Position numbers and translations under genes: made by a program. Below the pieces are notes generated by a model. The model did no database searches. It worked only from the letters and a program-made list of their open reading frames with translations, and was not told where the DNA came from. From contig JAGXGA010000027.1 in NCBI GenBank assembly GCA_024636975.1, positions 62,001-126,000 on the forward strand: a stretch of DNA of 64,000 nt. The letters run 5' to 3'. Every line of letters starts with the position of its first letter. Positions within the stretch are counted from its first letter, which is position 1. Positions 1-64,000 of this stretch are shown here, in pieces. The DNA comes from Mariniphaga sp. (GTDB taxonomy: Bacteria > Bacteroidota > Bacteroidia > Bacteroidales > Prolixibacteraceae).

Positions 1-1397
1 TTTGGTATTTGTTTTTCAGAGGTGAGAATCTCTATCTGGTCGCCATTCTCAAGCGGATGATTAATGGGCACCAGCCTGAAGTTAATTTTTGCGCCAATGC
101 ATTTGTTGCCCAGGTCGGTATGGATATCATAAGCAAAATCAATAACGGTTGAACCTTGCGGGAGAGAAACCATATCGCCTTTGGGCGTAAACAGGTTAAT
201 CTCGGTGGCATACAGGTTCAGTTTAAAGTCATCCAGAAATTCGAAGGCATCGGAATCAGGAGATCGCAGGTGTTCGCGAATGCGTTCCATCCAGGTTTCC
301 AGTTCATTTTCAAAGGTACTGATGTCTTTGTAGCGATAGTGGGCTGCAAATCCATGCTCAGCAACCTCATCCATACGTTCGGTACGGATCTGCACTTCCA
401 CCCATTTCCCCTGTGGCCCCATAACAGTAACATGAAGCGATTCATAGCCATTTGCTTTGGGCATGGTAATCCAGTCGCGTATCCTGTCGGGGCGGGGTTT
501 ATATATGTCGGTTACCAATGAGAGTACATCAAAACATTGCCGTTTTTCTGAGATTCCCGGCTTTGCCTTTATAACAATCCGTACAGCAAGAATATCGTAT
601 ATTTCATTAAAGGTGACTCCTTTTTTTTGCATCTTTTGCCAGATTGACCAGGTTGACTTCAATCTGTGGCTTACTATGCTGTCGATTTGTTCCGTTTCCA
701 GTTTTTCCTGTATAGGACGTATAAATTCGTTCACCAGGTAGTTTCTTTTCTCCTCCTGGTTATGCAGCATGTACAATGTTTTTTTATACTCTTCCGGATG
801 CTTGTGCTTAAAACTTAGTTCTTCAAGCTCACTTTTTATAGCATATAAACCCAGCCGGTGAGCCAGCGGAACATATAGGTACAGCGTTTCCCCTGCAATT
901 TTTATTTTTTTATTGACCGGCATCGAATCCAGTGTCTGCATGTTGTGAAGCCGGTCGGCAATTTTTATTAATATAACCCTGACATCATCGGAAAGTGTCA
1001 TGAGTATTTTTTTCAGGGTAAGTACCTGTCTTGAATCAAAATCTCCCGAGAGTTTTGTCAGCCCGTCGACGATACGAGCCACTCTTGGGCCAAACATATT
1101 TTCGATATCGCTCACAGAATATTCGGTATCTTCTACTACATCGTGCAGTATGGAAGCACAGATGGATGTGGCTCCAAGGCCCAGATCTTTTGCAACAATA
1201 CGGGCAACAGCAATCGGATGAATGATGTATGGTTCTCCCGACCTCCGCTTAATACCATCATGCGCAGCATTGGCAAAACGAAATGCTTTTTCGATTCGCG
1301 CAAGCCGTTCCTCATCGAATTTACTCTTTATTACTTTTAGAAAATCCTGGTAACGGTCTTCAATCTGTCGTATTTCAGCTTGATTAAAGTGTTGCAA
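1..1397 (-). CDS. Bifunctional (p)ppGpp synthetase/hydrolase, RelA/SpoT family (3' end outside window)
   Basis: Makes and degrades the stringent-response alarmone (p)ppGpp in the cytoplasm. About 465 residues are visible and the C-terminus lies beyond base 1. Read in order: an HD hydrolase domain with an intact HD pair near residues 85-86 (ILHDVVEDTEYS) and a second conserved block KIADRLHNMQT; a synthetase domain with the YESLHVTVMGPQGKW block and the EVQIRT motif; then the start of a TGS domain (TEINLFTPKGD). Both active sites look intact, so a bifunctional Rel/SpoT-type enzyme is likely. The start is a TTG at 1395-1397 that directly follows an in-frame TAA; no ATG precedes the HD domain in this frame. 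It is the only gene on this strand before gmhA, about 110 bases away. Confidence 0.93.
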   Translation of the reverse strand, partial: MQHFNQAEIRQIEDRYQDFLKVIKSKFDEERLARIEKAFRFANAAHDGIKRRSGEPYIIHPIAVARIVAKDLGLGATSICASILHDVVEDTEYSVSDIENMFGPRVARIVDGLTKLSGDFDSRQVLTLKKILMTLSDDVRVILIKIADRLHNMQTLDSMPVNKKIKIAGETLYLYVPLAHRLGLYAIKSELEELSFKHKHPEEYKKTLYMLHNQEEKRNYLVNEFIRPIQEKLETEQIDSIVSHRLKSTWSIWQKMQKKGVTFNEIYDILAVRIVIKAKPGISEKRQCFDVLSLVTDIYKPRPDRIRDWITMPKANGYESLHVTVMGPQGKWVEVQIRTERMDEVAEHGFAAHYRYKDISTFENELETWMERIREHLRSPDSDAFEFLDDFKLNLYATEINLFTPKGDMVSLPQGSTVIDFAYDIHTDLGNKCIGAKINFRLVPINHPLENGDQIEILTSEKQIP

Positions 1398-1507
1398 TTA
1401 TCTGTTTATTAATTTATTCCAAAACTACTCCCTCTCTCTCCAGATGTATCCCAAAGTTTTTAATTTTTCGGGTTCCGGCCATTCATTTTTCAATAAAATG
1501 AAGATTA

Positions 1508-2104
1508 TTAACTCTTTTTTAATCCTGAAGAGTTTTCAAACAGGCTACTTTCAACCTTTTCGCAAATTATGTGCCCAAGAATAAGATGCATCTCCTGGAT
1601 CCTGGGAACATTCTCCGAAGGGATGCATATAATATAATCGGAAAGGGTGCGTAACAAGCCTCCTGTTGTTCCTGTAAAAGCAACCGTAATTATTTCTTTT
1701 TCCCTTGCCGAGCGAAAAGCTTCAACAACATTTTCTGAGTTTCCTGATGTAGACAAACCAATAAGCACATCTCCTTTTTTTCCGACACCGGTAATATAGC
1801 GTGAATAGATTTTACTGAATGCATAGTCGTTTGCAACAGCGGTTATATATGATGTGTTTACATGCAACGCCTCAGCTGGCAATGGTTGGCGGTCGAGATA
1901 AAACTTGCCTGATAATTCAGCCGCAAGGTGTTGAGCTTCGGCCGCGCTTCCACCGTTTCCGCAAAACATAACTTTATTGCCGCTGCGGAAGCAGGAAACA
2001 ACCTGAGCGACAATATTCTCAAGTACTTCGGAAATTTCTGTGCTTTGTTCAATCTCCTGAATTATTTTACCGCTCTCTTTTAACGTATGTTGAAGTAACC
2101 CCAT
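1508..2104 (-). CDS. gmhA: Phosphoheptose isomerase-like SIS domain protein (GmhA)
   Basis: Likely sedoheptulose-7-phosphate isomerase, the first step towards ADP/GDP-heptose for lipopolysaccharide core or S-layer glycans. The 198-residue length is normal for GmhA. A single SIS fold is visible with the phosphate-binding loop CGNGGSAAEAQHLAAELSGKF near residues 48-68, a second Ser/Thr loop (GLSTSGNSENVVEA) near 116-130, and the C-terminal block IQEMHLILGHIICE that supplies the catalytic His in this family. It is divergent from the epimerase gene, with about 270 bases between the two starts. A generic SIS sugar-phosphate isomerase is the alternative; the loop residues favour GmhA. Confidence 0.85.
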   Translation of the reverse strand: MGLLQHTLKESGKIIQEIEQSTEISEVLENIVAQVVSCFRSGNKVMFCGNGGSAAEAQHLAAELSGKFYLDRQPLPAEALHVNTSYITAVANDYAFSKIYSRYITGVGKKGDVLIGLSTSGNSENVVEAFRSAREKEIITVAFTGTTGGLLRTLSDYIICIPSENVPRIQEMHLILGHIICEKVESSLFENSSGLKKS

Positions 2105-2371
2105 TTCTTATGAAAATTGAAAATAATTTTTGTTTTTCAGATATTTTCGGTAAAAATCACCAATTTTAAGGAATCTTAAACCAAAATTGACTTAAATAGT
2201 TTTTTTGTATCTTCTTATTTTGAATATTTGTGAAAGATACATAATTAAATAATTTATTGTGTGCAGGTAACATATACTGATAATGAAGTACATCATACTT
2301 TTTAGCCGTTTGTTAGCTAAAAAGAAATGATTCTTTTTTCTGTTAGAACAAAAAAATTAAAATATCAAAGA

Positions 2372-3427
2372 ATGAAAATACATTTGGTTTCGGGTGGTTG
2401 CGGTTTTGTTGGCCGGAACATGGTAAAGCGGCTGTTAAAAACAACAGGTGACCGGGTTTTTGTAGTTGATGATCTGTCGATTGGTACTCATCCTACAAAA
2501 TGGTTACCGGGATTTTCGTCTAAAAAGAACGATGACCTGGAGCTGATAGGTGAAGATGAGCGGTTACTGTTCTGGAAAGGGGATTTTCGCGACTTTTTGT
2601 TTTTCCTTCGTGAGAATCCGCGTTTTTTACAGGAAAAGTATCAGCTTGAGTTTGATAAATTCAGCGATGTGTATCATTTTGCTGCTATAGTGGGCGGGCG
2701 CTCAAAAATTGAAGGCGATCCGATGATGGTAGCGCTTGATTTGTCAATCGATGCCGAATTTTTTTACTGGGTCACACGGCATAAGCCCGACAGGGTTTTG
2801 TATCCCAGTTCCAGCGCTGCTTACCCGGTAAGCCTGCAAACCGATCAGGCAGCTATTTCGTTAAAAGAAAGCGATATCGATTTCGAGGGCAACCTGGGAA
2901 CTCCTGACATGACCTATGGTTGGTCGAAACTGACAGGAGAGTTTCTGGCACAGATTGCCGCCAGGCATTACGACATTTCCATTGTTTGCATCCGTCCTTT
3001 TTCCGGCTATGGCGAGGACCAGGATCTATCTTACCCCGTACCGGCAATTGCTGCACGTGCCGCCCGACGTGAAGATCCGTTCGAAGTATGGGGAACCGGT
3101 AAGCAGGGACGCGATTTCGTTCATATCGAGGATGTACTCGATTTTATTCAGATGCTGATGGATAATGTTTCAGACGGATCGGCTTACAATATTGGCTCAG
3201 GAAAACTTTTGTCGTTCCTTGAAATAATTGAAGTCTTTTCAAAAATTGCCGGTTACAAACCCCAGGTAAAACAGTTGCTTGACAAACCGGTGGGGGTACA
3301 TTCACGTTATGCCAACATGGACCTGGTTAATGAAAGATTTGGATGGAAACCAAAAATTTCTGTGGAAGAAGGTATGCGCAGGGTATATGAAGCAGCCGTT
3401 GAACGAATCAAAAACGAAGAGGCCTAA
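2372..3427 (+). CDS. NAD-dependent epimerase/dehydratase (extended SDR family)
   Basis: Nucleotide-sugar epimerase or dehydratase of the extended SDR type, acting in the cytoplasm in surface-glycan precursor synthesis. The start ATG at 2372 places the NAD-binding motif GGCGFVGRNM at residues 8-17, as usual for the family; an upstream ATG at 2327 would add 15 unconserved residues. Other landmarks are the YPSSSAAYP Ser loop, the YxxxK pair in TYGWSKLTGEF, and the C-terminal GTGKQGRDFVHIEDV block, which resembles GDP-mannose 3,5-epimerase-like proteins. Its stop codon abuts the ATG of the glycosyltransferase gene, so the two are almost certainly co-transcribed. The exact sugar substrate cannot be told. 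Confidence 0.87.
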   Translation: MKIHLVSGGCGFVGRNMVKRLLKTTGDRVFVVDDLSIGTHPTKWLPGFSSKKNDDLELIGEDERLLFWKGDFRDFLFFLRENPRFLQEKYQLEFDKFSDVYHFAAIVGGRSKIEGDPMMVALDLSIDAEFFYWVTRHKPDRVLYPSSSAAYPVSLQTDQAAISLKESDIDFEGNLGTPDMTYGWSKLTGEFLAQIAARHYDISIVCIRPFSGYGEDQDLSYPVPAIAARAARREDPFEVWGTGKQGRDFVHIEDVLDFIQMLMDNVSDGSAYNIGSGKLLSFLEIIEVFSKIAGYKPQVKQLLDKPVGVHSRYANMDLVNERFGWKPKISVEEGMRRVYEAAVERIKNEEA

Positions 3428-4696
3428 ATGGAAAAGATAGTATGTTTTGGTGCCGGACCGGTTTTTAAAGGCGGTCTGGCTAATTATAATACTTCGTTAG
3501 CCAAAGCTCTCGATGAAAAAAAGGATGTGGAAGTACATATTGTATCCTGGACTCAGCAGTATCCCTCCATTATTCCCCGTGATTTTATAGACAGGAAAAG
3601 CAAGACCGATTTACTGCAGGGCACCAACATAAAAGTGCATTATATAACCAATTACAATAATCCTGTTAGCTGGGGCAAAACTGCAGCCCTCATCCGAAAA
3701 ATAAATCCGGCAAAGGTGATTTTCCAGTGGAGCATAGCCATACAAGGTCTTCCGCTTGGAAGAATTGTACGCCTGCTTAAAAAACAGACCAGTATTGAGG
3801 TTATATTTGATCTGCATTTTGTAATTCAGAAAGAAAACAGTAAACCCGATCGCCTGTTAACAAAATATGCATTGTCGGTTGCCGATTCCTTTATTGTGCA
3901 TTCACTGAAGACGGGCAGAGAGCTGGAAAGCCTGTTTCCACAAAAGCAGTTCTATTATGTGGCAGAGCATCAGAAACCCGAAACATCAGACAGGATACCA
4001 ATAATTAAACTGTACCATCCGGTATACAACATGTTCAAACCCGATCCGGATTTCGATGCAGAAAAACAAAAAGAGGAGTGGGGCATACGTAAACATGCAT
4101 TTCTGTTTTTTGGCTTCATTCGAAAGTACAAGGGGTTACATAATGCCATTGAAGCATTTGCAAAAATTGCGCAAAAGCGAGACGATGTTTCACTGCTGAT
4201 AGTAGGTGAGTCCTTTTGGCAAACCCTTGATAACACGAAGTTTTCAACACGCATAAAGCAACTTGTTTTCGGGCTGGCCAAATCGGTCATGTTGAAAAAA
4301 GAAGACGATGAAAAGAATTACCGCCCGTTGGAATTAATCGAACAGCTAGGGATTGGCGACAAGGTTTTTGTTATGAATGATTTTGTGCCAAACGAGGACG
4401 TCAATAAATATTTCCAGGTGAGCGAAGCCATCGTGCTTTATTATTTATATGCCACACCTTCCGGAGTGGAATCCATCGCATACAATTTCAAATTGCCTGT
4501 TCTTGCTACAAGGGTAGGGCATTTCCCTGAAACGGTGAAGGATGGTTATAATGGTTACCTGGCAGAACCGGAAGATATTGATTCAATGGCTGAAGCTATG
4601 GAGAAGATTATCGAATCACCTGTGAATCGAGAAAATGTGGAGGAATCATCAAGAGAGATGAGCTGGAGCAATTATGCAGATGCCATTCTCAGTTGA
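3428..4696 (+). CDS. Glycosyltransferase, GT4-like
   Basis: A GT-B fold glycosyltransferase of 422 residues that would use a nucleotide sugar to extend a surface polysaccharide or glycolipid. An N-terminal Rossmann half begins VCFGAGPVFKGGLANYNTSL, with a glycine-rich acceptor-side loop. The C-terminal half carries the family 4 hallmarks: FFGFIRKYKGLHNAIEAF near residue 225, and a donor-site block ATPSGVESIAYNFKLPVLAT followed by GHFPETVKDGYNGYL near 345-390. The ATG immediately follows the TAA of the epimerase gene with no gap, indicating translational coupling. Partner and product are inferred from this pairing only. Confidence 0.85.
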   Translation: MEKIVCFGAGPVFKGGLANYNTSLAKALDEKKDVEVHIVSWTQQYPSIIPRDFIDRKSKTDLLQGTNIKVHYITNYNNPVSWGKTAALIRKINPAKVIFQWSIAIQGLPLGRIVRLLKKQTSIEVIFDLHFVIQKENSKPDRLLTKYALSVADSFIVHSLKTGRELESLFPQKQFYYVAEHQKPETSDRIPIIKLYHPVYNMFKPDPDFDAEKQKEEWGIRKHAFLFFGFIRKYKGLHNAIEAFAKIAQKRDDVSLLIVGESFWQTLDNTKFSTRIKQLVFGLAKSVMLKKEDDEKNYRPLELIEQLGIGDKVFVMNDFVPNEDVNKYFQVSEAIVLYYLYATPSGVESIAYNFKLPVLATRVGHFPETVKDGYNGYLAEPEDIDSMAEAMEKIIESPVNRENVEESSREMSWSNYADAILS

Positions 4697-4717
4697 GCCA
4701 CAGCAGACTGATAGCAT

Positions 4718-5170
4718 TCACCGCTGAATGAGTTTTGTTAGAACAATTTTATCGACAGGAAAAGAAAGCTCATCGGAAGAGGCGTCAGTAAGGCTTAACC
4801 ATCTGAAACTTTGATTTCCGTTCTCCATCTTGTTGAAATCGAAGGGTTTTTCAGAAATCGTAAATTGCAGTGGAAGCTCAAGGTCGGCAAGGTAATATAT
4901 GCTAATGAGCTGGGCGTTTTCATAAAAGAGTGCCTGCTGAAAATAGTCGGTGGTGTAAAAGTGGCGTATGTTTTTAATTTCCTGCCCGTTGCATTCTTCC
5001 CTGAATTCCCGCCTCAGGCAATCGATGGTTCCCTCTCCGAAATCTAATCCTCCCCCGGGAAATTTTGTCATCTGCATACCCAACTGAAATTCGTCGGTTA
5101 TCAGTACTTCGTTTCTGTTGTTTAATACAATACCATAAACCCTGATTACAAAATTACCTGCTTTTGTCAT
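4718..5170 (-). CDS. NUDIX hydrolase
   Basis: Pyrophosphohydrolase of the NUDIX superfamily, 150 residues, cytoplasmic. The Nudix box is visible as GGGLDFGEGTIDCLRREFREE near residues 39-59, which keeps the metal-binding Glu cluster REFREECNG. The substrate (nucleoside diphosphate-X) cannot be inferred. Its ATG overlaps the last four bases of miaA upstream on the same strand, so the two are translationally coupled. The gene ends convergently, about 20 bases from the glycosyltransferase. Confidence 0.85.
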   Translation of the reverse strand: MTKAGNFVIRVYGIVLNNRNEVLITDEFQLGMQMTKFPGGGLDFGEGTIDCLRREFREECNGQEIKNIRHFYTTDYFQQALFYENAQLISIYYLADLELPLQFTISEKPFDFNKMENGNQSFRWLSLTDASSDELSFPVDKIVLTKLIQR

Positions 5171-6072
5171 TTGTTCCGAATTGATTTATCGATGAATTCT
5201 AATAAGCGGGTCATTTCATTCGGTTTGAACCAGTTAACATCCGCATCTTTTCTGAACCACGTAATTTGTTTGCGGGCATACCGGCGGGTATTTCGCTTAA
5301 TAAGCTCAATCGCTGTCTCTTTGGAGGTTTTGCCTTCAAAATAGTCGAAGAATTCACGGTAGCCAACAGTATTTAGTGAATTCAGGTGCCTCAAGGGAAA
5401 CATCTGAAAAGCTTCCTGTTCCAGTCCCCGGGCAATCATATCATCAACCCTGTTGTTTATCCGGTTATGAAGTTCATCCCGGTTGCAGTTCAGGGCAGTT
5501 TTCAGTATGCAGAAGCTGCGCTTTTTGGGAACTTCCTTTCTGAACGATGAATAGGGCCTTCCCGTCATCATGCATACTTCGAGGGCATGAACAATTCGTG
5601 CAGGATTTTTCAGATCTGCCTGGCTGTAATAACTGGGGTCAAGTTTCTTTAATTGAAGACGGAGACTTTCAATGCCTTCCGATTCAAGACGGGTTTTCAG
5701 GTTCTTCCGCAATTCCGGATCAATGTCGGGTATATCGTCAATCCCCTTGCATATTGCATCAATGTAAAGCATTGAACCTCCTGTCATCACAACAATGTCC
5801 TTTTTTTTGAATAGTGCTTCGAGTAATTCAATTGCTTCTGTTTCATAACGGCTGGCATTGTAGCTGTCGTATAGTGAATGGGAGTGTATAAAATGATGTT
5901 TTACTGCTGCCAGTTCAGATGGAGATGGAACAGCAGTACCAATCGACAATTCGCGGAAGATTTGACGCGAATCGGCCGAAACAATATCTGTTTGAAAATA
6001 TCTGGCCGTTTCAATAGCAGCGGTTGTTTTGCCAATAGCAGTAGGTCCGGTTATTATTATAAGGAATTTCAA
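5167..6072 (-). CDS. miaA: tRNA dimethylallyltransferase (MiaA)
   Basis: Transfers a dimethylallyl group to N6 of A37 in tRNAs that read codons starting with U. The 301-residue length is typical. The P-loop is seen at GPTAIGKTT near residues 9-17, followed by the DIVSADSRQIF substrate-binding block near 29-39, TGGSMLYIDAI near 96-106 and the C-terminal NTVGYREFFDY plus TRRYARKQITWFR motifs that contact tRNA. All family landmarks are present. It is followed with a 4-base overlap by the NUDIX gene. A terminator lies between it and the gene upstream, so miaA should have its own promoter. Confidence 0.96.
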   Translation of the reverse strand: MKFLIIITGPTAIGKTTAAIETARYFQTDIVSADSRQIFRELSIGTAVPSPSELAAVKHHFIHSHSLYDSYNASRYETEAIELLEALFKKKDIVVMTGGSMLYIDAICKGIDDIPDIDPELRKNLKTRLESEGIESLRLQLKKLDPSYYSQADLKNPARIVHALEVCMMTGRPYSSFRKEVPKKRSFCILKTALNCNRDELHNRINNRVDDMIARGLEQEAFQMFPLRHLNSLNTVGYREFFDYFEGKTSKETAIELIKRNTRRYARKQITWFRKDADVNWFKPNEMTRLLEFIDKSIRNK

Positions 6073-6106
6073 AATGCTGATTTTGCTTCAGTAAAATTTA
6101 TTGAAT

Positions 6107-6138
6107 AAAAAAGACTGTCCAAAATTAATTGAACAGCC
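6107..6138 (-). terminator. Rho-independent terminator of the pRiA4b ORF-3-like gene
   Basis: On the minus strand a 10-bp stem (two G-U pairs), formed by 6138-6129 with 6122-6113 around a 6-base AT loop, is followed by six T. It lies just after the stop of the gene ending at 6171 and upstream of miaA, separating the two transcripts. Confidence 0.7.
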
Positions 6139-6170
6139 TGAATAAAATTTTAATTTTAATTGAAATGCAG

Positions 6171-6686
6171 TTAAAAATCCTCCATTTCGCCATAAAGTTC
6201 ATTATAATCATCTACAATGCCAAAATCCATTAAGACTTCCTCCTCCTGAAATTTGGCAGATTCGGGTATATAAGAATCCTCTTCATATACCTGTACCGGT
6301 GCGTCACCCTGCTTAAGCAGAACCACCGGTTCGTTAAGATTTCTTTCCATAACAATACCTGTTAATTCAATATTCAAAGATCTGTCGCTTATAAAATCAT
6401 AAGTGTAAAACAATTGTTGAGGTTTTAGTTCAATAACATCGGTTAAACATGTTTTTTGCATAATAAGGTAAGAACCTCCATAAAACCCGGTATTAAGAAG
6501 TGAAATTTCTTTTTGATTTCTTCCGTTTTGGTCGTGAATAAAAAATGAAGCCAACTGGTACGACTCAAAACCAATGCTTTTTTGGATGAGAGTGTGAAAA
6601 TTGAAAAATGTATGTTCGCCGTCCAATTCCACTTCGAGGTGAAATTTTTTTGATTCCGGTGAGGTAATTCTAAAATGATAAATCAT
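6171..6686 (-). CDS. pRiA4b ORF-3-like / 'IS1096 TnpR-passenger' family protein
   Basis: A 171-residue protein of the family named after plasmid pRiA4b ORF-3 and the IS1096 passenger gene, common as a lone chromosomal gene in Bacteroidota and of unknown function. The family signature is at the N-terminus: MIYHFRITSPESKKFHLEVE, then an aromatic FFNFHTLIQKSIGF segment and an ASFFIHDQNG block. The C-terminus is strongly acidic (EEEVLMDFGIVDDYNELYGE). I chose the ATG at 6684-6686 because the family begins at this motif; ATGs upstream at 6698 and 6734 would add unconserved residues. No transposase or inverted repeats are nearby, so it should not be read as a mobile element. Confidence 0.7.
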   Translation of the reverse strand: MIYHFRITSPESKKFHLEVELDGEHTFFNFHTLIQKSIGFESYQLASFFIHDQNGRNQKEISLLNTGFYGGSYLIMQKTCLTDVIELKPQQLFYTYDFISDRSLNIELTGIVMERNLNEPVVLLKQGDAPVQVYEEDSYIPESAKFQEEEVLMDFGIVDDYNELYGEMEDF

Positions 6687-7040
6687 AATTGCGAACATAT
6701 TTATGTTGTCAAAATTAAGAACCTTTTTTATCACTTGTTCTATTTTGAGAAGACCGGAAATCTCAGGAATTCATAATAATCAGATAATATTACAAAGTAA
6801 TTTTTTATTAATAAGCTATATATGCCTGGAAACTAAAACTTTTGTGAAAAGATATATTTTGGATGGAGTAATTTTTAGACCAAATTTCAATAGTTATAAA
6901 AAATGTTAAAAAACATAAACCAATGAAAATTATCGAACATTTCCGTCATGTGTTCGTCAAATCAGGTTTAATATTAAATGGTAATAAGATTGTAATTTAC
7001 ATCAGTTTTGCTTTACTTATAGCCTGGAAACCGATATCAT
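6687..7040. other. Intergenic region, divergent 5' ends
   Basis: About 350 bases of AT-rich DNA between two divergent genes. It must hold both promoters, but I see no convincing TAnnTTTG box with a correctly spaced -33 TTTG on either strand. No RNA gene, repeat or conserved short ORF was recognised. Confidence 0.5.
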
Positions 7041-8288
7041 ATGCAGCAGGTAGTATCATTTTTTGAAAACATTCGGATAGCTGGTATTTCAATCCGTTCA
7101 AACATGTTGCGGACTGTTCTTACAGTAATGATTATTGCTGTAGGAATAACCGCGCTGATAGGTATTTTAACTGCCATCGATTCGATAAAGAACTCTATTA
7201 CCCGCGAATTCACTTTCATGGGAGCATATACTTTTACAATTACCAGTCGTGGAATGCAGGTCCAGGTTGGTAACAACAGGTACCGGTCAAAAAATCATTC
7301 GTACATATCTTACTACCAGGCAAAAAATTTCAAGGAACAATATAGTTTTCCTGCAATAACTGCCATATCGGTAAATGCATCAGGCAGCGCTACAATAAAA
7401 TATGGAACTGAAAAAACAAATCCGAATGTTAATGTTCGTGGCATCGATGAAAATTACCTGCAAACTGCCGGCTTCGAAATTGGGCAGGGGAGAAGTTTTA
7501 ACGAGCACGAAATAACCAACGGCAGGAATGTAGTGTTAATTGGAAATGATGTTGTAAAGAGACTTTTTAAAGGAAATGAAAACCCATTGCAGAAAGTTAT
7601 AAGCATTGGAGGTGGTAAATATAAGGTGATTGGAATTTTAAAAAGTAAGGGAAGTGGAATGGGAATCAGTAACGACCTGGTTTGTTTTATTCCCTATACC
7701 AACACACGCACTTACTTTTCACGACCGGGAATGAATTTCGATGTCCAGGTGATGGTTGACGGAGCCGAAAAAATGGAAATGGCAATCGGCCAGGCTGAAG
7801 CAGTATTCAGAAATGTACGTTCCTTAAACGTTTACGATGAATCGGACTTCAACATTGAAAAAAGCGACAATATTGTGAATATTCTTCTTAATAACATAAA
7901 GAATATAACCATGGTAGCCACCATCATCGGACTTATTACACTTTTTGGGGCTGCTATCGGATTGATGAACATCATGCTGGTTTCTGTAACCGAACGCACC
8001 CGCGAAATTGGTGTTCGAAAAGCAATTGGTGCAAAAGCATCTACTATACAGCAGCAGTTTTTACTCGAGGCTGTATTTATTGGTCAGGTAGGTGGAATTA
8101 TTGGAATTGTTGCAGGAATCATCATTGGAAATTTGGTTTCATCGTTAATCGGTTCCAGTTTCATCATTCCCTGGACGTGGATTATCGTGGGGGTGGTGCT
8201 TTGTTTTATTGTAGGTGTTGTTTCCGGTTACTATCCCGCCCGAAAAGCCGCCCGTCTCGATCCCATCGAATCGCTCAGGTACGAATAA
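7041..8288 (+). CDS. ABC transporter permease, MacB/FtsX type
   Basis: Inner-membrane permease subunit of a MacB-like ABC exporter or mechanotransmitter, 415 residues. The architecture is a short cytoplasmic N-terminus, one membrane segment ([20 protein letters not shown], near residues 28-47), a large periplasmic MacB_PCD-like domain (about 50-280), then three membrane segments. The conserved cytoplasmic loop [19 protein letters not shown] near 316-334 contacts the ATPase, and the C-terminus ends with [19 protein letters not shown], the usual FtsX-family tail. No ATP-binding subunit or membrane-fusion protein lies next to it, so its partners must be encoded elsewhere. The substrate is unknown. 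Confidence 0.88.
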
Positions 8289-8583
8289 TCAGGTTTTATT
8301 TTATTCTCAAGGTACGCCACCGATAATTTTTCCAAGGTTGCAATTTAAATCAAATTTTATTTGTTGGGCAAAGCTCCGTTTAAACGTTACATTTTTTCGG
8401 AACACTCATTTTTAGGGGTTTTTAGTCAGCTATTGGCAAAAAAGAGCCCTGGCAATACTATTTGTTTTGTTAACAGCGTGTATGTTTTCATATCAGATGA
8501 ACTTTATAACGTTTAGAATCAGGCCAATACGATACTTTACAGGATTCAACCAGTTCTTTCTTATGGGTTACTTTCAGATCAAA

Positions 8584-8671
8584 GTCGCATTTAAGTCACA
8601 TCGAAGTCGTGAAATCGTGAATTTAATGCGAGTTTAATGTGAGTTTAATGTGAGTTTGATGCGAGTTCAAT
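8584..8671. repeat. 11-bp tandem repeat array, about 8 units
   Basis: Five clear copies of an 11-base unit run head to tail from 8617 to 8671 (form GTGAGTTTAAT, with substitutions such as GTGAATTTAAT, GCGAGTTTAAT, GTGAGTTTGAT and GCGAGTTCAAT). Three more degenerate units with the same period, each starting GT, precede them from 8584. It is non-coding on both strands as far as I can see. Confidence 0.8.
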
Positions 8672-8810
8672 TATAGGTTGAATACTTTTGGGTTGATCTT
8701 TGGTCCATAGCTGCTAATTGACTGAAGGGGGGCTGTTGATGAGGAAAGTTCAGTGATATATAAGAAATGGGCAAGTATATGGATGCAGGCAGATAAGTTT
8801 GGGCAGCAAC

Positions 8811-8842
8811 AAAAAAAGGGACACCTGCTGGTGTCCCTTTTT
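8811..8842 (-). terminator. Terminator of gapA (bidirectional)
   Basis: A perfect 8-bp stem (GGGACACC with GGTGTCCC, loop TGCT) is flanked by an A-run on one side and five T on the other. It can therefore terminate transcription in both directions; it lies 25 bases beyond the gapA stop codon. Confidence 0.9.
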
Positions 8843-8866
8843 ATACCATTATATATATAAGGCTAA

Positions 8867-9892
<1,026 letters not shown>

Positions 9893-9962
9893 TTATAATA
9901 TTTCTATTGTTTTTTTCCTTTCAGGATTTCCTTTAGGCTTTATCCTGAATTTTAATTCTATA

Positions 9963-9994
9963 CAAAGTAAATATATAATTATTACAGATTCAAA
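9963..9994 (-). promoter_or_regulatory. Possible gapA promoter
   Basis: On the minus strand a TTTG (9994-9991) is followed after 20 bases by TTACTTTG (9970-9963), one mismatch from the Bacteroidota -7 consensus TAnnTTTG. It would start transcription about 80 bases before the gapA ATG. Predicted from pattern only. Confidence 0.35.
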
Positions 9995-10274
9995 TTTGTT
10001 TCTTCTTTTCAGAAGTATCATTCGGAACGTTAATGTTAATTTAAAGCGTCATATTGCCAAATGAGTGATGGAAAATAAAAAATGACGTTGGTTGAAAGCG
10101 GCTTTTCCGGCAAAAATTCGTGTGCAACCGGCTGATTTAACAAAAATATTCAATTCTAAAGAGGTTAAATTTTGTCTAATATATTTTTTGTCAAATTATT
10201 AGACAGGTTTTATGCTGTCGAAAAAACTGATCAAGTAAGTTAAAAGTGGCCTTTAATGCACAAGCCAGGAGAAT
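9995..10274. other. Intergenic DNA between gapA and the small lipoprotein gene
   Basis: Together with 9875-9994 this makes a 400-base stretch without a gene. Beyond the possible gapA promoter I see only AT-rich unique sequence and no RNA gene or repeat. Confidence 0.5.
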
Positions 10275-10490
10275 TTAGATGGAATTTACTTCTAAAACCA
10301 ATTTCGTAGAAGAAAATATTAATCTATCCGGAGAATTTTTTTTAGATGCTGTTGGATTTGTATTTATATATTTAGTCTTCCCCATCGTATTAAAATTCTT
10401 CTGGTATGAATAAGCCGGACAATTGCAGGTTTTACATGAGGATGCCATTGCGATAATAAAAAGGAATAAAAATATTTTTATAAATGTCAT
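10275..10490 (-). CDS. Small lipoprotein of the CxCPAY type
   Basis: A 71-residue predicted lipoprotein of unknown function. The N-terminus has a Lys, a hydrophobic stretch and a lipobox MASSC with Cys19, followed directly by KTCNCPAYSY; short lipoproteins with such a Cys-x-Cys-Pro-Ala-Tyr segment are common in Bacteroidota. I start it at the ATG at 10488-10490 because this gives a proper type II signal peptide. The reading frame continues open upstream to 10703, but that part is low-complexity and encodes a perfectly duplicated heptapeptide that arises from a 21-base tandem repeat, so it is probably untranslated. Confidence 0.65.
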   Translation of the reverse strand: MTFIKIFLFLFIIAMASSCKTCNCPAYSYQKNFNTMGKTKYINTNPTASKKNSPDRLIFSSTKLVLEVNSI

Positions 10491-10496
10491 AAAAGG

Positions 10497-10538
10497 CTTT
10501 ATTATAAAGGTAGGGTTCTTTATTATAAAGGTAGGGTT
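10497..10538. repeat. Perfect 21-bp tandem duplication
   Basis: The 21 bases 10497-10517 are repeated exactly at 10518-10538. The duplication lies 7 bases upstream of the chosen start of the small lipoprotein gene (minus strand), that is in its leader or promoter. Confidence 0.9.
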
Positions 10539-10774
10539 TTTAAGCAGTTGTGGATATTTAGTCAGGACATTGACAGCAAAAGGTAAATATTTCATGATCG
10601 TTTGTGATTGAATTCTTGCAGTTATTTTAAAAGTAATCGAAAATATTTGCTTTTTATTGTCATTATTTAAGAAAATAAAACTAAAATTGCAGATTGTTAA
10701 CACATCGGTGAAGATATGGACGTCAAACTGTTGATAACAAAGAAGAGCAACCTGTTAATTATTCAGCAAATCAC

Positions 10775-10805
10775 TTGTACTTTGCTGATATTTTTTATAG
10801 GTTTG
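10775..10805 (+). promoter_or_regulatory. Promoter of the giant Ig-repeat gene
   Basis: TTG at 10775-10777 is followed after 20 bases by TAGGTTTG at 10798-10805, matching the Bacteroidota -33/-7 arrangement. The implied leader is about 105 bases before the ATG at 10919. Confidence 0.5.
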
Positions 10806-10918
10806 TGAAGTTTAGCTAAAAATTATCAGGAATAAACTTAAACAAGATACAAAAAACAATATAAATTTTTAATCATTCAATCAATCAATCAATTAAGTTC
10901 AATTTAAAAAGAAATGCT

Positions 10919-13900
10919 ATGAGAAAATCTTTTACTTTGCTATTTAGCACATTGATTTTACTCTGCGTGTTTGGCTTTTCGTCATTTTCAGCTGCCCCCC
11001 AGCTCGAATCGACCAAGCCTGCATACGGAGCAGTTAATGTGAAGCCTACGACCACACATCTGGTGGTCACATTCGATCAGGACATTGAATTTACCTCAAC
11101 AGGGGGTACTTTAACTGTTTGGCGTGGTGCAACTCCAATAAAAACAGTTGCCCTTGTAGCCGGTAGCGCTAATGCTGTCATCGTTGCTGATTCACTTAAA
11201 GTTCAGCACGGAGCCAGCCTTGCCGATGGTACCACTTATTCTGTAACAATTACCAATAATGCCATACAAAATGAAGATGGAGAGGTATTTGGCGGTATTG
11301 CTGCAGGGACATGGACATTCACTACCGGAGATTATACTGCACCGGTTGTTGAAGCATTAACTCCTGCCAATGAGGCAACTAATGTTGATGTGGAAACTCC
11401 ATTCGATGTGGAAATCGAATTTGATGAAGCCATAACTGCTGTTGATGGTAAAAAAGTATGGTTATACAAAGCCAATGGAACTATTGTTGACATCGTTACA
11501 ATTAGTGATGCAAACACTTCAGTTGCAGGCAATGTTGCTACTGTTACAGTTGACCAGAATGCCTATGTTGGTGAATTAACTGAATACTATGTTAATATTG
11601 AGGCTGGTGCTTTCACCGATGCATCACCAAATGCCAATAAATTTGCAGGCATTATGAATAATTCAACCTGGACATTCAGTTCAAGGGATTATTCTGCACC
11701 TTTTGTAACTGAAGCTGGTGTAACCAATATCAGCTATACTTCTGCTACATTAGATGTAACTGTAAATGAAGCTGGTTCAGTTTGGTATGTTGTTCAGCCA
11801 GCTGCCGCTGCAGATCCTGCTTTTCCGGCTGACTATACAGAAGAAGAAACAGATGATAATAATTCGGTTTCAGTTGCTCTTACTGGTTTAACCAGCGGAA
11901 CTGCGTATACAGTATACATAGTAGCTGAAAATGAAGAAGCAGCAGTACAGACTGAAGCAGAAGAAGTAAACTTTACTACTCTTGACAATACCGCACCTTT
12001 GGCTTCATTCCCAACTGTTGTTAATGAAGAAAACGTTACAGTTGGTGTTGAATTGACTTTCAATGAAGAAGTTGTTGCCGGAAGCGGTGATCTTTTAATT
12101 AAAAGACAAGACAATAATGCAACTGAAAGAACTGTTCCTGCTGAGGAAGTTATTATTACAGAAGGTAAAGAGGCCGATGCTGGAAAATGGTTTATGACTG
12201 CACGCTTTGATGGTCTGGACAGCGGTGTTGGTTATTATGTAATTATTCCGAACGGATATATTGAAGATGTTGCTGGTAATGATTATGCAAGTACATATGT
12301 AACAACCACTGCATGGCAATTTAATGCTGCAGATAATATTGCTCCTACAGTAACTGTAGCGCTTGATGAAAGCGACCCACCAGCTGCAAGTGACAATATA
12401 GAAATTGATTTTTCAGAAGAAGTAAGACTGGTTGACGGTACAGCTATGGACGGTTTAACAAGCGCTGCTCAATGGTTTGGCTACATTACGCTTGAACTGA
12501 ATAATGTTGCTGTTCCTTTTAGTGCAAATTATGCTTCATCGGTTATTACAATTAATCCAACCAATGATTTGCAACCGAATTCAACTTATGTTGTTAAAAT
12601 CAGGGCCAATTCATTTGAAGATTTAAGTGACAATGCATTCAGCAATGAACACTTAACCTATGAAATAACAACCGGTGATTTTGGCGCTGCCACTATTACT
12701 TATAATCCTGCAGATGTTGCAACTGCTGTTAAGGAAGGTACCAACCCTACCATTAAGTTCTCCAAAAAAGCTTTGGTTAGTGGAACAACTCCTGCTGAAA
12801 TTACCGCTGAAAACATTAAAGGTTCAATTACATTTAAGGTAGATAACGCCTCAGGTGCCGATGTTCCTTTTGCTGTTGAGTGGGATGCTGCAAAAATGAC
12901 TATTACTGTTGTTCCGACTGAAGTCCTTAAAAGTGAAGGAGTTTATTACCTGGCATTCGATTATACCGATGTTGAAGATGTTAATGAAGAAGCATTTGTT
13001 GATCCAGGTACATCAACTTTCACTATGGTCGATTATGTTGCTCCAACTATTGCATTCAGTCACAGCGGCACTGTTACCGACAAGACTTCTGCTGCTAATC
13101 TTACGATTACATTCAGCGAAGATGTAACTATTGCCGGGGACGTTGAAGATTTGGTAATTTTAAAAGAAGATGGAGCTGATGGTGCAAATCTTGGATTCAC
13201 AGCTTCTTTGAGCGGAAGAGTAATAACAATTGATCCTTCAGCTGACCTGGTTGACGGAGAAACATACTATTACGGTGTTGGCGGTGGTATTGCTACCGAC
13301 GGTGTTAATAAAAATGCTTCTGCATTCTCAACATTTACTTTTACGCCTGCAACTCCTGATCAGGTAGAAGTAGCTGAAGATGGGTTAGTGCCTGCACATG
13401 AAGCTACTGGTGTAAAAGTAAATACCGCTGGTGACCTTGTTGCAACAATAACTTTTACTGAAGCGGTTAAGGCTAATCCGACGATGCCTACACCAAATAA
13501 TGCTACGCTTTACGACTCAAATGATGCTATCGTTAAACAGGTAGCTATAGCTCCTGCAGCATTCCAGGGAAGTACATTGACTGTTACTTTCGAAGATGTT
13601 GTTTTGGTATCTGAAGGTGAATATTATATTACAATTGATTCCGACGTAGTTGTTGCAAATGCAAGTAACACTAAAACTTTTGCTGGTATCGAGGCTGAAG
13701 ATTGGACATTTACAGCTGCAGATGTTATAAAACCAGTATTGACAGCTAATACCCCTGCATCAGGTGCTACCGGTGTGGCATTGAATGCTGATGTTGTAAT
13801 TGATGCAAGTGAAGAAGTTGTTGTTGGAACTGGTAACATTACAATTGCTGCCGGAACTACAGATGTTAAAACTGTTGCAGTAGCAAACGCAGTTATTGAT

Positions 13901-16900
13901 AACGAAGAAGGAACCATCACTGTTCCTCATGCTGATTTTACTCAATACGGGACAGATTATGTCGTAACAGTTCCTGCAGGTGCATTTAAAGATGCTGGCG
14001 GAAATTTAAACGATGTACTTACATATACATTTACCACTGTAGCTAATCCTGCTCCGTCAATCGTATCACTTGATCCTGCTGACGAGGAAGATTTAGTTGC
14101 TGCCGGGACTACTGACTTTGTTATTGAATTCTCAGAAGAAGTAGTTAAAGGCGCTTCCGGAACAGTTGCATTCCTGTTTGAAAAAGGAACCGGTACTAAC
14201 CGTGCTGTTTTGAATGGTGACGGAACTGCCACTGCCAACGATGACATTCAGAGAGGTGCTGTGCTTGTTACCAGTACAAATGTACAGGTTGATGGCAATG
14301 TTGTTACCTTGAATTTCGAAGGATTCGAACTGGTAGCAGGAAAAGAATATTTTATTCTTGTAGAAAGTGGAATGTTTAAAGACAAGTCGCTTCCAACAGC
14401 TGCAAATTTTGCCGGAATAACAAGTTATAATGCTGCTGATGAGGCAGGTTGGAATTTCTTTACCATGGATGTAAAAGCTCCGACATGGGACGTGACTTAT
14501 ACCGAACGTGGTGAAGGTATGGACATCACAAGCGATATCGTTGTTACATTCAGCAAGCCGGTTGAAAAAACTAATGGTTCAACCATTGCAAATGCTGACG
14601 TAGCTAATTTATTCACCCTTACAGTTGGTGGAACGCCAGTTGCTTTCACAGGAAATATTAATGCTGAAAAAACTGTAATCGTTATTGAAAATGCATCATT
14701 CATTCCTGCATTGACAACTACAAATTCAGGTCAGACAGTTGAAGTTACTTCTACTGGTATTCGCGGACAGGTAAACCATCAAGCTGTTACCGGAACTGAG
14801 AGTTTCGATATTTCTGATTACGTAGCTCCGACTGTTACATTGGCTCTTGGTGATGTTGAAGGAGAAGAATTCGATTTTGATGTATCATCAAACGAAGCTG
14901 GTAACATTTACTGGCTGGTTGCCGAAGGGGAAGCAGCTACAATGACTGCTGAAGAAGTTATGGCAGGTACCGCAATTGAAGATTACGAGAGTGGAACTGA
15001 AACAGTTACTGTTGATACCGATATCGTTTCGGAAACTACCTATACTGTTTATGCTGTAGCTGTTGATGCAACCGGTAATGTTTCTGCTGTTAAATCAGTG
15101 GAAGTTGATACTGACGATATTACCAAACCAACATTGGTTGAAGCAACAAATACTTTTACAAATGGTGGCGTACTTCAGTTGACATTCTCTGAAGATGTGG
15201 TTCCTGGTGGAGCTATTGCCGTTATCCGTTTAGCCGGTACTTTGGAAATAATTGATGAAGTGGCTTTAACAGCCACAGCGAAGGAAGATTCATTGATTTT
15301 TACTTCAACAGAAGTATTAACATATGCTGATGATCAGGAATTTATAGTTGAGATAGCTGGGGGCGCTGTTGCTGATGCAGCCGGTAATACCTGGGATGGA
15401 CAAGTTGGCCTGGGTGATAATGCATGGATAGTTGGACTGGCTGACGATACTGCTCCTTCATTTGTTGGAATTGATCCTGATATTCAAGCTACAGATGACC
15501 CGGTTGATGTGGACCAGGTATTTACATTGACATTTAGTGAACCTGTACAATTAACTGAGAATTTCCTTATCGAGATTAGGAATTACAATTTTGATGGTGG
15601 TGCATATAATGCTGCTAACTGGGATATATATGAAGTAGTAGAAGCTTCCAGTATAACCTTCGACGGGAATGATGTAATAATCGATCCAAGTCGTGACTTC
15701 CTGCCAAGGGAAGATGGAACGTTATCAGCAGTAAGTCGCCAGTATGAATTGAAAATTCTTGGCAGCGCATTTGAAGATGAAAGCGGGAATCCATACACTC
15801 CGGTTATTCTTGGATGGTTTAATATTGTTGACAATGTAGCACCTGTTGCTACCTTTGATCCTGAAGATGGTGATGACGAGGTTAGCCGTACGACTAATCT
15901 GACAATCACATTCAGTGAGGCTTTATTATTGACAGACGGTACGGCAATTGATAAGTTCGATCTGGAAACTATGGTTTACCTGATGAAAGATGATTCAGTT
16001 GCTGTTGCTCATACTGCTACAATTGACGCCGCCAAAAAAGTTATAACTATTGATCCGGCTGAGTCATTTGATTATGATGGAGTATATACTTATGGATTTA
16101 CTGAAGGTTTCATGGATGCAGCGGAAAATGAAGTGGCAGCAGAATCAGCTACTTTCACAGTTGTATCAGAAGCTGTAACTGCAACTTATATTGAATTTGA
16201 ACCGGATAACGGTGACGATACAAAACCAACTGTTGTTCCTGTTGACCAGGCATTCCGCATCATCTTCAGTGGTGAGCTGAATACCTATAGTACTACAGCA
16301 TCAGAAAATAATATCCCGGTTACTCCTACTTATCTTCAGGGAGCTACTGCAGGAGCAGGTGCTGTTACACTGACTCACGGAGCTACCAATGTTCCTTTCA
16401 CAGCTTCAGTTGAATCAAGAACTGCTGACGAGTCTGTTATTGTAATTACTCCAAACAGTGTTCTTGACAGTGAAGAGGAATATGTTCTTACAGTAGTTGA
16501 CAACAAACTTCAATTAGGTGTAGGTAATGTAAGGATTTTGACAACTGGTGAATCGAATGATTACTTAACTACCGATGTTGTAGCACCTGATGCATTATCA
16601 TTCTATCCTGCTAAGGGAGGAATTGCTCCATTATCTGCAACAATGTCAATTTCATTTGACGAAGATGTAATGATTGGAGCCGGTACTATCGAAATCAGGG
16701 AAGCTTTTGGTCCGGTTGCTCTTACAATTGATGCATCTGAAATTACAGTAGATGCTGATGATGAGAAATTTGTTGAAATAACTGAACTGTCAGGATTAAC
16801 AGCAGGACAGGAATATTTTGTTATTATTCCTGAAGGTGTTATCACTGATGTTTCAGGAAATGCCTGGATAGGTGTAACAGAAGAAGATGGCTGGAATTTC

Positions 16901-18763
16901 ACTATAAGTGATGTACTGGCTGCACCTGTTGTGGTTAATGTTTCACCTGTTGGTGGCAATGCACCGGTTAATTCCAGCCTGAGAATCACATTCGACCGTC
17001 CGGTTGAATTGAATGATACTGGCTACGTGGCATTATATACTGCCGCAGGAGTTGCTGTTGAGCTTATACGTGTGAACGACGGAACTTTTGTTTTCAATGG
17101 TGACAATACTGTTGTTACACTTGATATAGCCGATCTGGAACAAAATACACAATACCAGGTTGAAGTGGCTGAAGGTACCTTTGTACTTGTAGCTGATCCG
17201 ACCTTAGGTAATGAAGCTGTTACCAGAACCTTCTGGACATTCACAACTGAAATTAATGAACCACCGGTAATCGTATCACTGACTCCGGAAGATGACGCTA
17301 CAGATGTCAGCCTGAGAACTGTTGCCAGAATGGTGTTCGATATCGAAGTTCAGCCTGGTACAGGTAATATTACCCTGCGCCGTGGTGGAAGTGGTGAAGT
17401 TGTTCATACATTCGATGTAAACGGCGACGAAGTTACATTCAACGGACGAGTGGTTACATTCAGCCTGGAAGGTTTACTTGAAGCTGAGGCTGGTAATTAT
17501 TACATAATCGTTCCTGCAGGAGCTATCACCAATGTTAGTGTAGTACCTGAACCATTTGCCGGTCTGGTACAGATGTCAAGCTGGAATTTCACAACTCAGG
17601 ATGACGGTGTGGCACCTGAACTGGTAACATGGTCACCTGATGAAGTTGAAATAGAAGGCAACCAGCCTGTATTCGTTATGGAATTCAACGAAACTGTGAC
17701 TGTTGTTGGTGCAGGAAACCTGGTTGTTACAGAAGTTGGTGCAACAGAACCAACCCTGGTGATCCCGGTAACTGCCGACATGGTAAATGATACAGTTATT
17801 ACAGTTGCTTACGACTGGCGTACATACGGAACACTGAAATATGGAACAGAATATTTTGTTACTGTTGACGGTGGATTCATTGAAGACGAATGGGAAAATG
17901 TTTGGGGAGGTGTTTCTGATGAAGCAGCCTGGACATTCTCAACCGAAGACCTGAGCGTTTCAATTGCTGAAATCCAGGGAACCGGCAGCGCTTCACCAAT
18001 GATTGATGAATTGGTAAGTGTAACCGGTACCATTACTGCTATATCTGCAAATGAAGGTTTCTTCATGCAGGATGCCAATGCAGCATGGAGCGGTATCTGG
18101 GTAGCTTACGGACAAACTGCAGAACTTGCAATCGGCGACGGAGCTGTTGTTGAGGGTACAGTTACTGAAACTTCAGAAGTAACAACCATTGATGCTGATG
18201 TTGTTGAAGTAGTTGAGGCTACTCTTACAGTAGAAGCTGTAGTTGTGGATGCTCCTTCAGATGTAAAAGCTGAAATGTACGAAAGTGTATATGTTGAAGT
18301 TCGTGGTGCACGTGCTGCTGCTGCCGACAACAACGGAGTATGGAACATTTATTATGAAACTACTGATAATGTTAATGTCAACGACTGGTTCTTCACTTAC
18401 GATGCACTTGTTGAAGGTAACTTCTACAATGTTGCTGGTGTTGTAAACGCCAGAATGAGTAACTACAGAGTGGAACCAAGAATGGAATCTGATATTTATG
18501 ACATCACTGTTGAAACCGATGCTACTATCATTTCAGCTGCTGATTACAAAATATATCCGAACCCATTCAACGATGTTATTAACATTGATAACAGCGACAA
18601 ACTGAGCAGGGTAGTAATTACAAACATTGCCGGTCAAAGGGTTATGGATGTACAGTATCCTGAACGTACAGTTAGCACTTCCAGACTTGTTAGCGGAGTG
18701 TATGTAATCAGTTTATTCACTGAGGATGGAATGGTCAAATCAGATAGGATTGTTAAAAGGTAA
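10919..18763 (+). CDS. Giant secreted Ig-repeat protein with type IX sorting tail
   Basis: A 2614-residue exported protein, probably a surface adhesin or matrix protein; the function is not known. A Sec signal peptide ends near residue 26 (FSSFSAAP). Then come about 20 consecutive units of roughly 100-120 residues, most starting with AP plus a short strand, then a TFxExV strand and closing with a WxFxT/S strand, as in SbsA-type bacterial Ig-like domains (Big_5). Two units (near residues 260 and 1300) instead look fibronectin III-like. Near 2347-2450 an OB-fold-like module begins SVSIAEIQGTGSASP. The C-terminus has a type A type IX secretion sorting domain (YKIYPNPFNDVINI from about 2540, ending DGMVKSDRIVKR). 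The chain is very acidic and almost free of Cys. It is transcribed alone, with its own promoter and terminator. Confidence 0.92.
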   Translation: MRKSFTLLFSTLILLCVFGFSSFSAAPQLESTKPAYGAVNVKPTTTHLVVTFDQDIEFTSTGGTLTVWRGATPIKTVALVAGSANAVIVADSLKVQHGASLADGTTYSVTITNNAIQNEDGEVFGGIAAGTWTFTTGDYTAPVVEALTPANEATNVDVETPFDVEIEFDEAITAVDGKKVWLYKANGTIVDIVTISDANTSVAGNVATVTVDQNAYVGELTEYYVNIEAGAFTDASPNANKFAGIMNNSTWTFSSRDYSAPFVTEAGVTNISYTSATLDVTVNEAGSVWYVVQPAAAADPAFPADYTEEETDDNNSVSVALTGLTSGTAYTVYIVAENEEAAVQTEAEEVNFTTLDNTAPLASFPTVVNEENVTVGVELTFNEEVVAGSGDLLIKRQDNNATERTVPAEEVIITEGKEADAGKWFMTARFDGLDSGVGYYVIIPNGYIEDVAGNDYASTYVTTTAWQFNAADNIAPTVTVALDESDPPAASDNIEIDFSEEVRLVDGTAMDGLTSAAQWFGYITLELNNVAVPFSANYASSVITINPTNDLQPNSTYVVKIRANSFEDLSDNAFSNEHLTYEITTGDFGAATITYNPADVATAVKEGTNPTIKFSKKALVSGTTPAEITAENIKGSITFKVDNASGADVPFAVEWDAAKMTITVVPTEVLKSEGVYYLAFDYTDVEDVNEEAFVDPGTSTFTMVDYVAPTIAFSHSGTVTDKTSAANLTITFSEDVTIAGDVEDLVILKEDGADGANLGFTASLSGRVITIDPSADLVDGETYYYGVGGGIATDGVNKNASAFSTFTFTPATPDQVEVAEDGLVPAHEATGVKVNTAGDLVATITFTEAVKANPTMPTPNNATLYDSNDAIVKQVAIAPAAFQGSTLTVTFEDVVLVSEGEYYITIDSDVVVANASNTKTFAGIEAEDWTFTAADVIKPVLTANTPASGATGVALNADVVIDASEEVVVGTGNITIAAGTTDVKTVAVANAVIDNEEGTITVPHADFTQYGTDYVVTVPAGAFKDAGGNLNDVLTYTFTTVANPAPSIVSLDPADEEDLVAAGTTDFVIEFSEEVVKGASGTVAFLFEKGTGTNRAVLNGDGTATANDDIQRGAVLVTSTNVQVDGNVVTLNFEGFELVAGKEYFILVESGMFKDKSLPTAANFAGITSYNAADEAGWNFFTMDVKAPTWDVTYTERGEGMDITSDIVVTFSKPVEKTNGSTIANADVANLFTLTVGGTPVAFTGNINAEKTVIVIENASFIPALTTTNSGQTVEVTSTGIRGQVNHQAVTGTESFDISDYVAPTVTLALGDVEGEEFDFDVSSNEAGNIYWLVAEGEAATMTAEEVMAGTAIEDYESGTETVTVDTDIVSETTYTVYAVAVDATGNVSAVKSVEVDTDDITKPTLVEATNTFTNGGVLQLTFSEDVVPGGAIAVIRLAGTLEIIDEVALTATAKEDSLIFTSTEVLTYADDQEFIVEIAGGAVADAAGNTWDGQVGLGDNAWIVGLADDTAPSFVGIDPDIQATDDPVDVDQVFTLTFSEPVQLTENFLIEIRNYNFDGGAYNAANWDIYEVVEASSITFDGNDVIIDPSRDFLPREDGTLSAVSRQYELKILGSAFEDESGNPYTPVILGWFNIVDNVAPVATFDPEDGDDEVSRTTNLTITFSEALLLTDGTAIDKFDLETMVYLMKDDSVAVAHTATIDAAKKVITIDPAESFDYDGVYTYGFTEGFMDAAENEVAAESATFTVVSEAVTATYIEFEPDNGDDTKPTVVPVDQAFRIIFSGELNTYSTTASENNIPVTPTYLQGATAGAGAVTLTHGATNVPFTASVESRTADESVIVITPNSVLDSEEEYVLTVVDNKLQLGVGNVRILTTGESNDYLTTDVVAPDALSFYPAKGGIAPLSATMSISFDEDVMIGAGTIEIREAFGPVALTIDASEITVDADDEKFVEITELSGLTAGQEYFVIIPEGVITDVSGNAWIGVTEEDGWNFTISDVLAAPVVVNVSPVGGNAPVNSSLRITFDRPVELNDTGYVALYTAAGVAVELIRVNDGTFVFNGDNTVVTLDIADLEQNTQYQVEVAEGTFVLVADPTLGNEAVTRTFWTFTTEINEPPVIVSLTPEDDATDVSLRTVARMVFDIEVQPGTGNITLRRGGSGEVVHTFDVNGDEVTFNGRVVTFSLEGLLEAEAGNYYIIVPAGAITNVSVVPEPFAGLVQMSSWNFTTQDDGVAPELVTWSPDEVEIEGNQPVFVMEFNETVTVVGAGNLVVTEVGATEPTLVIPVTADMVNDTVITVAYDWRTYGTLKYGTEYFVTVDGGFIEDEWENVWGGVSDEAAWTFSTEDLSVSIAEIQGTGSASPMIDELVSVTGTITAISANEGFFMQDANAAWSGIWVAYGQTAELAIGDGAVVEGTVTETSEVTTIDADVVEVVEATLTVEAVVVDAPSDVKAEMYESVYVEVRGARAAAADNNGVWNIYYETTDNVNVNDWFFTYDALVEGNFYNVAGVVNARMSNYRVEPRMESDIYDITVETDATIISAADYKIYPNPFNDVINIDNSDKLSRVVITNIAGQRVMDVQYPERTVSTSRLVSGVYVISLFTEDGMVKSDRIVKR

Positions 18764-18787
18764 TACCGAATTGATTGATTAAGAAGG

Positions 18788-18814
18788 GGGGAAGCTTTAG
18801 CTTCCCCTTTTTTT
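18788..18814 (+). terminator. Terminator of the giant Ig-repeat gene
   Basis: A perfect 8-bp GC-rich stem (GGGGAAGC with GCTTCCCC, loop TTTA) is followed by seven T, about 25 bases after the stop codon. Confidence 0.92.
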
Positions 18815-18841
18815 GTTATTACTATCCTCTTTCCCTTTATT

Positions 18842-18859
18842 CCCGGCATAAATGCCGGG
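18842..18859. promoter_or_regulatory. Perfect palindrome, candidate operator
   Basis: Arms CCCGGCAT and ATGCCGGG are separated by two A. The palindrome sits about 10 bases upstream of a -7-like box for the nitroreductase gene, where the -33 element would be, and has no T-run after it, so an operator is more likely than a terminator. Confidence 0.45.
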
Positions 18860-18868
18860 GTTATTCAT

Positions 18869-18876
18869 TACTTTTG
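18869..18876 (+). promoter_or_regulatory. -7 box of nitroreductase gene
   Basis: TACTTTTG fits TAnnTTTG and lies 25 bases before the ATG. No TTTG is seen at the usual -33 distance; the palindrome occupies that place, which suggests activator- or repressor-controlled transcription. Confidence 0.35.
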
Positions 18877-18901
18877 CTGATGCACCTATTTTTTTATTTA
18901 T

Positions 18902-19642
18902 ATGGAGTTATTAAACAGGCATGTAACTATCCGCAAGTTTTTAGAAAAACCAATTGCTCCCGAAATTCTAAACGATATACTTTATTCAGGAACACGTGCT
19001 TCCACGACGGGCAATATGCAGACCTACAGCATGATTATTACACAGGATGAAGAAGCAAAAAACCGGCTGGCTCCGCTGCACTTTAATCAGAAGGTTGTTA
19101 CCAATGCTTCTGTATTGATAACATTTGTTGCAGATTTTAACCGGTTTAGCAAGTGGTGCAGCATAAATAAAGCAGAACCTGGTTACGCTAATTTTTTATC
19201 TTTTTTCACGGCATCCATCGATGCGCTTCTGGTGGCTCAAAATGTATGTGTAGCTGCTGAAAATAATGGCCTTGGTATTTGTTACCTGGGCACAACAACA
19301 TATAATGCTGAGGAAATAATTGAGACGCTTAACCTGCCCCGTTTAACGTTTCCTGTCACTACTGTGGCACTGGGCTATCCTGATGAGTATCCCGCGCTTA
19401 CTGACCGTTTGCCGATGGAAGGGGTGGTTCATTACGAAAGATACAGTGATTATTCTGAGGAACGGCTAAATGAGCTGTATGCCTACAAAGAAAGCCTGGA
19501 GGAAATGAAACGTTATGTAACGGAAAACAACAAGGAAAGCCTTGCGCAGATATTCACTGATATTCGGTATAAAAAAGCCGATAATGAGCATTTCTCGGGA
19601 AAGATGCTTAATACTTTAAAAAAGCAGGGCTTTTTGGTCTGA
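18902..19642 (+). CDS. Nitroreductase family flavoprotein (NfsA/FRP-like)
   Basis: FMN-dependent NAD(P)H oxidoreductase of 246 residues. The N-terminal block LLNRHVTIRKFLEKPI (residues 3-18) with the HxxxRKF flavin-phosphate motif, ASTTGNMQTYS near 39-49, and the GLGICYLGTTTYNAEEI block near 123-139 are typical of the NfsA/FRP branch. The C-terminus has the extended helical tail used for dimer swapping in this group. The physiological substrate (nitro compounds, quinones or flavin) cannot be told. Its stop meets the stop of the LytTR regulator gene tail to tail with no spacer. Confidence 0.87.
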   Translation: MELLNRHVTIRKFLEKPIAPEILNDILYSGTRASTTGNMQTYSMIITQDEEAKNRLAPLHFNQKVVTNASVLITFVADFNRFSKWCSINKAEPGYANFLSFFTASIDALLVAQNVCVAAENNGLGICYLGTTTYNAEEIIETLNLPRLTFPVTTVALGYPDEYPALTDRLPMEGVVHYERYSDYSEERLNELYAYKESLEEMKRYVTENNKESLAQIFTDIRYKKADNEHFSGKMLNTLKKQGFLV

Positions 19643-20359
19643 TTACATGTTTTCGTTAATAAAATCCATAAATTGTTGCCGGTAACTGTTCCCTACTGGA
19701 AGACGTTTTTTATTAACCAATACAGAATTCCCTTCCACTAATTCTATTTTCTCGAGCGAGATAATGTATGACTTGTGAATGCGGTAAAACATTGTTTCAG
19801 GGAGGATTTCCAATATTCTTTTCATTGAAAGATTTGTTACAATTTTTTGGTTTTCAAGATGCACTTGAATATAATCTCCCAGGCCTTCAATATGGCAGAT
19901 TTCAGAAAAATTTATTTTATAGGTTTTTTTATTTGATTTGATGAAAAAGAATTGCTTTTCTACCGACAAATCCGGCTCTTTTAACTTCGCTGTATGTTTT
20001 AGAGAAAGTAATTCCTCTGCTTTAAAAAATGCCTTGCAGAACCTGTCGAAAGAAAAAGGTTTTTTCAGGTAATCCACAGCGTTTAGCTCAAATCCTTCAA
20101 GTGCATATTCTGAATAGGCTGTTGTAAATATAACCAACGGGGCATCTTTCAGATTTTTTAAAAATGAAATTCCGGAAAGTTTTGGCATGTTAATGTCAAG
20201 AAAAATTAAATCAGCATTATTCTCCTGCATCCATTGATGTGCTGCAATAGCGTCGTTGCATTTTCCGGCAATTAATAAATTTGGAATCTTTCGGGCAAAC
20301 TGTTCTATTACATTTTGTGCCAATGGTTCATCATCAACTATTAATGCTTTTATTTCCAT
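19643..20359 (-). CDS. LytTR-family response regulator
   Basis: Cytoplasmic transcription factor of 238 residues. The receiver domain begins IKALIVDDEPLAQ, has the phospho-acceptor Asp near residue 55 (LIFLDINMPKLSG) and the conserved Lys in VDYLKKPFSFDRF. The C-terminal LytTR DNA-binding domain runs from about residue 135, with FFIKSNKKTYKI, the CHIEGLGDYIQVHL block and FYRIHKSYIISLEKI. It lies one base after the histidine kinase gene on the same strand, so the two form a two-component pair. Target genes are not evident. Confidence 0.94.
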   Translation of the reverse strand: MEIKALIVDDEPLAQNVIEQFARKIPNLLIAGKCNDAIAAHQWMQENNADLIFLDINMPKLSGISFLKNLKDAPLVIFTTAYSEYALEGFELNAVDYLKKPFSFDRFCKAFFKAEELLSLKHTAKLKEPDLSVEKQFFFIKSNKKTYKINFSEICHIEGLGDYIQVHLENQKIVTNLSMKRILEILPETMFYRIHKSYIISLEKIELVEGNSVLVNKKRLPVGNSYRQQFMDFINENM

Positions 20360-20360
20360 G

Positions 20361-21422
20361 TTATTTAAGTTTTAACCTAAGTTTCACTGAATGGACGTTT
20401 TCCTGATGAACTATTTCAAGATGAAATTCATTTGTTCCATATAAATGCAGCAGGCGTTGCTTAACATTTGATATTCCAATGCCACTGTTTTTCTTCTCAA
20501 TATTTTCCAATGTTTCATAATTGTTTTCTATCTTAAAGGAAAGCCATGCAGGTTCGTTGAAATGGAAGGATATATTGATAAAATCTTTTCCTGTGATGCC
20601 CGGGAGACCATGTTTAAAAGCATTATCGATAAATGGTTCGAATATTAAAGGTGCAATTTTAGCAGATGGTATTTCCCCGCTCATTTCATAATTTAATTGA
20701 ACCTGTTCCGAAATACGGATCTTTTGCATTGCTATAAAATTATTTACAAATTCGATTTCTTTTTCAAGGTCAATAAATTTTCCTCTCGATTCATAAATGA
20801 TATGTCGCATCAAATCTGCCAGGGTTAAAATCAGTTCCGGTACTTTTTCCGATTGAATTAAGGCAAGCGAATATATATTATTAAGGGAGTTGAACAAAAA
20901 ATGTGGATTGAGCTGGCCTTTTAATGTTTTTAATTCTGCTTCTAATTTTTGTTGTTCAATTTTGGCGAGCTTGAGATTAAGGTCCTGGAGGGCAAGCCAG
21001 TCGTTTATAAATTTAAGAAAAGATGTAAATGCTACATATATTAGTGAAGCAAAGAAATAGGCAGCATGCAGATTGGAATCGAATGAGCGGAACCGGTTTT
21101 CGAAGTTGAGAAAGCTTCGCAGCGGATAAATCAGAAGGAACTGAATGAATAAACTGGCAAATGTGAGTAGGACAACAAGCCAGAATATATAAAAAACATA
21201 GTTTTTCTGTTTTAGAAACCGGGGAATGAGCACCCATAGATTAACATATACTGCTATAGCGAATCCCAGATTAAGGATGGCAGCTTTGGATACAATTGCC
21301 AGGTCGAAATGCACTGTTTTTTCGTTGTAATAGAAAAGAGATAAAGTGATAGCCATGCTGGCCAGCCAGAGTATAAAGTGGGCTGCAAATTTCAGGTGGT
21401 TGTATCTTTTAGCATCAGGCAT
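20361..21422 (-). CDS. LytS-type membrane sensor histidine kinase
   Basis: Sensor kinase of the His_kinase family (PF06580-type), 353 residues with the ATG at 21420-21422. Four hydrophobic segments lie in the first half (for example HFILWLASMAITLSLFYY and FYIFWLVVLLTFASLFIQFL). A coiled linker leads to the phospho-acceptor block LKGQLNPHFLFNSLNNIYSL. A HATPase region follows with the N-box-like FEPFIDNAFKHG and the G-box GIGISNVKQRL. Its start codon overlaps the stop of the upstream glycosyltransferase-like gene as TAATG, which is why I prefer it to an upstream in-frame ATG at 21497 lying inside that gene. The response regulator follows after one base. Confidence 0.92.
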   Translation of the reverse strand: MPDAKRYNHLKFAAHFILWLASMAITLSLFYYNEKTVHFDLAIVSKAAILNLGFAIAVYVNLWVLIPRFLKQKNYVFYIFWLVVLLTFASLFIQFLLIYPLRSFLNFENRFRSFDSNLHAAYFFASLIYVAFTSFLKFINDWLALQDLNLKLAKIEQQKLEAELKTLKGQLNPHFLFNSLNNIYSLALIQSEKVPELILTLADLMRHIIYESRGKFIDLEKEIEFVNNFIAMQKIRISEQVQLNYEMSGEIPSAKIAPLIFEPFIDNAFKHGLPGITGKDFINISFHFNEPAWLSFKIENNYETLENIEKKNSGIGISNVKQRLLHLYGTNEFHLEIVHQENVHSVKLRLKLK

Positions 21423-22132
21423 TATATGCGGTCGCGTTTGTAAAAGATTTTCTTTACGTAATACAATAAAGGATTTCTGTATTTCAGATTTTTCCATGGC
21501 CTGCTTGAATGTGGCAGGTGAAGCACTTCCACTCCCTTAGCCAGATAGTTCTGAAAGCCTGATTTTTTTGACTGACGGCTTATGGTTACGTCGAACCAGT
21601 CTTTATTTTGTGGCAGGTCCGCGAAATTATATGTTTTAAGAAAAGGCAATGACAGCAATGTGCAGCAAAAACTTAAACTATGCAAAGTATTTATAGTATC
21701 ACTGCTTTTAGTTTTTTCGAAATTGTATGGGAAATTATAATTTCCGTTTTCATCGGTTGTAATAGCTCCAATTAAGCCTGGCTGTTTAAGGCTTTTTGAG
21801 ATTTCAAGTATTTTCCGGATGGTATCAGATGCAACTAAAACATCAGATTCGATAATTATCAGAGGCTTTTGTTTTTCAATCGCCTTCTGCTGGGCTAATT
21901 GTAAAACCATTTTGTAATTGGGAGATGGAGTTTTGGTTAAGTCGTCCAGATGAATAAGATTAAACCCCTGTTGTTTTTGCAGTTGCTTTAAAAGATTCTT
22001 TGTTTCATTAAGGCTAAAGTCATCGAATACAATAAAATCCATTTCAATATCAGACTGACAGATAGCTTCAATTGTTTTTTGTGTTGTGGCGGGAGAATCT
22101 TTAACGGGCGTTATTACAATTACTTCTGGCAT
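21422..22132 (-). CDS. Glycosyltransferase family 2-like protein
   Basis: About 236 residues, starting at an ATG that gives MPEVIVITPVKDSPATTQKT, a typical GT-A N-terminus; an ATG seven codons upstream is also possible. Further landmarks are DFIVFDDFSLNETKNLL and the acidic PLIIIESDVLVASDTI, where the ESD triad sits at the DxD position expected to bind metal and nucleotide sugar. It ends with a basic segment YVKKIFYKRDR. No membrane segment is evident. The 1-base stop/start overlap with the LytS kinase gene makes it the first gene of a three-gene operon. What it glycosylates is unknown; the link with signalling is notable. Confidence 0.72.
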   Translation of the reverse strand: MPEVIVITPVKDSPATTQKTIEAICQSDIEMDFIVFDDFSLNETKNLLKQLQKQQGFNLIHLDDLTKTPSPNYKMVLQLAQQKAIEKQKPLIIIESDVLVASDTIRKILEISKSLKQPGLIGAITTDENGNYNFPYNFEKTKSSDTINTLHSLSFCCTLLSLPFLKTYNFADLPQNKDWFDVTISRQSKKSGFQNYLAKGVEVLHLPHSSRPWKNLKYRNPLLYYVKKIFYKRDRI

Positions 22133-22225
22133 CTTAATTATTTCGAACTTCAAAGTTAGGGTGAGAATTGGAATATTTACTTAGTTCACCGAAAAAATCT
22201 TAATTTATTTCTTATTCATGATGCT

Positions 22226-22984
22226 TTATTGTCTGTTAAAATCCCTTGAATATGCCTGGTCTGAAGGCATCACCAGAATATCATCGATATTAACATGTTT
22301 TGGGCGTGTGACAACAAAAAGGATGGTTTGAGCAACATCTTCGGCATATAAAGGAGTAAATCCCTTGTATACGTTCCCGGCCTTCTGCTTGTCGCCTTTA
22401 AACCGTACCAGTGAGAATTCGGTATCAACTGCACCCGGGCAAACAGCAGAGACTTTAATTCCATATTTCAGGAAATCGATGCGCATGCCTTTTGTTATTG
22501 CCTGGACTGCATGCTTTGTTGCACAATAAACATTTCCCATGGGGTAGGTTTCTTTTCCCGCAATTGAAGAAATATTCACTATATGACCTCCGCCGGCCTT
22601 TACCATTTTAGCTGAGATTATCTTGGAAATGTAAAGCAATCCTTTGATATTCGTGTCGATCATTCGTTCCCAGTCGTCTGTTGTCCCATCATTTATTCCG
22701 CTTAATCCAGCTGCCAGACCGGCATTATTTATCAAAATATCAACTTTCTGCCAATCGTCGGGAAGGCTGCTGATTGCTTTTTTAGTGGCTTCTTCGTTTC
22801 TGATATCAAAATTCAGAATAAATATGCCTGCCGGGCTGTCTTTTTCAATCTTTTCTTTAAGTGCCAGCAACCGGTCCTGCCGCCTTCCTGTAACGATCAG
22901 ATTAAAATTGTTTTGAGCTAAAAGCAAGGCTGTGGCCTCGCCAATTCCTGAAGTTGCCCCTGATATCAATACTGTTTTTCGCAT
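22226..22984 (-). CDS. Short-chain dehydrogenase/reductase, YdfG-like
   Basis: Classical SDR of 252 residues, cytoplasmic NAD(P)H-dependent oxidoreductase. The cofactor loop SGATSGIGEATAL is at residues 7-19, NNAG lies in INNAGLAAGLSG, and the catalytic Ser and YxxxK are in NISSIAGKETYPMGNVYCATK. The sequence style, including the C-terminal VNIDDILVMPSDQ block, matches the YdfG / 3-hydroxy acid (serine) dehydrogenase-like group. The arginine in TGRRQDRL after the second strand suggests NADP preference. It is divergent from the AIRS-like gene across about 110 bases. Confidence 0.88.
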   Translation of the reverse strand: MRKTVLISGATSGIGEATALLLAQNNFNLIVTGRRQDRLLALKEKIEKDSPAGIFILNFDIRNEEATKKAISSLPDDWQKVDILINNAGLAAGLSGINDGTTDDWERMIDTNIKGLLYISKIISAKMVKAGGGHIVNISSIAGKETYPMGNVYCATKHAVQAITKGMRIDFLKYGIKVSAVCPGAVDTEFSLVRFKGDKQKAGNVYKGFTPLYAEDVAQTILFVVTRPKHVNIDDILVMPSDQAYSRDFNRQ

Positions 22985-23001
22985 GTTGAATTTAACTTAT
23001 C

Positions 23002-23021
23002 TTACCTTCCCCGAAAGGTAA
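23002..23021. promoter_or_regulatory. Inverted repeat between divergent SDR and AIRS-like genes
   Basis: Arms TTACCTT and AAGGTAA flank a 6-base spacer. The repeat lies 15 bases upstream of the -33 box of the plus-strand promoter and about 18 bases upstream of the SDR start, so it could be an operator for either gene. Confidence 0.35.
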
Positions 23022-23036
23022 AAAAAATAGCTAATT

Positions 23037-23067
23037 TTTGGATAAAGATTTTACTTAATTACCTTTG
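23037..23067 (+). promoter_or_regulatory. Promoter of the AIRS-like/ubiE genes
   Basis: TTTG at 23037-23040, a spacer of 19 bases, and TACCTTTG at 23060-23067 form a full match to the Bacteroidota -33/-7 pattern, 30 bases before the ATG. Confidence 0.65.
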
Positions 23068-23097
23068 TTTTTTGCTTTAATAACAGAAATTAATTGT

Positions 23098-24138
23098 ATG
23101 AAAGACATAATCCAACAGGAACAGGAATTTACTATTGATTCCATTCCGGAACCTTCAGATATTGGTAATGTGATTTATTCACTGATGGTTAATCCAAATC
23201 TATCGAGCATTAATTATTTTAATGATTTTAAAGAATCAGGAATATCACCCGAATTAATTGGCGATGGAGACAACCAGGAAATCGGGTTAATTGAAATTGA
23301 AGAATCGGGCACTAATATGGCTATCAGCACCCATGCCTTTCATCATCATTTGCAGTACGATCCGCAAAAGGCATCAGAAATACTTATTTCAAGAGCAGCA
23401 CGTAAAATGCTTTGTATGGGAACTAAACCAGTTGCAATAAGTGCTTTTTTATATCATATCAATTTTGCCGATCCAAATGGCCAGTACATTGCATCTGGAG
23501 CAAAAGCCGGTTTGGAAAATGCTGCTGAAAAATTTAATCTCAAAATTTCAGATAAGAAAATCAGGTTTGATCATTTTACCGGTCATGGCCCGGTGCCACC
23601 AACGCTTATAGTAAGCATGGTTGGGGTGGTAAAGGATAAAAATAAACTTACCACCCATGCATTCAAAGAAAAAGGCAGCAATATTTTTTTGATGGGAAGG
23701 TCAGTCGATGATATTGGTTCATCTGAGTACCTTGAATTTTTCCATGGAATTGCCGATTCGCCTCTTCCGGATTTTTCTATTGACGAGGAACTTAAAATTC
23801 AGCAGGCTTTGCTTGAATTGCATGAAATGAACCTGGTTCGGAGTGCCAGCCCGGTAGGAAAAGGAGGTCTTTTCTTTACTCTGTTAAGAGCTGCAATTCC
23901 TAATGGATTGGGTTTTGATATAACCACTGATGCTGAAACGCGTATGGACTCATTTCTGTTTGGTGAAGCTATGGGCCGAATTTTACTGGAAGTTGATCCC
24001 AAAAAAGAAGATGATTTCGTTGATTTTATGACCGATCGAAAATATCCGTTCTTTACCCTTGGTCATATTACTAAAGGTGAAATAAGAATTGATGACAAAT
24101 CACTTGGGTATATCGATAAAATGACGCCTGCTGTTTAG
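23098..24138 (+). CDS. AIR synthase/FGAM synthase (PurM/PurL-fold) related protein
   Basis: A 346-residue protein with the look of the PurM/PurL superfamily, which binds ATP and a phosphorylated or thio/selenium-type substrate. The N-terminal half contains ASEILISRAARKMLCMGTKP and AISAFLYHINFADPNG, which correspond to the MGAxPxA and following strands of PurL; a glycine-rich SPVGKGGLFFTLLRAAI block near residue 250 corresponds to the C-terminal half. It is far shorter than Bacteroidota PurL, and the usual metal-binding His-Asn-His of PurL is replaced by HAFHHHL. It is therefore unlikely to be the purine enzyme. The first ATG of the frame (23065) overlaps the promoter, so I use 23098. ubiE follows after 3 bases, which implies co-expression. 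Confidence 0.65.
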   Translation: MKDIIQQEQEFTIDSIPEPSDIGNVIYSLMVNPNLSSINYFNDFKESGISPELIGDGDNQEIGLIEIEESGTNMAISTHAFHHHLQYDPQKASEILISRAARKMLCMGTKPVAISAFLYHINFADPNGQYIASGAKAGLENAAEKFNLKISDKKIRFDHFTGHGPVPPTLIVSMVGVVKDKNKLTTHAFKEKGSNIFLMGRSVDDIGSSEYLEFFHGIADSPLPDFSIDEELKIQQALLELHEMNLVRSASPVGKGGLFFTLLRAAIPNGLGFDITTDAETRMDSFLFGEAMGRILLEVDPKKEDDFVDFMTDRKYPFFTLGHITKGEIRIDDKSLGYIDKMTPAV

Positions 24139-24141
24139 CTC

Positions 24142-24873
24142 ATGGCAACACTTCCTTATAAAGATTCAAACCTGAGCAAGAAAAGCCAGGTAGAGGAAAT
24201 GTTTGATTCAATATCACCCAGATATGATTTGCTGAACCATTTGCTTTCAGCTAATATAGATAAAGCCTGGAGAAAAAGAGCCGTCAAAATTCTTAGTTCA
24301 CACCGGCCCCGAACTATTTTGGATGTTGCTACAGGTACTGCCGATTTTGCTATTGCTGCAGCTCAACTGCAACCCGATAAAATAACAGGAATTGATTTGT
24401 CGGAGGGAATGCTTAAAGTTGGGAAGCAAAAGATTCAGAAATTAGGCCTTGATCACCTGATTGAATTGCATAAGGCAGATTCCGAATCGCTGCCCTTCGG
24501 GGATAATTCATTTGATGCAGCAATAGTCAGTTTTGGTGTTCGAAACTTTGAAAATTTAGATAAAGGAATAGAAGAAATTTTTAGGGTACTAAAACCGGAA
24601 GGTGTTTTTATTGTGCTTGAATTCTCCCGACCCCGGGGAAAACTATTTGGGAGCCTCTATTCTTTTTACTTTACAAGAGTTTTACCCTTGCTCGGACGCA
24701 TTGTTTCTCAAAACAACAGGGCTTATTCATATTTACCTGAATCGGTGAGAAATTTTCCCGATGGCGATGATTTTTTAAATGTTCTGAAGGCTGCGGGTTT
24801 CAAAAATTGTATATCTAACCCATTAACAATGGGGATTGCAAGTATTTATAAAGCACAAAAAATTGAAAATTAG
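24142..24873 (+). CDS. ubiE: Demethylmenaquinone methyltransferase
   Basis: SAM-dependent C-methyltransferase (UbiE/MenG) that completes menaquinone synthesis, the respiratory quinone expected in this group. The 243-residue length is normal. The N-terminal block VEEMFDSISPRYDLLNHLLS (17-36) and SAM motif I ILDVATGTADFAI near 60-72 are family signatures, as are the DxSxGML block GIDLSEGMLKVG and the PDGDDFLNVLKAAGF tail. It lies 3 bases after the AIRS-like gene and is followed by porT after 55 bases. Confidence 0.95.
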   Translation: MATLPYKDSNLSKKSQVEEMFDSISPRYDLLNHLLSANIDKAWRKRAVKILSSHRPRTILDVATGTADFAIAAAQLQPDKITGIDLSEGMLKVGKQKIQKLGLDHLIELHKADSESLPFGDNSFDAAIVSFGVRNFENLDKGIEEIFRVLKPEGVFIVLEFSRPRGKLFGSLYSFYFTRVLPLLGRIVSQNNRAYSYLPESVRNFPDGDDFLNVLKAAGFKNCISNPLTMGIASIYKAQKIEN

Positions 24874-24928
24874 GTTCTGATACAATAAATATTCATTTTA
24901 TTTGTTTTTGAATTGACAATGTGAATCA

Positions 24929-25696
24929 ATGCACGTGAGAAAAGTACTATCAGTCATATTTCTATTTTTAGTGGTCCTTCCGGCTTTTGCACAAAAGCAG
25001 AAGGTTAACCATATGACTACTTTTGACGATAAATTGATTCATTTTGGATTTACGCTCGGTTTAAATACCCTGGATTTTGCTGTGGTTCATTATAATCCCA
25101 TTGGTTTGAATCCGGATTTTAACCCTGCTGAATGGCCTCTTGATAAGGAACAAATCGTTGGTGAGGATTTTGTGCGGGCAGATATTGCAGCACCAATACC
25201 GGGGTTCACCGTAGGTATTATTTCAAGTTTAAGGCTAAGCCGCGATTTAAATCTGAGGTTTTTGCCCGGCTTGTCGTTTGGTGAACGCCAACTTATGTAC
25301 AATTTTGATGTGTGGGAAACTGATTATTATGTGCCGCTGCAATATTATTCCATAAAATCCACTTTTCTCGATTTTCCGTTGCTGATTAAATACAAAGCCC
25401 GGCGGATAAATAACGACCGACCATATCTGATTTTTGGATCGGCGTACAGGCACAATATCAATCGGTCAGGAAAAGAAGATTTGGTGAAGCTTGAAAACGG
25501 CAGCTTGTATGCTGAACTTGGGGCGGGCTGGGATCATTATTTTACTTTCTTCAGGTTTTCCGTAGAAGCGAAGGTTAGTATTGGGCTTAATAATCAAATG
25601 GGGACACCTCCAAGTGAGAATCAAAGGCAGTATTATTCGTATGCAATAAAAAGTATGCGCTCCAATATATTCACGCTCAGCTTCCACTTTGAATAA
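24929..25696 (+). CDS. porT: PorT-family outer membrane beta-barrel protein (type IX secretion)
   Basis: A 255-residue outer membrane protein of the PorT family, needed for the type IX secretion system in studied Bacteroidota. A Sec signal peptide ends at PAFAQ near residue 21. The rest is an eight-strand type barrel with alternating aromatic strands such as FGFTLGLNTLDFAV and SSLRLSRDLNLRFLPGLSFGERQ, and it ends with the strand IFTLSFHFE whose terminal aromatic-x-Glu fits a barrel closing strand. A position after ubiE matches my recollection of many Bacteroidota genomes. Its presence fits the type IX sorting tail on the giant protein in this window. Its last 20 bases overlap the convergent methyltransferase gene. 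Confidence 0.85.
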   Translation: MHVRKVLSVIFLFLVVLPAFAQKQKVNHMTTFDDKLIHFGFTLGLNTLDFAVVHYNPIGLNPDFNPAEWPLDKEQIVGEDFVRADIAAPIPGFTVGIISSLRLSRDLNLRFLPGLSFGERQLMYNFDVWETDYYVPLQYYSIKSTFLDFPLLIKYKARRINNDRPYLIFGSAYRHNINRSGKEDLVKLENGSLYAELGAGWDHYFTFFRFSVEAKVSIGLNNQMGTPPSENQRQYYSYAIKSMRSNIFTLSFHFE

Positions 25697-26468
25697 AAGT
25701 TCGTGCTGTCATCTGGCGTCTGAATTCATTTCCAATAATACCGGCGGCTACTGCTACATTTAAAGACTCTGCTCCTGTTTTTCCAATATTAAATGAAGGT
25801 ATATTTAGTTTATTACTGATGTTTTCAGTTACTTCAGGCCGCATCCCATTGCCTTCATTGCCCATAACAATGAGAGCATTTGAGGGTAGTGTTAAAGAAT
25901 AAAGGCTTTCTCCTTCCATAAATGTTCCATAAACAGGTATTTCAGAGTGCGAGGCCAACAATAATACATCGTTAAAGGATGCATAGATTGTAGTTACCCT
26001 GCAAAAAGAACCCATACTTGACTGTATTACCTTCGGATTAAATACATCTGCAGTGTCGGGTGAGCAAAAAAGATACTCCATTCCAAACCAGTCGCATATG
26101 CGCAGAATGGTCCCCAGGTTACCCGGGTCCTGAATGCCATCGAGGTAGAAGCCTAGTCCGGATATCTTGCCCGGGATTTTTGCAGCCGGTGGGAGAAGGC
26201 ATACCGCCAGACTGTTTTGTGGACTTTTTAACAAGCTTGCTTTTTTAATATCACTTACAGTGGTCATTGTTACTTTTTCCACCTTATGAAGATGCTGTTC
26301 GCAGTCAAGTAAAAAACCTTCAGTTGCATATAATTCTTTTACCTCCAGAGATGAATTTAAAACTTCCAGTATTGTTTTATCACCTTCAACTAAAAACAGC
26401 TGTTCTCTATTGCGGACTTTTCGTTGTGCCAGTGATTTTATCTGATTAATTTTTTTCTTGCCTATCAT
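25677..26468 (-). CDS. TrmH/SpoU-family RNA 2'-O-methyltransferase
   Basis: SPOUT-class RNA ribose methyltransferase of 263 residues, of the TrmH/RlmB branch. The N-terminal substrate-binding region begins with KINQIKSLAQRKVRNREQLF. The SPOUT core shows motif 1 LDGIQDPGNLGTILRICDWF, motif 2 LIVMGNEGNGMRPEV and motif 3 AESLNVAVAAGIIGNEF, which form the knotted SAM site. The target nucleotide cannot be told. The ATG at 26466-26468 is preferred because it begins the conserved N-terminus; an upstream ATG at 26513 adds 15 unrelated residues. The gene's 3' end overlaps porT by 20 bases and its 5' end is divergent from the TamA-like gene. Confidence 0.88.
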   Translation of the reverse strand: MIGKKKINQIKSLAQRKVRNREQLFLVEGDKTILEVLNSSLEVKELYATEGFLLDCEQHLHKVEKVTMTTVSDIKKASLLKSPQNSLAVCLLPPAAKIPGKISGLGFYLDGIQDPGNLGTILRICDWFGMEYLFCSPDTADVFNPKVIQSSMGSFCRVTTIYASFNDVLLLASHSEIPVYGTFMEGESLYSLTLPSNALIVMGNEGNGMRPEVTENISNKLNIPSFNIGKTGAESLNVAVAAGIIGNEFRRQMTARTFIQSGS

Positions 26469-26558
26469 GAGATGCTTATCTATATAATAATGTTTCAAAA
26501 TTACTGTTTCCATCTAAAACTCTTGATTATTTTTGTTGAAATAAAAATCGGGGACATT

Positions 26559-28895
26559 TTGGAAGTTAATAGGAATTTATATCTCTTTAATCCGGGTAAA
26601 TTGGCTGCCGTAATTTCGGTTGTTTTATTTACCGCGTGTTCTCCGGTTAAATTTGTTCCCGAAGGAAAATATCTTTTAAATAAAGTAGAGGTAGAGGTAG
26701 AAAATCCTGCCATGAGTAATGAGGAAGTCAAATTGCATATCAGGCAAAAAGAAAACTATAAAATACTTGGTTTTGCGAAATTTCACTTATGGCTTTACAA
26801 TTTGTCATCCAAAGACAAGGCAGATGGCTGGTTAAAAAAAATAGGTGAACCGCCTGAAATTTTTGATGAAGGATTGGTTGTAGCTTCAGAAGACCGGTTG
26901 GAGCAATATCTTGGAAACAGGGGTTTTTTTAGAGCGGATGTTGAAAGTGAAGTTACATTTAAAGAAAAAAAGCAAAAGGCAAACGTAAAATATACCATTG
27001 AAACAGGAGAACAATATAAAATCAGGGAGGTTAATTATCATATTGGTGATTCCACTTTAAAAAGATTGTTTTTTGCCGATTCAACCAATTCATTCATCAG
27101 ACCCGGAACGCCTTTCGATTTTAATTTGTTGGAAGAACAGCGGGAAAGGATTGTGAATCTTTTTAAAAACGAAGGATATTTTTATTTTTCCAATGATGAA
27201 GTAAGTTATCTTGCTGACAGCAGTAAGTATGAGAAAGAAATGATTCTTGATCTGTTTATAGGAATGACTCCGGGGTTAGAACAATCAAAGACATTTACAC
27301 CTCATTATCTGAACAATTTTTATATTTCCGTTCTTCCGGGATCTGCTCCTGTTAACCTGGAACAAGCCGATTCATGGGAATACGCAGATACTATAAAATG
27401 GGAAAATTTCACATTGTATCCTAACCCTGATATTATATACCGCCCGGGTTTGTTCAGAAGCTTACTGCAAATGGAGAGCGGCTCTTTATACAGTCTGAAT
27501 GATGCGCGCCATACTTTTGATGCCTTTAACCGGCTAAGGCAATTCCGGTTTATTGATATACAATTTAATCCACCTGCTGTTTATCCTGATTCAAATCTGC
27601 TCGATTGTCAGATAAGGCTCGCTCCTCTTAGTAAACAGGCCATAACTTTTGATATTGAAGGTACAAACACTTCAGGCAATATGGGAGTTGCAGGTAATAT
27701 AAATTACCAGCACAGGAATATGTTTCGGGGAGCAGAAGTTTTCCAGATAAACTTTAAAGGGGCCATGGAACGTCAGCAAAGGGTGGTTGATGAGATTACC
27801 GAATATTTTAATACGCGTGAAGTAGGGACAGAAGCCAGCCTTACGTTTCCTAAAATTCTGGGGCCGGGTTTCCTGAAAACAGCATTTAAGGATTTTCTGC
27901 CCAAAAGTGTTTTTTCTTTAGGATATAATTATCAAAGAAGACCTGAATATACCCGTACCATTTCAAATGTTAAATTCGGATACGATTGGATGACTTCTGA
28001 AAACAGAAAACATTTATGGAATGTTATTGACTTTAACATGGTGCGCCTTTATCAGTTCGATCCGGGATTTATTAATCTTATAAAAGACTTATATATTAAA
28101 AGTAGTTTTACCGATCACCTGATATTGGCTACTAATTATTCGTTCATTTATAATTCCCAGCGTATTGGAATTCTAAAGGATTACAAGTATTTACGTTTTA
28201 ATATTGAATCTGCAGGAAATTCCCTTTATTTGTTTTCTCAGATTTTTAACCGGCCTTTGACACAGGCAGAGGATACTCTGGGGCTGGGCTTATCGGAATA
28301 TTACAAGGTTCTTAACACACGGTTTGCTCAGTATCTTAAATCGGATATTGAATTCAGGTATGGGCATATTATCGATAAATACAATGCTTTGGTAGGACGG
28401 GCATTTTTTGGTGTTGGTTTGCCTTATGGAAATTTTGACGTACTTCCGTTTGAAAAGAAATACTTTTCAGGAGGTGCTAACGGGATAAGGGCCTGGCAGG
28501 TTCGGTCACTTGGCCCGGGAACCTACCGGATGCCTGAAAATGCTTATCCTAATCAGTCATCAGATATAAAGCTTGAAGTCAATATTGAATACCGGTATAA
28601 ATTAATAGGATTTCTTGAGGGTGCTCTGTTTGCTGATGCCGGAAATATATGGGCTATTAATGAAAAGGATAACCGGCCCGGAGCTCAATTCCATCTGAAT
28701 GAATTTTATAAACAGCTGGCTTTTGGTGCCGGAACAGGGTTCCGGTTTGATTTTACTTATTTTATTTTTCGACTCGATGTAGGAATGAAACTAAGAGATC
28801 CTTCACAGGTAGCATATAATGGATGGATTTTGGGTAATCGAAAAATTACAAGTGATGATTTTAATTTTTCATTTGCTATAGGTTATCCGTTTTAA
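26559..28895 (+). CDS. BamA/TamA-family outer membrane protein with lipoprotein signal
   Basis: Outer membrane assembly or translocation protein of the Omp85 superfamily, about 778 residues. I start it at a TTG (26559) because this gives a good type II signal peptide ending LFTAC, with the lipidated Cys near residue 27; the frame is open back to an ATG at 26472, but that start overlaps the divergent methyltransferase promoter. POTRA-like domains fill about residues 40-390 (for example YKIREVNYHIGDSTL). The 16-strand Bac_surface_antigen barrel follows, with the conserved late block KKYFSGGANGIRAWQVRSLGPG, and the protein ends FSFAIGYPF with the terminal Phe usual for BAM substrates. An N-terminal lipid marks it as TamL-like, as described in Bacteroidota. 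Confidence 0.85.
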   Translation: MEVNRNLYLFNPGKLAAVISVVLFTACSPVKFVPEGKYLLNKVEVEVENPAMSNEEVKLHIRQKENYKILGFAKFHLWLYNLSSKDKADGWLKKIGEPPEIFDEGLVVASEDRLEQYLGNRGFFRADVESEVTFKEKKQKANVKYTIETGEQYKIREVNYHIGDSTLKRLFFADSTNSFIRPGTPFDFNLLEEQRERIVNLFKNEGYFYFSNDEVSYLADSSKYEKEMILDLFIGMTPGLEQSKTFTPHYLNNFYISVLPGSAPVNLEQADSWEYADTIKWENFTLYPNPDIIYRPGLFRSLLQMESGSLYSLNDARHTFDAFNRLRQFRFIDIQFNPPAVYPDSNLLDCQIRLAPLSKQAITFDIEGTNTSGNMGVAGNINYQHRNMFRGAEVFQINFKGAMERQQRVVDEITEYFNTREVGTEASLTFPKILGPGFLKTAFKDFLPKSVFSLGYNYQRRPEYTRTISNVKFGYDWMTSENRKHLWNVIDFNMVRLYQFDPGFINLIKDLYIKSSFTDHLILATNYSFIYNSQRIGILKDYKYLRFNIESAGNSLYLFSQIFNRPLTQAEDTLGLGLSEYYKVLNTRFAQYLKSDIEFRYGHIIDKYNALVGRAFFGVGLPYGNFDVLPFEKKYFSGGANGIRAWQVRSLGPGTYRMPENAYPNQSSDIKLEVNIEYRYKLIGFLEGALFADAGNIWAINEKDNRPGAQFHLNEFYKQLAFGAGTGFRFDFTYFIFRLDVGMKLRDPSQVAYNGWILGNRKITSDDFNFSFAIGYPF

Positions 28896-29019
28896 CATTT
28901 GTTTTAATTTTAAGGGAAATACCTGCGGATATAATAATTTTTTGCATTTTTAGCCTCTTTTCGTGAACATTTAAAAGGAAAAAACAAGTATTGCCGATAA
29001 TTTTAAAATCCATTGATTT

Positions 29020-30390
29020 ATGACTGGTCTTCCTACTGATCGTGATTCGTTTGGTTCCAAATTTGGTGTGATTGCGGCAACAGCAGGTTCTGCCGTTGGA
29101 TTGGGAAATATATGGAGGTTTCCTTTGGTGACTACACAAAATGGGGGAGGAGCATTTTTACTGCTTTACATTGGATTTGTCCTCATTATTGGTATCCCGG
29201 TTATGTTATCTGAGTTTTCTATTGGACGAAGAGCTCAACAAAATGCATTTGGATCATTTAAAAAACTGGCGCCTAAAACACCATGGTTTATGGTAGGGTT
29301 TTTAGGCATCCTTACCGCCTTTGCCATTTTAGCATTTTATAGTACGGTAGCCGGCTGGACATTTGAGTATTTATTTCAATCAATATCAGGGAAACTATTG
29401 ACTGTAGATAATATGGAAGAGAACTTCTCTGACTTCAGTACAGGCACTGTTCGTCCTTTGTTTTGGCAACTGTTAGTCATGTTAATTACAGGGGTGGTAG
29501 TGTACGCAGGCATTAAAAAAGGTATAGAAAAATTCACCAAAATATTGATGCCGGTACTGGTACTGCTAATTTTATTTGTGGCTGTGAGATCTGTGACACT
29601 TGAGGGAGCAATGGAAGGTGTACGGTATTTGTTCCTGCCTGATTGGTCAGTTGTGAATTTTAAAACTGTTTTAATGGCTTTGGGGCAGGCAGCCTTTTCC
29701 TTAAGCATTGGAATGGGAACACTTATTACATATGGATCGTATATACAAAAAGATAATCATTTATTAAGCACTTCAACTCAGGTTGCACTTACCGATACTT
29801 TTGTGGCAATTTTATCAAGTTTAATGGTAATTCCTGCAATATTTGCTTTTTCAGATGTCGTAGTTTCTGATCTTTCACCCGGGCCGGGACTCGTTTTTGA
29901 AGTATTACCCAATGTTTTTAATGCGATGCCTGGGGGAGTTATTTTTTCAGCAATATTCTTTGGATTATTAAGTCTTGCTGCACTCACATCCACAATCTCT
30001 GTCCTGGAGGTAGTTGTCGCATGGTTAAAAGAAGAATTGCGTCTTACACGAAAAGCAGCTACAATAATTGCATCAATATCAATTACTTTACTGGGGATAC
30101 TGGCAACCCTTTCATTTGGCGAATTACGTGAGTTTACAATATTCGGTAAAACTATTTTTGGATTACTCGATTATGCATCAGCCAATATCATGTTAACATT
30201 TGGTGCGCTATTGATTGTGATTTTTGTAGGTTGGAAAATGGGTGAATCTGATTTTCTGGAAGAGATAAGTAACAGAGGTACTATTCAATCGGTATTTTTT
30301 AAAATTATATTTTATATCATTCGGTATATAGCACCGGTTGCCATTGGAATTATTACCATAGCTAATTTCTTTATTAGCGGAATTGTTTAA
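29020..30390 (+). CDS. Sodium-dependent transporter, SNF (NSS) family
   Basis: Inner membrane sodium-coupled symporter of the neurotransmitter:sodium symporter family, 456 residues. The first membrane helix carries the family's sodium and substrate signature SAVGLGNIWRFPLV near residues 27-40, followed by NGGGAFLLLYI. About 11 membrane segments can be counted, against 12 in eukaryotic members, which is common for bacterial ones such as MhsT. The substrate is probably an amino acid. Next to it lie the TamA-like gene and the helix-hairpin-helix gene, with no obvious functional link. Confidence 0.93.
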   Translation: MTGLPTDRDSFGSKFGVIAATAGSAVGLGNIWRFPLVTTQNGGGAFLLLYIGFVLIIGIPVMLSEFSIGRRAQQNAFGSFKKLAPKTPWFMVGFLGILTAFAILAFYSTVAGWTFEYLFQSISGKLLTVDNMEENFSDFSTGTVRPLFWQLLVMLITGVVVYAGIKKGIEKFTKILMPVLVLLILFVAVRSVTLEGAMEGVRYLFLPDWSVVNFKTVLMALGQAAFSLSIGMGTLITYGSYIQKDNHLLSTSTQVALTDTFVAILSSLMVIPAIFAFSDVVVSDLSPGPGLVFEVLPNVFNAMPGGVIFSAIFFGLLSLAALTSTISVLEVVVAWLKEELRLTRKAATIIASISITLLGILATLSFGELREFTIFGKTIFGLLDYASANIMLTFGALLIVIFVGWKMGESDFLEEISNRGTIQSVFFKIIFYIIRYIAPVAIGIITIANFFISGIV

Positions 30391-30497
30391 AGGTGAATAT
30401 AAGAAAATGATATTTTGATTTGAACATTATCTCTAAAAATAGTATATTTAGCTTTTCTTTTTTGTTGTATTTATAATCAGTAGATGAGCACTATGTC

Positions 30498-31595
30498 ATG
30501 GAAGAATCTTTCAGACATAAATTTAAAGAATATTTCTATTTTCTGAAAAAGGACCGTAATGGTATTATGGTACTAATCTTGCTAATTCTTTTGACGATTG
30601 GCGGGCATTATATTGTTGAGCAAATTGAAATAAACCCACATGCTGATATTACGGAAATGATAAAAGTATTTGAAGCCTGGGAGAATGAACAGAAGCTTCA
30701 AGACGAATCCTTAAAGTTGTTTTATTTTGATCCGAATACAATTTCTCAGGAACAATTCGATTCATTACGCATCCCAAAGAGTATAAAGAATAACATTCTT
30801 AAATACCGATCTGCCGGAGGTCATTTTCAACGATCTGCTGATCTGAAGAAAATTTACGGCATGAATGACAGTATTTATGCTCTCATTGAACCCTGGTTGT
30901 GTTTTCCTGATAAAGCATTACAGTTAACAAAAAAAAAGGAGGAATCATTACCTTTGCCAGTTAATGAAAAATTCGATCCCAATACTTCTACCACTGACGA
31001 ATTACTTCTTTTGGGATTCAATTCATTTCAGGTATCAAATATTGAAAAATATCGCAGGAAGGGAGGGAAGTTCTATAAGCCTGAAGATTTACTGAAAATT
31101 TTTGGAGTAGACACTAATTTTTATCTTGCCATCAGCGAAAACATAAAAGTCGAAGAAATTTTATCTTATTCAATTGATGATACTCCAAATATAAATATAC
31201 AGGTCGAATTAAATGCTGCCGATTCTCTGACGTTGATTCAATTGAAAGGTATAGGACCTGTTTTTGCATCCCGGATCATAAAATACCGAAATTTACTGGG
31301 TGGTTTTCATTCAGCAGAACAGTTACTCGAAGTTTATGGTTTTCCTGAGAAAACATTTTATGAACTTAAGGGAAATTTTGTAGTAGATACCCTCGGTATA
31401 AAAAAGGTAAGAATTAATTTTGCTGAATACCTTGATATGATTCGACATCCCTACATAGAGAAGGAAAATGTTGAGGCCGTATTAAATTACAGAAATAAAA
31501 ACGGTCCTTTTCTGTCGAATGAGCAATTACTAACAGAAGGATTAATAGATTCTGTTGCTTATAAGCGTGTGAAGCCTTATATTACCTGTCGTTAA
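30498..31595 (+). CDS. Membrane-anchored helix-hairpin-helix (ComEA-like) repeat protein
   Basis: A 365-residue protein with one N-terminal membrane segment (GIMVLILLILLTIGGHYIVE, near residues 23-42) and four helix-hairpin-helix units facing the periplasm. The units carry the signatures SIKNNILKYRSAGGHF, QVSNIEKYRRKGGKF, GIGPVFASRIIKYRNLLGGF and NVEAVLNYRNKNGPF. The third is closest to ComEA, a DNA-binding protein of natural uptake, but the multi-unit form is typical of Bacteroidota proteins of unknown role. DNA binding is likely from the family; a role in DNA uptake is only a possibility, as no other competence gene is near. Confidence 0.82.
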   Translation: MEESFRHKFKEYFYFLKKDRNGIMVLILLILLTIGGHYIVEQIEINPHADITEMIKVFEAWENEQKLQDESLKLFYFDPNTISQEQFDSLRIPKSIKNNILKYRSAGGHFQRSADLKKIYGMNDSIYALIEPWLCFPDKALQLTKKKEESLPLPVNEKFDPNTSTTDELLLLGFNSFQVSNIEKYRRKGGKFYKPEDLLKIFGVDTNFYLAISENIKVEEILSYSIDDTPNINIQVELNAADSLTLIQLKGIGPVFASRIIKYRNLLGGFHSAEQLLEVYGFPEKTFYELKGNFVVDTLGIKKVRINFAEYLDMIRHPYIEKENVEAVLNYRNKNGPFLSNEQLLTEGLIDSVAYKRVKPYITCR

Positions 31596-31647
31596 AAAAA
31601 ATTAAAAGGAATGACACGAATAGGAAAGTTTATTTTTTTCATTTAAA

Positions 31648-31678
31648 TTTGATTTACTGTGAATAATTTCTACATTTG
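31648..31678 (+). promoter_or_regulatory. rpsU promoter
   Basis: TTTG at 31648-31651, a spacer of exactly 19 bases and TACATTTG at 31671-31678 make a textbook Bacteroidota housekeeping promoter, 28 bases before the rpsU ATG. Confidence 0.78.
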
Positions 31679-31706
31679 CGCCTCGAATTTAAAAACTATG
31701 TAGAAC

Positions 31707-31898
31707 ATGATTGTTATTCCGGTAAAAGAAGGTGAAAATATTGAAAGAGCTCTTAAAAGGTTCAAACGTAAATTTGAAAAAACAGGCGTTATAAAAGAGT
31801 TACGTGAGCGTCAGAAATTTACTAAACCTTCAATCAAAAGAAGGGAAGAAGTAAAAAAGGCAGCTTATATTGAGAAGTTACAGCGCCAGGAAGATTAG
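31707..31898 (+). CDS. rpsU: 30S ribosomal protein S21
   Basis: Small-subunit protein bS21, 63 residues, very basic. The family motif is seen in MIVIPVKEGENIERALKRFK and KFEKTGVIKELRERQKFTKP. In Bacteroidota S21 sits near the anti-Shine-Dalgarno end of 16S rRNA and helps explain their weak use of Shine-Dalgarno sites. A strong promoter precedes it, and the recombinase and hpf genes follow closely (gaps of 36 and 11 bases), suggesting one transcript. Confidence 0.97.
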   Translation: MIVIPVKEGENIERALKRFKRKFEKTGVIKELRERQKFTKPSIKRREEVKKAAYIEKLQRQED

Positions 31899-31934
31899 AA
31901 CAAAATTGATTCCTGGTGTTAGTGAAACAGATTA

Positions 31935-32822
31935 ATGGATTATCAGGAATCGTTTATCAATTATTTGACTTTTGAGAAGAGGAATTCTTCCCATACTGTC
32001 ATTGCATATAAGAAAGACCTCGATCAATTTGTGAGTTACTGCACAGAAATGGTTGAGGTGTTTGACTTTAAAAGGGTTGATAGCAAGCTGGTACGAAGTT
32101 GGGTTGTGCACCTCATGGAAGAGCAATATACTCCCAGATCTGTAAATCGAAAAATATCAACACTAAAGGCATTTTTCAAGTATTTAATGAAAAATGATAT
32201 TGTTGAAAAAAGCCCTGTAGTTAACATTACGCTTCCAAAAATCAGGAAGAAATTACCAAATTATGTGGAGGAAAATAAACTTCACTTGTTGTTTGATACA
32301 GGATTCTTTTCAGATGACTTCTCAGGGATTCGCGATAAATTGATCATTTATTTGCTTTATGGAACAGGAATCCGGCTTGCCGAATTGTTAAAGCTAAAGG
32401 AGAGTGATTTTGATATGAAGGAATATCTAATCAGGGTGACAGGCAAAAGGCAAAAGGAGAGGGTGATTCCTTATCCGCGGAGTGTAAATCCTCTTTTGCA
32501 GGAATATATTGAAATCAGGAACCGGGAACTTGGAAACTCACCTGGTATTCTATTGGTGACTGATAAAGGAAATCCGGCATATCTTAAATTGATATACAGG
32601 GTTGTTAACCGTTATTTGGGAATGGTAACATCACTTGAAAAGAAAAGCCCTCATGTTCTAAGGCATTCCTACGCCACTCATTTGCTCAATAAAGGAGCAG
32701 ATCTGAATGCTGTAAAAGAGTTGCTCGGGCATGCCAGTCTTTCAGCAACTCAAATATACACTCATACTACATTCGAGAAGTTACATACTATTTATAAACA
32801 AGCCCATCCAAGGGGTAATTAA
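31935..32822 (+). CDS. Tyrosine recombinase XerC/XerD-like
   Basis: Site-specific recombinase of 295 residues with the XerC/D layout: a SAM-like core-binding domain (ESFINYLTFEKRNSSHTVIAY onwards; residues 1-95) and a catalytic domain. The catalytic set is complete: Arg near 146 in GTGIRLAEL, Lys in TGKRQKERVIP, HxxR in HVLRHSYATH near 240, His in LLGHASLSATQ and the nucleophile Tyr in QIYTH near 275. Its place between rpsU and hpf, without inverted repeats or phage genes, points to the housekeeping Xer enzyme for chromosome dimer resolution rather than a mobile integrase. Whether it is XerC or XerD cannot be fixed here. Confidence 0.92.
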   Translation: MDYQESFINYLTFEKRNSSHTVIAYKKDLDQFVSYCTEMVEVFDFKRVDSKLVRSWVVHLMEEQYTPRSVNRKISTLKAFFKYLMKNDIVEKSPVVNITLPKIRKKLPNYVEENKLHLLFDTGFFSDDFSGIRDKLIIYLLYGTGIRLAELLKLKESDFDMKEYLIRVTGKRQKERVIPYPRSVNPLLQEYIEIRNRELGNSPGILLVTDKGNPAYLKLIYRVVNRYLGMVTSLEKKSPHVLRHSYATHLLNKGADLNAVKELLGHASLSATQIYTHTTFEKLHTIYKQAHPRGN

Positions 32823-32833
32823 AAAGTGTTTCT

Positions 32834-33136
32834 ATGGAAGTAATAATTAATTCAGTACATTTCGATGCCGATCAAAGGCTGCTAGATTTTATTAATAAAA
32901 AAGTAAACAAGCTTGATACTTTTTTTGATGGTATAATTAATGCAGAAGTGACATTAAAAGTTCTAAAACCCGAAACACCGAAGAATAAGATTTCAGAAGT
33001 AAAGATTTCGATACCGGCCAATGGCTATCTTTTTGCTAAAAAAGAAGCAGATTCATTTGAAGAAGCAACCGATATGGCTATCGATGCTATGAGAAAACAA
33101 TTGAGCAAATACAAAGAAAAAATCAAGAGCAAATAA
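32834..33136 (+). CDS. hpf: Ribosome hibernation-promoting factor (short HPF/RaiA)
   Basis: A 100-residue ribosome-associated protein of the sigma-54 modulation/S30EA family. The beta-alpha-beta-beta-beta-alpha fold is readable: VIINSVHFDADQRLLDFINKK, then ISEVKISIPANGYLFAKKEA, then FEEATDMAIDAMRKQLSKYK. It lacks the C-terminal dimerisation domain of long HPF, so it is the short type. Binding in the decoding centre of idle ribosomes is inferred from the family. It is 11 bases after the recombinase gene and probably shares the rpsU transcript. Confidence 0.93.
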   Translation: MEVIINSVHFDADQRLLDFINKKVNKLDTFFDGIINAEVTLKVLKPETPKNKISEVKISIPANGYLFAKKEADSFEEATDMAIDAMRKQLSKYKEKIKSK

Positions 33137-33157
33137 AAAGTTAAATTTGCATATTTA

Positions 33158-33191
33158 TTGTTAGATTTTTAAAATAATATTTTTACATTTG
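33158..33191 (+). promoter_or_regulatory. Upstream promoter of the tRNA-tuf cluster
   Basis: TTG at 33158-33160, 23 bases, then TACATTTG at 33184-33191. The -7 box is a perfect match, but the spacing is long. Confidence 0.45.
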
Positions 33192-33332
33192 CACACCCTT
33201 TTTGGGGGGCGTTTCAGAAACATCTGAATTGAAAGGAGTTGTCATAAATCCATTAGATTTTAAAGGTATTTGGAAGATATTCTGAAGAATCAAAAATTTG
33301 TAAAGGCTCTATTTTTTTCAGAAAGGCACTTG

Positions 33333-33367
33333 TTGTCTGACGTTTTTGATAAAATTTTGTAAATTTG
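33333..33367 (+). promoter_or_regulatory. Proximal promoter of the tRNA-Gly gene
   Basis: TAAATTTG at 33360-33367 matches the -7 consensus and would start transcription about 20 bases before tRNA-Gly. The nearest -33-like TTG is at 33333-33335, with a 24-base spacer. Confidence 0.45.
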
Positions 33368-33392
33368 CAGCGCATTTTAAATGCTATACATC

Positions 33393-33465
33393 GCGGGAGT
33401 AGCTCAGTCGATAGAGCATTAGCCTTCCAAGCTAAGGGTCGCGGGTTTGAATCCCGTCTCCCGCT
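33393..33465 (+). tRNA. tRNA-Gly (anticodon TCC)
   Basis: A complete cloverleaf: acceptor GCGGGAG paired with CTCCCGC at 33458-33464 and discriminator T, a D-arm with AGCTCAGTCGATAGAGC, an anticodon loop CTTCCAA with TCC, and T-loop TTTGAAT. CCA is not encoded. It is followed by tRNA-Thr(GGT) and tuf, the same order as glyT-thrT-tufB in E. coli. Confidence 0.97.
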
Positions 33466-33526
33466 CAACAGAGATTGGAGTTTTAAGCCACGTTGCTTTT
33501 TACTCCTGTCTCTTTGTGTGTTTAAA

Positions 33527-33598
<72 letters not shown>

Positions 33599-33632
33599 CA
33601 ATTAATTTAGATAATAATTAAAAATTTGTATT

Positions 33633-34820
33633 ATGGCTAAGCAAACATTCGTAAGGGACAAAGACCATGTCAATATTGGTACCATTGGTCACGTTGACCA
33701 CGGTAAAACTACCCTGACAGCAGCTATCACAATGGTATTGGCCAAAAAAGGCCTTTCTGAAATCAAATCTTTTGATTCGATTGATAATGCTCCGGAAGAA
33801 AAAGAAAGGGGTATTACTATTAACACAGCACACGTTGAGTACCAGACTGAAAAACGTCACTATGCTCACGTTGACTGTCCCGGTCACGCCGACTATGTTA
33901 AGAACATGGTAACTGGTGCTGCCCAGATGGACGGTGCTATCATAGTAGTGGCTGCTACCGATGGTCCCATGCCGCAAACACGCGAGCATATCCTTTTGGC
34001 CCGTCAGGTAAACGTTCCTAAACTCGTTGTTTTCATGAACAAAGTTGATATGGTTGACGACGAAGAAATTCTGGAACTTGTAGAAATGGAAGTACGCGAA
34101 CTGCTCGAATTCTATGAATTTGACGGTGACAATACACCTGTAATCATGGGTTCTGCCTTAGGCGCTATGAACGGCGAAGCGCAGTGGGAAGATAAAGTAA
34201 TGGAATTAATGGATGCAGTTGATAGCTGGATACCACTTCCTCCACGTGAAGTTGACAAGCCTTTCCTTATGCCGGTTGAAGATGTATTTTCTATTACCGG
34301 ACGTGGAACAGTGGCTACCGGACGTATTGAAACTGGTAAGGTTCATACAGGCGACGAACTGCAGCTGATTGGCCTTGGTGCCGAAGGACGCAAAACGGTT
34401 TGTACCGGTGTTGAAATGTTCCGTAAAATTCTCGATGATGGTCAGGCTGGTGATAACGTTGGTCTGCTGCTTCGTGGTGTTGATAAGAAAGAAATCAAAC
34501 GTGGACAGATTTTGGCGAAACCTGGTTCAATTACTCCTCATACCCGATTTAAAGCTGAGGTTTACGTATTGAAGAAAGAAGAAGGTGGTCGTCATACTCC
34601 TTTTCATAATAAATACCGTCCGCAATTTTACCTGCGTACCCTTGACGTAACCGGCGAAATTCATTTACCCGAAGGTCGTGAAATGGTTATGCCTGGCGAT
34701 AACGTATCAATTGAAGTAGAATTGATTTACCCGGTAGCCCTTAACATAGGTTTGCGTTTTGCAATCCGTGAAGGTGGCCGTACCGTTGGTGCCGGACAGG
34801 TTACTGAAATTGTAAACTAA
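33633..34820 (+). CDS. tuf: Elongation factor Tu
   Basis: GTPase that delivers aminoacyl-tRNA to the ribosome, 395 residues. The P-loop GHVDHGKT is at residues 19-26, the G3 block DCPGHADY near 80-87, NKVD near 136-139 and the G5 SAL in MGSALGA. Domains II and III are complete, ending [12 protein letters not shown]. It lies in the cluster tRNA-Gly, tRNA-Thr, tuf, secE, nusG, with both tRNAs on the same transcript. Confidence 0.99.
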
Positions 34821-34844
34821 AGTTTTGCAGTAAAATTTTATAAA

Positions 34845-34866
34845 GTCCCGGGAGTGATCCCGGGAC
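34845..34866 (+). other. Perfect 9-bp hairpin after tuf
   Basis: Arms GTCCCGGGA and TCCCGGGAC surround the loop GTGA. It sits 25 bases after the tuf stop and 6 bases before the tRNA-like element. No T-run follows, so it is more likely an RNA stability or processing hairpin than a terminator. Confidence 0.6.
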
Positions 34867-34872
34867 TAATAT

Positions 34873-34928
34873 ACGGAAGAACTCAGATGGGAGTTTTTTC
34901 AGTGTAAGTTCGAACCTTACCTTCCGTA
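34873..34928 (+). ncRNA. tRNA-like element lacking an anticodon arm (tuf-secE spacer)
   Basis: Fifty-six bases fold as a tRNA without the anticodon arm. A perfect 7-bp acceptor stem (ACGGAAG, 34873-34879, with CTTCCGT, 34921-34927) carries discriminator A. A D-arm-like hairpin (AACTC, loop AGATGG, GAGTT) is joined by 8 bases to a perfect T-arm (GTAAG, loop TTCGAAC, CTTAC, 34904-34920). A normal tRNA would have about 17 more bases at this place. Many Bacteroidota have a tRNA-Trp between tuf and secE (family knowledge), so this may be its decayed or re-purposed descendant. It cannot decode, but could still be recognised by RNase P and RNase Z as a processing signal between the tuf and secE messages. 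Confidence 0.7.
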
Positions 34929-34949
34929 CGAAATAACCAAAAGTTAAAG

Positions 34950-35141
34950 ATGAAATTAAAAGTATATTTGCAGGATGCCTACGACGAGCTTGTTCATAAA
35001 GTCACCTGGCCTACCTGGAAAGAACTGCAAAGCAGTGCATTGGTTGTAATGGTTGCTTCCTTTATTATATCACTCTTAATCTTCTTTATGGATCTGTCAT
35101 TCAGAAACATAATGAGTTTTATTTATGGATTGTTTTATTAA
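34950..35141 (+). CDS. secE: Preprotein translocase subunit SecE
   Basis: A 63-residue single-span SecE. The conserved cytoplasmic amphipathic segment DAYDELVHKVTWPTWKELQ comes before the membrane helix (residues about 30-50, SALVVMVASFIISLLIFFMD). It stabilises SecY in the Sec channel. It lies 21 bases before nusG in the standard order. Confidence 0.96.
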   Translation: MKLKVYLQDAYDELVHKVTWPTWKELQSSALVVMVASFIISLLIFFMDLSFRNIMSFIYGLFY

Positions 35142-35162
35142 TCGAAATCCAAGGATCTGGAA

Positions 35163-35711
35163 ATGAGCGAAACAACAAAAAAATGGTATGTTCTTCGGGC
35201 GATCGGAGGAAAAGAAAAGAAAGTCAAGGAATATATCGAACACGAAATCGCGAATGGTGATCTGAAGGGTTTTGTTGAGCAGGTTTTAATACCTACGGAG
35301 AAGGTTTATCAAATCCGAAACGGTAAGAAAATCAGCAAAGAACGAAATTTTTTCCCTGGTTACGTACTTATTGAGGCCAGTCTGGTGGGTGAAGTTACAC
35401 ACACACTCAGAAATATTCCAAATGTTATCGGTTTCCTTGGCGACACCAAAGGTGGGGATCCGGTTCCAATCAGGCCGAGTGAGGTAAATCGTATTCTGGG
35501 TAAAGTGGATGAACTTGCTGAAACCGGTGAGGAACTAAACATTCCTTTCGTAGTGGGAGAAACCGTAAAAGTAATCGACGGACCATTTAACGGCTTTAAC
35601 GGAACCATTGAGGCAATCAATGAGGAGAAGAAAAAGCTGCAGGTAATGGTGAAGATTTTTGGACGTAAAACTCCTTTAGAGCTGAGCTTTATGCAAGTTG
35701 AAAAGGAATAG
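35163..35711 (+). CDS. nusG: Transcription termination/antitermination factor NusG
   Basis: RNA polymerase-associated elongation factor of 182 residues. The NGN domain starts KKWYVLRAIGGKEKKVKEYI and includes RNFFPGYVLIEA; the KOW domain follows near residues 125-160 with GETVKVIDGPFNGFNGTIEA. Length and both domains are normal. It couples transcription to translation through S10 and Rho (family knowledge). rplK follows after 21 bases. Confidence 0.98.
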   Translation: MSETTKKWYVLRAIGGKEKKVKEYIEHEIANGDLKGFVEQVLIPTEKVYQIRNGKKISKERNFFPGYVLIEASLVGEVTHTLRNIPNVIGFLGDTKGGDPVPIRPSEVNRILGKVDELAETGEELNIPFVVGETVKVIDGPFNGFNGTIEAINEEKKKLQVMVKIFGRKTPLELSFMQVEKE

Positions 35712-35732
35712 TAACGCTTTTATTTATTTATT

Positions 35733-36173
35733 ATGGCGAAAGAAATTGCTGGATTAATTAAATTACAGATTAAAGGAGGGGCGGCAAATCCGTCACCACC
35801 GGTGGGGCCAGCATTAGGTGCCAAGGGAGTGAATATAATGCAGTTTTGTAAGCAGTTTAATGGCCGGACACAAGACCAGGCCGGAAAAATACTACCTGTA
35901 GTAATTACTGTTTACGCCGACAAGTCGTTCGACTTCATTATCAAACAACCTCCTGTAGCCGTTCAGTTGCTTGAATCAGCAAAAGTGAAAAAAGGTTCTG
36001 CTGAACCTCATGTCAGTAAAATAGGATCGGTTTCCTGGGAACAGGTTAAACTAATAGCCGAATCTAAAATGTCTGATTTAAATTGCTTCACTGTTGAGTC
36101 AGCTATGAAAATGGTGGCTGGAACTGCCAGAAGTATGGGAATTACCGTAAAAGGTGCTTCACCATTCAAATAA
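35733..36173 (+). CDS. rplK: 50S ribosomal protein L11
   Basis: Protein uL11 of the GTPase-associated stalk base, 146 residues. The N-terminal proline-rich switch [20 protein letters not shown] and the C-terminal rRNA-binding block [20 protein letters not shown] are complete. It begins the rplKAJL run; rplA follows after 18 bases. Confidence 0.98.
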
Positions 36174-36191
36174 CAAATTAAAAATTTTAAG

Positions 36192-36896
36192 ATGGGCAGA
36201 ATTACGAAAAATAAAAAGACTTCTCTTGATAAACTCGAAAAGGGAAAAACTTACTCTATTGATGAGGCCGCCAACCTGGTTAAGGATATTACCTTTACTA
36301 AGTTTGATGCGTCGGTTGATATCGATGTAAGGCTGGGAGTTGACCCAAGGAAGGCTAACCAAATGGTTAGAGGCGTAGTTTCTTTACCCCATGGAACAGG
36401 AAAAGAGATTCGTGTATTGGCTTTGGTGACCCCCGATAAAGAGGAGGAAGCCAGGGAAGCAGGAGCGGATTATGTTGGTTTAGATGATTTCATCGATAAG
36501 ATCAAAGGTGGTTGGACCGACGTGGATGTGGTTATTACCATGCCCCCGGTGATGGGAAAAGTTGGCCAGTTAGGTCGTATTTTAGGTCCCCGTGGTTTAA
36601 TGCCTAACCCTAAAAGCGGAACGGTTACAATGGATATTGGTAAAGCCGTAAGCGAAGTTAAGCAGGGTAAAATCGATTTTAAAGTTGATAAATTTGGTAT
36701 CGTGCACACTTCTATTGGTAAAGTATCATTTGATCCTGAAAAGATTAAAGATAATGCCATTGAATTCATTAATACCATTGTCAAACTTAAGCCGACAGCT
36801 GCTAAAGGCACATACATTAGGAGCATCTATCTTTCCAGTACCATGAGCCCTGGTATTAAAGTTGAACCAAAGTCAGTTACTGCAAAAACAGAGTAA
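36192..36896 (+). CDS. rplA: 50S ribosomal protein L1
   Basis: Protein uL1 of the L1 stalk, 234 residues. Signature blocks include [20 protein letters not shown] and the ribosomal L1 motif around [20 protein letters not shown]. In other bacteria L1 represses its own operon through an mRNA site that mimics rRNA; I could not identify such a site here. rplJ starts 2 bases after the stop, so the two are coupled. Confidence 0.98.
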
Positions 36897-36898
36897 AA

Positions 36899-37417
36899 AT
36901 GAAGAGTACAGAAAAAAAAGTCATTATCGGTAATCTTAAAGATCAAATCGACTCGTACAGCCATTTTTACCTTACTGACATAAGTGGTTTAAATGCTGCT
37001 GATACCAGCGATTTAAGGAGACTGTGTTTTAAAGAAAACATAAAACTGGTTGTTGCTAAAAACACCCTTCTTCGTAAAGCACTTGAAAATTCAACAAAGG
37101 ATGCTGAAGAGCTTTACATTGCACTAAAAGGAAATACCTCGGTAATGTTCACAGAAACTGGTAACAGTCCTGCAAAATTGATTAAAGATTTTAGTAAAAA
37201 GCGTAAAAGGCCTTTATTAAAAGCTGCTTTTGTTGAAGAATCAATTTATGTAGGCGAAAACCAACTGGATGCACTGGTAGCAGTGAAATCGAAAAACGAA
37301 CTTATTGCCGATGTTGTGGCCCTTTTACAATCACCAATGAAAACTGTAGTTTCTCAGTTGCAGTCTGGTGGTAATATAATTCATGGTGTTCTTGAAACAC
37401 TGAGAGAAAGAGAATAA
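36899..37417 (+). CDS. rplJ: 50S ribosomal protein L10
   Basis: Protein uL10, 172 residues, which anchors L7/L12 dimers. The rRNA-binding N-terminal domain shows HFYLTDISGLNAADTSDLRR and VVAKNTLLRKAL, and a C-terminal helix for L12 binding follows (VVSQLQSGGNIIHGVLETL). It starts 2 bases after rplA, so there is no room for a separate L10 leader. Confidence 0.97.
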   Translation: MKSTEKKVIIGNLKDQIDSYSHFYLTDISGLNAADTSDLRRLCFKENIKLVVAKNTLLRKALENSTKDAEELYIALKGNTSVMFTETGNSPAKLIKDFSKKRKRPLLKAAFVEESIYVGENQLDALVAVKSKNELIADVVALLQSPMKTVVSQLQSGGNIIHGVLETLRERE

Positions 37418-37453
37418 TATTTTTTTTAGAAATTAAATAAAAAAACAAATAAA

Positions 37454-37831
37454 ATGGCAGATTTAAAACAACTTGCAGAAGAGTTGGTAAACTTAACTGT
37501 TAAAGAGGTTAACGAATTGGCTGGTATTCTTAAAGATGAATACGGCATTGAACCAGCCGCAGCTGCAGTAGCAGTTGCCGGTCCTGCAGCAGGTGCTGCT
37601 GAAGAAACTGCAGCAGAACAGACTGAATTCGATGTTATCTTAAAAGCAGCCGGACAGTCTAAATTGGCAGTAGTTAAACTCGTTAAAGAACTTACAGGTC
37701 TTGGCTTGAAAGAAGCTAAAGCTGTTGTAGATGAAGCTCCGAAGGCTATTAAGGAAAAAGTTTCCAAAGATGAGGCAGAAGCCTTAAAAAATCAGTTGGA
37801 AGAAGCTGGAGCCGAAGTTGAAATTAAATAA
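37454..37831 (+). CDS. rplL: 50S ribosomal protein L7/L12
   Basis: Stalk protein bL12, 125 residues. The N-terminal dimerisation helices ([20 protein letters not shown]), an Ala-rich hinge (near residues 36-55) and the C-terminal factor-binding domain with [20 protein letters not shown] are all present. A strong hairpin with a T-run follows before rpoB. Confidence 0.98.
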
Positions 37832-37860
37832 GCGCAATCAGACCTTTTTTAAGGTTGTAT

Positions 37861-37898
37861 GGTTTAGAATCTTGCAAAACAAGATTCTAAACCTTTTT
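37861..37898 (+). terminator. Attenuator-like hairpin between rplL and rpoB
   Basis: A perfect 13-bp stem (37861-37873 with 37881-37893, loop GCAAAAC) is followed by five T. It has the form of an intrinsic terminator but stands inside the ribosomal protein-RNA polymerase cluster, as at the partial rplL-rpoB attenuator of E. coli. Confidence 0.8.
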
Positions 37899-37936
37899 GT
37901 GTATTTATATTTTATTTATTTAACCTGTATAAATAC

Positions 37937-40900
37937 ATGGCAGTAAATATAAAAACAGAGAGAATAAATTTCTCCTCAACACAAACCAGGTTTGATTATC
38001 CTGACTTCTTGGAAGTACAAATTAAATCATTTAAGGATTTTTTCCAGTTGAACACAACTCCTGAAAAGCGGAAGGAGGAAGGTTTGTCACGTGTTTTTGA
38101 GGAAAATTTCCCGATAACCGACACCCGGAATAATTTTGTTCTGGAGTTTCTCGATTATCAGGTTGATCCTCCTCGTTATTCAATTGCTGAATGTATTGAG
38201 CGTGGTTTAACGTTTAGCGTGCCGGTAAAAGCCCGTTTGAAGTTGTATTGTACCGATCCGGAGCATGAAGATTTTGATACTGTTGTTCAGGATGTATACC
38301 TTGGCACTGTGCCGTATATGACTGATAAGGGTACCTTTATCATTAATGGTGCTGAACGGGTTATCGTGTCACAGTTGCATCGTTCACCTGGTGTTTTCTT
38401 TGGTCAAAGCCTGCACGCCAATGGTACAAAACTTTATTCCGCCCGCATAATCCCCTTTAAAGGGTCATGGATCGAATTTGCTACCGACATTAACAGTGTC
38501 ATGTTTGCTTATATCGACAGGAAGAAGAAGTTGCCGGTTACAACCCTTTTGAGAGCGATTGGTTACGAAAGTGATAAAGATATTCTCGAAATTTTCGACC
38601 TTGCTGATGAAGTGAAAGTTTCAAAAACAGGCTTGAAAAAAGTTGTAGGTCGAAAACTTGCTGCACGTGTATTAAAATCGTGGGTAGAAGATTTTGTTGA
38701 TGAGGATACCGGTGAAGTTGTTTCAATCGAACGTAACGAAGTAGTTATCGACAGGGAAACAATCCTTGAAGAAGAACACATCGATGAAATAACTGATTCG
38801 GGTGTTAAAACCATTCTGGTACATAAAGACGATCAGCGTCAACAGGATTTTGCAATCATCTACAATACTTTGCAAAAAGACCCCTGTAATTCTGAAAAAG
38901 AAGCTGTTTTGCATATATACAGGCAGCTGCGTAATGCAGAACCACCGGATGAAGCCACAGCACGTGACGTTATCGATAAACTCTTCTTTTCAGATAAAAG
39001 ATACGACCTTGGCGAAGTTGGGCGTTACCGGATTAATAAAAAGCTGGGACTGGAAGTTGATTCTGAAATCCGTGTTTTGACCAAGGAAGATATCATTGAA
39101 ATTATCAGGTATCTGATTCAACTGGTTAATTCGAAAACGGATGTCGATGATATCGACCATCTTAGTAACCGTAGGGTCCGTACCGTTGGAGAACAAATGT
39201 ACAATCAGTTTGGCGTTGGTCTGGCCCGTATGGCACGTACCATCCGCGAACGTATGAATGTGCGCGATAACGAGGTTTTTACTCCAATCGACCTGATAAA
39301 TTCAAAAACACTTTCATCGGTAATTAATTCATTCTTTGGTACAAACGCACTGTCTCAGTTCATGGATCAAACGAATCCACTGGCTGAAATGACTCATAAG
39401 CGACGTATGTCGGCTTTGGGGCCAGGCGGTTTATCACGAGAAAGGGCTGGTTTTGAAGTACGTGACGTTCATTATACCCACTATGGCAGATTATGTCCGA
39501 TCGAAACACCGGAAGGTCCGAACATCGGCTTGATTTCTTCGCTGTGTGTTTTTGCTAAAATAACCGATCTTGGGTTTATTTCAACCCCATACCGAAAGGT
39601 AACAAATGGAAAGGTTGACCTCTCGGATTTAGGCTCAGTTTATTTAACAGCCGAAGAAGAAGAAGGAAAAATTATAGCTCAGGCCAATGCACCTATTGAT
39701 CCTGACGGTAATTTCATCAACCAAAAGGTGAAATCGAGACTCGATGGTGATTACCCTCTTGTCGACAGAGAAGAAGTGAGCCTGATGGACGTTGGTCCGA
39801 ACCAGATTGCTTCGGTTGCTGCTTCATTAATTTCCTTCCTGGAACACGACGATGCCAACAGGGCACTTATGGGATCGAATATGATGCGGCAGGCTGTTCC
39901 ACTTCTTCGTCCCGAAGCTCCTATAGTTGGAACAGGACTTGAAGCAAGAGCTGCCGCCGACTCTCGGGTACTTATTCAGGCATCTGCTGACGGTGTGGTT
40001 GAATACGTTGATGCAACACAGATTATCGTTCGCTACGATGTTACCGATGATGATCTTTTTGTAAGCTTCGACCCGGAAGTGGTCACTTATGTTTTGCAAA
40101 AGTATACTAAAACCAACCAGGGAACAACGGTCGATTTGAAACCAATTGTCCTTAAAGGTGAAAGAATCACGAAAGGCCAAATCCTTTCTGAAGGTTATGC
40201 TACCGATAAAGGGGAACTGGCTTTGGGTCGCAATCTTATGGTGGCTTTCATGCCCTGGCAGGGATACAATTACGAAGATGCTATAGTTATTTCCGAGCGG
40301 ATAGTGCGTGAAGATGTATTTACTTCGGTTCATGTCGATGAATACAGCCTTGAAGTCAGGGATACCAAACGGGGTCTTGAAGAATTTACTTCAGATATTC
40401 CAAACGTAAGCGAAGAGGCTACCAAAAACCTCGACGAGAACGGTCTGATTCGAATTGGCGCTGAAGTAAAACCCGGAGATATTTTAATCGGTAAAATTAC
40501 ACCTAAGGGTGAATCCGATCCTTCTCCTGAAGAAAAACTTCTTAGGGCGATTTTCGGTGACAAAGCAGGTGATGTAAAAGATGCATCACTTAAAGCTTCC
40601 CCTTCATTATCAGGGGTTGTTATCGATAAAAAATTGTTTTCAAGAGTAGCTAAAGATAAAAAGGGGAAAACTGCAACTAAAACATTGCTCGATCAGATCG
40701 ATGAAGTTTTTGATCGTGAGGTCGCAGCATTGCGCATACGGCTCGAAGACAAATTGTTTGCGTTGGTAACAGGTAAAACTTCACAGGGAGTGAAGGATTA
40801 CTATGGTACTGAAATTATTCCCAAGGGAGTAAAGTTCACGTTGAAACAACTGCAAGATATGGATTACCTTTCGGTTAATCCATCAAAATGGACTACCGAT

Positions 40901-41749
40901 AAAGATAAAAATGATTTAATCTTCAAGGTAATCAACAATTACATCATGAAGTACAAAGAGGCCGAAGCAGTTGCAAGACGCGAACGCTACAATGTTACTA
41001 TCGGTGATGAATTGCCTGCAGGAATCGTTCAGCTTGCCAAAATATTCATTGCCAAAAAACGCAAGTTGCAGATTGGTGATAAGATGGCAGGACGCCATGG
41101 AAACAAAGGTATTGTTTCGCGTGTTGTCCGTCAGGAAGATATGCCTTTCCTGGCTGACGGAACACCTGTCGACATCGTATTGAACCCACTTGGTGTTCCA
41201 TCAAGGATGAACCTGGGACAGATTTATGAAACTGTACTGGCATGGGCAGGAAAAGAACTGGGGCTGAAATTTGCCACTCCGATTTTCGATGGTGCTTCGC
41301 TTGATGAAATTTCAGAATATACTAAAAAGGCAGGGCTTCCAAGTTTCGGGAAAACGGCTCTTTACGATGGTGAAACAGGCGAACCCTTCGATCAGCAGGC
41401 AACTGTGGGTATAATATATATGATGAAACTTGGACACATGGTTGAAGATAAAATGCATGCCCGTTCCATCGGACCATATTCACTTATTACCCAACAGCCA
41501 CTGGGCGGGAAAGCACAGTTTGGTGGTCAGCGTTTCGGAGAAATGGAAGTTTGGGCTCTTGAGGCCTTTGGTGCTTCACATATTCTGCAGGAAATTCTGA
41601 CGGTAAAATCGGATGACGTTATGGGCAGGGCCAAAGCTTACGAATCAATTGTAAAAGGTGAGCCGATGCCACAACCCGGAATTCCGGAATCGCTAAATGT
41701 ACTGTTACACGAACTTAGAGGCCTTGGTCTCAGTATACGAATGGAATAA
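37937..41749 (+). CDS. rpoB: DNA-directed RNA polymerase subunit beta
   Basis: Catalytic beta subunit, 1270 residues, full length. Readable landmarks are the rifampicin-pocket region [20 protein letters not shown] followed by [18 protein letters not shown] (near residues 475-510), the catalytic-cleft block [13 protein letters not shown] near 775, and [17 protein letters not shown] near 1050. It ends [15 protein letters not shown]. rpoC follows after 51 bases. The wild-type-looking SALGPGG segment gives no sign of rifampicin-resistance substitutions, but I checked only these motifs. Confidence 0.99.
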
Positions 41750-41800
41750 CCATTCATTTACCTGCATTTGGTTCTGTTATAATGACTTTTAATTTAAATT

Positions 41801-44800
41801 ATGGCTTTCAGAAAAGATAATAAAGCAAAGGGTGGTTTTTCTAAAATCTCCATCAGCCTTTCCTCTCCGGAAGAGATTCTGGAAAGATCGTATGGTGAGG
41901 TTTTGAAACCCGAAACAATAAACTACAGAACTTACAAACCTGAACGCGACGGCTTGTTTTGCGAGCGTATTTTTGGTCCGGTGAAAGACTATGAATGCCA
42001 CTGCGGAAAATACAAACGGATCCGGTATAAGGGAATCGTGTGTGACCGTTGTGGTGTTGAGGTTACCGAAAAGAAAGTACGTCGTGAACGAATGGGACAC
42101 ATTGCACTGGTAGTGCCGGTTGCCCACATTTGGTATTTCCGTTCGTTACCAAATAAAATCGGGTATTTGCTTGGTTTGCCAACCAAAAAGCTCGATTCAA
42201 TAATTTATTACGAACGTTATGTGGTAATAAACTCGGGAGTTAAAGCCGTTGACGGTGTTAAACATCTTGATTTTCTTACCGAAGAAGAATACCTCGATAT
42301 ACTTGATACATTGCCTAAGGAAAACCAGTTCCTTGATGATGAAGATCCAAATAAATTCATTGCTAAAATGGGTGCCGAGGCTTTATATGAAATATTAAGC
42401 CGCATCGATCTGGATGATTTATCTTTTAACCTTAGGCATAAAGCCAATACTGAAACTTCGCAACAAAGAAAAAATGAAGCATTGAAAAGGCTTCAGGTTG
42501 TTGAAGCATTTAGGGCCAGCAAAAATTTGAACCGGCCCGAATGGATGATTGTAAGGGTAGTTCCTGTTATTCCTCCAGATCTGAGGCCGCTTGTCCCACT
42601 TGATGGGGGACGGTTTGCTACATCCGATCTGAATGATCTTTACCGCAGGGTGATCATCAGAAATAACAGGCTGAAAAGGCTTATCGAAATTAAAGCTCCT
42701 GAAGTAATTCTCCGTAACGAGAAACGTATGCTCCAGGAAGCAGTAGATTCACTTTTCGATAATTCACGTAAATCGAATGCCGTTAAAACGGAAAATAACA
42801 GGGCGCTTAAATCGCTGTCCGACAGCTTAAAGGGAAAACAGGGCCGTTTTCGCCAGAACCTGCTTGGTAAACGTGTTGACTATTCTGCCCGTTCAGTAAT
42901 TGTTGTCGGTCCGAAACTTAAAGTTCATGAGTGCGGTTTGCCGAAAGATATGGCTGCAGAGCTTTACAAGCCTTTTGTAATCAGGAAACTGATTGAGCGG
43001 GGAATTGTAAAAACTGTGAAATCGGCCAAGAAGATTGTCGACCGGAAAGATCCTGTAGTATGGGAAATTCTTGAAAATATTTTGAAAGGACACCCGGTTC
43101 TTCTGAACCGCGCACCCACACTGCACAGACTTTCTATTCAGGCCTTCCAGCCGGTTATGATCGAAGGGAAAGCTATTCAGTTGCACCCACTTGTGTGTAC
43201 CGGATTTAATGCCGACTTCGATGGTGACCAGATGGCAGTTCATCTGCCTTTGGGAAATGCTGCTATTCTGGAAGCTCAGCTGTTGATGCTCGCTTCGCAC
43301 AACCTTCTTAACCCTGCTAATGGTGCCCCGATTCAGGTTCCATCTCAGGACATGGTGCTCGGTTTATATTATATGACAAAACCAAGGGAAGGTTCAAAAG
43401 GTGAAGGAATGGTATTTTATTCACCCGAAGAGGTAATGATTGCCTACCATGAAAAAGCTATTGCGCTCCATGCCGTTATTAAAGTAAAAGTGGAGGATGT
43501 GGATGAGAACGGTGAGTTCTTCAAGCACATCATTGAAACAACTGTAGGCCGCATACTCTTTAATGAATTCGTGCCACGCAATGTGGGATATATTAACCAG
43601 TTGCTTACTAAAAAGTCATTGCGTTCCATTATATCCGATGTGTTTAAAAAGTGCGGAAACGCTGATACCGTCACATTCCTTGATGCCATTAAGGATTTGG
43701 GTTACCATATGGCCTACCGTGGTGGCTTGTCATTTAATATTGACGATGTCATTATACCGGATGATAAGGAAGTCATTGTAGATGGTGGTTATGAAGAAGT
43801 AGAAGAAGTAATTGCTAATTACAATATGGGGTTCATTACTAATAATGAACGTTACAACCAGGTGATTGATATCTGGACACATGCCAACTCACGTCTTACC
43901 CATTCGGTAATGAAAACCATCAGTACCGATAAACAAGGGTTCAACTCTATTTATATGATGCTCGACTCAGGCGCCCGTGGTTCGAAAGAACAGATTCGCC
44001 AGTTGTGCGGAATGAGGGGTTTGATGGCGAAACCGCAGAAATCAGGTTCAACCGGGGCACAGATTATTGAAAACCCGATTCTTGCCAACTTTAAAGAAGG
44101 GCTTTCAGTACTTGAGTACTTTATTTCTACCCACGGAGCCCGTAAGGGTTTGGCCGATACGGCCCTAAAAACTGCCGATGCCGGTTATCTTACCCGTCGT
44201 CTGGTGGATGTATCACAGGATGTTATAATTGCTGAAGAAGATTGCGGTACCTTACGCGGTATTGCTGCTTCTGCCATTAAGAATAACGAAGAAGTGGTTG
44301 CATCGCTGTATGAACGCGTAATCGGCCGTACATCAGTACATGATATTTACCATCCGCTCACCGGTGAGCTCATTATTAAATCGGGCGATGCCCTTACAGA
44401 GGATGTGGCTAACAAAATTGAAAACTCACCTATTGAAAGCATTGAAATACGCTCAGTATTAACCTGCGAGTCAAAAGTAGGGGTATGTACCAAATGCTAC
44501 GGAAGAAACCTGGCAACGGGTTATATGGTTCAGAAAGGTGAGGCAGTAGGTGTTATTGCTGCACAATCGATTGGTGAACCTGGAACTCAGTTAACGCTGC
44601 GTACATTCCACGTGGGAGGTATTGCCGGTAACATTTCGGCACAATCAACTGTGGAAGCACGGTACGATGGTTTTGTTGAAATCGAAGAACTCAGGGCTGT
44701 TGAATATAAGGGAGAAGACGGTGCACCTGTTGATATCGTGGTTAGTCGTCTGGCTGAGTTTAAAATTGTTGATAAAAATACCCGCATCCCGCTTTCTACC

Positions 44801-46063
44801 AATGCTATTCCTTACGGTTCAAAACTGTATGTGAAGAATGGTGAGGAAATAAGGAAAGGGAAACTGATCTGTGAATGGGACCCCTTTAATGGCGTAATCA
44901 TTACAGAATTTGATGGTAAAATCGAGTTTGAAAACCTGATTGAAAACATTACCTTTCGCGAAGAATCGGATGAACAAACCGGTTACAGTGAAAAAGTAAT
45001 AATCGAAACCAGGGATAAAACGAAGAATCCTACCCTGAAAATTATGGATAAGGACGGCACGATGATCCGTTCATATAACCTTCCCGTTGGAGGACATATT
45101 TCTGTATCGCAGGGGCAGGCGGTAAAAGCAGGTACAGTTTTGGTGAAAATACCAAGAGCTGCCGGTAAAGCCGGTGACATCACTGGTGGTTTGCCACGTG
45201 TAACTGAACTTTTCGAAGCACGTAACCCCTCAAATCCTGCAGTGGTATCCGAAATCGATGGAGAAGTTTCTCTTGGCAAAATCAAACGCGGTAACCGCGA
45301 AATAATAATTACTTCCAAAACTGGTGATGTCAAAAAGTACCTGGTACCGCTGTCAAAACAGATACTGGTTCAGGAAAACGACTACATCAGGGCAGGTACT
45401 TCCCTGTCGGATGGTGCCATTACTCCGTCTGATATCCTTGCGATTAAAGGTCCGACAGCCGTTCAGGAATACATTCTGAATGAGGTGCAGGACGTTTACC
45501 GTATGCAGGGTGTGAAGATCAATGATAAACATTTCGAGGTTATTATTCGTCAGATGATGCGTAAAGTTGAAATCGACGATCCGGGTGATACCCGTTTCCT
45601 TGAAAAACAAATCGTTGATAAAAACGAGTTCCTTTCTGAAAACGACTGGATCTGGAACAAAAAAGTAGTTATTGAACCGGGCGATGCCGAAGGTTTGAAA
45701 GCAGGCCAGATTATATCTTCACGCAGGTTGAGGGATGAAAATTCACAATTGAGGAGGAAAGATAAAAAACTGGTGGAATCAAGAGATGCCATTGCTGCTA
45801 CATCAAGTCAGATATTGCAGGGAATTACCAGGGCAGCTCTCCAGACACGGAGCTGGTTGTCGGCAGCTTCATTCCAGGAAACAACCAAGGTGTTAAATGA
45901 AGCAGCCATCAATGGTAAGACCGATTATCTTGACGGATTGAAGGAGAATGTTATTTGCGGTCACCTGATACCTGCAGGTACAGGTTTGAAGGAATATAAA
46001 AACCTGATTGTTGGTTCGAAAGAAGAATACGACAGGTTAGTTGATGTAAAAAAGAACGTCTAA
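41801..46063 (+). CDS. rpoC: DNA-directed RNA polymerase subunit beta'
   Basis: Catalytic beta' subunit, 1420 residues. The N-terminal zinc ribbon has four Cys in [19 protein letters not shown] near residues 66-84. The catalytic Mg motif [12 protein letters not shown] is near residues 470-480. The second zinc site (CGTLRGIA and [15 protein letters not shown]) and the trigger-loop/bridge region [16 protein letters not shown] are intact. DUF3467 follows after 10 bases, then a terminator. Confidence 0.99.
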
Positions 46064-46073
46064 GTTTTAAGTT

Positions 46074-46400
46074 ATGGATGAAAAGAATCAAAAGCAACAG
46101 CAACTGAATATAGAATTAAGTGAGGAAATTGCCCAGGGAGTTTATTCAAATCTGGCTGTGATAACTCATTCAAGTTCTGAATTTGTGGTTGATTTTGTTC
46201 GGATCATGCCTGGAATTCCGAAGGCAAATGTGAAATCGAGGGTTATTCTTACACCGGAACATGCCAAACGGTTACTGCATGCATTGCAGGATAACATTAG
46301 TAAGTATGAAGCCGTGCACGGGCCAATAAAGAATGTCAATCCCGGCTCCGGCCCCGGTATACCGCCCATGGTTTTCGGAGGACCTACAGCTCAGGCGTAA
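46074..46400 (+). CDS. DUF3467 family protein
   Basis: A 108-residue protein of the DUF3467 family, with unknown function, often found downstream of rpoC in Bacteroidota in my recollection. Typical features are the block NIELSEEIAQGVYSNLAVI, then EFVVDFVRIMPGIPKANVKS and the ILTPEHAKRLLHALQDNI segment. It ends in a Pro/Gly-rich tail (NPGSGPGIPPMVFGG). It is 10 bases after rpoC and is the last gene before a strong terminator, so it is expressed with RNA polymerase. Confidence 0.9.
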   Translation: MDEKNQKQQQLNIELSEEIAQGVYSNLAVITHSSSEFVVDFVRIMPGIPKANVKSRVILTPEHAKRLLHALQDNISKYEAVHGPIKNVNPGSGPGIPPMVFGGPTAQA

Positions 46401-46420
46401 GAAAATTTCAATATCTAAAA

Positions 46421-46452
46421 GAGGGACCATGCAATTGGTCCCTCTTTTTTTT
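46421..46452 (+). terminator. Terminator of the rpoBC-DUF3467 operon
   Basis: A perfect 9-bp stem (GAGGGACCA with TGGTCCCTC, 6-base loop) is followed by eight T, 20 bases after the DUF3467 stop. Confidence 0.93.
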
Positions 46453-46849
46453 CACCCATACGGGTCTTTAATTGACGCTTTACTGACATGCACCTGCTGT
46501 CTTTCGCGAAAAGAATGCGAGACAATTGCGAACCCCGATTTTATGAACTACAATCCCGGTTGAACGATTGATTAAGAAGAGTTCTCCCTCCGACCCCGAC
46601 ATTTACATAAAGAATTATTCACAACGTAACAAACCAATCCAGCCATGGTTGGAATGGTATGATTATTAAATTCTTCTGGTATGAGGCTGTAATGATTATT
46701 TCGGTGTCATTATTTTTTCTTATATTAAGGTATAAACTGACAGAAATATGGTTTTTAGATTTATAAAACGTATATCTAAGAATAATATGGGAATCATTTT
46801 TTCAAACGAAGCCTAAAGAATAAATCTAATACGTAATACGTACCAACAA
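46453..46849. other. Intergenic region between rpo operon and FISUMP gene
   Basis: About 400 bases with no supported gene. AT-rich towards the FISUMP gene. I found no consensus promoter with both boxes, RNA gene or repeat. Confidence 0.5.
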
Positions 46850-47593
46850 ATGCAAACTATATTCTTCAGCGTTATTATTATCATTGCTGGTAGCGGCTTG
46901 TCGGATCAATTTGAAACCGAAAGCGGTTTGTATCGTTTATCACATGATCAGAACTACCAGACTGTTAGGATAGGTGATCAGGTGTGGATGGCCGAAAATC
47001 TGAATGCCCATTATTTCAACAACGGCGATTCAATTCCGGAAGCAAAATCTGCTCAGGAGTGGGAAGCAGCATGGGAGGCAGGGCAACCTGCCTGGACATA
47101 CTATGAAGAAAAACCGGCTTACGGAAACAATTACGGTAAGTTATACAATCGTGCCGCAATCCATGATGCCAGGGGATTGTGCCCCAAAGGGTCGCATGTT
47201 CCTACTGATCAGGATTGGAGGCAACTGGAAATATATATCGGATTGTTGTCTGATGAAGCAGATTCATACGGCTGGCGTGGCACAATTGCCGGAAAGCTCA
47301 AATCTACCCGGGTTGCTCCAGGGCCTCACCCAAGATGGGACCTCCCAAACGCAGGAGCTACGAATACGACCGGTTTCTCTGCTTTGCCGGGTGGATATAG
47401 GACAGGCCGTCCCAATTATGCAGAACAGCAACAAAGTTCATTCAGAAAACTAGGCAATGAGGCATCGTTCTGGAGTGCTGAGGGCGGAGGTCGGGCATTG
47501 GCCGCGGAGAGAACAGAGATATTTCGCGGAAGTTCAAAAATAAGTGACGGTTTTGGGTTAGCGGTTCGCTGTGTATCGGACAATGATTTCTAA
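46850..47593 (+). CDS. FISUMP-domain exported protein
   Basis: A 247-residue protein with a signal peptide (QTIFFSVIIIIAGSGLS) and a Fibrobacter succinogenes major paralogous (FISUMP) domain. The domain is recognised from VRIGDQVWMAENLNAHYFNN, the YGKLYNRAAIHDARGLCPKG block with HVPTDQDWRQLE, TTGFSALPGGYR and the closing FGLAVRCVSD. Such proteins are abundant at the surface of Bacteroidota and Fibrobacteres; the function is unknown. It stands alone between the RNA polymerase operon and the PUL. Confidence 0.87.
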   Translation: MQTIFFSVIIIIAGSGLSDQFETESGLYRLSHDQNYQTVRIGDQVWMAENLNAHYFNNGDSIPEAKSAQEWEAAWEAGQPAWTYYEEKPAYGNNYGKLYNRAAIHDARGLCPKGSHVPTDQDWRQLEIYIGLLSDEADSYGWRGTIAGKLKSTRVAPGPHPRWDLPNAGATNTTGFSALPGGYRTGRPNYAEQQQSSFRKLGNEASFWSAEGGGRALAAERTEIFRGSSKISDGFGLAVRCVSDNDF

Positions 47594-47922
47594 GAGCCAA
47601 CCTGAAATAGTGGGGCTTTAATGAAGCGTTGAAAGCATAAATAAAGGATCAGTTGATTGGTCTTTTTTTGTCATTTCAGAATATTGTTTCTATTTAATAA
47701 ATACATACCGTCAATTTGAACATTTCTCCATGATCGTACTAAATGGTTTCATAGCCTGATCCAAATGGTAGTTCCTTAGTTAGCTAAAGCTACTTCCGGG
47801 TCCTGGCTGTGAAAAAGCAGATATAAATTATTTTGCTGGATTGGATTGTATAATTTAACCTGTTTTGTATTTTTCTGATAAAAAGAAACTATTTTGTACG
47901 GAATTCAAGGAGAGACGTGTTC
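47594..47922. other. Intergenic region ahead of the PUL
   Basis: About 330 bases. A weak hairpin with seven T (47647-47669) may terminate the FISUMP transcript. Upstream of the sigma gene TTTG is followed after 22 bases by TATTTTG, a near-consensus promoter. AAGGAGA lies about ten bases before the chosen sigma ATG, a good ribosome-binding site for this phylum. Confidence 0.4.
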
Positions 47923-48498
47923 ATGAGAAACCAATCGGAACTTGCCAGTTTTGAGAATATAAAAAATGGTGACAATGCAGCTTTTAATATCTTGTTTGAC
48001 AAGTATTATGTTGCCCTTTGCTTTTATGCGAATAAGTACCTTAAGGACATAGATTTGGCGCGATCACTGGTCCAACAGGTATTTGTCGACTTATGGACCA
48101 AACGCGAAAAAATAGTTGTTTCAACTTCTGTAAAATCCTATTTCTACAATACAGTAAGAAATCGTTGCATCGATGTTCTACGAAAAGAAAAAGCCACTGC
48201 AGGCCTTCCAAAATCGCTTGAAAATATTGGCCATGCTCCCTTCCGTGATTTGGTGGAGGAAGCTGAGCTGAACGATCGCATCAATGCGTCCATCAACCAG
48301 CTGCCTGAAAAATGCCGTGAGATTTTCCTGCTCTGCCGTTTTGAAGGATTAAAATATTCAGAAATTGCCGAAAAACTGGGGATATCTGTTAAAACAGTGG
48401 AGATGCAAATGGGAATTGCCTTAAAAAAGTTGCGCGATAGTCTGTCTGATTATCTTATGGTTAATCTGTTGGTTTATGTTTTTTCAAAAAAAAGCTGA
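47923..48498 (+). CDS. RNA polymerase ECF sigma factor (Bacteroidota PUL type)
   Basis: Sigma-70 family extracytoplasmic-function factor of 191 residues. Region 2 is visible (AAFNILFDKYYVALCFYANKY, then DIDLARSLVQQVFVDLWTKR), and region 4 near the C-terminus (INQLPEKCREIFLLCRFEGL followed by KYSEIAEKLGISVKTVEMQM). I use the ATG after the RBS rather than an in-frame GTG two codons upstream. The next gene is a FecR anti-sigma and then SusC with an STN domain, the complete cell-surface signalling set, so it should switch on this PUL when its glycan is bound. Confidence 0.93.
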   Translation: MRNQSELASFENIKNGDNAAFNILFDKYYVALCFYANKYLKDIDLARSLVQQVFVDLWTKREKIVVSTSVKSYFYNTVRNRCIDVLRKEKATAGLPKSLENIGHAPFRDLVEEAELNDRINASINQLPEKCREIFLLCRFEGLKYSEIAEKLGISVKTVEMQMGIALKKLRDSLSDYLMVNLLVYVFSKKS

Positions 48499-48583
48499 TT
48501 TCCTTACAGGGTAGAAGTCTTTTTTTTCGTCATAGGTAAAATGCGGTTAGTATAATGAGACCGCACCATTTAATTGAAAAGAC

Positions 48584-49600
48584 TTGAAACAAAATCGGAA
48601 ACATATAGATAGTCTCATTGCTAAAATCATTTCGGGCAATGCAAATTCTGAAGATATCAGGGAATTGGAAGAGTGGGAAAAAGTATCCTCAAAAAATGAG
48701 AAGCTGGTTAAGAAAAGCCGCAAGGTGTGGGAAAATGGATACTTGCATTTGCCGGAAAAGGTCATTCAGTCAGATAAGTCCGATCTTTCACAGTCATTCA
48801 ATCAACACCTTTTCGATCAGATTCAGCGTATAAAGCGAAAAACAAATTTATACAAGCTGGCTGCAATTCTGGCTTTTCCAATTGCTCTCGCACTAGGCTT
48901 TTATATTTCTTATGTGGCAGGAAATCTGGAAAACAATACTGCTCAGCTAACACAAGTAACTTCACCCAAAGGGCATGTTTCTAAATGTGTTCTGCCCGAC
49001 GGTACGCATGTATGGGTAAATACCGGTTCTACCATCACTTATGACATCAGCAGATTCAATAAAAATAGCCGTGAAATTTCCCTGGAAGGGGAGGCTTATT
49101 TTGAAGTAACTTCTGATATTGATAAACCCTTTAAGGTTACGACTCCTGTGGCAACAGTGAATGTTACAGGAACAGCATTTAATGTGATGGCTTACCCCGG
49201 TGAAAACAACTTCGAAACTGTACTGGCTGAAGGAAGTATATTTCTTCAGTTTAAACAGGATGCAGAAAATATCATTACCATAAAGCCCGGCGATCGGGTA
49301 GTTTACAATCAACTGACCGGCAATTTGACTGTCGGAGAAGTGGATGCCGCCATGTTTACCTCATGGCGGAACGGCGAATTGCTCTTTAAGGATGCTACCC
49401 TGAATGACCTCATTACCGAACTGGAACGGATTTATGACATTAAATTTCACCTGCAACCACAGGAGCTTGGTGATTTCAGGTTCAGGGGAATGTTTAGCTA
49501 CAATAATAACCTGATTGAAGCGCTTGAAAAAATTAAGCGTACCTCAGGGATTGATTATTATATTGAAAATAAGGAGGTGAAATTGCACAAAATGAAATAA
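48584..49600 (+). CDS. FecR-family anti-sigma factor
   Basis: Inner membrane anti-sigma factor of 338 residues, starting at TTG. The cytoplasmic N-terminal domain (about 1-85) would bind the sigma factor. One membrane helix follows (LAAILAFPIALALGFYISYV, near residues 90-110). The periplasmic FecR domain has the signature VTSPKGHVSKCVLPDGTHVW, the EISLEGEAYFEV block and VNVTGTAFNVMAYP. A C-terminal DUF4974-like domain follows (FKDATLNDLITELERIYDI). It lies 85 bases after the sigma gene. A terminator hairpin separates it from susC. Confidence 0.93.
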   Translation: MKQNRKHIDSLIAKIISGNANSEDIRELEEWEKVSSKNEKLVKKSRKVWENGYLHLPEKVIQSDKSDLSQSFNQHLFDQIQRIKRKTNLYKLAAILAFPIALALGFYISYVAGNLENNTAQLTQVTSPKGHVSKCVLPDGTHVWVNTGSTITYDISRFNKNSREISLEGEAYFEVTSDIDKPFKVTTPVATVNVTGTAFNVMAYPGENNFETVLAEGSIFLQFKQDAENIITIKPGDRVVYNQLTGNLTVGEVDAAMFTSWRNGELLFKDATLNDLITELERIYDIKFHLQPQELGDFRFRGMFSYNNNLIEALEKIKRTSGIDYYIENKEVKLHKMK

Positions 49601-49690
49601 AGATCTGATAATATAAATCGGTAAGAAAATAGGATGCCTATGGAAAATGAGAGATAATAACAGGCTGTAAATTAGCAATAAACAAATAAA

Positions 49691-49722
49691 AAAGAGGGAA
49701 ATTGTGGTGATTTTCCCTCTTT
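49691..49722 (+). terminator. Hairpin between fecR and susC
   Basis: Stem AAAGAGGGAAA with TTTTCCCTCTTT around a 9-base loop. The right arm itself ends in three T, and an A-run precedes the left arm. It probably ends the sigma-fecR message, so susC needs its own promoter in the 66 bases that follow. Confidence 0.7.
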
Positions 49723-49788
49723 AAAGAAAGACTTCTTTAGCCTTGGTAGAAGCTAAATTACTCTATTAATTAATAAACATTCAAATGT

Positions 49789-52700
49789 ATGAAAAAAAAT
49801 TATGAACAGTGGCGGGTAGATAATCCCCGCTTAAAAAAGCTTTGGTTAATTATGCGATTAAGCAGTTTACTCATCTTATTGGCAGTGTTTTCCTCCACCG
49901 CCAGCGTCTATTCACAGGCCATCAGGCTGACGCTAAAAATGGAGAATGCCAGAATTGCCGATGTGTTCGATGCCATTGAGCAGCAATCGGAATTTTATTT
50001 CTTTTATAACCGCGACGCTTTTGATGACAAAAGAGAAGTTTCTGTTGATTTCTCAAACAAAAACATTGAAGAAATATTACAGGAACTTTTTAAAAGCGAA
50101 GAAGTTGATTACGAAATTTTTGACAGGAACATTCTGATTAAAATACCTGAAATGGAAACTTCGGGAAAAAAACTGCAACAACAGCAGCAGGGTTCCGTTT
50201 CGGGCATTGTCACCGATGAAACCGGTCAGTCACTGCCCGGATTAACGGTTGTAGTTAAAGGAACCACAAGGGGGACCGTTACCAATGCTGATGGAAGGTA
50301 TTCCCTTTCCAATGTTCCTGAAAATGCCACCCTGGTATTTTCATATGTAGGCATGCGTACCCAGGAAATTCCTGTCGGCAATCAGACTTCAGTTAATGTA
50401 ACTATGGAATCAGATGCCATTGGAATTGAAGAAGTAGTGGCTATCGGTTATGGCACCATGAGAAAGAGTGATTTAACAGGAGCCGTAAGCAGCATTACCG
50501 CAGAGAACCTTGAGAACCAACCCAGCCAGAACTTAACACAGGCGTTGCGTGGTGCTGTAGCTGGCCTTGATGTAGGGTTGGACGCCTCGGCCAAAGGTGT
50601 GGGTAGTTTGCTGGTAAGGGGTAAAACTTCGTTGAAAGCCAACAATGCACCGCTAATTGTACTGGACGGAGTAATTTACAATGGCGATTTGGCCGACATA
50701 AATACCGAGGATGTAGAATCTATCGACATTTTGAAAGATGCCAGCTCTGCCGCTGTGTTTGGTTCCCGTGCTGCCGCCGGTGTTATAATCGTTACAACAA
50801 AAATTGGTACTGGCGAACCCAGAATTAATTTTAATGTGAGTACCGGCTTCTCGCATTTGAAGGATCGGACAGCACGGACTGATGTGAATTCCTACTTGCA
50901 AAGAAGAAGTGATTACTGGGAATATACCCGTACAGAAATGCCGGAAGCTTATTTCCGTAATCCTTCAAATTTACCTTCAGGTGTCAATGTTGATCAATGG
51001 CGTGGATACGATTCCGGAGTGGAAGATTTCAGCAATGAGGAAATATTCTTTTCAAGGAATGAGTTGAATGCCATTGAGCTGGAAAATTATCTTGCCGGAA
51101 GAAGTGTCGACTGGTACGATGAAATCTTCAGAACTGGAATAAGGCAGGATTATAACGTGAGCATTACCGGCGCTTCCGACAGAATTTCATATTATTATTC
51201 CTTGGGTTATCTTGATAATGAAGGATTCTATACAGATGAACGCTTTAGCTCAATCCGAAGCAGGTTGAACCTTGAATCTGATGTGACAAGCTTTATGAAG
51301 GTGGGCTTGAATGCCCAATTTTCTAAAAGAGACGAAAGCGCTGAATTTCCTTCCTATAATCTCGGAGTTAACATGAGCCCGCTGGGTAGCGTATACCGTG
51401 AAGATGGATCTTTAAAGTTCCTGCCGCACGATGACAGTGCAGTACAAAATCCATTTAATTACAGGAACAGCGATAATTTTGAAATCGATTACGATTTGAT
51501 GGCCAATATGTATGCCGACATATTGTTGCCGTTTGGGTTTTCCTACCGTATAAACTGGATCAATCAGTTGCGTTGGGATCAAAACTACAGTTTTGGTTAT
51601 ACTACCGATGAACAAACAGGATCGGGAGCACAGAGAAATGAAGTACACTTCAATCAGTGGTTTATAGATAATATTCTTTCGTGGGATAAAACCTTTGGAG
51701 TACACAGGTTCAATGCCACTTTTCTCTACAATACAGAAAAAACGCAGCAATGGTCAACAACAGCTGAAAACAGCCTGTTTGAACCCAGCGAAGATTTAGG
51801 ATACCATCAGTTGAATCACGGTACATTGCCTGTTGTGGGCGCCAACGACTGGATTTCCACTGCTGCCGCCATGATGGGGCGTGTAAATTATACATTGATG
51901 GACAAATACCTGTTTACCGCTTCAATTAGAAGAGATGGATACTCAGCCTTTGGTGTACAAAACCCATGGGCAAATTTTCCATCGGCAGCCATTGCCTGGC
52001 GAATATCTGATGAAGACTTTTTTGATGTTAACGGAATCGATTATCTGAAGCTGAGAGTATCATATGGGGTTAACGGAAACAGGGATGTGCCTACTTATGC
52101 TGCACTTCAGCACCTGGGAGCAGTGAAATACATTTACAATGTTGATGGCGCCCACCAATCGGTTACTGGATTCCAACCCACAAGAATGGCGAACCCCGAA
52201 CTTCAGTGGGAACGCACGGCTGCCTGGAACGTGGGTGCAGATTTTGCAATCGTTGACAGCCGAATTACCGGATCAATAGAAGCCTACAGCATGGAGACTA
52301 CAAACCTTCTGCTTGACCGCTCGCTGCCTTCTATTACCGGATATTCATCCATTACAAGTAATCTGGGAGCTGTTGGGAACAAGGGAATAGAGATTTCTGT
52401 AAACAGCAGGAATATTGAACGCGATAATTTCTCATGGAATTCTCAGGTAATATTTTCATTTAACAGAAATGAAATTAAAGAATTATATGGAGATATGACG
52501 GATGTACTGGATGAAGATGGCAATGTGATTGGACAGGAGGAGGCGGATGATTTTACCAACAACTGGTTTATCGGTGAAGACATTGACAGGATCTGGGATT
52601 ATGAAGTGGCAGGTTTCTGGCAGTTAGGTGAAGAGGAAGAAGCAAGTGAGTTTGGTGCACAGCCAGGAGATATTAAAATAGTGGATCAGAATGACGATGG

Positions 52701-53184
52701 AACCATATCACCACGGGAAGATAAGATTTTCCTGGGTTATGAAACTCCACGTTATAAAGCCAGTCTGATAAATAACTTTACGCTGTTCAAAAATTTCGAT
52801 GTTTCCTTTTTGATCAATGCGCAAATGGGAAGAGAAGGATCGAATAACAACCATATTCATACCGGATGGCAATATGGAAGAATGGGCAGATACGACTATC
52901 CTTACTGGACGCCTGAGAATCCTACCAATGAATGGGGAAAATTGGGATCCAACAATCCGTTTGGAGCCAATTACTATGTGAGCAGATCATTTGTCCGGCT
53001 GCAGAACTTTTCTGTAGGATACAGGATTCCTTCAAACTTTATCCAACGATTCAATGTGAAAGCTTTAAGGTTATCGTTCGATTTGCAGAATGCATTTGTC
53101 GCAAGTCCCTGGGATTTGTGGGATCCTGAAACTACAGTGCCTACACCTATGATAGGAACCTTAAATTTAAGGATAACATTATAA
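49789..53184 (+). CDS. SusC/RagA-family TonB-linked outer membrane transporter with STN domain
   Basis: TonB-dependent outer membrane glycan importer, 1131 residues. After a signal peptide that ends YSQA near residue 44 comes an STN (secretin/TonB short N-terminal) domain, LTLKMENARIADVFDAIEQQ to about residue 120, which signals to FecR. Then follows a carboxypeptidase-like domain (VSGIVTDETGQSLPGLTVVV), the TonB box-plug region (GIEEVVAIGYGTMRKSDLTG, then plug to about 345), and a 22-strand barrel. It ends TPMIGTLNLRITL. Ten bases separate it from the SusD gene, its usual partner. The glycan is unknown. Confidence 0.95.
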   Translation: MKKNYEQWRVDNPRLKKLWLIMRLSSLLILLAVFSSTASVYSQAIRLTLKMENARIADVFDAIEQQSEFYFFYNRDAFDDKREVSVDFSNKNIEEILQELFKSEEVDYEIFDRNILIKIPEMETSGKKLQQQQQGSVSGIVTDETGQSLPGLTVVVKGTTRGTVTNADGRYSLSNVPENATLVFSYVGMRTQEIPVGNQTSVNVTMESDAIGIEEVVAIGYGTMRKSDLTGAVSSITAENLENQPSQNLTQALRGAVAGLDVGLDASAKGVGSLLVRGKTSLKANNAPLIVLDGVIYNGDLADINTEDVESIDILKDASSAAVFGSRAAAGVIIVTTKIGTGEPRINFNVSTGFSHLKDRTARTDVNSYLQRRSDYWEYTRTEMPEAYFRNPSNLPSGVNVDQWRGYDSGVEDFSNEEIFFSRNELNAIELENYLAGRSVDWYDEIFRTGIRQDYNVSITGASDRISYYYSLGYLDNEGFYTDERFSSIRSRLNLESDVTSFMKVGLNAQFSKRDESAEFPSYNLGVNMSPLGSVYREDGSLKFLPHDDSAVQNPFNYRNSDNFEIDYDLMANMYADILLPFGFSYRINWINQLRWDQNYSFGYTTDEQTGSGAQRNEVHFNQWFIDNILSWDKTFGVHRFNATFLYNTEKTQQWSTTAENSLFEPSEDLGYHQLNHGTLPVVGANDWISTAAAMMGRVNYTLMDKYLFTASIRRDGYSAFGVQNPWANFPSAAIAWRISDEDFFDVNGIDYLKLRVSYGVNGNRDVPTYAALQHLGAVKYIYNVDGAHQSVTGFQPTRMANPELQWERTAAWNVGADFAIVDSRITGSIEAYSMETTNLLLDRSLPSITGYSSITSNLGAVGNKGIEISVNSRNIERDNFSWNSQVIFSFNRNEIKELYGDMTDVLDEDGNVIGQEEADDFTNNWFIGEDIDRIWDYEVAGFWQLGEEEEASEFGAQPGDIKIVDQNDDGTISPREDKIFLGYETPRYKASLINNFTLFKNFDVSFLINAQMGREGSNNNHIHTGWQYGRMGRYDYPYWTPENPTNEWGKLGSNNPFGANYYVSRSFVRLQNFSVGYRIPSNFIQRFNVKALRLSFDLQNAFVASPWDLWDPETTVPTPMIGTLNLRITL

Positions 53185-53194
53185 TGATAAAATT

Positions 53195-54967
53195 ATGACA
53201 GTTATGAAAAACAGATCAATAAAAATAGTATTTATATACATTCTGTTGGTATTAACAGGATGCCAGGATGAATGGCTGGAACCAAAGCCACTTTCATTTT
53301 ATTCACCCGAGAATGCTTTCAACACACCTGAAGGACTTGATGCCGCATTGCTTAGAACCCGGCTGGGAATAAGGCAGGATTATGAAGGATCATTCTGGTC
53401 GAATATTAATTCAGAATATGTGTGGACTGATCTGGCAAACCAGGGAAATCCAAATGCTGCCCATCCACATGATGCGGTTACTCAGCTGATTCCTGCCAGC
53501 AACCCAGGAACCTTTGTCAGTATGTGGTACTGGGATCATGCTTACCAAATGATTCAGATCTCCAACCTGGTAATAAACCGTATCGATCAACCGGAATATG
53601 AAGATGAAGCAGTTAAAAATGCATTGCTTGCGGAAGCTTATTTCCACAGGGCATACTGGTATTACAGACTGGTACACCAGTTTGGCGATGTGCCTTATAT
53701 TGGTCAGGAAGTAATAGAGCCAAAGCTTGATTTCCAAACCTTTACAATGGAAGCTATACTGCAAAGTATTAAAGAAGATATGGAATATGCCGTTCAGTGG
53801 CTTCCGGAACAGGTAGATGGTGGAAAAGTAAATCGTGCCGCCGGGAATCATTTACTGACCAAGATTTATCTTGCAGTGAGGGAATTTGATAATGCTGTTC
53901 TCGCTGCCTCACGGATTATTGATGACAGTCAACATGAGTTAATGACTGAACGATTTGGATCCGGACGTTTTGCTGATGATCCCGATTATAACGTGTGGTG
54001 GGATTTGTTTCAAAAGGAGAATATATCCACGAATGCAGAAGCAATTCTGGTAGCACCAAATGCTTTCGGTCTGGAAGGAAACTCGAACGACGATAAAGGA
54101 AATATGACCATCAGAAACTGGACTCCCAACTGGTGGCAGATAAACGGTATGCGATACACCGAAAATAATCCTGATGAACAGTCAGCATCCATCGGAAGGG
54201 GAGTTGGATACATGAGCCCTTCACCATTCTTCCGCTTTGTTTTACCGGCTGAAGATCCAAACGATCTCCGGTACAGCGATGCGAACTGGCATGAAATCAC
54301 TGACTTTTGGTTCAATAATCCTAATTCTTCACGGTTTGGGGAGAGTTTCACAATGGAAGATTACCGTGCTTTGGGAGGTGATACAATCAGGAAAGCTTTT
54401 CCGTTTTTCAAAAATAAATTTGTGATTCCGCAACAAAGAGTTGGGCAATATGAAGGAGGATTCGCAGACCAGTATGTTTTCAGGGTAGCCGAAACTTACC
54501 TGCTCAGAGCTGAAGCCCATTACTGGAACGGAGATTTAGAAAATGCCGCTGCCGACATAAATGCAGTCAGAGGCAGGGTAGAAGCTTCTCCTGTCGATCC
54601 GGCAGATGTTGATATTGAATATATATTTGATGAACGCGCCAGGGAACTTTATGGTGAAACACCAAGGAAAACAGAACTGTCACGTGTTTCCTACATCCTG
54701 GCACATCTGAACAGGAATGGGTATTCACTTGAATCCATTCATGAAAACAACTGGTATTACGACAGAGTTATAAATAAACATACAATGTACAATCGCGGCA
54801 TTGTGCATGCCGGACAGGAACTGAGAATTGCCCCCTATCATCTTAACTGGCCGATTCCACAATCAGCTATCGATGCAAATACCGGAGGTATTATTAATCA
54901 GAATCCGGGATATTCCGGAGTTGAAAATAATGTTCCACCTGTAACAGAAATAACAGAGGAAGATTAG
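53195..54967 (+). CDS. SusD/RagB-family nutrient-binding lipoprotein
   Basis: Surface lipoprotein of 590 residues that forms the lid on the SusC channel. The type II signal peptide ends LVLTGC with Cys23. The SusD fold shows the TPR-like helices, for example NALLAEAYFHRAYWYYRLVHQFGD near residues 140-163, and the late SusD block YVFRVAETYLLRAEAHYWNG with INAVRGR, then DIEYIFDERARELYGE. A second in-frame ATG (53204) is also possible. It lies 10 bases after susC; a strong terminator follows, so downstream genes are probably a separate transcript or read-through. Confidence 0.95.
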   Translation: MTVMKNRSIKIVFIYILLVLTGCQDEWLEPKPLSFYSPENAFNTPEGLDAALLRTRLGIRQDYEGSFWSNINSEYVWTDLANQGNPNAAHPHDAVTQLIPASNPGTFVSMWYWDHAYQMIQISNLVINRIDQPEYEDEAVKNALLAEAYFHRAYWYYRLVHQFGDVPYIGQEVIEPKLDFQTFTMEAILQSIKEDMEYAVQWLPEQVDGGKVNRAAGNHLLTKIYLAVREFDNAVLAASRIIDDSQHELMTERFGSGRFADDPDYNVWWDLFQKENISTNAEAILVAPNAFGLEGNSNDDKGNMTIRNWTPNWWQINGMRYTENNPDEQSASIGRGVGYMSPSPFFRFVLPAEDPNDLRYSDANWHEITDFWFNNPNSSRFGESFTMEDYRALGGDTIRKAFPFFKNKFVIPQQRVGQYEGGFADQYVFRVAETYLLRAEAHYWNGDLENAAADINAVRGRVEASPVDPADVDIEYIFDERARELYGETPRKTELSRVSYILAHLNRNGYSLESIHENNWYYDRVINKHTMYNRGIVHAGQELRIAPYHLNWPIPQSAIDANTGGIINQNPGYSGVENNVPPVTEITEED

Positions 54968-54975
54968 TTATATAA

Positions 54976-55016
54976 ACAGGTGAATCGGAGATGGAAGTCT
55001 GATTCACCTGTTTTTT
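54976..55016 (+). terminator. Terminator after susD
   Basis: A perfect 11-bp stem (ACAGGTGAATC with GATTCACCTGT) with a 14-base loop is followed by five more T, 8 bases after the SusD stop. Confidence 0.85.
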
Positions 55017-55080
55017 ATTTACCCTTCAAATGAACCAATTCACGGTTTCTGTGATTTTTAATATGATAATCAAATCCGAC

Positions 55081-55962
55081 ATGAAATATTCTGTAGCTTT
55101 TATAGTCCTGATATTATTCTTTAGCTGTCAACAACCTCCAGGGAAACAGAATACGGCCGGAATTTCACCTGAGCACATAGATGATGTAATTTGCTTCTGG
55201 AATTTCCAGCAAAAAGATGATGGAACAGTAAACCTCACTTCTGCAGGCTCCCAAAATTATACGCTTACTGAAATGAACGGACCGATCAGGCAGGTGGAAG
55301 AAGGAATTTTTGGCCCTTCTGCACTTGAAATAGAACGGGGGCAATGGTTACGCATTTTACGGGAAGACTGTCCTGCTTTAAATATTCATGGCAGACAGGA
55401 AGTGACAATTGTAGCATGGATTAAACGCAGGGCCGATGTCCACTGGCAATACATTGCCGGCATGTGGGACGAACAAAATTCTGCCCGGCAATATGCTCTG
55501 TTTACATCCGGTCATAAGCAGTCGGATTATACAACACTGGAGCGCATTGATGCCGATCATCAACCGCATGGCTATGTATCGGAAGTGGGAGGGGCCACAC
55601 CCGGCCGTCCGTTTGCATTTTCGTATGCAACCGGCGGAACTACCCTGGAATACGATGAATGGTATATGATTGCATTTACTTACGATCATGAAACCATAAA
55701 AGTTTATACCAATGGGGAATTGGATGAAAACGGCAATTACAATCCTTTTTATTGGGATAAACCAATTTATGATGCAAGAGAAAACGGCAGCGATTTTACC
55801 GTGGCGCAACGTTCTGTCCCTTCGTGGCCTGATTTTCCTGAAGGAGTTCCCGGAAATAAAGTTGGCTTTGGCGGTGTAATTGGAGGGCTTGCTGTTTACA
55901 ACCGGGCATTGGTACCTGATGAAATTGCAGGCTTGTATGAATCCACAATGATTAAGCAATAA
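55081..55962 (+). CDS. LamG-domain lipoprotein, copy 1
   Basis: Lipoprotein of 293 residues with a concanavalin A-like (LamG/LamG_3) jelly-roll domain, likely carbohydrate binding at the cell surface. The ATG at 55081 gives a type II signal peptide ending FFSC; earlier in-frame ATGs (55030, 55063) would bury it. Landmarks are [22 protein letters not shown], the strand [40 protein letters not shown], and the final [20 protein letters not shown] motif typical of LamG. It is paralogous to the gene at 56145, with long shared blocks ([31 protein letters not shown]). LamG proteins often accompany sulfatases in PULs. Confidence 0.85.
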
Positions 55963-56004
55963 GTTAAAGTTGATGATGGAGTAAACATAAGAATACTAAA
56001 ACTC

Positions 56005-56091
56005 ATGGAAGGATACTCCAATTATGACCAGGCAAAAGAAAAAGCAGCTGGAATTATAGGTAAGACTTCCAAAATTTACGGGAAAACATGA
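56005..56091 (+). other. Possible 28-codon ORF between LamG copies
   Basis: An ATG-to-TGA frame encoding 28 residues with an amphipathic, Lys-rich pattern (MEGYSNYDQAKEKAAGIIG and so on). No clear ribosome-binding site. It may be a chance frame or a remnant; I do not recognise it. Confidence 0.2.
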
Positions 56092-56144
56092 ACCCATATA
56101 GAAGAATTTGCATGTAGATAAAATCGAAACTTTTATAAATTAAG

Positions 56145-57035
56145 ATGATGAACAATTTATCAGTTATTGCATTTCTTTTAATTGCATCATTGTCAGGATG
56201 CATCAGCAAGGGAAATGAAAATGAGGAACATCCTGTTGAATCAATAAATGATTTGATTTCCTTCTGGGATTTCAGGCAATCGGACAATGGTGAAATAATC
56301 TTAACCAGTAAAGGACCTTACAATTACACCCTGAAAGAAATGAATGGTCCGATTGAACGGGCGGATGATGGTATATTCGGACAATCGAGCCTTAAAATAA
56401 GCAGAGGTCAATGGCTGATGATCGAACGCGACGATTGTCCTGCCCTGAACATTCATGGTAAGCAGGAGGTAACCATGGTAGCATGGGTTAAACGTGATGG
56501 TGACAACCACTGGCAATACATCGCAGGTATGTGGGATGAAAACAAAAAGCGCCAGTATGCCTTGTTCACACACGCCCATAAACAAACCGACTACACCACT
56601 CTGGAAAGAACTGATGCCGGCTATCAGGTGCATGGTTATGTTTCCGAAGTTGGCGGTGCCACCCCGGGGCGTCCTTTCAGCTTTTCCTATGCATCTGGTA
56701 AATCAAAAATGGAAAAGGATGTCTGGTACATGATTGCTTACACTTACGATCACAATGCCATAAGGGTATATTTTAACGGGGAGTTTGATGAGAACGGGAA
56801 TTACAACCCCTTTTACTGGGACAAACCCATTTTTGACGGAGGAGACGATGGCGCCGACTTCACAGTTGCACAGCGGGCTCATCCCAAATGGCCGGGATAC
56901 CCTGAAGTCGAGGAACCTACCATACCTGAAGGATTTGGAGGACAAATCGGAGGGCTGGCTGTTTTTAACAGGGCACTTGAACCTGAAGAAATCAGGAATA
57001 TTTACCAGGCGACAATGAAAAATGGAACTCCTTAA
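56145..57035 (+). CDS. LamG-domain lipoprotein, copy 2
   Basis: Paralogue of the preceding gene, 296 residues, also a lipoprotein (lipobox LSGC, Cys19). The same jelly-roll order is seen: [62 protein letters not shown] and the closing [20 protein letters not shown]. The two copies are similar over their whole length, which points to tandem duplication; their 180-base spacer and signal peptides have diverged. Carbohydrate binding is inferred from the fold. The GH-like gene follows after 41 bases, so they are probably co-expressed. Confidence 0.85.
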
Positions 57036-57076
57036 TTCTGAAATTGCAATAATAATGTAAATTTAATTCAATCATT

Positions 57077-59791
57077 ATGAATAGGTTTTTTCTGCTCATA
57101 TTGTTACTTGTCTTTGCTGTTATGAATAGCAATGGTGAACCTGTTGACATTGTTGTTCCGTATAATCAAAGCCGTGTGGAAAGAACTGCTGCCGGGGAGC
57201 TGCAAAAATATCTTTCCCTGTTGTATCCTGGTGATGACTTTACCATTACCAGGGAAATGCCTTCCGGTAACAGGAAGATCATACTGATTGGCACCGTTCA
57301 GAATCTGGAAGAATATAAGGAATTGTTGCCTGTTGTACTGCCTGATGAAACAGAAAGTTTTTCAATACATAAAAGTCAATTAAATAACCGGGAAGCAGGA
57401 GTGATTGTTGGCTATGATAATGCGGGAACATTATATGCTGTTTATGCACTTCTCGAAAAACTTGGCTGTGGATTCTATTTGTCGTACGAAACGGTTCCGG
57501 AAGAAAATAAACAGTTTTCGTTTTCCGACTGGGATATTATTGATTCACCTGAGTATCCTGTTCGGATGGTTTTTAACTGGCACAATTTTCTTTCAGGGAT
57601 CAGTACATGGAACCTGGAGGATTGGAACCAGTGGATCGAACAATCAGCAAAAATGAGATATAATACCATTGTTGTCCATGCCTACGGAAACAATCCCATG
57701 CTGCCGTTTGAGTTCAACGGACAGGAAAAAGAGGTGGGATACCTGGCTAATACGGAGAAAGGACAGGACTGGGGTACAAATCACACCAACGACGTAAGAA
57801 GGTTATATGGAGCCAAAGCATTCTTTGCCGACAGTATTTTTGGCGCAGAAGCTTCAAAAGTACCCGACAAACAAAGGATTGAAGCTGCGGTTCAACTGGC
57901 GCAGAATGCATTTAATAAAGCTGATCAATACGCAATGGATGTGGCCTTTGCCTTTGATATTGGAACCGGTACATCCGTTCCAAAAAATTTAGTCAATACA
58001 CTGCCGGAGCATGCCAAAGTAAAAACAGTGGGCACCTGGTATCCCAATCCGGAAACAGACGAGGGCTATGAATATTTTAAGGCCCAGACAGAACAAATTA
58101 TGGGCATGTATCCTCAAATCGATTATTTTATCCCGTGGGTAAGGTACATGTGGCAGGATACATCCGCCAACTGGATGAGGGTAGAGCAGTTTCCTGAATT
58201 ATGGGAAAAGGAATTTAATACGGTTATGGCTGAAGAAGCGATGGAGGACAATAGTTTTACCCGCAGCATCTTTTTTATAGGTAAAATTTGCACGGCCTAC
58301 CGCAAAGCCCTGGACGAACTGGGATACGAACAGGTAAAACTGGGAACCGGAACCTGGAACTGGCATTCATTTACTACCATGGATAAATTTTTGCCCGGGG
58401 AGGTGGAGTTCTTTCCCCTGGACTGGAACATGGATTTTCAGACGGATTTTGCCGTAAACACCCTCACCTCAATGGATCCGGGGCGTAAAGTTTATCCCAT
58501 TGTATGGGCCCACCACGACGACCACCGGTACATTGGAAAACCTTACACTCCTTATGAAAATTTTGCTGATATGTTGGTTGAAAGAAATTCCGCGGGATTT
58601 GGAATTATCCACTGGACCTCCCGTCCCTTGGATATCTATTTCAAAAGCCTTTCCCAGCAGGTGTGGGAAAACACTTTAAACGAACCACTGAAAGAAACGG
58701 TAGAACAGTTCGCAAAGAAAACCTTTACCAGTAATGCTCCTGTTTTCAGAAACTATATTTACGAATGGATAACCAAAGCTGCCATGTTTGGCCGTGAAAC
58801 CTCCGAGTATTTTTACGACATGAAGGATACGGAGCAACGATTAAAAAGATTTCAGCTGGAAAAATACGGTAATCCGCTGGATTATCCGGAAAATGCTGTG
58901 AAGGAAGCACAAAAGCGGTTATTGATTCTCGATACCATCGATGCACTCAATTTAACGCAACAGGGCAAGGAATGGTACAGGTACTTTTATGGTTTTGAAA
59001 ATTTTGTTATCAGCTTCAACCGAAATCAAAAATACCTGATTGATGCTTTCGACCTGATTGAACAAGAAGAATATACCAAAGCAAAAGAAATCTTGAGCAA
59101 GGCCGATCCAGAAGAAACAATCCGCCTGTTTTCCGAATTTTCATCGCAAGGGTATATAACTCAGGGTGAGAAAGGATTGATCGTATCCTTAAACCTTAGA
59201 TGGTTGCCTGACTTTTACGTATTTATGCAGAAGTTGAGGATGATGCCCGTCAGGTACAATTTCGCACCAACCTTCCATGAACACCTTGCAGGATCAAGCA
59301 GGGGAAAATACACCTTTTTCTTTACAGAAGAGAAAACAGTGTGGAGGAGTATGGGAGATGAGGAAACCGGGCAGGAAGTGAAGATAATGGATGATGTATC
59401 TCAGGAAAATGAAATTGCCGCTGCCGGTATCAGAACTGAAAATTCTTTTGAATTGGAGGCTGGCATATGGAGGCCTCTACGTCGATTAGAAGAGTGGCAG
59501 GATAATTCATTGTCGCCCGGAAAATATGAGTTGGAACTGATTGTTTATGATCCTGAAATTACCCAGGCGAATAACAGCATTTATGAACTTCAGCTGGTTG
59601 ACAGGAACGGGAAGCAGGTTGCCGGTGCAAAAGTGGATGTGTTCAATGAAAGTAATCATGAAAATAATCCTGGCCACCTGAAATTTCCGTTTACCGTTGA
59701 GCAGGGAGAGAAATTAAGTTTAAAGTTCATACCTGTTAAGGGAAAGATCATCGTCAACGGGTTGGTTATTCATCCGGTTGATGAATTTTAG
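57077..59791 (+). CDS. Large secreted glycoside hydrolase-like protein, family not identified
   Basis: A 904-residue exported protein (signal peptide ending NSNGEP near residue 22). Residues 25-150 resemble the N-terminal domain of GH67/GH20-type enzymes (VDIVVPYNQSRVERTAAGELQKYL in two parts, then GYDNAGTLYAVYALLEKLGC). From about 160 a TIM-barrel-like region begins PVRMVFNWHNFLSGISTW, with NTIVVHAYGNNPMLPFEF, FFPLDWNMDFQTDF and PIVWAHHDDHRYIGKPY; this layout is like that of alpha-glucuronidases (GH67/GH115) or alpha-N-acetylglucosaminidases (GH89), but no signature of any of them is clear. The C-terminal 130 residues look like a beta-sandwich. No type IX sorting tail is present. It lies between LamG lipoproteins and sulfatases, which suggests action on a sulfated glycan. 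Confidence 0.6.
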   Translation: MNRFFLLILLLVFAVMNSNGEPVDIVVPYNQSRVERTAAGELQKYLSLLYPGDDFTITREMPSGNRKIILIGTVQNLEEYKELLPVVLPDETESFSIHKSQLNNREAGVIVGYDNAGTLYAVYALLEKLGCGFYLSYETVPEENKQFSFSDWDIIDSPEYPVRMVFNWHNFLSGISTWNLEDWNQWIEQSAKMRYNTIVVHAYGNNPMLPFEFNGQEKEVGYLANTEKGQDWGTNHTNDVRRLYGAKAFFADSIFGAEASKVPDKQRIEAAVQLAQNAFNKADQYAMDVAFAFDIGTGTSVPKNLVNTLPEHAKVKTVGTWYPNPETDEGYEYFKAQTEQIMGMYPQIDYFIPWVRYMWQDTSANWMRVEQFPELWEKEFNTVMAEEAMEDNSFTRSIFFIGKICTAYRKALDELGYEQVKLGTGTWNWHSFTTMDKFLPGEVEFFPLDWNMDFQTDFAVNTLTSMDPGRKVYPIVWAHHDDHRYIGKPYTPYENFADMLVERNSAGFGIIHWTSRPLDIYFKSLSQQVWENTLNEPLKETVEQFAKKTFTSNAPVFRNYIYEWITKAAMFGRETSEYFYDMKDTEQRLKRFQLEKYGNPLDYPENAVKEAQKRLLILDTIDALNLTQQGKEWYRYFYGFENFVISFNRNQKYLIDAFDLIEQEEYTKAKEILSKADPEETIRLFSEFSSQGYITQGEKGLIVSLNLRWLPDFYVFMQKLRMMPVRYNFAPTFHEHLAGSSRGKYTFFFTEEKTVWRSMGDEETGQEVKIMDDVSQENEIAAAGIRTENSFELEAGIWRPLRRLEEWQDNSLSPGKYELELIVYDPEITQANNSIYELQLVDRNGKQVAGAKVDVFNESNHENNPGHLKFPFTVEQGEKLSLKFIPVKGKIIVNGLVIHPVDEF

Positions 59792-59818
59792 CCGGGAAAA
59801 GATCGGGATTAATAGAAT

Positions 59819-59904
59819 GCGCGATAGAAAATCGCGCCACCCGTTCTGCCATTAACTTGCGACGGTACATCGGAGACATTGGGTGCGGCGGTTTTTTACC
59901 GCCG
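59819..59904. repeat. Pair of GC-rich perfect hairpins in intergenic DNA
   Basis: Two 7-bp perfect hairpins: GCGCGAT with ATCGCGC (59819-59837) and CGGCGGT with ACCGCCG (59886-59904, loop of five T). Both are much richer in GC than the surrounding DNA. They may be a small palindromic element between the GH-like gene and the sulfatase gene; the second, with T only in the loop, is not a normal terminator. Confidence 0.5.
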
Positions 59905-59998
59905 ATTAGAAATTTTGAATTATATAAAGGTCCTGACAATACAGTAAGAAAGCAGAAGACAATTACAATATGCAGGATTAAAGTATTAAAATTCCAGA

Positions 59999-61471
59999 AT
60001 GATGATAAACAAGAGTACCGATATATTTAAGACAGGGTTAATTATCGGAGCAATGGCGTGTTTTTTACCAGCTTCAGGTATTTCGAAGGAAAAGCCTAAC
60101 GTATTATTCATCGCAGTTGATGATTTGAACGACTGGGTAGGATGTCTGAACGGACACCCCCAAACCCGCACACCTAACATCGATAAGCTGGCGTCACGAG
60201 GAGTTTTGTTTACCAATGCCCATTGCCAGGCACCCATTTGTGGTCCTTCGCGGGCTTCCATAATGACAGGCCTGTATCCTTCCACCTCAGGAAACTATCT
60301 GCAGCTGAACGATGACGATATTAAAAAATCGAATGAAGCAACACGGGAGGCCATTTTTCTATCCGACTATTTTGAGCAATTTGGTTTCAAAACAATGGGT
60401 GTGGGTAAACTCTTTCACAACGGCGACGGAGCAAATGCATTCAGTGAATACGGAGGTGTTTTTGAAAAGATGGGGCCGAAGCCTGAAAAACGATTCAATT
60501 ATAATCCAGCCTGGTTTGAAGATAAAACCGGTGGCACACAAACCGACTGGGGCGCCTATCCTGAAGCCGACAGTTTAATGCCCGATTATAAATACGCTGC
60601 CTGGGCTGTTGAACGCCTTAACCAAAAGCATCAAAAACCATTTTTTCTGGCTGTAGGATTCGTGCGACCCCACGTCCCATGGTATGTGCCTCAAAAGTGG
60701 TTCGATAAGTTTCCTGCAGCAGAAATGATTACCCCTCCTTATAAACCCGATGACCTGACCGATGTGCCGGAATTGGGCCGCAGAATTAATGAAGCGCCGA
60801 TGATGCCCGATACGGAGTGGTTAATTGAAACCAATCAATGGAAAGACGTGGTGCAAGCTTATCTTGCCTGTGTCCATTTTGTGGATGCACAAATTGGGAA
60901 GGTGCTGGATGCACTTGAAAAGAGTGACTATGCAGAGAATACAATTGTAGTGCTGTGGTCCGATCACGGTTATCATCTGGGGGAGAAGAACCGTTTTGCA
61001 AAACAATCGTTGTGGGGAAGAGATACAAGGACCGTTCTGATCTGCAGTATTCCGGGCGGAAATCGTGACGAGTTATGCTCCCATCCTGTGCAACTGCTTG
61101 ATATATATCCAACTTTGGTTGAATTATGTGGCCTTCCCCCTAATCCGGCCAACGAAGGGAATTCATTGGTTTCCCTGATCGAAAATCCCTGGTCGGCAAG
61201 TTGGGAATATCCTGCTTTATCGTTTTATGGAAAAAACAACGTCGCTGTAACCGGCAACCAGTTTAGGCTGATACAATATGAAGACGGGTCGCAGGAGTTT
61301 TACGATGTGCATAACGATCCGTATGAATGGGAGAATCTGGCCGGAACCGGCTATTACCATCAAGAGATAAAAAAAATGCAGGATTTTATTCCCGCAAAGC
61401 AGGCAGGTTTATCACCTTTTTCAAGCTACGACTTTAATGAATATTTTATATCATTAACCAAACGGGAATAA
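59999..61471 (+). CDS. Sulfatase, iduronate-2-sulfatase-like
   Basis: Type I formylglycine-dependent sulfatase of 490 residues, exported (signal peptide to about residue 28). The metal-binding DD pair is in NVLFIAVDDLNDWVG (Asp41, Asp42). The sulfatase signature with the Cys that becomes formylglycine is CGPSRASIMTG, Cys81. Other family points are FGFKTMGVGKLFH, FFLAVGFVRPHVPWYVPQKW and VVLWSDHGYHLGEKNRFAKQ. The DDLNDWVG and FVRPHVPW segments are those of iduronate-2-sulfatase-like enzymes (SulfAtlas S1_7 type, from memory). Maturation needs a formylglycine-generating or anSME enzyme encoded elsewhere. The preferred sulfate ester position is not determinable. Confidence 0.9.
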   Translation: MMINKSTDIFKTGLIIGAMACFLPASGISKEKPNVLFIAVDDLNDWVGCLNGHPQTRTPNIDKLASRGVLFTNAHCQAPICGPSRASIMTGLYPSTSGNYLQLNDDDIKKSNEATREAIFLSDYFEQFGFKTMGVGKLFHNGDGANAFSEYGGVFEKMGPKPEKRFNYNPAWFEDKTGGTQTDWGAYPEADSLMPDYKYAAWAVERLNQKHQKPFFLAVGFVRPHVPWYVPQKWFDKFPAAEMITPPYKPDDLTDVPELGRRINEAPMMPDTEWLIETNQWKDVVQAYLACVHFVDAQIGKVLDALEKSDYAENTIVVLWSDHGYHLGEKNRFAKQSLWGRDTRTVLICSIPGGNRDELCSHPVQLLDIYPTLVELCGLPPNPANEGNSLVSLIENPWSASWEYPALSFYGKNNVAVTGNQFRLIQYEDGSQEFYDVHNDPYEWENLAGTGYYHQEIKKMQDFIPAKQAGLSPFSSYDFNEYFISLTKRE

Positions 61472-61545
61472 TGCATTTGCCTGATATTTTATTTCCGGTT
61501 ATTTTTGAAGGGTTACAGTAACTATAAGACAGGTAATAGTATAAA

Positions 61546-62058
61546 ATGAAGAATCCAGTTTTAACTTTACTTTTTGTGTCAATTGCTTATTCATGCTTTT
61601 CACAGGTACGCTTAATCTTCGATACCGACATGGGGTCCGACTGCGATGATGCCGGGGCGCTGGCCGTATTGCACAAACTGGCTGATAAAGAAGAAGCAAC
61701 GATCCTGGGATTCATTTATAGTTCCGGTGTTTTCTCAGGGTTGGGCGAAAACATAACTACAGGAAACAGAAAATTACCTGATACCCCAGATGAAAATCCT
61801 GTAAAGGAAATTTATTCTTTGTGGAATGGGGCAATTGAGAAAGGCCGCCACAGTTGGGATCAGGTGGCTGTTTTGGTTGCAGTTCGTCCCGAATTGTTTA
61901 ACTTCGAAACCTGGGGAAGCCTGCGTCAGGTTGAAGGAGATAAGACGTTCTGGGATAAAGCAAACAATAATCCCAGACATTCAAGTGTGGCGCTGAAGAC
62001 GGGAATGATAGAACTTGAATTATTAATTGAGGATTTAATGAGCGAACTACCAAAATAA
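61546..62058 (+). CDS. Nucleoside hydrolase-like protein with large internal deletion
   Basis: A 170-residue exported protein (signal peptide ending CFSQ) that aligns with both ends of the inosine-uridine nucleoside hydrolase-like family but lacks the middle. The N-terminal Ca-binding motif is intact: LIFDTDMGSDCDDAGALAV near residues 23-41. After ATILGFIYSS the sequence jumps to GVFSGLGENITTGNRKL, which in full-length members comes about 150 residues later, followed by the conserved ENPVKEIYSLWN and HSWDQVAVLVAVRPELF. Full-length relatives have roughly 320-340 residues. The lost middle includes strands and residues that bind the ribose, so activity is doubtful. The frame is open, so this is an in-frame deletion, either a recent pseudogene or a re-purposed small protein. 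Confidence 0.75.
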   Translation: MKNPVLTLLFVSIAYSCFSQVRLIFDTDMGSDCDDAGALAVLHKLADKEEATILGFIYSSGVFSGLGENITTGNRKLPDTPDENPVKEIYSLWNGAIEKGRHSWDQVAVLVAVRPELFNFETWGSLRQVEGDKTFWDKANNNPRHSSVALKTGMIELELLIEDLMSELPK

Positions 62059-62067
62059 ATACTGGTT

Positions 62068-63678
62068 ATGAGAATAACTGAATATATTCCAGGCAAAACT
62101 GTAATCCAGACAGGAAAATTTTTGCTTGCCGGTTGTCTGACTGTTTTTTCTGCATGTTCTCAAGAAATACAGGAAACGCAGAATGAAAGGCCAAATATCA
62201 TACTTATTATGGCCGACGATATGGGTTATTCCGACATAGGTGCTTTCGGTAGTGAGATCAAAACACCCAATCTTGATATGCTTGCCGATAGCGGCATCCG
62301 GTTTACAAACTTTTATAATGCAGCCCGGTGCTGCCCAACAAGAGCCTCCCTACTTACGGGTCTTTATCCGCATGAAGCCGGAATGGGAGGGATGGTGAGC
62401 TCTGTAAATGCCGCCCCTGAACCCGGGCCGTATCAGGGTTACCTGAATGACAATTGTATTACAATGGCTGAGGTGCTGAAAGAAGCTGGTTACAATACTT
62501 ACATGACCGGTAAATGGCATGTGGGGGAAAAACCACAGCACTGGCCCCGGAAAAGGGGGTTTGAAAAATATTTCGGTCTGATAAGCGGAGCCAGCAGTTA
62601 CTATGAACTACTTGAACAACCAACAATTGTAAGGCAGATGGCCATCGATGATGATCCTTTTGTGCCCACCTCGCCTGATTTTTATATGACCGATGCATTT
62701 ACCGATTACGGTGTGCAATACATCAACGATCATTTCGGAGAAAACAATCGAAACCCGATGTTTATGTACGTTGCCTATACCGCTCCGCACTGGCCACTGC
62801 ATGCCCTGCCCGAAGACATTCAAAAATATGAAAACCGGTACAACAACGGATGGGATGCCCTTTGGGAGGAGCGGTATCAAACGATGAAGAAAATGGGGCT
62901 TATCGACGACACTTACGGCAGAATTGACAGGCCTGAATCTGTGCCGGTGTGGGAAGAGGCTGAAGACCGGGAAAAATGGGCCAGGAAAATGGAAGTGTAT
63001 GCGGCCATGATCGACCGCATGGATCAGGGGATAGGCAGGTTGGTTGAGGCGCTTCGTGAAAACGGGGAATTTGAAAACACACTTATATTATTCCTTTCCG
63101 ATAACGGCGGATGTGCAGAGAGTGTTGCCGGCAGAAATCTTAACGATCCCTCAGTGCCCATTGGGGAAAAAGGTTCCTATGTGGCATATAATGAGCCCTG
63201 GGCTTTTGCTTCAAATACCCCTTTCCGCAAGTACAAGCAATGGATACATGAAGGTGGAATTGCCACCCCTTTTATTGCACACTGGCCGGCACAAATTAAA
63301 TCAAAAGGGGAAACCTCGGCCCAGGTGGCTCATATTATTGATTTAATGCCTACTCTGCTCGAAATTACCGGGGCTGGGTATCCTGAAGAATTTAACAGTA
63401 ATAAAATCAAACCGCTTATAGGGGAAAGCCTGATGCCGGTTTTTAATGATCCCGGTATAGATGAACCGCGTGTTTTATATTGGGAGCATATGCAAAATAA
63501 GGGCATACGGGTTGGCGACTGGAAACTGGTAGCCGGAAAACCTGATCCCGAATGGGAATTGTACAACCTCGATGCCGATCCCGTTGAGATCAATAACCTC
63601 ATTGCCCTCTATCCTGAAAAAGCCGACAGCCTGGAAACATTGTATAGAAAATGGGCTGAAGAAATAGGTGTCAGATAA
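62068..63678 (+). CDS. Sulfatase, arylsulfatase A-like, lipoprotein
   Basis: Second type I sulfatase of the PUL, 536 residues. It carries a lipobox ending TVFSAC (Cys30), so it is likely membrane-anchored. The metal-binding DD is in PNIILIMADDMGYSDIG; the formylglycine signature is CCPTRASLLTG with modified Cys88. Other landmarks are NTYMTGKWHVGEKPQHWPRK, PMFMYVAYTAPHWPLHALPED, ILFLSDNGGCAES and the C-terminal NKGIRVGDWKLVAGKPDPEW. These are those of the arylsulfatase A group (S1_4-like, from memory). It starts 9 bases after the nucleoside hydrolase-like gene. Together with the other sulfatase it suggests a glycan with at least two kinds of sulfate ester. Confidence 0.92.
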   Translation: MRITEYIPGKTVIQTGKFLLAGCLTVFSACSQEIQETQNERPNIILIMADDMGYSDIGAFGSEIKTPNLDMLADSGIRFTNFYNAARCCPTRASLLTGLYPHEAGMGGMVSSVNAAPEPGPYQGYLNDNCITMAEVLKEAGYNTYMTGKWHVGEKPQHWPRKRGFEKYFGLISGASSYYELLEQPTIVRQMAIDDDPFVPTSPDFYMTDAFTDYGVQYINDHFGENNRNPMFMYVAYTAPHWPLHALPEDIQKYENRYNNGWDALWEERYQTMKKMGLIDDTYGRIDRPESVPVWEEAEDREKWARKMEVYAAMIDRMDQGIGRLVEALRENGEFENTLILFLSDNGGCAESVAGRNLNDPSVPIGEKGSYVAYNEPWAFASNTPFRKYKQWIHEGGIATPFIAHWPAQIKSKGETSAQVAHIIDLMPTLLEITGAGYPEEFNSNKIKPLIGESLMPVFNDPGIDEPRVLYWEHMQNKGIRVGDWKLVAGKPDPEWELYNLDADPVEINNLIALYPEKADSLETLYRKWAEEIGVR

Positions 63679-63719
63679 GCTAAATAAGAAAACTATTAAT
63701 TAAAACGGATAAAATCCAA

Positions 63720-64000
63720 ATGAAGCATTTAATTTTATTGGTGTTTATCTTTCTGGTTTTTAAGTTAACCGGATCGGAAACTGAAAATTGCCGGGCATGG
63801 CGATCTGACAGCCTTTTTATTATCGAAAATGAAGTTATGAGCCAGACTTTCAAATGGAATAATGGCAATCTTCAGTTTATCCAGTTAAAAAACAAAACTA
63901 ACGGGAAAATAGTGGGATATTCTTCGGACACTTTTCCTGCTGAAGGTACAGGGGAACTGGTGCTTCCCTCTTTTTCTAAAAGACCTGCCGAAGGGAGGTT
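63720..64000 (+). CDS. Exported protein of unknown function, 5' part only
   Basis: The last gene, cut by the window end after 93 codons. A signal peptide is clear (KHLILLVFIFLVFKLTGS). The mature part begins with a beta-rich segment (SLFIIENEVMSQTFKWNNGN, then LQFIQLKNKTNGKIVGYS), like the N-terminal sandwich of some secreted glycoside hydrolases such as alpha-galactosidases, but this is not enough for a family call. It lies 41 bases after the sulfatase and belongs to the same PUL. Confidence 0.6.
   Translation, partial: MKHLILLVFIFLVFKLTGSETENCRAWRSDSLFIIENEVMSQTFKWNNGNLQFIQLKNKTNGKIVGYSSDTFPAEGTGELVLPSFSKRPAEGR

Follow-up and report, generated by a model that had tools for sequence, protein, structure and literature searches.

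The analysed window, a 64,000-nucleotide stretch of Mariniphaga sp. (GCA_024636975.1, contig JAGXGA010000027.1, positions 62,001 to 126,000), carries a gene cluster in which the spacer between tuf and secE holds a hairpin followed by a tRNA-like element of 56 nt without an anticodon arm. The features are as follows:

33393..33466 (+), tRNA-Gly(TCC), upstream in the same gene cluster
33527..33599 (+), tRNA-Thr(GGT), upstream of tuf
33633..34820 (+), tuf (EF-Tu; Pfam GTP_EFTU, D2 and D3)
34844..34867 (+), 10-bp hairpin
34873..34879 (+), 5' strand of the acceptor stem (ACGGAAG); RNase P cut predicted before 34873
34880..34895 (+), D-arm-like hairpin AACTC-AGATGG-GAGTT with GG in the loop
34896..34903 (+), 8-nt linker TTTTCAGT in place of the anticodon arm
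34904..34920 (+), T-arm GTAAG-TTCGAAC-CTTAC
34921..34928 (+), 3' strand of the acceptor stem (CTTCCGT, 34921-34927; 7/7 pairs) plus discriminator A34928; RNase Z cut predicted after 34928
34950..35141 (+), secE (Pfam SecE), the first gene downstream, with 21 nt between the discriminator and its ATG
35163..35711 (+), nusG (Pfam NusG)

RNAfold of 34873-34928 gives this structure as both MFE and centroid (-14.5 kcal/mol). However, the fold of the single copy is not decisive by itself, with a z of -1.57 and 13 of 200 shuffles as good. When the hairpin and flanks are included, z is -4.63 and 0 of 200 shuffles are as good. Only 1 of 300 shuffles of the window spacer reaches its acceptor plus T-stem score. 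ARAGORN finds only tRNA-Gly and tRNA-Thr in the window and does not call the element, nor any tmRNA. The Rfam tRNA model (RF00005) gives 24.2 bits, below its cut-off of 29, with the middle of the model being skipped, and nothing else in Rfam 15 came near.

Next, relatives were compared. A SecE search over 100 genomes of the same family (Prolixibacteraceae, by named relatives) found secE in 88, with tuf upstream in all 88. A first scoring of these spacers reached 10 or more in 60 of 88 real against 36 of 264 shuffled spacers, but picked wrong places in some of them since it was not anchored on the T-loop. A T-loop-anchored parse, which still misplaces some rows, and a covariance model were used instead. 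For the latter, 32 diverse elements were aligned with MAFFT. In this alignment 92.7% of cells are standard pairs against 25-46% when partners are slid, 10 of 12 acceptor and T-stem pairs change on both sides, and 42 double-sided cells are observed against 11.1 in shuffles. The covariance model built from them, R1, matches 86 of 88 spacers in 22 genera, the 32 by construction and the weakest, L130, at 24.8 bits. The two misses are L035, whose T-arm is replaced, and L108, a rearranged spacer that has lost the whole element, indicating that it can be lost. In an alignment of all 87 matched rows, one of which is a tRNA-Thr of locus L037, all 12 pairs change on both sides somewhere. Of 80 named loci, many of them records already among the 88, 25 have tRNA-Trp and the other 55 match R1 in the spacer, among them Draconibacterium orientale, Sunxiuqinia, Maribellus, Mangrovibacterium and Puteibacter. 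The element is thus real, as the preliminary description had it.

Over 242 congeneric pairs, identity is 0.92 in the acceptor, 0.91 in the T-arm, 0.80 in the first 16 nt of the middle (the D-arm zone) and 0.75 in the hairpin zone. In contrast, it is 0.62 in the rest of the middle, 0.61 upstream of the hairpin and 0.63 downstream, while random strings give 0.45-0.48. The linker therefore drifts like the flanking spacer. The T-loop is TTCNA in 85 of 86 members, the T-stem is 5/5 in 70, the acceptor is 7/7 in 36 and at least 6/7 in 72, and no extra base lies between T-stem and acceptor in 79. A D-stem of 3 bp or more is found in 86 of 86, but also in 63.4 of 86 shuffled middles, and GG is present in 85 of 86 middles against 70.8 on average and 80 at most in shuffles. 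The D-arm thus rests mainly on conservation. The distance from acceptor to acceptor varies between 48 and 74 nt through the middle (17-43 nt), with a linker of 3-25 nt. Pairing is not strict either: the 1:72 pair is unformed in 37 of 86, 19 of 86 have at least one U.U opposition in the acceptor, and nine have two (seven of one group, g10, and one each of two others, g4 and g5). Within the genus (four genomes), stems and T-loop are identical and so give no covariation. No 3' CCA is encoded, and C follows the discriminator column in only 52 of 86. Positions -1, -2 and -3 are each T in 70 of 86, so nothing is claimed from a U at -1. What is probably the Bacteroidota -7 promoter motif, TANNTTTG, occurs in 8 of 88 spacers, a count made without a control.

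The hairpin upstream of the element reaches a score of 10 in 84 of 86 members (32 of 430 shuffles), ending 0-7 nt before the element in 81 of those 84. In 28 diverse members, 9 of 11 pairs covary. The tail after it is T-rich in most members but AATAT in the window. A hairpin also precedes intact tRNA-Trp in 80 of 94 spacers of other families (38 of 470 shuffles; median gap 6 against 3). The exact motif AGTCCCGG...CCGGGACT is found at this one place in the genome, so it is not a general terminator sequence there. In family member L030, with a spacer of 219 nt, the AGTCCCGG-type hairpin is not seen and a longer insert stands in its place, while the tRNA-like element is kept (48 bits) with a degraded D-arm.

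To trace the origin of the element, the spacer was examined in 106 genomes of other families, out of 179 in the order sample in which SecE was found. tRNA-Trp is there in 105 of them: in 27 of 27 spacers of a first set (a 28th locus lies elsewhere), in 27 of 27 of a second set (seven being the same genomes), and in 55 of 59 more, plus three seen in part at a contig end. In the genome of the window, an intact tRNA-Trp(CCA) lies on another contig and is the only other R1 match at E 0.001 (37.5 against 59.4 bits; strict filters, 28 of 1634 candidates scored). The tRNA-Trp pattern is present in 92 of 100 family genomes and 80 of 81 good ones. ARAGORN calls tRNA-Trp in 20 of the 20 loci fetched from these, none with tuf or secE, and the tRNA-Trp anticodon loop CTCCAAAA is contained in 0 of 88 spacers. 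A FastTree of EF-Tu, SecE and NusG over 134 loci puts the 56 element loci of the family (55 named ones and the window) in one clade (support 0.998), with none of the 77 tRNA-Trp carriers inside.

The one exception, genome G283 of another family, has an armless element between tuf and secE as well (L296:461-514; R1 31.5 bits) and falls among tRNA-Trp carriers (support 0.937 with its neighbour). This is apparently a second, independent event, although it rests on a single genome. The tRNA-Trp of G283 was not found with the pattern used, nor among the 18 loci scanned of the 30 derived from its 55 tRNA matches. Many of its tRNA genes stand in equal-scoring tandem pairs or triplets (Val, Phe, Pro, Gly, Asp, Lys, Met and Arg; contigs C21, C40, C66, C14, C22, C2 and C74).

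Other tRNA-like sequences were detected in the genome of the window. At L013:5596-5627 and L013:5666-5721 (contig C64), in a phage-like region with AAA ATPase and DUF3164 genes nearby, lie an acceptor/T minihelix and a second anticodon-armless tRNA-like sequence (GGCACGG..CCGTGCC, T-loop TTCGAAC; Rfam tRNA 31.5 bits, above cut-off). ARAGORN calls neither, and the same stretch is in one IMG/VR contig. At L014:7299-7361 (contig C20), a partial tRNA match (35.8 bits) lies about 50 nt downstream of tRNA-Lys(TTT) and shares its 3' half, which looks like a duplicated tRNA end left by an integrating element.

Based on these data, the element is, with reasonable confidence, best explained as the former tRNA-Trp gene of the tuf-secE spacer. 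In the ancestor of the family, decoding was taken over by a tRNA-Trp gene elsewhere, whereas the copy between tuf and secE lost its anticodon arm but stayed under selection, most likely as a cis-acting RNA-processing signal. In a read-through transcript it would fold into the acceptor/T stack with a D-loop/T-loop elbow. RNase P is then expected to cut just 5' of the acceptor, leaving tuf mRNA ending a few nt after a stable hairpin, and RNase Z after the discriminator, giving secE-nusG mRNA a leader of 21 nt (median; range 13-111). According to PMC4975455, the anticodon stem-loop is dispensable for RNase P, and bacterial RNase P uses the acceptor-T stack and the elbow; RNase Z probably uses the same parts. 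Both RNase Z (308.1 bits) and RNase P RNA (234.6 bits) are encoded. In the absence of RNA data, it remains an inference that a read-through RNA exists, that it is cut and by which enzymes (conservation does not by itself name the enzyme), and that separating tuf from the genes downstream is the benefit. The preliminary description had proposed a tRNA mimic retained for RNase P/RNase Z cutting, at a place which in many Bacteroidota carries tRNA-Trp. The part of this that could be tested held, while the upstream hairpin, the family-wide spread and the case of G283 were not part of it.

Another possibility, though an unlikely one, might be that the released armless RNA of about 55 nt, possibly CCA-tailed, acts in trans as a small RNA, comparable to a bacterial mascRNA, with cutting being only its biogenesis. 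The joint conservation of T-arm, D-arm zone and acceptor is perhaps more than a bare cutting signal would need. However, the length varies, the linker drifts and no conserved single-stranded stretch for base pairing was seen. The place is not evidence either way, since the loci were found through secE. Equally unlikely, the hairpin and tRNA-like fold might act as a regulated or leaky terminator or 3' stabiliser of tuf mRNA, with no endonuclease cut needed. The strong, covarying hairpin followed by T-rich sequence would agree with this, but as a hairpin also precedes intact tRNA-Trp in other families, it is a separate and older part, and it does not explain the covariation in acceptor and T-stem or the TTCNA loop. 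EF-Tu autoregulation by mimicry of aminoacyl-tRNA is very doubtful. The position right behind tuf would suit it, and the acceptor-T arm is presumably what EF-Tu contacts. Nevertheless, EF-Tu would be expected to bind charged tRNA, whereas the discriminator column is C/A/G/T 36/34/11/5, which suggests no common charging identity, and G3.U70, the likely alanine signal, is found in 1 of 86. A plainly decaying pseudogene is highly improbable: although the element is by origin a broken tRNA-Trp and L035 and L108 show further loss, stems and T-loop are conserved far above linker and flanks, with covariation, across 22 genera. A working tRNA with its anticodon arm supplied or restored (split, spliced or an assembly error) can practically be dismissed, given the tRNA-Trp pattern elsewhere, the missing loop CTCCAAAA and the same form in 86 genomes, the only hint being an anticodon-arm-sized hairpin, TTTGC-TTATTTA-GCAAA, in the linker of one member (L034:1413-1483), possibly a regrown or never lost arm.

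It is generally hard to tell whether the place of a tRNA gene between bacterial genes serves mRNA processing, because the tRNA itself is under selection. Here, evolution seems to have done the control: decoding is provided elsewhere, and what stays conserved at the old place is the acceptor/T stack and elbow. This makes tRNA punctuation of bacterial mRNA directly testable, would extend t-elements to bacterial chromosomes and would give a family-wide natural set of minimal substrates for RNase P and RNase Z. More speculatively, and with little likelihood, the element might make the ratio of EF-Tu to the SecE/NusG genes downstream depend on free RNase P and RNase Z. At high pre-tRNA load, pre-tRNAs would compete for the enzymes, the element would be cut less and the fused message would change stability, so that an ex-tRNA would serve as a built-in sensor of tRNA-processing load.

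No bacterial t-element or tuf-secE tRNA-like element was reported in the titles or opening lines of abstracts found by full-text searches, which did not cover most papers of subscription journals. As described in PMC8662596 and PMC11658184, plant mitochondrial t-elements are tRNA-derived, tRNA-like sequences at gene borders that signal RNase P/RNase Z cutting of mRNA or rRNA transcripts and are transcribed, CCA-tailed and not charged. The present element differs in lying in a bacterial chromosome between two essential cistrons, family-wide and without the anticodon arm, its cutting being inferred. In Haloferax volcanii, a t-element before 5S rRNA is stated to be a substrate of RNase P and tRNase Z (PMC4326828), but this concerns an rRNA operon in an archaeon instead of an mRNA spacer in a bacterium. 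The mascRNA and menRNA of MALAT1 and MEN-beta (PMC4919922, PMC11658184) have a tRNA-like fold with a divergent D stem and anticodon region and are cut by RNase P and RNase Z. They belong to mammalian long non-coding RNA, whereas the present element is intercistronic and stands where relatives have a tRNA gene. The tRNA-like domain of tmRNA, a bacterial RNase P substrate (PMC4919922, PMC4125048), appears to lack an anticodon arm as well. However, tmRNA is probably charged with alanine and probably rescues ribosomes, while the element has G3-C70 in 84 of 86. Finally, the intact tRNA-Trp between tuf and secE in other families of the order shares the place and the acceptor/T architecture, often with a hairpin upstream, but has the anticodon arm without which the form described here would not be able to decode.
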